Part shown: piece after piece, positions 1 to 24,569 of the stretch
How the letters are laid out: every line of letters begins with the position of its first letter
How positions within the stretch are numbered: position 1 is the first letter of the stretch
Virus record (IMG/VR): IMGVR_UViG_3300042914_001043
Coordinates: 1 to 24,569 of that record
Origin: a virus
Reading direction: 5' to 3' (one strand)
Length of the DNA: 24,569 nt
Position numbers and translations under genes: made by a program
Notes under the pieces: generated by a model
Databases searched by the model: none
The model's input: the letters and a program-made list of their open reading frames with translations, nothing else
What the model was told of the DNA's origin: nothing

Positions 1-96
1 GTCTACGACACGAGGGTCGCCCCAGATTTTGACCCACCCCGGGGTCAGCCGGGGCGGGGTCAGCGTCGTTGTGATGCGGCTCGAGCGGAGTTGCAC
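1..96 (-). CDS. Possible start of a gene running off the left edge
   Basis: An open frame without stops begins at a GTG at position 96 and reaches the window edge, giving 32 codons that end in 'VKIWGDPRVVD'. It overlaps the end of the HNH gene by 37 bases, in keeping with the tight packing here. In many actinophages an HNH gene sits next to the terminase genes, so a terminase subunit is one possibility, but nothing in these residues proves it. No Shine-Dalgarno is visible before the GTG. The frame contains 'LTPPRLTP', which comes from the direct repeat at 41-64. Low certainty. Confidence 0.3.
   Translation of the reverse strand, partial: MQLRSSRITTTLTPPRLTPGWVKIWGDPRVVD
41..64. repeat. Short direct repeat GGGGTCAGC x2
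   Basis: The nonamer GGGGTCAGC occurs at 41-49 and again at 56-64, separated by CGGGGC. It spans the stop codon of the HNH gene. It may simply be a small tandem duplication in G-rich DNA. Confidence 0.5.
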
Positions 97-359
97 GAGC
101 GGTGAGCCGGGGCGAGGACATCGGACTCGGGGCCGTGCACGTGATCGGCTGTCCACGGGTCGTCAGCCCTGGCACCTTCACCGCACAGCCAACAATGTGT
201 TGCGGTCTCCCTGACGAGTCGTGAGCGTTCTGGGTAGTCACCCTTGTAGTGAGTGCGTGAGGCGTTGCGCATGGCCTGGCGTTTGCCTTCGCAGGTTAGG
301 CAGCGAGTGGGTTCGGTGGTGAGTCGGCGGCAGGTGAGGCAGGGTCGGCGGATGGGCAT
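60..359 (-). CDS. HNH endonuclease
   Basis: A 99-residue protein of the HNH family, metal-dependent DNA nucleases that in phages often sit beside terminase and assist DNA packaging. It has two N-terminal Cys pairs (C7xxC10, C20xxC23), then C56xxC59 of the structural zinc site, the catalytic 'ADHVHG' (D72-H73) and 'HRSCN' (H86, N90). The ATG at 359 is chosen because the conserved domain begins just after it; the frame stays open upstream to 551, but that part is only a shadow of the primase gene and its 3' gap. No strong Shine-Dalgarno is visible. The neighbours are the primase-helicase upstream and the window edge downstream. Family confident; role in packaging inferred from gene order only. 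Confidence 0.85.
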   Translation of the reverse strand: MPIRRPCLTCRRLTTEPTRCLTCEGKRQAMRNASRTHYKGDYPERSRLVRETATHCWLCGEGARADDPWTADHVHGPESDVLAPAHRSCNSARAASQRR

Positions 360-401
360 GGGTTGAGAGTAGTAGTTCGTTCTACCCTGATACTGGAGAC
401 A

Positions 402-436
402 GGACACGGGTGTGACTACGTCACACACCTGTGTCC
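402..436. other. Large inverted repeat between primase and HNH genes
   Basis: The core GTGTGAC-TAC-GTCACAC is a perfect 7-bp stem with a 3-base loop. It extends, with a 2-base bulge and one G-U pair, to GGACAC/GTGTCC at the outside, about 15 pairs in all. No T-tract follows on either strand, so it is not a classical intrinsic terminator. It could be an operator, an RNA processing site or part of an origin. Confidence 0.6.
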
Positions 437-484
437 CCATGTCTGGCAAAGGTTTGAGGGAGTGTGTCCCCGAGCCATGTCCCC
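432..484. repeat. Three copies of TGTCCCC next to the inverted repeat
   Basis: TGTCCCC occurs at 432-438, 465-471 and 478-484 (GGGGACA on the coding strand). The first copy overlaps the outer arm of the inverted repeat at 402-436. The copies lie just after and partly over the 3' end of the primase-helicase gene. Iteron-like binding sites are possible, but three short G-rich copies could also be chance. Confidence 0.4.
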
Positions 485-493
485 GTGTTGGGG

Positions 494-2344
494 TTAGTTG
501 AGTGGGTCGCGGAGTCGGTTTTGGGCGATGGCCCGTAGTGCTGGTGACCACTTCTGGTTCTTGGCAGCGACGCCTCGTGCTCTGGCTTCTTCTCGGAACT
601 TGTTGGTGTCTTCTTGCACCATGCCAGGTTTGAGCTCAGGGAAGGCTTGCAGGATCTGTCTGGCGAGATTGTAGATGGGTTCGGTGAAGGTCTCAAGGGT
701 TTCTTTGAGCCGGATGGGGTTGTGGTCTTCTTCTAGTTGTTCTTCTATGAGTTCTACTTCGGTGGGTGCCCAGCCGATGCGTGAGAAGACTCGGGTGAGT
801 TTGATGGTGTGGCCGTCTCGTTGGAGGTGGTAGACGATGTCGACGTCGTCGTTCTTGGCTGATGAGCCTCGTTGGCCTTGGGTTTTGCCTTTGTCTTTGC
901 CTGCGTGGTCGGTGCGGAGGAGTGCGATGCCTGCGCCTTTGAGGGCGAGTCCTGTTGTCCTGGCGAACTCGCGGTAGGTGTCTGCTGAGTTCTCTTCGCC
1001 TTCTACGGCCCGCCCGGTGGTGTCGATGACTACCACTTGGGCTTGTGTGAGCTCTACGAGTTTCATGACGGCTGCTGCGCCTTCGTAGGTGTTGAGCGGT
1101 GGTAGGGATGGGATGAGGGCGTAGTGGAGGTGGGTAAGGTCGTCTTCTCGTGTGTAGCCAAGGTTGTCTAGGCGTTCCATCAGATCGGCTGCGGTCATTT
1201 CGTAGTCGAGGTAGAGGACGTGGACTTTGTCTTGTGCTGGGCGTCCGAAGATGGGTTTGCCTGTGGCGAGTGCTGCGACGCAGGCGAGGGCGATGTACGA
1301 CTTGCCTTCTTTGCTGACGGCGAATAGTGCGGTTTGTCTGCCGCGTGCGATGAGTGGGTAGGCAATCCAGTCTTCTGCTTTGTGGTCTTGGTTCCAGAAC
1401 TCTTGCCAGTTGACGAGTTGGGATAAGAGTTCGTCGGGTGTGCTGGTGGTGATGGTTGGGTTGAGGTTCATGTATTGGGCTGCTGCTTGTTTCCATGAGC
1501 CTTGGTGGTGTCGTTGGGCGTGGTAGCCGAAGCGTGAGTATCCGCCTTCGGGTACGGGTGCGTTGCTGCTGAAGACGATGAGTGCGTCGTTGCCGTTGTG
1601 GTTGAGGCTGGCGGAGATGCCTGTGGTTTTGCCTGGGCGTCGCCAGTATTCGGTTCCGTCTGTGCCTTGGTAGACGTAGGTCCATCCGTCTTGGGTGAGG
1701 ATGGTTTGCCAGTTGGTGTTGTTGTTGTAGCGGGCTGAGGGTGAGTTGGGGTCGGTAAGGAAGATGTCGCCGTCTGCTGGTCTTGTTCGGTCTATTTTTG
1801 GTTCGGCGGTGAGGCGTTTGATGAGCCAGTCGGGTGCGTCGGCTGGGAGGATGTCGGTGATGCCGAAGCCTTCTTCGAAGGTGTAGGGCTTGCCTATCGG
1901 GTGGAGTGTGGGTGGGGCGAGGACTTGGCCGCCGTCGCCTCGGATGTCGAGTCCTGGGCCGAGGCGTTTGCCTGCGTCGTTGCGGATAGCGATGGGTGTG
2001 GTGAAGTAGAGGTGGCGTCCGCCGGTTGGGGTGAGGACGGTGACGGTGTCGGGGAGTTTGCCGTGTTCAGCTTCTAGGTCGGCGAGTGTGTCTGATCCTG
2101 ATTGTTGTGGGTCGTGTTCGTCTATGTCAAGTACGAACACTTGGCGTGCGCCTGCTCGCCCGGTGCAGATGCCGACGCCCCATCCTTTGTAGGTGGTGGT
2201 GAACCATTGTTTGACGGTGTCGGTGTTGCTGGTGGCGATGGTTTGCCATGCTTCGATGCCGGCAGGGTATTTTTCTCCTGGCGCAATCGGTATGACTCGT
2301 ATGCCTCGTGATGCGTACAGCAGCGCGTTCTCTAACACTGTCAT
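494..2344 (-). CDS. Primase-polymerase/helicase fusion, replication protein
   Basis: A 616-residue replication protein. Residues 1-170 form a bifunctional primase-polymerase (AEP, Prim-Pol) domain: motif I 'VLDIDEHD' (71-78), motif II 'TPTGGRHLYF' (105-114) and motif III 'GLDIRGDGGQVLAPP' (131-145). Residues about 335-530 form a RepA/DnaB-like AAA ATPase: Walker A 'SKEGKS' (344-349), 'YLDYEM' (378-383), Walker B 'VVVID' (437-441), and a Ser/Gly/Lys-rich loop near 482-500. It should lay primers and unwind DNA at the phage fork. ATG at 2344, with a GGGAGA upstream as ribosome site. The C-terminal 75 residues are charged and unassigned. A 40-base gap separates it from the nuclease-like gene before it. 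No replicative polymerase is visible in the window. Confidence 0.92.
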   Translation of the reverse strand: MTVLENALLYASRGIRVIPIAPGEKYPAGIEAWQTIATSNTDTVKQWFTTTYKGWGVGICTGRAGARQVFVLDIDEHDPQQSGSDTLADLEAEHGKLPDTVTVLTPTGGRHLYFTTPIAIRNDAGKRLGPGLDIRGDGGQVLAPPTLHPIGKPYTFEEGFGITDILPADAPDWLIKRLTAEPKIDRTRPADGDIFLTDPNSPSARYNNNTNWQTILTQDGWTYVYQGTDGTEYWRRPGKTTGISASLNHNGNDALIVFSSNAPVPEGGYSRFGYHAQRHHQGSWKQAAAQYMNLNPTITTSTPDELLSQLVNWQEFWNQDHKAEDWIAYPLIARGRQTALFAVSKEGKSYIALACVAALATGKPIFGRPAQDKVHVLYLDYEMTAADLMERLDNLGYTREDDLTHLHYALIPSLPPLNTYEGAAAVMKLVELTQAQVVVIDTTGRAVEGEENSADTYREFARTTGLALKGAGIALLRTDHAGKDKGKTQGQRGSSAKNDDVDIVYHLQRDGHTIKLTRVFSRIGWAPTEVELIEEQLEEDHNPIRLKETLETFTEPIYNLARQILQAFPELKPGMVQEDTNKFREEARARGVAAKNQKWSPALRAIAQNRLRDPLN

Positions 2345-2384
2345 TGGCGGGTCTCCCTGGTTAGTAGATGTTTAGGTTAGTGCG

Positions 2385-2810
2385 TTAGACACGGCGGCCA
2401 CGAATGTGGTGCAGCCAGGCAACGAACACTGGTTCAGGTAGGAATCCTTTGGTGTCCCAGTTGCCGTACACGCCTTCGGCGATGGGGTTCAGTGGGATGA
2501 TGCGGAACTCGGCTGGTGTGTCAACGGTTGCTTCTTTCCAGAGTGTGCCGTCGTCGGTCTCGTATTTGTATTGCACGCAGAACGCGGGCAGACCGGCACG
2601 ATCAGCCAGGTCAATCAGGGCGAGCATGTTGGCTGAGTCGGTCATGAGGTTGCCGTTGTAGTGGCGGTACTCGATGAGGGCTACTGCTTTGCGGTTGTCG
2701 TACTCACATAGCAAGAAGTCGATGTCTACTGCGGGGACGTTGTAGCCCCAGGTTCGATGCTTGAGGCTGATGATTTCATCTCGGCGGTTGTGGCGTTCAT
2801 TGCTGCTCAT
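2385..2810 (-). CDS. PD-(D/E)XK nuclease-like protein
   Basis: A 141-residue protein. 'PAVDIDFLLCEYD' (26-38) followed by 'VALIEYRH' (43-50) has the alpha-beta pattern of a PD-(D/E)XK nuclease: acidic residues D29/D31 and then E47-x-R49, where the usual lysine is arginine. 'LADRAGLPAFCVQY' follows, as in related small phage proteins that I recall as nuclease-like. The start ATG at 2810 overlaps the end of the HTH gene by 14 bases. It sits between the HTH protein and the primase-helicase, so a DNA replication or recombination role is likely. Because of the K-to-R change it may be catalytically weak or inactive. Fold assignment moderate. Confidence 0.5.
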   Translation of the reverse strand: MSSNERHNRRDEIISLKHRTWGYNVPAVDIDFLLCEYDNRKAVALIEYRHYNGNLMTDSANMLALIDLADRAGLPAFCVQYKYETDDGTLWKEATVDTPAEFRIIPLNPIAEGVYGNWDTKGFLPEPVFVAWLHHIRGRRV

Positions 2811-3075
2811 TGGTTGTCTCCTGTTGTGGTGTGTCGAACTCGGGTAGGTCGAACCAGTTGGTCCAGATTTGTGATGGGTGTTTGCCTAGTTTGATTGCGA
2901 GTTTGTCTGCGGTGTATGGGTCAAGGTTGGTGGTGCCTTTGCGCCATTGTTGGACGCGGGTGCGGCTGACGCCGAGGACTGCACCGATGTTGGATGCCCA
3001 TTCGCCCTCCCCGAATGATTCGAGGAGGGCGGCTGCTGGGAAGCACCATCGGTTGGTGAGTTTTTTGCGGGTCAC
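2797..3075 (-). CDS. HTH (XRE/Cro-like) DNA-binding protein
   Basis: A 92-residue protein. 'WASNIGAVLGVSRTRVQQWRKG' in the middle is a helix-turn-helix, with 'GVSRTRVQQW' as turn and recognition helix; the rest is helical, with an acidic, Gln/Glu-rich tail. It would bind DNA as a regulator or accessory replication factor. The GTG at 3075 is chosen because it forms a GTGA overlap with the preceding stop; the longer frame to 3120 has no support. It is co-transcribed with the nuclease-like gene (14-base overlap). Confidence 0.75.
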   Translation of the reverse strand: MTRKKLTNRWCFPAAALLESFGEGEWASNIGAVLGVSRTRVQQWRKGTTNLDPYTADKLAIKLGKHPSQIWTNWFDLPEFDTPQQETTNEQQ

Positions 3076-3389
3076 CAGTCGCGGCTCATTGCTTCTGATT
3101 CGTAGATGTCGTCGCCCCACAGCTCACGGAAGAACTGTTCCACGGTTTGTTGTGGTTGTGCGTGAATCTTTTGGATGGGGATGGACACCGTCTTGTACTG
3201 CCGGGTGGCCTGCACGGTGGTGATGTCAAACGGATCGATGTTCGTTTCTTCTATGAACATTTGTTCCGCTTGGTCAACTTGGCTGCCGGACACGGTGAGG
3301 ATGATGTCGCCTGGTGTGTTGTCATCGAAGACAACTTTGGTGACACCGAGCAACCCTTGGGCGTGCAGGATGTAGATGTCGCGCTTCAT
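3072..3389 (-). CDS. Phage protein of unknown function (105 aa)
   Basis: I do not recognise this protein. It starts at the ATG at 3389, which overlaps the stop of the preceding gene as ATGA. Residues 1-60 look like alternating beta strands ('DIYILHAQGLLGVTKVVFDD', 'DIILTVSG') and an amphipathic helix; the C-terminal half ends in acidic 'WGDDIYESEAMSRDW'. There is no signal peptide or membrane segment. The longer reading to 3449 lies over the preceding gene and is not needed. It lies in a chain of small early-type genes leading to the HTH gene. Confidence 0.7.
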   Translation of the reverse strand: MKRDIYILHAQGLLGVTKVVFDDNTPGDIILTVSGSQVDQAEQMFIEETNIDPFDITTVQATRQYKTVSIPIQKIHAQPQQTVEQFFRELWGDDIYESEAMSRDW

Positions 3390-3673
3390 TGGTCGTCCTC
3401 TTCTTTCTTCGGCTCGATGGCGAAGTCTTCGCAGTTGACAATGCGCCAACCTTGCATCTTGCGTTCATCCATTCGTCGGCTGAACTTCTTGGATTTGAAC
3501 TGTGGTGGCTGGATACCTTTCTTGCCACGGGCTGTGGCATAGTCCTGCATCGACCACCAGATGTTGTCGAATCCACCTTGCACGAGTGCGTCGTACAGAG
3601 CGTCAGCGAGTTGGGTTTCCGCAATGAGTCGTCGCTGCAACTCTTGGGTTTTCTTACGTTCAAGTGGCGTCAT
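3386..3673 (-). CDS. Phage protein of unknown function (95 aa)
   Basis: Not recognised. The ATG at 3673 is preceded by AGGAGG six bases upstream, a strong ribosome site that decides the start over longer alternatives. The protein is basic and mostly helical: an N-terminal charged helix ('LERKKTQELQRRL'), 'IWWSMQDYATARGKKG' near 48-63, a Lys/Arg-rich centre and an acidic tail 'EPKKEEDDQ'. Nucleic-acid binding is possible but unproven. It is the first gene after a roughly 107-base intergenic gap and may begin a transcription unit. Confidence 0.7.
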   Translation of the reverse strand: MTPLERKKTQELQRRLIAETQLADALYDALVQGGFDNIWWSMQDYATARGKKGIQPPQFKSKKFSRRMDERKMQGWRIVNCEDFAIEPKKEEDDQ

Positions 3674-3780
3674 TGACGACCTCCTGTATTTACATGCGGC
3701 GGGCATGTCCGTGCTGGCCTCGGCAGGTCAGCGGCAACAAGGTAACACAGTTTTCGGTCTCCGGGCGGTACGCCCGAGAT
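3674..3780. promoter_or_regulatory. Intergenic region with a weak promoter candidate
   Basis: This 107-base gap is one of the longest in the window. On the minus strand it contains TGT-TACCTT, which fits an extended -10 (TGn-TAnnnT), at about 3740-3748, but no matching -35 stands 16-18 bases upstream. The hairpin at 3758-3779 lies in the same gap. A promoter for the downstream genes is plausible from the position, not from strong sequence. Confidence 0.25.
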
Positions 3781-3788
3781 TTATTTTT
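3758..3788 (+). terminator. Intrinsic-terminator-like element reading rightward
   Basis: CGGGCG-GTA-CGCCCG (3762-3776), extended by TCT/AGA around a bulged C, is followed on the plus strand by TTTATTTTT (3780-3788). That is the form of a Rho-independent terminator for rightward transcription. All genes here run leftward, and the T-tract coincides with the 'CAAAAATAA' end of the small zinc-finger-like gene, so it may be fortuitous. Confidence 0.4.
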
Positions 3789-3888
3789 GCATCTCTGCTG
3801 GCGGGTTGTGCCGGGTGCAGGTCGGTGCGGTGGTGGGTGTGATGTAAAGAGTTATTTTATTTTCACATCGAGCGCAACGCCAGGTCAC
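3781..3888 (-). CDS. Tiny zinc-finger-like protein (35 aa)
   Basis: A 35-residue ORF starting at the GTG at 3888, whose last bases overlap the preceding stop (GTGA). Residues 'CARC' and later 'CTRH' give a C-x2-C ... C-x2-H pattern fit for one zinc ion, with two predicted beta strands between. I recall small phage proteins of this form (a Cys pair, strands, then C..H). Its function is unknown. No strong Shine-Dalgarno is present; translation is probably coupled to the gene before it. Confidence 0.6.
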   Translation of the reverse strand: MTWRCARCENKITLYITPTTAPTCTRHNPPAEMQK

Positions 3889-4124
3889 TCTTCTTCTTCG
3901 GCTTCTCTGTCCATCCATGCTTTGGCGATCTTGGCTTTCTGGATGTGGCTGACGGCTTCGCATAGTCCGATGGTTTCTGCTGCCGACTGGTCTTCCAAGC
4001 ATTGTATGTAGAACGACTGGTCAGCGTCAGCATCCTCGACTACGGCGATGAGCACGTATTTGATGCACCAGCCTTCGCCGATGTCGTTCAAGTATTTCTC
4101 GACTGCGTCAGTCCTCTTCGTCAT
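3885..4124 (-). CDS. Phage protein of unknown function (79 aa)
   Basis: Not recognised. The ATG at 4124 is preferred over a TTG one codon earlier. The protein is acidic, about 79 residues, with a central strand pair 'CIKYVLIAVVEDADADQSFYIQCLEDQ', a helix 'AAETIGLCEAVSHIQKAKIAKAW' and a C-terminal run of glutamates. The start overlaps the tiny Cys ORF by 17 bases, and the end overlaps the zinc-finger-like ORF as GTGA. It is probably co-translated with both. Confidence 0.7.
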   Translation of the reverse strand: MTKRTDAVEKYLNDIGEGWCIKYVLIAVVEDADADQSFYIQCLEDQSAAETIGLCEAVSHIQKAKIAKAWMDREAEEEE

Positions 4125-4194
4125 CAAGGCCGTCGCATGTCGGTTTGGGGTTGGGTGTGCAGGCGCAGGGTCGGCGTAAGTCTCGGGTGTTCAT
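4108..4194 (-). CDS. Tiny Cys-containing ORF (28 aa)
   Basis: A 28-codon ORF that fills what would otherwise be an unusual gap. Its ATG at 4194 overlaps the preceding stop as ATGA, and its end overlaps the next start by 17 bases. It has three cysteines ('CAC' and 'TCDG') and an acidic C-terminus 'DGLDDEED'. The perfect fit to the stop-start pattern is the main support. Function unknown. Confidence 0.5.
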   Translation of the reverse strand: MNTRDLRRPCACTPNPKPTCDGLDDEED

Positions 4195-4415
4195 CTGCGT
4201 TCAACGATAACTGGTGGCGACCAGGTGGTTGACCAGTCGTTGCCGGGTTTGAATGCGACGGTTGCTTCGCCTTCGGCGTTGAGTGTGACGAGTAGGTAGA
4301 GGCCGCGGGTGCGGTAGGCGTTCATCACGTCGGTGGAGTCGAGTGTTGCGATCCAGCGTGCGTGGCCGTCGTGGTCGGCCATGACGGTGACGAACTTCGG
4401 GTCAGCGATGCTCAT
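4191..4415 (-). CDS. Phage protein of unknown function (74 aa)
   Basis: Not recognised. The ATG at 4415 overlaps the preceding stop as ATGA. The short protein is mainly beta ('KFVTVMADHDGHARWIATL', 'LYLLVTLNAEGEATVAF') and ends 'WSPPVIVERR'. There is no membrane segment or signal peptide. It lies in the chain of small genes between the SSB-like gene and the primase. Confidence 0.7.
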   Translation of the reverse strand: MSIADPKFVTVMADHDGHARWIATLDSTDVMNAYRTRGLYLLVTLNAEGEATVAFKPGNDWSTTWSPPVIVERR

Positions 4416-4735
4416 GGCACGTCCTTGAACCGGGTGACGGCGTTGTCGTGCAGGTCTTGGATGTGTTCATGCACCATGTTGAGGCAGCCGAGGTAGCCAG
4501 CTGCGTCAACGACACTGTCGCGATGCCAGCGGCCTTCGTCCATGTTGGTGGTCAGTCGAGCAAGTTTGACTGCGACCATGAACAGGATTGCTTGTTTGAT
4601 GCTGAGGTTGATGCCGGTCATGCCGTAGAAGATGCGGGTGACTTTGCCGTAGTCGTCAAATGGGTGAGCGTATGCGGCTTGGCGTGGCCCGGTGATGAGG
4701 TCGTGGGCCTCGGTGAGTATCTCTGCGCCTTTCAC
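4412..4735 (-). CDS. DUF6378-like protein (107 aa)
   Basis: The pattern 'ILTEAHDLITGPRQAAYAHPFDDYGKV', 'LFMVAVKLARL' and 'RDSVVDAAGYLGCLNMV' matches the small phage family DUF6378, which is related in pattern to all-alpha nucleotide pyrophosphohydrolase (MazG-like) helices. It may act on nucleotides during phage replication, but this is not shown. The start is the GTG at 4735, which overlaps the previous stop as GTGA. Family recognition is by eye. Confidence 0.7.
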   Translation of the reverse strand: MKGAEILTEAHDLITGPRQAAYAHPFDDYGKVTRIFYGMTGINLSIKQAILFMVAVKLARLTTNMDEGRWHRDSVVDAAGYLGCLNMVHEHIQDLHDNAVTRFKDVP

Positions 4736-4956
4736 AGTTCTATTCCTTGGGCGATGTGGACACGTAGGCGTTCAACGGTGGAGTTGAGTTGGGTGATTTG
4801 GGTGTCTTTGTGGAACAGTTCTTTCATGGCTGCTTGGAGTGAGTCTTCCAAGTTATTGCGTTGGTCGGTGACGATGGATAGGGCGGTGGATAGTTCAGCA
4901 ATCCGGGTCTGTGCTTCGTCGTGCATCAGGCGTAGTGCGTCTGGATCGTAGGTCAT
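4732..4956 (-). CDS. Coiled-coil protein (74 aa)
   Basis: A 74-residue, nearly all-helical protein with heptad-like spacing from about residue 10 to the end ('ARIAELSTALSIV' type repeats, 'LEDSLQAAMKELF', 'TQLNSTVERLRVHI'). It probably dimerises or trimerises. The ATG at 4956 is fixed by AGGAGG six bases before it; a longer reading to 5052 would cross the hairpin gap and is rejected. Function unknown. Confidence 0.7.
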   Translation of the reverse strand: MTYDPDALRLMHDEAQTRIAELSTALSIVTDQRNNLEDSLQAAMKELFHKDTQITQLNSTVERLRVHIAQGIEL

Positions 4957-4990
4957 TGCGTGCCTCCTGGGCGGTTGGTTTGGGGTTGGG

Positions 4991-5029
4991 CTGGTGGCCG
5001 TGTCGACGCAGGGTAGACACGACCACCAG
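4991..5029. other. Strong hairpin in intergenic gap
   Basis: CTGGTGGCCGTGTC (4991-5004) pairs with GACACGACCACCAG (5016-5029) over 14 pairs, one of them G-U in the leftward transcript, with an 11-base loop. It sits in the 89-base gap (4957-5045) between the SSB-like and coiled-coil genes. No T-run follows, so an RNA-processing, stability or pausing role is more likely than intrinsic termination. Confidence 0.6.
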
Positions 5030-5045
5030 GTATTGCGGGTGGTTG

Positions 5046-5450
5046 TTACCACATGTTTGCGGAGTCATCCTTGACAGGTGCATCCACTTTGGCGGCGTAG
5101 AGCTTCGGGGCGTTGAACGCTGCCGACTTCTTCTCTCCGTCTCCCGTGTATCTGACTGACAAGGTTGAGCCGACAAGCGTTGAGACGCCTGCCTTCTCGG
5201 CTGCTTCGCGGATGGCTTTGACCATCTGACCACGCACCCAAAGGTTGGATGCACCGATTTGGGTTTCGAGCGTGAACACGAACACCCAACGCGGGTCTCC
5301 GTTGTCGTACGTCTTGACGTTCCCGGCTGGGTCTTTGTCTTGCAGTTTCGTCACTTCGGTGACGACACCCGTGTGGGTGTCACCTACCTTGACGAACTTG
5401 AGGGCTGGCAGCTTGGGGCCGCCAGCGGTTGATTCCATGAACTCATCCAT
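5046..5450 (-). CDS. Putative OB-fold ssDNA-binding-like protein
   Basis: A 134-residue protein. 'KFVKVGDTHTGVVTEV' and 'RWVFVFTLETQ', followed by 'LWVRGQMVKAIREAAEKAG' and 'STLSVRYTGDGEK', follow the strand-strand-helix-strand order of the small OB-fold proteins annotated as single-stranded DNA-binding in actinophages. It would coat ssDNA at the phage fork. Its location directly after the RecB-like nuclease and before replication genes agrees. The ATG at 5450 overlaps the preceding gene by 8 bases. There is no acidic SSB C-terminal tip; it ends 'DDSANMW'. Assignment moderate. Confidence 0.5.
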   Translation of the reverse strand: MDEFMESTAGGPKLPALKFVKVGDTHTGVVTEVTKLQDKDPAGNVKTYDNGDPRWVFVFTLETQIGASNLWVRGQMVKAIREAAEKAGVSTLVGSTLSVRYTGDGEKKSAAFNAPKLYAAKVDAPVKDDSANMW

Positions 5451-5850
5451 GAGTGTTCTCCTTGATGATGTAGTGGTTGCTTACTGGGATGTATTCGAGC
5501 ACGGCTCGCTCGGCGTAGATGTCCTGCAACGACGACCAAACACGTTCGGCGTCAATGTAGGACAGGTCTGCCAAGGCAAGCCCTGCACTTTGGTATTGCT
5601 TTCCGGTGCGATGCATACAAACGCTTCGCACTAGATCTTTGTCGATGTGGCCTTCTTGTTCTGCTATCTCTAGCAGGATTCGGGCGATGCCAACTCGTCG
5701 TTCGGTTGCTGGGGTCATGCTGATTGAGCCGAATGATTCATCGTTGATGTCGCGAATAGTTGTGCGGCATGGTTCGGGAATCATTTGGAATCGGGCAGAC
5801 AACAGCGAGACGTGTTTGGCGTCAACGAGTGCGCCTTCCGTGCGACTCAT
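5443..5850 (-). CDS. Phage protein of unknown function (135 aa)
   Basis: Not recognised. The start ATG at 5850 overlaps the RecB-like stop (ATGA). It is mostly helical after residue 45 ('ATERRVGIARILLEIAEQEGHIDKDL'), with two separate cysteines and a Tyr-rich C-terminal part. There is no membrane segment. It lies between the nuclease and the SSB-like gene, so a role in recombination or replication is suggested by context only. Confidence 0.65.
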   Translation of the reverse strand: MSRTEGALVDAKHVSLLSARFQMIPEPCRTTIRDINDESFGSISMTPATERRVGIARILLEIAEQEGHIDKDLVRSVCMHRTGKQYQSAGLALADLSYIDAERVWSSLQDIYAERAVLEYIPVSNHYIIKENTHG

Positions 5851-6986
5851 TTCTTCACCGCCTTCTTCTTGGCTGGTGCCTTCTTCTTGACTGGTGTGGC
5901 TGCGGCTTCGCTGATTGGTACGAGGTCGGGTTCACGGTTCGAGAGGAACGGTGCCGATGATTCGCGCTCCAACTCGTCCAACTGCTTCAGCAGCGTGTCA
6001 AGTTGTGCTTCGTTGAAGTCGGGCAGTTTGACACCTGGGTATGGCCAGTGACGCTTCAACAGGTCCTGCCATGTTGTGGGCAGGTTCTTGATGCGTTCCA
6101 AGGCCGTGTCACGGTTGTGGTCTGGTGCTGCAGAGGTGGCGACACCCGCTGTGGGCGGAATCCCGTCGTTGGCCGCCACCTCCGCATGCACTTTGATGTG
6201 CAGGTCTTTACGTTTGCGCCAGGTGCGAACAGCCATTGCCATTTGTGCTGCTTCCCATCCGGCGACGAGGTCTACTTCGTAGAGGGCGAGGGTGCCTTGG
6301 CCTGCTGGGAGGTGGAGGATGACGCCACGAGTTTTGTCAATGTCTGGCATCGGGATGTGTTCTTGGGTGCGCCAGTCGTAGATGTAATCAGCGTTGGCAT
6401 ACATTGCCATCTGAACTGCGATGGCGTTCATGGCGTAGTCAATGGAACCTGTTTTCAAGTCAAAGATTTGTTTCTTCTTGCGGGTGGAGAAGCGTGCGAT
6501 GCGGTCGGCTGTGCCCGCGTACTCATACTTCTCGTTGACGAGCAATACTTCAACGAAGCGTGGGTCGATGATGACGCCGTGTTGGGTGATGCCTGTGGTG
6601 TAGGCGTTGACGTCGGTTTGGAGTCCTGGGAGGATTGCTGGTTGTTGGCCGAGGTCGAGTGCTTGGGTGAGTGAGTGGAGTGCGGTGCCGATGTTTGCTT
6701 TGCTTGATGCACCTGCCGCTTCGATGGCTTGTTGCACGATGCGATCCAACGCACCTTTGTCTTCTAGTGCTGCTGATGCTGCGACGAGCAGGTCGTTGCG
6801 ATGCACGAGTCCTGTCGCAGTCATGCGACCCTTCCATGCTGTCAGTGCACCTTCATCGTCCAAACATTTGGCGATGGTGGTGACACGCGGGAACGATGTT
6901 TCTTTCCCTGTGCGTGTCTTGATGAGGTAGCGACCCCAACGGTCTTTGGGTGCTTCACCCGTGGTGAATGTGTCGGCGGTAGTCAT
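5847..6986 (-). CDS. RecB/Cas4-like PD-(D/E)XK exonuclease
   Basis: A 379-residue nuclease of the PD-(D/E)XK superfamily, like the RecB/Cas4-type exonucleases of actinophages, which process DNA ends for recombination. Motifs: H104 in 'TALHSL', D161 in 'AGTADRI', D176-x-K178 in 'FDLKTG', and the helix 'AVQMAMYANA' (190-199) with the conserved Gln. I see no four-Cys cluster, so it probably lacks the Fe-S site of true Cas4. The last 15 residues are a Lys/Ala/Pro tail ('KKKAPAKKKAVKK') like a histone tail, probably for DNA contact. The ATG at 6986 has AAGGAG 7 bases upstream and follows the promoter at 7035-7063. Confidence 0.88.
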   Translation of the reverse strand: MTTADTFTTGEAPKDRWGRYLIKTRTGKETSFPRVTTIAKCLDDEGALTAWKGRMTATGLVHRNDLLVAASAALEDKGALDRIVQQAIEAAGASSKANIGTALHSLTQALDLGQQPAILPGLQTDVNAYTTGITQHGVIIDPRFVEVLLVNEKYEYAGTADRIARFSTRKKKQIFDLKTGSIDYAMNAIAVQMAMYANADYIYDWRTQEHIPMPDIDKTRGVILHLPAGQGTLALYEVDLVAGWEAAQMAMAVRTWRKRKDLHIKVHAEVAANDGIPPTAGVATSAAPDHNRDTALERIKNLPTTWQDLLKRHWPYPGVKLPDFNEAQLDTLLKQLDELERESSAPFLSNREPDLVPISEAAATPVKKKAPAKKKAVKK

Positions 6987-7034
6987 TCGTTTTCTCCTTG
7001 GTTGATTGCGGGGCTAACTGGGATTTCAGAGCAT

Positions 7035-7063
7035 ACCTTATCGGGGCGGTGTTGGACGGTCAA
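7035..7063 (-). promoter_or_regulatory. Sigma70-type promoter for the nuclease operon
   Basis: Read on the minus strand, TTGACC (7063-7058) is followed after exactly 17 bases by TAAGGT (7040-7035), matching -35 TTGACA (5 of 6) and the actinobacterial -10 TAnnnT. It overlaps the end of the resolvase gene and lies about 50 bases before the RecB-like ATG. Transcription should start near 7028. It is the best promoter seen in the window. Confidence 0.5.
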
Positions 7064-7391
7064 GCATCCTTAGAAGTTCGGCCCACAACTTGGCAGGCAT
7101 GATGGCATACCAGTCGTCAACGTCTTCTGATCCACGGCGTTTGACGATGACTGCCCCAGTCCAAGCACGGGCGTTGCCCATCTCGGCTTCAAGCTCTCGC
7201 AGGTAGCCAGGTAGGTCAATCTTCTTCTCGTTCTTGACTTCGATACATACGCCTGGCAGGCCGTCGATGTCGCCTCGGTCATCAGTCCAACCGGCACGAC
7301 TCCGCTCAGCGTTCACCCATCCGTACTTTCGTAGCCATTTGGCTACTAGAAGCTCTGCTCGGTTGCCTTTGCGTTTATTTGGATGGGCCAC
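7038..7391 (-). CDS. Holliday junction resolvase-like PD-(D/E)XK nuclease
   Basis: About 117 residues from the GTG at 7391, which lies over the end of the WhiB gene and has AGGA 9 bases before it; 'HPNKRKGNRAE' then forms the N-terminus as in related nucleases. The PD-(D/E)XK set is complete: E13 ('GNRAEL'), D41 ('RGDIDG'), E51 and K53 ('CIEVKN'). This is the order of Hjc-type resolvases and of small phage resolvases that cut branched DNA before packaging. The longer frame to 7445 is out-of-gene reading through WhiB. The RecB-like gene follows. Confidence 0.75.
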   Translation of the reverse strand: MAHPNKRKGNRAELLVAKWLRKYGWVNAERSRAGWTDDRGDIDGLPGVCIEVKNEKKIDLPGYLRELEAEMGNARAWTGAVIVKRRGSEDVDDWYAIMPAKLWAELLRMLDRPTPPR

Positions 7392-7671
7392 GACTACAAA
7401 TCCTACGACGCAGCTCACGGCGTCTTTCGGTGGTGGTCGTACCACCCCAGATGCCTACCTCTTCGTTCTTGATTGCGTGCTCAAGACAATCAACACGCAC
7501 CGGGCACCTGTTGCAATACGTCTTGGCTTCAATCACTAGTCGTCGCACACCTTCCTCGAAGAACAGATCGCCTGACAGACCGAAGCAGGTTGCAAGTCGA
7601 TACCACTTCGGGTGTGCCCCGATGTAGACGTTGTCTTCGTTGGACCAGTTAGCGATTGGTTCGTCGGTCAT
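7375..7671 (-). CDS. WhiB-family Fe-S transcription regulator
   Basis: A 98-residue protein with the WhiB signature: C29, then C53-x2-C56-x5-C62 ('CNRCPVRVDCLEHA'), which bind a [4Fe-4S] cluster, then 'EVGIWGGTT' (71-79), the G(V/I)WGG turn, and a basic C-terminus 'ERRRELRRR' for DNA. WhiB proteins are confined to actinobacteria and their phages, so this is the best host marker here. Phage WhiB proteins such as that of mycobacteriophage TM4 can alter host septation and exclude superinfection. The ATG at 7671 has AGGA shortly upstream and overlaps the membrane protein gene by 23 bases. Confidence 0.95.
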   Translation of the reverse strand: MTDEPIANWSNEDNVYIGAHPKWYRLATCFGLSGDLFFEEGVRRLVIEAKTYCNRCPVRVDCLEHAIKNEEVGIWGGTTTTERRRELRRRICSRGPSK

Positions 7672-7891
7672 GTTTCCTGAGCGAATCTTTGATGTGTTGA
7701 CTTTGTTTGTCTTGTTTGTCTTGCGACAACCATTTGACCACGAAGTACAGCGACACCACTTGGGTGGTGATAAAGAACAACCACTCGAATCGTGTGATTG
7801 TTTCCTCGGGGAACCTTGGCATAAACAACCAAACGATTGTCCATGCCAACATGATTGGTCCTACGATGACCACTTTTTCCATCGGTTTCAT
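7649..7891 (-). CDS. Small membrane protein (80 aa, two TM segments)
   Basis: Two hydrophobic helices ('VIVGPIMLAWTIVWLFM', about 7-23, and 'WLFFITTQVVSLYFVVKWL', about 37-55) are followed by a charged, Lys/Asp/Arg-rich cytoplasmic tail. The ATG at 7891 has AAAGGAGG 4-5 bases upstream, a strong ribosome site. It lies between the secreted lytic enzyme and WhiB, so a holin or lysis-regulator role is possible, but small membrane proteins of other kinds cannot be excluded. Confidence 0.7.
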   Translation of the reverse strand: MKPMEKVVIVGPIMLAWTIVWLFMPRFPEETITRFEWLFFITTQVVSLYFVVKWLSQDKQDKQSQHIKDSLRKHDRRTNR

Positions 7892-7926
7892 ACAGCCTCC
7901 TTTTGGCTGAATGCGACCTTACGGCA

Positions 7927-8454
7927 CTACTGGGTCAAGGTGTTGGATGCCAGTTTGTGGGTTGTCCACTGAGTCCAGGTGCCGTACTCCCAGATGGCGA
8001 GGGCGGCCCGAGCTGCGGTGGGCGGATCTAGCAAGTTATCGCAAGTGCTAACAAGTCCGATGGTCTGTAGATAGCCGTCTGGGTAGTACTTGCTGGGCAG
8101 GCACCAGGACTTGGTGTGGATTTGGAACGCAGTCCAACTGATGCCGTTGTCGCCTCGGACATCCATCCGGCATCGGGACTCGAAGTAGGTGACTGCCCCA
8201 ACCATTGGCAACTCGGCTTCAGGCCAGCCAACCTCACGGGCTAGGTCTATCCACCCTGGGCAGGATTGGCCGTCAGGCGTCTCCAAATCGCGTAGGAGAG
8301 GCTCTGCTGGCTGTGCTGGGGCAAGTGTCGTGGTTGTCACTGGAACGCTTGTAGAAGCCTGTGGTGAGGTTTCTGGGGCGTCTGCGGCTATCGCTGGGAC
8401 AAGCCCAAGCAGAGCCCCGAAGGCAATGGCTAGGGCGATGGTGAGGGTCTTCAT
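7927..8454 (-). CDS. Secreted transglycosylase/lysozyme-fold endolysin
   Basis: A 175-residue protein. Residues 1-24 are a Sec signal peptide ('LTIALAIAFGALLGLVPAIAA'); 25-52 form a Thr/Pro linker ('VPVTTTTLAPAQPAEP'); 60-165 form a lytic-transglycosylase-like domain with 'AVTYFESRCRMD' (catalytic Glu probably E92), 'GISWTAFQIHT' (104-114) and a helix 'AARAALAIWEYGTW'. Four cysteines (65, 95, 118, 138) suggest disulfides formed outside the cell. It probably cleaves the glycan chain, either as a Sec-exported endolysin that does not need a holin hole or as an entry/secreted enzyme. AAGGGA stands 9 bases before the ATG at 8454. It follows the structured 140-base gap at 8455-8594. Confidence 0.85.
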   Translation of the reverse strand: MKTLTIALAIAFGALLGLVPAIAADAPETSPQASTSVPVTTTTLAPAQPAEPLLRDLETPDGQSCPGWIDLAREVGWPEAELPMVGAVTYFESRCRMDVRGDNGISWTAFQIHTKSWCLPSKYYPDGYLQTIGLVSTCDNLLDPPTAARAALAIWEYGTWTQWTTHKLASNTLTQ

Positions 8455-8560
8455 GAGTGGTAATCCCTTCAGGATGTAACCGCATCAGCCAAGGAGGAAA
8501 CTGATGCGGGGCCGTCAACTCTTTTCCCGCCGAGGCAGAGGACTGACCACTGCCCAGCAT
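8273..8560 (-). CDS. Doubtful ORF with strong ribosome site overlapping the endolysin
   Basis: The ATG at 8560 has AAGGAGG 8 bases upstream, one of the best ribosome sites in the window. The frame stays open to 8273, but after codon 35 it runs in the +1 frame over the endolysin gene, where it becomes Arg/Ser/Pro-rich as expected for a shadow frame. The first 35 residues ('PPWLMRLHPEG' and so on) cross no other gene. It may be a short leader whose translation opens the hairpin at 8480-8509, or not a gene at all. Confidence 0.3.
   Translation of the reverse strand: MLGSGQSSASAGKELTAPHQFPPWLMRLHPEGITTHEDPHHRPSHCLRGSAWACPSDSRRRPRNLTTGFYKRSSDNHDTCPSTASRASPTRFGDA
8480..8509 (-). promoter_or_regulatory. 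Hairpin exposing an anti-Shine-Dalgarno loop
   Basis: CCGCATCAG (8480-8488) and CTGATGCGG (8501-8509) form a perfect 9-bp stem. In the leftward RNA the 12-base loop reads UUUCCUCCUUGG. This loop is complementary over 9 bases to the loop of the hairpin at 8564-8584, and it also resembles the 3' end of 16S rRNA. It lies 26 bases before the endolysin ATG. No T-run follows. Confidence 0.6.
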
Positions 8561-8563
8561 ACT

Positions 8564-8584
8564 GGACACCTCCTTGGGATGTCC
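8564..8584 (-). promoter_or_regulatory. Hairpin carrying a Shine-Dalgarno in its loop
   Basis: In the leftward RNA, GGACA (8584-8580) pairs with UGUCC (8568-8564), leaving loop UCCCAAGGAGG with the ribosome site AAGGAGG (8575-8569) for the ATG at 8560. The stem is short (5 bp) and competes with an alternative pairing CUUGG/CCAAG (8587-8573). The loop can pair over 9 bases with the loop at 8489-8497. Confidence 0.45.
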
Positions 8585-8594
8585 AAGCCGAACC

Positions 8595-8855
8595 CTACCT
8601 GAAGTCGGTGGGGAGGACAATCCTTATCTTGACGACCATTCCGACCGGGACGCACAGCACCCCGTCAACGGAATGGTCAACGCCGATGCTTTGGGCGAGC
8701 ACGACGTGGTCGGGTTTGGCGTCTGTCATCAGCCAGCCTATGGATTTCACTTGGTATGACTCTTGGTCTAGGTCCTCGATGTCCATCCAGGCGTTCTCAG
8801 CGTGGGCATCCAGCCAGGTCAGTTCAACTATTTTGGCGTTACTCAGGTCAGCCAT
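8595..8855 (-). CDS. Phage protein of unknown function (86 aa)
   Basis: Not assigned. The ATG at 8855 overlaps the phosphoesterase end by 13 bases. It is mainly beta: 'IVELTWLDAHAENAWMDIEDLD', 'YQVKSIGWLMTDAKPDHVVLAQSIG' and 'VLCVPVGMVVKIRIVL'. I recall small conserved phage proteins of this pattern, usually annotated as hypothetical. There is no signal peptide or membrane helix. Confidence 0.7.
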   Translation of the reverse strand: MADLSNAKIVELTWLDAHAENAWMDIEDLDQESYQVKSIGWLMTDAKPDHVVLAQSIGVDHSVDGVLCVPVGMVVKIRIVLPTDFR

Positions 8856-9850
8856 ACCACGTACTCCGCAGTCACTTGCCCTTTGTCTGGGTTGACGAAG
8901 TGCAGTCGTTGTGATGGTTTGCCGGTGGCAGCGACGAACTCTTTGGCGTACTCGGAGTCCGATTCGATGCTGCCGGATACGAACACTCGGCCACCGTTGG
9001 CGAGGGTCATCGTGATGTTCTGGTGGTAGTGGCCCATGTAGCAGTCGTTGAAGTCGGCGATTACTCCTGATGCCCAGGCGTTGACTTTGCGCATGATGCC
9101 GAACGCTGGCACGTTGCCTCCGAAGGATTTGACTTCATCGCCGTGGACGAGGAGCACGTGGTAGTTGCCGATGGAGAAGGTTTGATACCAGGCTTCGGAG
9201 TGTTGCCAGATGACTGGGAGGTCTTTGGTTCGGTCTTGGGCGATGCGGTATGCCATCCGGTCGACGTTGTCGCCTGCGTAGGTTCCGTCGCCGTAGCGGC
9301 CGAGGCGTCCGTGGTTGCCCCATTCGCAGACGATCCGCAAAGGCTTAGCGAAGTTCGCTTGCAAGGTACGCACCATCTGCTCAATGATTCGAGCGGTCTC
9401 AAAGAGCTGCTCGAATAGGTGTGCTTCAATTTCCCACACTTGGCTGGGGAACACGTTGCCGCCACCTTCAACCATGTCGCCACCCAACATCAGGACACAT
9501 TCGTCTACCGGGTGGTCTTTGCGTTGGATGTCGGTGAGGGCGATGACTTTGTCGGTGAACTCTGCGATGCGCCGATCAGCAACCTGAATGTTGTACGAGG
9601 CTGTCCGTTTGCCTAACTGCCAGTCGGTGGCGTGAACCAAGGCAACTTCGTGCCCTTTGCGTCGCTTATCCAAGGCAGGCCGCTTGACAGTTGCGCCTCG
9701 CCCAGATGCCTTAGCGGCCTCATAGGCGGCCTGGTAGATGGCTCCGACGATGTCGTCGGTTCGACGTTTGTTTCGGGCGGCTTCCGCTTGGGCTTTCTTG
9801 AGGAGCTTTTGAAGTTCGTCAACTTGGGCCTGCTCGTCGTACTCGGTCAT
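8843..9850 (-). CDS. Calcineurin-like metallophosphoesterase (SbcD-like)
   Basis: A 335-residue protein. After a charged coiled N-terminus (1-60), the metallophosphoesterase motifs appear in order: 'ATDWQLG' (D76-x-Q78, with Q where H is usual), 'LGGDMVEG' (D125), 'EWGNHG' (N179-H180), 'LLVHGDE' (H236) and 'MGHYHQ' (H274-x-H276). Two metal ions would be bound and a phosphodiester cut; SbcD/Mre11-type DNA nucleases share this layout. No SbcC-like ATPase is nearby. The ATG at 9850 overlaps the preceding HTH-like gene as ATGA. Its position inside the lysis region, between two wall-degrading enzymes, is unexpected. Its substrate is unknown. Confidence 0.85.
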   Translation of the reverse strand: MTEYDEQAQVDELQKLLKKAQAEAARNKRRTDDIVGAIYQAAYEAAKASGRGATVKRPALDKRRKGHEVALVHATDWQLGKRTASYNIQVADRRIAEFTDKVIALTDIQRKDHPVDECVLMLGGDMVEGGGNVFPSQVWEIEAHLFEQLFETARIIEQMVRTLQANFAKPLRIVCEWGNHGRLGRYGDGTYAGDNVDRMAYRIAQDRTKDLPVIWQHSEAWYQTFSIGNYHVLLVHGDEVKSFGGNVPAFGIMRKVNAWASGVIADFNDCYMGHYHQNITMTLANGGRVFVSGSIESDSEYAKEFVAATGKPSQRLHFVNPDKGQVTAEYVVWLT

Positions 9851-10080
9851 GAAGAAGCAATCTCGCCACGAATCCGAGCCAACGCCGTGTACGAAGCAGG
9901 GAACCCTTTGTTCTTCAAGACCCTGTGGATGACTGCGTTGTTGATGCTTGGGTCTTTGCAGGCTTTCTCAAAGTCTTTCCAACCTGCATCTCCGAGGAAC
10001 TCACGCAGTCTTGAATCAACCTTATTTGCGTTTGGTCGCTTTGCTTGCTCGAGCCGTAGCGCGTCTAGGAACTCTCCCAT
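9847..10080 (-). CDS. Small helix-turn-helix-like protein (77 aa)
   Basis: An all-helical basic protein. 'INNAVIHRVLKNKGFPASYTALARIRGE' near the C-terminus resembles the helix-turn-helix of small actinophage proteins in which an 'AI.RVL...G...S...L.RHR' pattern ends the chain. DNA binding is likely; the target is unknown. The ATG at 10080 has GAGGAG 7-8 bases upstream. It is translationally coupled to the phosphoesterase (ATGA), so the two may work together. Confidence 0.65.
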   Translation of the reverse strand: MGEFLDALRLEQAKRPNANKVDSRLREFLGDAGWKDFEKACKDPSINNAVIHRVLKNKGFPASYTALARIRGEIASS

Positions 10081-10288
10081 TGCTTTTCTCCTCTATGTGC
10101 CATTGAAGGTGTGAATCCACCTTACCCTCCACGCGGTCTACCGTGTTGGATACTCGGTCAAGTACGTCCATCACTTTGGCGTGGTCATCACGGTTCTCAC
10201 GCCTGAACTGTTGGATGATTGCGACGATGATTGAGGCAACTGCGGCACTTACGCCGACAACGAGGAATGCCCAACCTTGGTCAAGCAT
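10022..10288 (-). CDS. Membrane-anchored coiled-coil protein (88 aa)
   Basis: One hydrophobic helix at 6-27 ('WAFLVVGVSAAVASIIVAII') is followed by a charged heptad region (30-66, 'VMDVLDRVSNTVDRVEGKVDSHLQWHIEE') and a very basic tail. This is the layout of the DUF2746-type proteins next to endolysins in mycobacteriophages, thought to take part in lysis. The ATG at 10288 overlaps the endolysin end by 8 bases; the longer reading to 10354 lies over the endolysin. Function inferred from layout and place. Confidence 0.65.
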   Translation of the reverse strand: MLDQGWAFLVVGVSAAVASIIVAIIQQFRRENRDDHAKVMDVLDRVSNTVDRVEGKVDSHLQWHIEEKSNGRVPRRATARASKATKRK

Positions 10289-10787
10289 TGGCTTTGGGTG
10301 GCGGAACTGTGCCGTTGCGGATGTGCTCGAAGCGGGTCTTGTATTCGGCTGCATCGTCGGCGAACTTCGGGCCGATCTCTATGTGCAGCCAGTCCCCACC
10401 GCCAGAACCCGTGATTGTTTGCTTGGTGTAGTCCTGCCAAGCGGCACGGTCACAACGCCAGCCGCGACCGAACTGTGGGAAGTAATCCAAGACGCATTCG
10501 ATGTGCAGGTACCGCCAGTTGGCAAGCAGGATGTCAAGCGTCTCTAATGCTTTGACACGGCCGTTTGGTATGCCTTTGGTTTCCATCTTGCGATACGACA
10601 TGTCGGTGGCCCGCCCGGTGGCATGAACACTCAACGTGGTCTTGCCACGCATGGGGCGATTCGCATAGGTTCCATTGTTCCAAAGCGCACCATCAGACAA
10701 CTTCGCCACCTCAATGACGAACTGCTCCAGACCTGCCCGCTTACCTTTGGCAGCACCGTCAGTGGTGCCCGTGTACGGGCGAGTCAT
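10281..10787 (-). CDS. Endolysin, M15/VanY-type peptidase
   Basis: A 168-residue protein with the M15 zinc peptidase motif 'SVHATGRATD' (H55 and D62 as ligands) and 'GGDWLHIEIGP' (D132-x-x-H135, H135 as third ligand). This family cleaves D-Ala or L-Ala-D-Glu type bonds of peptidoglycan stem peptides, and many phage endolysins use it. There is no signal peptide and no separate wall-binding domain, so it needs holin-type help to leave the cytoplasm; several small membrane proteins lie beside it. The ATG at 10787 follows the preceding stop by 2 bases. Confidence 0.85.
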   Translation of the reverse strand: MTRPYTGTTDGAAKGKRAGLEQFVIEVAKLSDGALWNNGTYANRPMRGKTTLSVHATGRATDMSYRKMETKGIPNGRVKALETLDILLANWRYLHIECVLDYFPQFGRGWRCDRAAWQDYTKQTITGSGGGDWLHIEIGPKFADDAAEYKTRFEHIRNGTVPPPKANA

Positions 10788-10789
10788 GA

Positions 10790-10987
10790 CTACTTCGTGC
10801 GGCCGAACGCAGCGTCTTTGGGGTTGACGTAGCGCAAGATCGGTGGGAGTGCCGCAGCCAGGGCGGCTTTCACCAAGTCATCGGGTGCATAGTTGCCGGT
10901 TGACGCAACTGCGACAACGGCAGCGAGCACGCTGCGAAGGTACGAATGGAGCATCGCTTTGTGTTGCTCATTCAGGTTCAAGTTCAT
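10790..10987 (-). CDS. Small holin-like protein (65 aa)
   Basis: 'MLHSYLRSVLAAVVAVASTG' and 'LVKAALAAALPPILRYVNPKDAAFG' form two moderately hydrophobic helices, a pattern common in small phage proteins next to endolysins and often called holin. The ATG at 10987 overlaps the previous gene by 20 bases. It directly precedes the endolysin gene. The hydrophobicity is weaker than in a classical holin, so a peripheral membrane role is possible. Confidence 0.6.
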   Translation of the reverse strand: MNLNLNEQHKAMLHSYLRSVLAAVVAVASTGNYAPDDLVKAALAAALPPILRYVNPKDAAFGRTK

Positions 10988-11240
10988 TGTTCTCTGCTTT
11001 CTTCTTGATGCCGTTAGACGCTACTAGACCTGACAGGGTTCCTGTCATGAATACGACGATGGTACTCAACATGTCCACGAAGGCGATGTCATTGGGGCTG
11101 GACTCAATCGGCTGCGATACGAATAGCAGTCCCCAGACGAAACCTATGACGATGATTGCGAACACGGAAGCCAAGATGATTCCAACTGCTGCAATCAGCC
11201 GTACATGGATTTCTTCAGGTGTAAGTCGGCGTCGGTTCAT
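10968..11240 (-). CDS. Two-TM membrane protein, putative holin (90 aa)
   Basis: Two strong hydrophobic segments, 'LIAAVGIILASVFAIIVIGFVWGLLFV' and 'MLSTIVVFMTGTLSGLVASNGI', lie between charged ends ('MNRRRLTPEE', 'KKKAENNELEPE'). The second segment with 'GTLSGLVASNGIKKK' resembles phage proteins annotated as holins. The ATG at 11240 is chosen because it makes an ATGA overlap with the lipoprotein stop. It is the best holin candidate in the window. Confidence 0.65.
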   Translation of the reverse strand: MNRRRLTPEEIHVRLIAAVGIILASVFAIIVIGFVWGLLFVSQPIESSPNDIAFVDMLSTIVVFMTGTLSGLVASNGIKKKAENNELEPE

Positions 11241-11350
11241 GGGTTGCATCCAGCCAGAGGGCATTCCTCACCGGTTCGAGGGTTGAAGTTTGTGCGGGTT
11301 GTTTCGCAACCAGCCAACAGCAACGTCAAAACGATTAGAGCAGCTCTCAT
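11237..11350 (-). CDS. Tiny lipoprotein (37 aa)
   Basis: 'MRAALIVLTLLLAGC' is a complete lipoprotein signal with lipobox L-A-G-C15, leaving a mature peptide of 23 residues with two more cysteines ('EECPLAGC'). It has ATGA overlaps at both ends with small membrane protein genes, and GAGGA just before the ATG at 11350. The size and layout recall Rz1-type outer-membrane spanins, but an actinobacterial host would normally lack the membrane such spanins need. A superinfection-blocking lipoprotein is another option. Confidence 0.65.
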   Translation of the reverse strand: MRAALIVLTLLLAGCETTRTNFNPRTGEECPLAGCNP

Positions 11351-11520
11351 TTGTCCTCATCCGATTGACTTGCTGTTCCTGCCAAGTGTAATGCAAGAGA
11401 CAGAATCGTGAAGAACAACGCCCAGTTCTGAATCGACCCGGACAGGGTCATGATGGTGATGGCGGATGCACCCAGGGTGAAACCCAGGGCGAGCATCTCG
11501 TTGCCAATCTTCTTGAACAT
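11347..11520 (-). CDS. Small two-TM protein (57 aa)
   Basis: 'MLALGFTLGASAITIMTLSG' and 'NWALFFTILSLALHLAGTA' are two hydrophobic stretches, with basic residues before the first ('MFKKIG') and an acidic end ('SQSDEDK'). The start ATG at 11520 shares its A with the preceding TGA, and the stop overlaps the lipoprotein ATG. This coupling on both sides argues for a real gene. A holin or antiholin role is possible from context. Confidence 0.65.
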   Translation of the reverse strand: MFKKIGNEMLALGFTLGASAITIMTLSGSIQNWALFFTILSLALHLAGTASQSDEDK

Positions 11521-12878
11521 CAGTTATTCCGTCTACGCAGGCTCGCACCAACAGCCACCATTGTAGAAGAAACTGCCACCAGTGTCCTTCGTTCTTCCAC
11601 AGGAATCGTGGAGCCAACCATCACATAGGAATCAAACAGCCCGGTGAACACGTTGATGGCCGCCTCGAATGCTTCACGAACTTCCTTCGGTGCTTCTTGC
11701 ACCGCGTCCACGATTGCTTCACCTTGCTCGGCAGTCAACTCCTCAACGACGACCGCTTCAAAGATTGCTTCGGCCTGCGCCTCGGTGACAACTGCCAAGA
11801 CCTCTGAGGTCGTGGCAAGTTGTGTGGCCTGCTCGGTGGTCGGGGTGGTGGCAAGGATTTGTTCTACGGCTGCGACGATTTGCTCAGGTTCGAGGACGGT
11901 GACGTCGGCGAGTAGCTCTTCTACGAACTCGTCCACTTCTTCTTCGGTGCTAGTTTCGGGCAATGCTTCTGTCTCTGGCTGCTCTGGTTCTGATGGCTCC
12001 GGCAGCGTTGTGGTTGTGGGTGCTGGCTCGGTGGTTGTTGATTGAGGAGGCACAGTTACAGATGGCAGAGTCGTCTCGGGAACTGGATCAACAAACAGAG
12101 TCGTCGTAGTTGATTCGGTAGTTGTTGTCGGAGGCTCGGTCGTAGTCGTAGTGGTGGAAGTCGTAGTGGTGGAAGTCGTAGTCGTAGGCGGCTCAGTAGT
12201 TGTAGTCGTGGTGGTAGCCGGGGCGACGTAGACGGTCGTGGTTGTCGTGGTCTGCTCGGTGGTGGTGGTTGCAGGCTCAGTCGTGGTCGTCGTAGAAGTG
12301 GTGGTGGTTTCTGGAACGGTGGTGCTAGTCGAAGTGGTGGTGGTTGGTGTTGAGGTTTGGGTGAACGCTTCGTCGGGAACTATTGACCAGCCTGCGTCGT
12401 CAATGTTCCAGACAAGCATGATGCAGGACGACCCGCCGTGCTCATACATCCACACGTTGAGCGGCTGGATGCCTGCCTCAATCTCTAGTTGACCTGACGG
12501 TATCCAGGAGCAGCCTTGGTCGTTCCATGATTCAAACTCGTTGCCGCCGATGTCCGCATAGCCACCGTCGTCTGTGGCCAACCAGAACTCAATCGTCGTG
12601 TGTTCAGGGATGTTGATGTAGCCAGTCATGTGAACCATGAACAAGTCGCCTGTGCAGCTCTCGTATGGTTCGCCGTCGTAACTGCGGTTGATGTTGTTCT
12701 CTGTCTCGGTTCCGCAGATCGGATACTCGCTGGTGGAACGTAGCGGTGGTATCTCGTCGATGGTGTAGTAGGTGGTGGCAAGCCCTGGTTGCGGGTCTGC
12801 TTGTGCGGTAGTCGGCCAGAAGGCGAAGAAGACTGCCGGTGCGAGTATCAGCCAACGAAGGCTGTTAGAGAGGCGCAT
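11520..12878 (-). CDS. Secreted PA14-domain protein with Thr-rich stalk and C-terminal anchor
   Basis: About 452 residues. 1-28: Sec signal peptide ending 'TTAQA'. About 32-170: PA14-like beta domain ('TTYYTIDEIPPL', 'IEFWLATDDGGYADIGG', 'IQPLNVWMYEHGGSSCIMLVW'), a fold that binds carbohydrates. About 175-300: mucin-like Thr/Pro/Glu repeats. About 315-415: acidic helical region with repeated 'AEQ.EAI' type helices. The C-terminus 'LVAVSSTMVAVGASLRRRNN' looks like a short membrane anchor with a positive stop; no LPXTG is seen. It may be displayed on the infected cell or be part of the virion. The ATG at 12878 is chosen over an upstream TTG. It overlaps the 66-residue gene by 14 bases. Confidence 0.75.
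   Translation of the reverse strand: MRLSNSLRWLILAPAVFFAFWPTTAQADPQPGLATTYYTIDEIPPLRSTSEYPICGTETENNINRSYDGEPYESCTGDLFMVHMTGYINIPEHTTIEFWLATDDGGYADIGGNEFESWNDQGCSWIPSGQLEIEAGIQPLNVWMYEHGGSSCIMLVWNIDDAGWSIVPDEAFTQTSTPTTTTSTSTTVPETTTTSTTTTTEPATTTTEQTTTTTTVYVAPATTTTTTTEPPTTTTSTTTTSTTTTTTEPPTTTTESTTTTLFVDPVPETTLPSVTVPPQSTTTEPAPTTTTLPEPSEPEQPETEALPETSTEEEVDEFVEELLADVTVLEPEQIVAAVEQILATTPTTEQATQLATTSEVLAVVTEAQAEAIFEAVVVEELTAEQGEAIVDAVQEAPKEVREAFEAAINVFTGLFDSYVMVGSTIPVEERRTLVAVSSTMVAVGASLRRRNN
12000..12360. repeat. Low-complexity Thr-codon repeats
   Basis: This stretch encodes the Thr-rich stalk and is built of GTGGTG/GTAGTC-like plus-strand runs (ACC/ACT codons on the coding strand). It includes a 15-base unit repeated exactly in tandem at 12148-12162 and 12163-12177. 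Such tracts change length easily by slippage. Confidence 0.8.
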
Positions 12879-13065
12879 CCTCAACTACTGGTGGTGCGCT
12901 GAACGTGTCGGTGTCTGCGTCGTAGATCCAGCCGATGGCAACGGTCAAAGGTTCTGGGCCGAGGTCGTGCCAGTCACCGTCAAGATTTGCTGTCGCCCAT
13001 TCGTAGTCGCCAACGATGATGGCTTCAACGATGTTGTTCGCTAGTTGTGCGACGTAGTTCTTCAC
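12865..13065 (-). CDS. Small fibre-associated protein (66 aa)
   Basis: 'VAQLANNIVEAIIVGDYEWATANLDGDWHDLG' followed by 'IGWIYDADTDTFSAPP' is the pattern of small proteins encoded just after tail fibres in many phages (a 'V..IIV.D..W' strand pair and 'G..YD..T.TFSAP'), also found within tail-fibre-assembly proteins. It starts at the GTG at 13065, overlapping the fibre stop as GTGA. It may be a chaperone or a minor part of the fibre; this is inference. Confidence 0.65.
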   Translation of the reverse strand: MKNYVAQLANNIVEAIIVGDYEWATANLDGDWHDLGPEPLTVAIGWIYDADTDTFSAPPVVEDAPL

Positions 13066-14249
13066 GACTTGAACCTTACGTACACGACGCCGTCTGAGCC
13101 TGCGCCTGATGTCGTGGTGCCTCCACCGCCTCCACCTGAACCGAAGAAGGCTGCTGAGGCTGCGCTTCCTGCGGTGCTACCTGCGACTCCGCCGTTGCCG
13201 CCTGACGAGTTGCCTGCCGTTCCGCCTGTTCCGCCTGAGCCTGTTGCACCACCACCACCGCAACCGATGTGCGTCACAACTGTTGCGCCTGTGAATGTGG
13301 TGGTCGCTGTTCCTGTGCCGCCTGCACCACCTGTCGTTGAGCCGCCGTTAGACCCGACTGATGTCGAGCCTCCGCCACCGCCGGAACCTGATGTGGTTGA
13401 CGCTGCGCTGCCGTTGCCTCCGTTGAAGGCTTGCGTTGAGATGAGAGTAATCCCGCCTGTGTTGATTGCGAAGTCGCTACTGCCGATGCCGCCGCCACCT
13501 GCACCGGCGGCGTCTGCGTTCTTGAAGCCAGCGCCATCGTTGCCAATACCGCCACCGCCACCGCCCGCAGCAATAGAACCGACTCGGCTGAAAGTGCCAC
13601 GATTACCCGTAGTGCCGGTGACCGTTACGGCGATGCCTTTGGCACCGACAGTCACCGTCTGATTCGTGTCGGCAAAGAAAGTTGCTTCAACTACTCCGCC
13701 GCCACCACCGCCACCTGCTGAACCGAAGTTGGTGCGGAATCCGCCCGATCCACCTCCACCGACCATGAGCACATCAAAGAGTCCCGACTTCGTAACCGTC
13801 AGCGTTGAAGACGATGAGAAGGTGAGCATCGTGTAGTTGACCCCGCCGACTGTGATACTGCTCGACGTGCCACCTGTGGCGGTTCCGTAACTTATACCGC
13901 CGCTAGGAAAAAAAGTAAAGACCGACGCCGACGTAGCTACAAGTGTGCCGCCTCCATGTTGCGCCAATACAAGTGAGCCTGCTGTGTTGATGGTGACGCC
14001 TGCACCGGCGGTGACGGTGGTTGCACCTGCGCCCTTGTTGGCGATGAAGATTGTGTCGCCGACTGCAAAGACTGAATTGTTGATGGTGACGGTGTTCGCC
14101 GAGGCGACGTTCATCACGATGCGTTTGCCGACATCTCCAACGACCGCAACATAGGACGCAGTCTGGTCGTTGATGGGCAATGTCGTGATTGCGTTCATCT
14201 GCGCAGCGGTAAGGACTTGACCCTGCGTGAATGGGAATGGTGTCGTCAT
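13062..14249 (-). CDS. Glycine-rich tail fibre/adhesin
   Basis: A 395-residue protein. The N-terminus 'FTQGQVLTAAQMNAITTLP' is the virion-attachment signature of many actinophage and cyanophage fibres. Residues about 20-120 form beta repeats ('NTVTINNSVFAVGDTIFIANKGAG'). From about 165 on, runs of 5-7 glycines alternate with short variable loops ('VGGGGSGG', 'AGGGGGGG', 'GSGGGGGG') up to the end 'GVVYVRFKS'. This is the layout of polyglycine-II sandwich domains, as in phage S16 gp38, whose variable loops bind the receptor. It is therefore the likely host-recognition protein. The ATG at 14249 follows the minor tail stop by 7 bases. Confidence 0.85.
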   Translation of the reverse strand: MTTPFPFTQGQVLTAAQMNAITTLPINDQTASYVAVVGDVGKRIVMNVASANTVTINNSVFAVGDTIFIANKGAGATTVTAGAGVTINTAGSLVLAQHGGGTLVATSASVFTFFPSGGISYGTATGGTSSSITVGGVNYTMLTFSSSSTLTVTKSGLFDVLMVGGGGSGGFRTNFGSAGGGGGGGVVEATFFADTNQTVTVGAKGIAVTVTGTTGNRGTFSRVGSIAAGGGGGGIGNDGAGFKNADAAGAGGGGIGSSDFAINTGGITLISTQAFNGGNGSAASTTSGSGGGGGSTSVGSNGGSTTGGAGGTGTATTTFTGATVVTHIGCGGGGATGSGGTGGTAGNSSGGNGGVAGSTAGSAASAAFFGSGGGGGGTTTSGAGSDGVVYVRFKS

Positions 14250-14256
14250 ACGGGGA

Positions 14257-14871
14257 TTATCCTAGCCCAACCTCAGCGTCGTCAAGTTCGCTGGTGTCCA
14301 AGATGAACAAGCCAAACAGGTCCGCTGGTGAACATTGCAAAATGACCGTGTGATTTGATGGGGTTATCTTGTGGTCGATACCCTCCACGAACAAGTCCTC
14401 CACCACCGGGTTAGCCACATTCGGGAACCGCTTGGACACCCGTATCTGGTCACCAATCTCCAACACCGCGACCAAATCACGTTGGGCTTCGCTGATGCCG
14501 TTCATAGAAATCTCAATGTTGCTGAACCAATACTGCGGCAGTTCCCGCACCAGATACCCGGCAAGGTCTTGGGCGAAGCTGACACCAGTTTCGGGGTTCG
14601 TCGAGTTGTCCAGAATCGTCACCAGTTGCGCCGACGTCTCACCGAACGTGGACACCGAAGTTGCCGAAGTTGCGGTGACTGCTTGCAAATCGGTCGTCGT
14701 CGGAGCCGACACCGCGGCCGTATCCGCAACAACAACTTGCACATTGTTGACCACACCCTGATCCAATGTGAGTTTCTGTCCGAACGACTGATTGTTCTGC
14801 TGAGCCAACCCAGCCAGCAACAAATCAAAATCATCCGCAGGAATCAAGTCAGACGTGAAGACGACACTCAT
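14257..14871 (-). CDS. Minor tail protein, C-terminal-half-like (204 aa)
   Basis: The sequence 'VTATSATSVSTFGETSAQLVTILDN' with 'VLEIGDQIRVSKRFPN', 'LFVEGIDHKITPSNHTVILQCSPADLF' and final 'LDTSELDDAEVGLG' matches the C-terminal half of actinophage minor tail proteins of the tail tip. The N-terminal half seems to be the separate gene before it; the two overlap as ATGA. Third codon positions are strongly G/T here, unlike the fibre gene that follows. Confidence 0.75.
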   Translation of the reverse strand: MSVVFTSDLIPADDFDLLLAGLAQQNNQSFGQKLTLDQGVVNNVQVVVADTAAVSAPTTTDLQAVTATSATSVSTFGETSAQLVTILDNSTNPETGVSFAQDLAGYLVRELPQYWFSNIEISMNGISEAQRDLVAVLEIGDQIRVSKRFPNVANPVVEDLFVEGIDHKITPSNHTVILQCSPADLFGLFILDTSELDDAEVGLG

Positions 14872-15656
14872 CGGTAAATCACCTCAAAACTACGGAACGG
14901 AATCTCACCATCACCAACATCGGAGAACTCTGCGATGATGTCCTGAAACTCACGACCAGTACGAGCCTGAGCCACCAAGACTCCCGCCCGGCTGATAAAG
15001 ATGCGACCCTGCTCAGCGGTCTGAATGCGATCAAAATACTCCGACACCTTCACACCCGCCTCAACCGCCTGGGCACCCAACTTGGCAACACCAACCTCAA
15101 TGTCCCGTTCACCCGGCAACACGAACAACTGCACCTCGGCACGGTCCAAGATGGCTTCGATACGTTCACTCGACAACTCAGCCGTGGGCACATGACGGTC
15201 AATCGACACCTTCTCCAACACCTTCAAATCATCCACCGCGGTCACCGTCACATACGACTTGTTATCCAACGTGATCTGCTGGTTGTACGACTGAATCTGC
15301 CCCACGAACAGCTCCTCACCGTCACGAGTCACCTTCACCCGCTTCGTCGGAGTGAAACCGAGACGGTCTTCGTCCACGTCCCAATACGGTGACGCAGGAT
15401 TCACCACCGAGAAATCGCCCTGAACATCGTCAATCGTGATGGTGCAACGCCCAGAGTCAATCGGTTGACGAAACTCGCTACGACCCCGAGCAATGGACAC
15501 AGCCAACACATACTCAGTCACATCAAAAAACTCGGTTGACCCGTCAAGCGTGTCCAATCCATCAAGCGTTGAACTGTCCAACTTGAACTCGTCCGTGGTG
15601 AACCCAGCATCCAGGAACACGCCATAGTTGCCGAAGTTGAGCAGGTTCTTTGACAT
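14868..15656 (-). CDS. Minor tail protein, N-terminal-half-like (262 aa)
   Basis: 'FDVTEYVLAVSIARGRSEF' (a start typical of actinophage tail tip proteins), 'GRCTITIDDVQGDFSVVNPASPYW', 'TKRVKVTRDGEELFVGQIQSY', 'SYVTVTAVDDLKVL' and 'GRIFISRAGVLVAQAR' follow the order of a hub/minor tail protein, which would sit below the tape measure at the tail tip. It ends at 'EIPFRSFEVIYR', where longer homologues would go on. The ATG at 15656 shares one base with the tape measure stop. Confidence 0.75.
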   Translation of the reverse strand: MSKNLLNFGNYGVFLDAGFTTDEFKLDSSTLDGLDTLDGSTEFFDVTEYVLAVSIARGRSEFRQPIDSGRCTITIDDVQGDFSVVNPASPYWDVDEDRLGFTPTKRVKVTRDGEELFVGQIQSYNQQITLDNKSYVTVTAVDDLKVLEKVSIDRHVPTAELSSERIEAILDRAEVQLFVLPGERDIEVGVAKLGAQAVEAGVKVSEYFDRIQTAEQGRIFISRAGVLVAQARTGREFQDIIAEFSDVGDGEIPFRSFEVIYR

Positions 15657-18019
15657 TAGAGAATCTGTACGTTGAGTGGGCCTTGATTGCGATTGTAGGT
15701 ACGCAACGCATCAACCAGTTTCTCAGGCAAATCCGCATCAGCAACAGTCGAATTGACGTTGATGACCACCTGTTCGGACATCATGCGTTGCCCGTCGCCG
15801 CCGTTGAACCCTCCACCGGCTGGTGGCGTGGGGACGATGGGCACCAGGTCAGGTGAACCGATACGGGCTGCAACCTTCGGGAAGTTGAGAATGGCTGTCG
15901 CCAACAAATCCAACTCCTTGCGATACTCCGCAACCGCTTCAGTCTCCGCTTCCAAAGCCTCCGTGTTGCGCTCATGAGCCCTCGTCTGAGCCTCCTGAGC
16001 ATCAGTAACAGCCTTCTGCAACGGCACCAGCTCTGCGTCACCTTGACGCAACCCGTCGGTGGCGATACGTAAATCGCGTTGAGCAGCCTCCAACTTGCGG
16101 GTGCTATCAATCTGATCATCTTCCTGGTCAACGACACGCAACTTCGCCTCAGCCAAAGCAATCTCAGCCTCACGAATGTCTTGCGCTGTTGACCCAGCAT
16201 CGGCACGAACCTCAGCCAGTTTCCGTTCAGCGTCACGAACCGCAAAGATTGACTGCTCCTGCGCAAACTTCGAGCGAGTCAACCCACGCTCAGCCGCAGC
16301 TACCGCCCGTTGAGCGTCAGCAATCTCACCCGGCGACCCAGCACCTTGCGCTTCAAGCAACGCCTGCTGGGCTGCAGCCAAATCTTCGTTCGCTTTCGTC
16401 AACGACTTCTGGGTGTCACGCACATTTCGTTGCGCACGACTGTACGAATCTGACGCACCTTGCGCCGACTTCAACACAGCCGTGTATGCCTCCAACGGTT
16501 TGATGGCCTCAGCCGTAGCCCGCGACGACCCACCAGTCTTTTTGGCTGTGTCGCCAAGCAAAGCGTTCAACACGGACTGGGCAGCCGACTGGTCTTTGAG
16601 GGCCTGATTCAACACTTCAATGGATGTGCCACCCTTCAACGCTTGGGCACGCAACTGGTTCACCCGATCGGTTTCTTTCGCCAGTTTCGCTTCAGCCTGG
16701 GCAACAGACACCAACCCTGTTTCAAGGTTCGCAGCAGCCAAACGTCGAGCAGCCATGTCTGATGCGTCAGCAATCCCTCTGATTGCTCCAGCCGCCTTAT
16801 CTGCACCGACCTTGATACGGTCGAACGATACTTCCCCAATGGTCGCTGTCTTCGGCAAGCTGATACCTACAAATCGGACAACGTCACCAACGACATTGCC
16901 CCATTGAATAAACGAGTTGATGACCCCAATGACTGCGTTGACGAGCAACTCAAACCCTGCGATTGCAATGTTGATGAGGGTTGCCAGAACTTTGCGGAAC
17001 CCTTCGGACTTCATCGCAGCCAACACCAACGCACTCACCAACAAACCGATGACCACAACGATTGCCCCGATACCAGTTGCCGAAAGGGCAACACCGAACA
17101 AGGTCAGTTTCGCTGCCGCCAAAGCTGCCGCTATTGCCATCACCTTCAACGCAATCGACATCGCCACAATCGCCCCGGTGACAGCCGCAAACCCTGCACC
17201 CAACGCAACCATGACTTCAGAGTTACGTGCAGCGAAATCGGCAAACTTTCCGAGTGCAGCCACAATCGCCTCAAACGCTGGCAAGAGTGCCGTACCGATG
17301 TTGGTGCGCACATCATCAAAACTGTTCCGCAACGCCACCATGCGACCCTCAGCGGTCTCACGAGCAGCCTCATTGAACCCGCCATACGTTGAGGACAAGA
17401 CGTCGACGATGGCAGCGGCACGCTCGGCCTCTGTCCCGTTGCTGATCAACGCCTTCGTGTTGTCGTCAAGTACGAACCCTGCTCGGGTCAACGCACCGAA
17501 CTGGCCGTTCAACGCCTGAGCCAAGCCGTTGGTCATTGACTTGAAATCTTCCCCAGTGGCCGTCGCACCCTTTTCAGCGATGACATAGTCAACAATCGCT
17601 GGCGTCAACTTCTCTATGGTCTCAAACTGCAAATCAAACGTGGCAAGTTGTGCTTGCGCCACCGTAATGTTCCCAGCCGACGCAACACCAACCTGTTGCA
17701 AAGCATCAGCCTGGGCAAGCAAAGCATCAACCTGCTCATCGGTTGCCGCCCCAGTGGTGAGAAGTATTTGACGGAGACGTTCCTGTTCAGCCTGAGCTTG
17801 CACGGCTGCGCTAATCGACAACCCTGCGGCCGCCGTGATACCTGCAAACGCAATAGCCGAAGCAGCCTGCACCTTGCCGAACACTGGGACAAGTTCTTGG
17901 AGTTTTGTTTGTGATTCCCCGAACGCTTCACCGGCAGCACCACGAACTTGTTGGAAGCCTGCGATCAACTGCCGAGGGTCGGCAATAAGTTTGACTAAGA
18001 ATGAACGCTCAACGGCCAT
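15656..18019 (-). CDS. Tape measure protein
   Basis: About 787 residues, by far the longest structural gene. It has an N-terminal helical part, the typical 'GRMVALRNSFDDVRTNIGTALLP' region (about 225-250), a long hydrophobic stretch (about 270-375, several membrane-like helices) and a long coiled coil rich in Ala/Glu/Arg (about 510-740). Tape measures set tail length at about 0.15 nm per residue, here giving roughly 120 nm. The hydrophobic part would enter the host membrane during injection. The ATG at 18019 is preferred, though a TTG at 18028 is possible. It sits between the AEP-like gene and the minor tail proteins. Confidence 0.95.
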   Translation of the reverse strand: MAVERSFLVKLIADPRQLIAGFQQVRGAAGEAFGESQTKLQELVPVFGKVQAASAIAFAGITAAAGLSISAAVQAQAEQERLRQILLTTGAATDEQVDALLAQADALQQVGVASAGNITVAQAQLATFDLQFETIEKLTPAIVDYVIAEKGATATGEDFKSMTNGLAQALNGQFGALTRAGFVLDDNTKALISNGTEAERAAAIVDVLSSTYGGFNEAARETAEGRMVALRNSFDDVRTNIGTALLPAFEAIVAALGKFADFAARNSEVMVALGAGFAAVTGAIVAMSIALKVMAIAAALAAAKLTLFGVALSATGIGAIVVVIGLLVSALVLAAMKSEGFRKVLATLINIAIAGFELLVNAVIGVINSFIQWGNVVGDVVRFVGISLPKTATIGEVSFDRIKVGADKAAGAIRGIADASDMAARRLAAANLETGLVSVAQAEAKLAKETDRVNQLRAQALKGGTSIEVLNQALKDQSAAQSVLNALLGDTAKKTGGSSRATAEAIKPLEAYTAVLKSAQGASDSYSRAQRNVRDTQKSLTKANEDLAAAQQALLEAQGAGSPGEIADAQRAVAAAERGLTRSKFAQEQSIFAVRDAERKLAEVRADAGSTAQDIREAEIALAEAKLRVVDQEDDQIDSTRKLEAAQRDLRIATDGLRQGDAELVPLQKAVTDAQEAQTRAHERNTEALEAETEAVAEYRKELDLLATAILNFPKVAARIGSPDLVPIVPTPPAGGGFNGGDGQRMMSEQVVINVNSTVADADLPEKLVDALRTYNRNQGPLNVQIL

Positions 18020-18034
18020 GAGCGGCAATTCTAC

Positions 18035-18772
18035 TCAGTCAAAGACCCATGACTTTCGCAGGTCTCTCAACTCGCCCAACAACCTGCCAGCAATCTGCGG
18101 TTGCGTCAAGCCAGCGAACCGAGTCAAATCTTGTGGTTCATTCCACCACGACTCATCTTCCCAGTATCGAACCTGACGTGAAGTTGACTGCACCGACTTC
18201 GGCATCCGAGCGACACCAAACCGAGGCGGAACGAACAACTCACCCAACTCAGCATCCAAGAACTCGCCATGCCCATACTTCCGAGACGACCAATCAAACC
18301 GTCCCACAGGATGCTGAGGGAGATAGAAGATGCGTGCAGGGTCCTTCGTGGCTGGGTCGCCGACGACGTTGATGCGTTCATGCAACCGAGTCCACACCTC
18401 TGCCCAACGATGTGCAGGCACCGGGTCTTTGAGAGGGAGCACCAAGTGCCAGTGCTCATCGTTCGGGCGATGCGACCATGTGGTGTATGCGAACCATTCC
18501 AAGCCATCCAACCGAGCGTGGTCAAACGACTCACCGTCCATGTCCACCACGAGACAGGTCACAGCCTCAACGTTGCGATTGCTTCGTGTGGTGCCTGATG
18601 CGTAGATGACTGGCGACCACAGCGCACGCTGATCCTTGCGTCGGGTTTCCTTACGGATGCACAGACGAGACCACAACTGCACCCATGAACCAGCGAACGG
18701 TTTGGGTACGACTGCTTTGGTGTAGTCGAATCTGACTGCACGGACGTTGTCTAACTGAATCTCAGGAAACAT
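18035..18772 (-). CDS. AEP/primase-like protein within the tail module
   Basis: A 245-residue protein. 'LVVDMDG' (74-80) gives the hhDhD motif I of archaeo-eukaryotic primases; 'TTWSHRPNDEHWHLVLPL' (97-114) corresponds to the SxH strand pair; 'KDPARIFYLPQHP' (143-155) to the third motif region. Proteins with these three elements act as primases or replication initiators in plasmids and phages. The ATG at 18772 is fixed by AAGGAG six bases upstream; an upstream TTG is rejected. It lies between the gp10-like gene and the tape measure gene, far from the replication genes. Whether it primes DNA synthesis or has been recruited for assembly is unknown. Family moderate. Confidence 0.6.
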   Translation of the reverse strand: MFPEIQLDNVRAVRFDYTKAVVPKPFAGSWVQLWSRLCIRKETRRKDQRALWSPVIYASGTTRSNRNVEAVTCLVVDMDGESFDHARLDGLEWFAYTTWSHRPNDEHWHLVLPLKDPVPAHRWAEVWTRLHERINVVGDPATKDPARIFYLPQHPVGRFDWSSRKYGHGEFLDAELGELFVPPRFGVARMPKSVQSTSRQVRYWEDESWWNEPQDLTRFAGLTQPQIAGRLLGELRDLRKSWVFD

Positions 18773-18800
18773 GGCGGGCTCCTTGTAGGTCAGCGTAGCG

Positions 18801-19340
18801 TCAAACAGCACCCTTGGCAAGGTTCTTCAATACCAGCTCAATGGCGTCTGAATACTCCTTGACAACGAAAGACTTTGAATCCCGTACCGCCTGCCAGAAG
18901 AAGTAGCCCTGACGGCCACGATGGCGAGTGAATTGCATCGTTGTCTTTCTGCGACGACCACCGAACTCGGCACCGAAAAACACATTACCCATCGTCACTT
19001 TTCTTGCGCGCTTACCGTTCGGACGGGAAGCAGAAACGAAACCACGCTTGTGATCCAGTTTGATGGTTGGGATGCGGTCATGTCGAGCACGCAAACCTCT
19101 GACCACTTGGCTGGCCTGCGAATGACCGGATGAACCGTCTCGGGGTTTTCCTTGCGGTGCTTGACCGTTTGCGTTGATGACCGCCCGGTCAACAACATGC
19201 TGTGCAACTTGCTGAGCTGCCTTACGCATCTCAGCGTCAAACTGTGGCAAAGCCTGCGACGCTTCACGCAAGAACTCAAACAGTCCTGGTGCACTGAACG
19301 CAACCTGATCTGCTCGACCGATAGCAATCTTGTTTGCCAT
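18801..19340 (-). CDS. HK97 gp10-like tail completion/neck protein
   Basis: A 179-residue protein. 'FDAEMRKAAQQVAQHVVDRAV' near the start and 'FGAEFGGRRRKTTMQFTRHRGRQGYFFWQAVRDS' near 124-157 match the HK97 gp10-like family of neck/tail-completion proteins, whose 'GAEFG...' and 'GYFFWPA.R' parts are typical. These proteins sit at the head-tail joint. The place is unusual, after the chaperone rather than before the major tail gene. The ATG at 19340 follows the frameshifted chaperone stop by 1 base. Role inferred from the family. Confidence 0.65.
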   Translation of the reverse strand: MANKIAIGRADQVAFSAPGLFEFLREASQALPQFDAEMRKAAQQVAQHVVDRAVINANGQAPQGKPRDGSSGHSQASQVVRGLRARHDRIPTIKLDHKRGFVSASRPNGKRARKVTMGNVFFGAEFGGRRRKTTMQFTRHRGRQGYFFWQAVRDSKSFVVKEYSDAIELVLKNLAKGAV

Positions 19341-19341
19341 G

Positions 19342-19760
19342 TCAACGATTGTACGGCGTGTTCGGATTCTGTTTCACCGACTTGTATCGCAAGTAAGCGA
19401 CCAACGTGTACAACATTCGGGGTGACTCAGCCAACAGTTGAGAAGGCGCAATGCCTGTCTCGCACGCCAAATAGGCGATCAACCAGTGGGCTGAGTGCTC
19501 TCCAAAGGGACAATCCTGTCCTCTCCTTCGGCAGAGATTTGTTCAACGGTGTCAAGCCACGAATCAAAGTCGAGGGCTGTCACCTTGTTGCGCTTCTCGC
19601 AATGCCAAGCCAACCAGGCAAGGTCACGCACTTTCATCTCAGCCTCAACACGTGCCATTGACACGTTGTGTGCTTCTTCGTATTTGACGAAGTCGGGGAA
19701 TGCAACGACAGCCAAGCGTTGCTTGCCGTCCGTTCCGTGAACGGTCAATCCGAGTTTCAT
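19342..19760 (-). CDS. Tail assembly chaperone, -1 frameshift product (139 aa)
   Basis: If ribosomes slip -1 at CCCTTTG (19503-19509), the first 86 residues of the chaperone join a 53-residue extension beginning 'GEHSAHWLIAYLACETGIAP' and ending 'NTPYNR', with stop at 19342. The extension has the 'GIAPSQLLAESPRM' element typical of the second part of actinophage tail chaperones. This is the gpG/gpGT pair of lambda in another form: both products help fold the tape measure and tail tube. The join is (on the minus strand) 19760-19503 followed by 19503-19342. Confidence 0.8.
19479..19760 (-). CDS. Tail assembly chaperone, zero-frame product (93 aa)
   Basis: A 93-residue acidic protein located between the major tail gene and the tape measure region, as usual for the gpG-type chaperone. 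'FPDFVKYEEAHNVSMARVEAEMKVRDLAWLAWHCEKR' followed by 'FDSWLDTVEQI' is the helical core seen in actinophage chaperones. The ATG at 19760 has GGAGG 6 bases upstream (GGAGGTAATAC). It ends at a TGA at 19479, seven codons after the slippery site. Confidence 0.85.
   Translation of the reverse strand: MKLGLTVHGTDGKQRLAVVAFPDFVKYEEAHNVSMARVEAEMKVRDLAWLAWHCEKRNKVTALDFDSWLDTVEQISAEGEDRIVPLESTQPTG
19503..19509 (-). promoter_or_regulatory. -1 frameshift slippery site CCCTTTG
   Basis: On the coding strand C CCT TTG is in the correct X XXY YYZ register for the chaperone frame: Pro and Leu tRNAs can slip to CCC TTT. The -1 frame is open from here to 19342. No strong downstream stem was identified by eye. 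Confidence 0.75.
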
Positions 19761-19791
19761 GTATTACCTCCGCAGGGTGAAGTGATTAGAA

Positions 19792-20202
19792 CTAGGCGCC
19801 GACGCTCTTGGTGATTCCGCCCGAGATTGGGAACGTGACGTCTGCGGTGGCGAGTTCGCCGACTGCACCGTTCACTGGTGTCCACTCGGTCACGAGCACG
19901 CTGAACGAATACGAAGGGTTCGCCGAGGAAGCGGCAGCAGTTCCGTTTGGCTTCACGACGCAGGTGACTGCGGTTGAGCCGACGAGTGGGAAGAACAGTC
20001 CGTCGATGGCGTTGTAGTCGTTGTGAATTGCCATGGTCACGCTGTTGTCAATCAAACCGGACACGCGAGTCACAGCCGACGATCCGAATGCGGTTGTCGC
20101 AACTTCAGCGGCCGATGTGGTCAGGGTTACTGATGCGACGTTTCCCGAAATGTCGGTGCCGTTGAAAACTACGTTGACGTCTTTGAGGACTAACTTTGCC
20201 AT
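19792..20202 (-). CDS. Major tail (tube) protein
   Basis: A 136-residue protein. 'VLKDVNVVFNGTDISGNVASVTLTTSAAEVATTAFGS' and 'GLFFPLVGSTAVTCVVKPNG' with 'FSVLVTEWTPVNGAVGELATADVTFPISGGI' are the strands of the short actinophage tail tube fold, which forms hexameric rings stacked around the DNA channel. It uses C-ending codons more than its neighbours to the left, as expected for a very highly expressed gene. The ATG at 20202 has GGAG about 10 bases before it. Its place, just before the chaperone gene, agrees. Confidence 0.92.
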   Translation of the reverse strand: MAKLVLKDVNVVFNGTDISGNVASVTLTTSAAEVATTAFGSSAVTRVSGLIDNSVTMAIHNDYNAIDGLFFPLVGSTAVTCVVKPNGTAAASSANPSYSFSVLVTEWTPVNGAVGELATADVTFPISGGITKSVGA

Positions 20203-20204
20203 GA

Positions 20205-20378
20205 TTACTTGTCTCCTGCCTTATCGGCTTTTGAGGGTTTTGAAACTTCTTCTGCAACTGGCGTGATGATGCCTGCCGCAATCAACAACTCTACATTGTC
20301 AATGCCGCTGCCGTCCACATGACCGCCAGGCTTTACACCAGTCACCGGGAAGGGTCCAGATACGAGATACTTTGCCAT
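20205..20378 (-). CDS. Small protein of the tail module (57 aa)
   Basis: A 57-residue ORF from the ATG at 20378, 3 bases after the tail terminator stop and ending 2 bases before the major tail ATG. 'MAKYLVSGPFPVTGVKPGG' and 'NVELLIAAGIITPV' give a small beta-helix unit; the end is Lys/Asp/Ala-rich. Many actinophages have such a small gene at this place; its function is not known to me. The first three codons resemble the start of the major tail gene (MAK). Confidence 0.75.
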   Translation of the reverse strand: MAKYLVSGPFPVTGVKPGGHVDGSGIDNVELLIAAGIITPVAEEVSKPSKADKAGDK

Positions 20379-20381
20379 GGT

Positions 20382-20789
20382 CTAAGCGTACACGAGCAGT
20401 TGGAAGTCCACCGTCAGATACAGGGTGTCGTTGGCGTCAATGTTCGTGATGTTGGTGGCACCGGTGACGATAAGGTCTTGCACGACACCACCCAGCGTTC
20501 GGTCGGCTTCAAGAGCTCGACGCACGGATTGCGCACCGTCGTATGCGACATAGCCATCAAGTTTTTCTTGGGCTGTTCGCTCTGAGGCTCGTTGCACCAC
20601 CACGGTGATGGAGAAACGGTTGACGATGTTGCCCGCACCCATCGCCCCGTGATACGTGATTTCTTCCAGCGTTGCGAAGGCGAACGGTGGGTTGACTTGA
20701 TCTGGTTGGTAGTCGTAGGCCCGCAATCCAGGGATGGTCTCTAGGGCAACCTTGAGTGCGTCTTTGATTTGGCTTGGTGTTGCGGTCAT
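20382..20789 (-). CDS. Tail terminator/completion protein
   Basis: A 135-residue protein with the alpha-beta pattern of gpU-type tail terminators: 'IKDALKVALETIPGLRAYDYQPDQVNPPFAFA', 'FSITVVVQRASERTAQEKLDGY', 'VRRALEADRTLGGVVQDLIVTG' and 'YLTVDFQLLVYA'. It would cap the tail tube and bind the head connector. The ATG at 20789 overlaps the connector stop (ATGA). Context between connector and major tail gene supports this. Confidence 0.8.
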   Translation of the reverse strand: MTATPSQIKDALKVALETIPGLRAYDYQPDQVNPPFAFATLEEITYHGAMGAGNIVNRFSITVVVQRASERTAQEKLDGYVAYDGAQSVRRALEADRTLGGVVQDLIVTGATNITNIDANDTLYLTVDFQLLVYA

Positions 20790-21415
20790 GCAAACATCCG
20801 CATCCGTCGATACGGCTCAACCAACTGAGCCATGTCAGGGTCAAGGAATCGAGAGACACGAATAGCACCGAGGTCACCGAACCCGGCAACACCGAGAGGG
20901 CTGTCCAACCGTTTGAACAATCGTGATGCTTGGATGATGCACGCCTGCTTCACAGGTGATGGCACGGTGGCCCACCCGTAGCGGGCGGTGACTTGCACGA
21001 GGGCTTGTTCACCGTAGTTGGCGTTGACGGTGGGGAACAGGTAGTCGCCAACGGCACGCAGTTTGTTGAACGACCATTCGATGCCATCCAAGTATCCGTT
21101 CAACGGTTCAAGTTGCACATCCGTAGCCGACCATGTCACATCAAAGTTTCCATCAGCAAACGTCGAGGTCTTCAAGATGAACCCGGTGGTCGTGTAGATG
21201 TCGTCAATGTCGCACACGTATTCGGTGTTCGCTTGGTAGACGCGAACCGTTGCAGAACCATACGCCCAGAACTGTCGGTTGCAATAGCCGTCAATCAAAC
21301 GGGATGCAGATTCGGTTGCGCTGTCAATGAGCGTGTCGTCGGCCGTGTCAGCCGTACCGATTCTGAGAGCGGCCTTGACTTCTGCCCTGGTCGCGTAACC
21401 GTTCGTGATTGTCAT
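20786..21415 (-). CDS. Head-tail connector (gp6/gp15-like)
   Basis: A 209-residue protein. The N-terminus 'YATRAEVKAALRI' and 'DDTLIDSATESASRLIDGYCNRQFW' is the usual connector start; 'GYLDGIEWSFNKLRAVGDYLFP' and 'VQVTARYGWATVPSPVKQACIIQASRLFKRLDSP' follow, and it ends in basic 'LVEPYRRMRMFA'. These proteins form a ring under the portal. AGGA stands about 10 bases before the ATG at 21415. The gene lies directly after the methyltransferase gene, with no head-closure gene between it and the tail terminator. Confidence 0.85.
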   Translation of the reverse strand: MTITNGYATRAEVKAALRIGTADTADDTLIDSATESASRLIDGYCNRQFWAYGSATVRVYQANTEYVCDIDDIYTTTGFILKTSTFADGNFDVTWSATDVQLEPLNGYLDGIEWSFNKLRAVGDYLFPTVNANYGEQALVQVTARYGWATVPSPVKQACIIQASRLFKRLDSPLGVAGFGDLGAIRVSRFLDPDMAQLVEPYRRMRMFA

Positions 21416-21427
21416 GGTGGCTCAATC

Positions 21428-22114
21428 CTACTCAATCCAGTCCTTGCGTCGGGCAACACCAATGCCGAAGAACGAACCATTGACCGATTCATACTGTTCA
21501 ACGAACTCCCAGAAATCGTGCGTCTGGGAATACTTATCACGATGCTCCAACCAATACTGTCGAACCGCTGGACACGAATCCGACGAGATGTCATGGAACA
21601 CCTGGATGTTGCAATGCCCCACCGTGGCCTCGGCATCATCCTTCACACCTTCATACGAATGATCGCCATCGACGAACACGACATCAAAGAACTGGTCGCC
21701 GACCCAAGCCTTGAAACTATCCAACCTCGTGTCCTCTTGCCGATACTCAAACTCGGTGAGCATCGGCGGCTGGTCAATCAAATCCACCGCTATTGCCCGC
21801 ACGAACCCAGGGTTCATACGACGCAACGTCTCGGCCTGCACGACGAACGTCCCACCATGCCGAGTTCCTATCTCTAGGTAAGACCGAACCATTGACGCCG
21901 TTGACGCAAGCCACGCCATGTACGGGGCGAACTGGCATGGGTACTGCCAAATCCGCAAACCTAATCCAGGGCTATTCAACATCAGTTCTGGCAACTCCTC
22001 CGGATTCTCGTCGTTGAAACCGAACTCCGCCAACAACTTTTCCCACACCTCAACCCGACACAACGCCTCTGCACTTGACGTCTCCAATCGCTCTCGCACC
22101 AACTCAACAGACAT
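21428..22114 (-). CDS. SAM-dependent methyltransferase (class I)
   Basis: A 228-residue protein. 'YLEIGTRHGG' (79-88) is the SAM-binding motif I, 'AIAVD' (107-111) motif II, and 'VVFVDGDHSYEGVKDD' (145-160) the motif with the acidic and His residues typical of the Methyltransf_24 type that acts on small molecules or sugars. It is coupled to three glycosyltransferases, so methylation of a glycan is the best guess. The ATG at 22114 overlaps the preceding stop; a TTG one codon before is less likely. Codons end in G/T. Confidence 0.85.
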   Translation of the reverse strand: MSVELVRERLETSSAEALCRVEVWEKLLAEFGFNDENPEELPELMLNSPGLGLRIWQYPCQFAPYMAWLASTASMVRSYLEIGTRHGGTFVVQAETLRRMNPGFVRAIAVDLIDQPPMLTEFEYRQEDTRLDSFKAWVGDQFFDVVFVDGDHSYEGVKDDAEATVGHCNIQVFHDISSDSCPAVRQYWLEHRDKYSQTHDFWEFVEQYESVNGSFFGIGVARRKDWIE

Positions 22115-22955
22115 CAAGCAACTCCTTCACCTCACGCTCAAACACCGAACGATTCTTCGCCACCCAACCTTGATACACAAGTTGCGAAGCAGAAGGACTC
22201 TCACGATCCATCAACTCAGCCACCTTCCCAATCACCTCATCCAACGTCTCAAACTTGTACCAGTTTGACAACGGCATGTCTTCCCAGTAGGTGGCCGACC
22301 CGATGTATGTCGACATCACAAGACACCCGGCCAACGCCGCCTCACGAGGCAAACGGTCCCGCCCCGGATGCTTACCGAAATCCACATACACCTTCGAAGC
22401 GTGCAACACCTCCGACACTCCAAGACTGTCCATGCCACCCAACTCGGCAACTTGGAACCGACCCGACTGCACGAACGGTCGCAGCAACCCAGCATCCTTC
22501 GCAGGGTTCACCACTACCTGCGGCTGCCTCTCACGCAACACAGGTTGCACCGACACCCAATCGGTCAACATCATCCGCTTGCCCTTGTCACGGACATGGT
22601 CCCAGGCGTACTCAGATTGGCAGAGATGCAACGAAATCTTGTCGAGGTTCCGTTGTCCATGGGTGCCGAAGTTGCCGACGCTCAGCCACCACAACGCGCA
22701 ACGGTTCTTGAACGTGCTCGCCATCTCAGGCCAAATCTCAGGCAACACGACCAACGCATCCTCGGGCACCTGGTCTCGGAGAATCTTCGGGCAGACATAA
22801 TGCTGATAGGGCTGCGGAGTTGTGTGCGGTGCGAACGGCCAATAGAGGATGGCAGCCGATCCACGCTCAACATGGTTCGCGGTGTGCACCAACTGGTGCA
22901 TCGCCTCAGGCCCACCAGTCACAGCATTCGCCGGGCACACCACCACCAGTTTCAA
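22104..22955 (-). CDS. Glycosyltransferase (GT-B-like, 283 aa)
   Basis: 'LKLVVVCPANAVTGGPEAMHQLVH' at the N-terminus and 'YVDFGKHPGRDRLPREAALAGCLVMS' near 190-215 mark a GT-B type transferase, with donor-binding residues in the second half. It would add a sugar from a nucleotide donor. The best start is the TTG at 22955, which overlaps the previous TGA (TTGA) and gives the normal beta-strand start; a longer TTG at 22991 would add residues read through the previous gene. The overlaps on both sides make this one operon with the other glycosyltransferases. Confidence 0.75.
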   Translation of the reverse strand: MKLVVVCPANAVTGGPEAMHQLVHTANHVERGSAAILYWPFAPHTTPQPYQHYVCPKILRDQVPEDALVVLPEIWPEMASTFKNRCALWWLSVGNFGTHGQRNLDKISLHLCQSEYAWDHVRDKGKRMMLTDWVSVQPVLRERQPQVVVNPAKDAGLLRPFVQSGRFQVAELGGMDSLGVSEVLHASKVYVDFGKHPGRDRLPREAALAGCLVMSTYIGSATYWEDMPLSNWYKFETLDEVIGKVAELMDRESPSASQLVYQGWVAKNRSVFEREVKELLDVC

Positions 22956-23602
22956 TCCCACCCCAACTCCAATCGTCGGTTCAAATCCCAATCCAACGGC
23001 AGGTCTGCAATCATCCGTTGCTCGAACAGCCGTCGGTTCGCATCAAAGGTTGCTTGGTTGCGCATCTGGAACTTTGCGTTTGATTGCAGGGTGCTGGAGT
23101 TGCGGTGGTTGATGGCAGCCGAAGAACGGTGAATGTCCACACCTTTGCGTTGGGCTCGCACCTCGTAGTCGTTGTCCTCAAAATACGCAGGATGGTAGCC
23201 CTCGTGGAACAGTCCGACCTGCTGCACCACTTGTGAACCCAACCAGAAACACGACCACGGTGGCTTGCCACCCAACACCAGATTCGTTGACGACGCCTGG
23301 GCAAAGAAGTCGGCGACACCGTTGAGGCCGAACCCGACATCATGGTTGACGATCATCCACCCGGTGGACTTGCAGGTTGCTTTGATACCAAGATTCCAAG
23401 ATGCTGCAACACCGAGATTGGTTGGCATCCGATAGTGGAAGATGCGTTGCGCCTTCGTGGTGTGTGGCTCCCATGTCGGATGGTTGCCGTTGTCGATGAC
23501 GACCAGGTCAATGATGCGCCCATCAAACGACGTCAGCATCGAATCCACTCGCTCATGCTCGGTCAAGACCGGCACGATTACGACTGGGACAAGCGGCACC
23601 AT
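22952..23602 (-). CDS. Glycosyltransferase family 2
   Basis: A 216-residue protein of the GT-A fold: 'VVIVPVLTEHERVD' (7-20), 'LVVIDNGN' (33-40), 'NLGVAASWNLGI' (62-73), 'VNHDVGF' (85-91, replacing DxD) and 'FEDNDYEVRAQRKG' (141-154, the acceptor and catalytic ED motif). It transfers a sugar onto a protein or glycan acceptor. The ATG at 23602 has AAGGAG 8 bases before it and overlaps the preceding glycosyltransferase by 25 bases. Confidence 0.88.
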   Translation of the reverse strand: MVPLVPVVIVPVLTEHERVDSMLTSFDGRIIDLVVIDNGNHPTWEPHTTKAQRIFHYRMPTNLGVAASWNLGIKATCKSTGWMIVNHDVGFGLNGVADFFAQASSTNLVLGGKPPWSCFWLGSQVVQQVGLFHEGYHPAYFEDNDYEVRAQRKGVDIHRSSAAINHRNSSTLQSNAKFQMRNQATFDANRRLFEQRMIADLPLDWDLNRRLELGWD

Positions 23603-24569
23603 TCTGCAATCTCCTTCATCGCTGGCTTCCAGTAGGTCTCATAGACGTGGTCGGCTTCGTACTGTTTGGCGAAGTCAATCGCCTTCTGCGAACGGCCACG
23701 GCCACGGGCATACGCCTGCTCGAGTCCGTTGAGGATGCTGGGCACCGACGGGGTCAAGAACCATGAGGCTTGGGCTGGGTCCCAATACGGTTGCCCGTCT
23801 GCTATCCAACCGTCACCACACAGCTCAGGTTGCGCTGTGAAGCGTGAAACCACCACAGGCGTCCCACACGCCTGGGCTTCCACCACAGGGATGCCAAAGC
23901 CCTCTCCCATGCTCGCAGCCAGATACACGTCTGCGGCCGTGTAGAGGGCTGCCATAGCGTTCTGAGGCAAGCCCATCCGGTAGGTGTACGGATCGCAGTA
24001 ACGGATGCGAGACTCGTCAATGCCACACATGTGAGCCAACAACTTCAAGTCAATGCCACCCATGGAGGCCGACTGCTCGGTGTGCATGTAGAGCACCGCA
24101 TCGTCATGTTTCTGGGCAAACATGCTGAACGCCATGAAGTTCTCAGCGAACGCCTTGCGGGGAGGATGCGCACCTTTGTTCACGCTCGTCATCATCACAA
24201 CGAACTTGTCTTCTGAGAAGCCCATGATGTCTCGCCCGGTGATGACCTTGCCGTGGTTGTCTTTGATGTGGGCAGTCGGTTTGAACACCGACTCGATACC
24301 GTGCGGCACGTAGACGTTGCGAATCCCAAAGTTGTTCAGTTGCTCATGCCCGAACTTGGACATTGAAATCGGCATCACATTCGGACGTTGACACCAGGCT
24401 GCGACATCCGGTGGGCAAGGCTGATGGTCAATCGGAACCCACGACGCAATGTTGGGAACCTTCTCCAAACTTGGAGACTTCAACACCCAGACATCAAACA
24501 ATGTCATCAACAGTTTCGGCAGGTTTGAACCTTGTGTCCAATCCATCCAGTGTGCAGCGACGATGTCGT
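23578..24569 (-). CDS. Glycosyltransferase family 4, cut by the window edge
   Basis: At least 330 residues. The frame is still open at 24569, where 'DIVAAHWMD' precedes the first internal ATG at 24546, so the true N-terminus lies outside the window. The second half has 'GEGFGIPVVEAQACGTPVVVS', the E-x7-E motif of retaining GT4 enzymes, and 'YVPHGI' before it. It uses a nucleotide sugar donor. Codons end in C more often than in the next two genes. It ends at 23578, overlapping the GT2 gene. Confidence 0.88.
   Translation of the reverse strand, partial: DIVAAHWMDWTQGSNLPKLLMTLFDVWVLKSPSLEKVPNIASWVPIDHQPCPPDVAAWCQRPNVMPISMSKFGHEQLNNFGIRNVYVPHGIESVFKPTAHIKDNHGKVITGRDIMGFSEDKFVVMMTSVNKGAHPPRKAFAENFMAFSMFAQKHDDAVLYMHTEQSASMGGIDLKLLAHMCGIDESRIRYCDPYTYRMGLPQNAMAALYTAADVYLAASMGEGFGIPVVEAQACGTPVVVSRFTAQPELCGDGWIADGQPYWDPAQASWFLTPSVPSILNGLEQAYARGRGRSQKAIDFAKQYEADHVYETYWKPAMKEIAEWCRLSQS

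Follow-up and report, generated by a model that had tools for sequence, protein, structure and literature searches.

What could two complementary RNA loops be doing just upstream of a phage lysin gene? The window, a linear virus record of 24.6 kb, carries on its leftward strand the stretches CCAAGGAGG (8577-8569) and CCTCCTTGG (8497-8489), which an initial annotation had placed in the loops of two hairpins. Both stretches lie exactly where they had been reported. Hairpin 1, GGACATCCCAAGGAGGTGTCC (8584-8564, minus strand), can fold into a hairpin of 5 bp whose loop contains AAGGAGG. Hairpin 2, CCGCATCAG-TTTCCTCCTTGG-CTGATGCGG (8509-8480, minus strand), is a perfect 9-bp hairpin that we name P3. 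CCAAGGAGG and the P3 loop, CCUCCUUGG, pair over 9 bp with a free-duplex energy of -15.4 kcal/mol, and the region folds more stably than its shuffled counterparts (z = -2.45). When the 161-nt region was shuffled 5000 times with its dinucleotides preserved, a 9-nt inverted repeat arose in 210 shuffles, and both arms fell inside hairpin loops in 15; the single sequence is therefore suggestive, above chance without being overwhelming. The hairpins and their complementary loops were thus described correctly. Their significance comes from sequence comparison with relatives: CCUCCUUGG is unchanged in every relative found; CAAGGAGG, the core of the opposing loop, is unchanged in lineage 1 only.

This comparison reveals a structured RNA element of about 70 nt, composed of a stem with a single bulge (P1), an inner hairpin (P2), and hairpin P3. 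Relatives were obtained via neighboring proteins and pattern scans across viral contigs, and alignment places the RNA in about 58 viral contigs that fall into three lineages. In lineage 1, the intergenic block is found in 41 contigs plus the window, with 22 distinct cores; L166 and L182 carry a divergent form of it. A covariance model built from lineage 1 (R1) detects lineage 2 (L073-L077 and L098; E-values of 3e-7 to 4e-5), which has further members in L162, L163, L169, L172, L173, L177, L179, L180, L183, and L184, several of them the same contigs as L073-L077 and L098. Lineage 3 consists of L188, L191, L193, and L194. In the opposite direction, a model built from lineages 2 and 3 alone (R2) recovers lineage 1, the window included, with E-values of 1e-9 to 8e-5. 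On the window itself R2 scores 22.3 bits, the level of the best chance matches in 151 bacterial genomes (22.5-23 bits), so the case rests on syntenic place and on the other members, which reach 29-40 bits. Pattern matches in bacterial genomes (L185-L187) were rejected because the fold is absent, and two model matches (L200, L201) from a set of 151 genomes, all of one bacterial class, were dismissed as chance, with broken stems and no CCUCCUU-loop hairpin. The same holds for the pattern matches L161, L164, L165, L167, L168, L170, L171, L174-L176, L178, L181, L189, L190, L192, L195, and L196, which do not combine P1 and P3 with an anti-Shine-Dalgarno loop.

All relatives are metagenomic contigs, and these phages are known from metagenomes alone. 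INPHARED cultured phages gave no real match to the element DNA, the lysozyme, or the holin-like protein described below; only the phosphoesterase has relatives among them, including a 60% identical one in the lake Actinomycetia phage DSL-LC01. Together with a WhiB gene, this phosphoesterase is our sole guide to the hosts, which are probably aquatic Actinobacteria. Neither model finds a family member in the more distant phages that share the phosphoesterase or lysozyme (L031-L038, L067-L072, and L078-L118 except L098).

The P1/P2 unit, a third covarying element that lies between the two hairpins, had been missed in the initial annotation. In the window, the P1 5′ strand GGUCAGUC (8541-8548) pairs with the 3′ strand GACGGCC (8510-8516), P2 (CUCU ... 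AGAG) occupies 8519-8540, and P3 (8480-8509) presents the anti-Shine-Dalgarno (anti-SD) loop CCUCCUUGG at 8489-8497, all on the minus strand. P1 occurs in nine distinct versions over the three lineages, and all of them pair around a single bulge at position 4 or 5. Most of lineage 1 has GGY(N)RGUC/GACYRCC, lineage 2 has GGC(U)GAUC/GAUCGCC, lineage 3 has GGAU(C)GUC/GACAUCC, and L166 has GGAG(C)GUC/GACCUCC. P2 varies freely in sequence yet is always a hairpin; CUCG/CGAG, CUCU/AGAG, and CUCU/GGAG are pairing variants, and lineages 2 and 3 have AACCC/GGGUU, AGCCC/GGGCU, or AGCGCA/UGCGCU in its place. P3 shows at least five different stems, among them CCGCAUCAG/CUGAUGCGG, CCGCACAG/CUGUGCGG (in which one pair is lost in coupled fashion), CCGCACCAG/CUGGUGCGG, CGCACACC/GGUGUGCG, and CGCACCCC/GGGGUGCG, and one loop, made of pyrimidines followed by CUCCUUGG. 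In lineage 1, 96% of cells are paired and 24 are double-changed, against a shuffle mean of 8.6, and pairing collapses when the partners are slid; in lineages 2 and 3, 98% of cells are paired. P1 pairing also holds across all lineages combined, counted on rows trimmed to the element at fixed anchors (A8), a procedure that favors the structure somewhat; such rows were used because MAFFT cross-lineage alignments misplace P1 and P3. P1, P2, and P3 all retain U-G pairs, which would turn into A.C mismatches if the opposite strand were the RNA; they identify the leftward RNA as the functional one. By its alignment, this is a new and well-supported RNA family with a fixed gene context, uncatalogued in Rfam: the whole window matched no Rfam 15 family at the gathering threshold, its 300-nt core matched nothing up to an E-value of 10, and lineage 2 and 3 members gave chance-level matches only.

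The paired changes that the initial annotation suggested looking for in both hairpins are thus seen in hairpin 2, whose stem is compensated under an invariant loop, but not in hairpin 1 (8564-8584, minus strand). By its pair counts in lineage 1, the latter is weak and not generally conserved: 83% of its cells are paired, the outermost pair fails in 9/20, and the innermost in 8/20. Hairpin 1 and AAGGAGG are lineage-1 features, missing in lineages 2 and 3, which retain the rest of the RNA. A promoter scan of the 300-bp region returned TGGACA-18-TATGCT (8585-8556) as its sole match, agreeing at 9 of 12 positions, with one found against 0.1 expected. The -35-like TGGACA (8580-8585, minus strand) is a clear match in lineage 1 alone, where GACA is kept in most members. 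The -10-like TATGCT (8556-8561, minus strand) also appears as TAGGCT, TAAGAT, and TAGACT, all of which fit TANNNT, and it stands exactly 7 nt before P1 in every member of all lineages. Those 7 nt are unconserved in sequence, and a fixed, sequence-free gap is what a -10 element followed by its discriminator should give. The predicted RNA 5′ end would be at ~8549/8548. Because AAGGAGG lies between the -35 and -10 elements, an RNA from the predicted promoter would be without it; if this promoter is used, AAGGAGG and the ATG at 8560 (within TATGCT) would be promoter DNA and would appear as RNA only in read-through transcripts.

These observations bear directly on the mechanism first proposed, a cis kissing-loop that hides the ribosome site of the ATG at 8560 and so times the endolysin. 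Its appeal lies in the looped 9-bp complementarity, so rare among the shuffles, and in the invariance of CAAGGAGG (8569-8576, minus strand), which is unchanged in 20 distinct lineage-1 rows and reads CAAAGGAGG in L166/L182. In lineage 1 the helix between the two loops is invariant and so yields no covariation. The ATG is not conserved, being TAG in 12/20 distinct lineage-1 relatives (ACTAGGCT), and a leader peptide from this start was rejected for the same reason. With AAGGAGG also upstream of the predicted RNA start, absent together with hairpin 1 from lineages 2 and 3, and with a lysozyme SD that matches the loop poorly, we consider this kissing-loop extremely improbable. Chance, which the annotation had set against a cis switch, has become the less likely explanation in view of the shuffles and the invariant CCUCCUUGG, yet a kissing-loop switch is not what evolution keeps. 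In some lineage-1 members, such as L124 (about 1348-1450, plus strand), the ATG contained in TATGCT reads without a stop into the lysozyme frame, a possible N-terminal extension that is likely accidental because the frame differs in the window.

In lineage 1, CAAGGAGGYGTCCA is strictly conserved, beyond what a promoter needs. We propose that in read-through RNA it acts as a decoy that engages the P3 loop; the alternative is an operator. At the DNA level, CCAAGGAGG and CCTCCTTGG could be an operator pair bound by a phage regulator around the promoter, one arm in the spacer and the other some 50-60 bp past the predicted start, which would account for a spacer block conserved beyond promoter needs. 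The second arm, however, falls exactly in the loop of a covarying RNA hairpin with U-G pairs, and lineages 2 and 3 lack the first arm, leaving an operator pair very unlikely.

If neither a kissing-loop over the ATG nor an operator explains the invariant loop, its gene context offers other candidates. By gene order, the RNA stands at the head of a lysis cassette, followed by a lysozyme gene and a holin-like gene. A small conserved ORF (8595-8855, minus strand), syntenic in lineages 1 and 3, lies upstream. Directly downstream is the gene for a secreted lysozyme-like protein of 175 aa (7927-8454, minus strand), led by the weak SD GAAGGGA. SLT_3 is found in 15 of 16 members of this protein family (best E-value 8.6e-12), and the protein matches the insect c-type lysozyme 2fbd by PDB profile (E-value 7e-9) and by Foldseek (E-value 3e-4). 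In profile and fold, the window lysin is closest to animal c-type lysozymes (Musca domestica 2fbd), not to common phage endolysins. Its start is a TTG behind a GGAAGGA SD in lineages 2 and 3 (L197/L184, L188, L194), versus ATG in lineage 1. The following gene (7649-7891, minus strand) encodes 80 aa with two hydrophobic segments and a basic tail. Two transmembrane segments and a charged C-terminus next to an endolysin gene are the hydropathy and synteny of a two-transmembrane holin; the protein matched none of the holin family profiles, and we call it holin-like by position and topology, with holin function presumed.

The RNA and the holin-like gene travel together. Among the fetched lysozyme loci, both are present in 99 and neither in 30, and the nine exceptions are all cut contigs, eight RNA-only ones that end before the gene is complete and one holin-only (L199) that begins inside the lysozyme; the loci behind these counts (99/30/8/1) overlap in contigs and are not independent, and the linkage, drawn from related lineages, may represent one or few events. 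A WhiB-type regulator (7375-7671, minus strand) lies directly downstream of the cassette in the window. In loci that have neither the RNA nor the holin-like gene, the downstream gene, where it was read, is WhiB-like and comes immediately or almost immediately after the lysozyme. The non-coding gap before the lysozyme in two contigs without the RNA (L085, 4138-4457, and L092, 3582-3901, both plus strand) contains other hairpin-like repeats (AACCCTTAC ... GTAAGGG-like), which could be a different leader RNA.

In all lineages the element lies some 25-40 nt upstream of the lysozyme start, a placement that would suit a 5′ leader element in the lysis mRNA. A protein (a ribosomal protein or a phage regulator) would read its P3 loop, or the loop would protect the mRNA, and the anti-SD look would be incidental. 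Protein sites, too, typically combine a constant loop with a stem that varies. Against a coincidence, the loop matches the anti-SD exactly in otherwise diverged lineages and co-occurs with an AAGGAGG-led gene; we regard a protein-read leader as rather unlikely. The idea that the RNA times the endolysin survives in part: a selected anti-SD-loop RNA does precede a lysozyme-type lysin and probably serves lysis control, but the lysozyme SD is weak, variable, and poorly matched to the P3 loop. The SD that best fits the anti-SD idea is that of the next gene, which encodes the holin-like membrane protein.

This SD is AAGGAGG in every holin-like gene seen, in all lineages. In the window it occupies 7902-7896 within the hairpin CAGCC-AAAAGGA-GGCUG (7893-7909, minus strand), the proposed target of the P3 loop. 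The hairpin takes the form CC(C)-n-AAGGA-GG(G), with a compensated change from CCC/GGG to GCC/GGC in the window, and the closing CC is present at 24/24 distinct holin-like SD sites versus 15/38 other AAGGAGG starts. Ranked by loop pairing, the holin-like gene comes first or second of about 20 genes in 10 of the 13 contigs scored, with the lysozyme start far lower, a rank that partly reflects a good SD since the P3 loop matches any strong one; among the 36 genes scored in the window, its place is 7th. The loop and the SD core never vary, which leaves their pairing without covariation support, and no covariation was seen between the loop flanks and the holin SD flanks. Among window genes, the SD of an exonuclease-like gene (phrog_466; 5847-6986, minus strand), CCAAGGAGAAAAC/CCAAGGAG/ACCAAGGAGAAAACG, pairs best with the P3 loop (CCAAGGAGAAAAC, -17.1 kcal/mol, against -11.4 for the holin-like gene) and is a second candidate target. 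The syntenic exonuclease-like gene of lineages 2 and 3 has the SD (A)AGGAGG, in lineage 2 often inside GCC...GGC.

The better fit of this gene in the window keeps a broader reading a serious rival, in which the element is a trans-acting general anti-SD sRNA whose P3 loop pairs with many strong SDs, on host or early phage mRNAs, and shifts translation late in infection, its nearness to the lysis genes reflecting late co-expression only. The loop is a perfect anti-SD, like that of 16S rRNA, the predicted promoter of its own stands at a fixed distance, several phage genes led by an AAGGAG(G) SD match the loop equally well or better, and the alpha-r14 sRNAs show invariant CCUCCUCCC loops, changing stems, and many predicted targets (PMC10746234). 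Yet no terminator-like hairpin with a U-run was found after P3, strict linkage to lysozyme and holin-like genes is unexpected of a trans regulator, and late phage genes use the same type of SD. We judge a general sRNA possible, though on the unlikely side.

The reading that we tentatively favor, at somewhat less than an even chance, is that the P3 loop caps the SD of the holin-like gene and delays lysis, from an element at the head of the cassette with its own predicted promoter. From that promoter the RNA would be made either as a short transcript or as the leader of the lysis mRNA. The P3 loop CCUCCUUGG is an anti-SD, a copy of the ribosome's own mRNA-recognition sequence, that would be held out for pairing, and its likeliest partner would be the AAGGAGG hairpin of the holin-like gene, some 570-610 nt farther downstream, reached in cis or in trans. 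Pairing of the loop would keep ribosomes off the holin-like gene, and lysis would be delayed while the poorly matching lysozyme is made. In lineage 1, read-through transcripts from upstream would carry CAAGGAGG (8576-8569), and this decoy may fill the P3 loop in cis and release the holin-like gene. Anti-SD mimic and promoter-spacer decoy would together make an RNA lysis clock in which the choice of transcription start sets holin translation, an extension that we offer as a speculation with a small chance of being right. Holin proteins and their inhibitors are the usual explanation for when lysis occurs. The timing of the host-cell burst may also be set in part by an anti-SD RNA that controls holin translation from the head of the cassette, which, if true, would add RNA as a further layer to the lysis clock of phages that infect uncultivated aquatic bacteria. 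Whatever the mechanism, the new structured RNA family offers a single testable loop.

We know of no earlier description of a lysis-cassette anti-SD RNA in the open-access literature searched, and the closest known systems each share one part of the picture. PAK_P4as15 is a phage cis transcript of about 550 nt, antisense to the endolysin gene, that is thought to delay lysis (PMC12197685); our element would likewise be a phage RNA that delays lysis, but PAK_P4as15 is a long cis antisense RNA with no structured anti-SD element. In the T4 gene e (lysozyme) leader, the 5′ arm of an inhibitory structure contains a promoter, SD access depends on the transcript start, and the long transcript is repressed by a local stem at the lysozyme SD (PMC3014915). 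Access to the SD of a lysis gene would be tied to the transcript start site in both systems, and in lineage 1 the predicted promoter spans CAAGGAGG, a candidate for such an arm that lineages 2 and 3 lack. Here, in contrast, we propose that the long transcript is the relieved one and that the target is the gene after the lysozyme; the SD of the lysozyme itself is weak, variable, and too poor a match to the loop to be sequestered by it. The C-rich hairpin loops of Staphylococcus aureus RNAIII pair with G-rich SD regions of its targets, partly by loop-loop contacts (PMC2837412); a C-rich loop set against an SD is common to both, whereas RNAIII is a far longer quorum-sensing effector of unrelated structure. 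The alpha-r14/cuckoo sRNAs of alpha-proteobacteria carry CCUCCUCCC anti-SD loops with a proposed SD-directed antisense control (PMC10746234), and they too keep the anti-SD motif invariant in a hairpin loop while the stems are replaced, as P3 does here with compensation. Those are chromosomal trans sRNAs with three hairpins that each bear CCUCCUCCC, whereas the present element has one anti-SD loop of other sequence, a bulged P1 stem, a place in a phage lysis cassette, and no Rfam match. By analogy, the element would work like the C-rich-loop anti-SD RNAs, yet it lacks some defining features of each of RNAIII, alpha-r14/cuckoo, and T4 gene e, and we therefore file it as a new RNA family.
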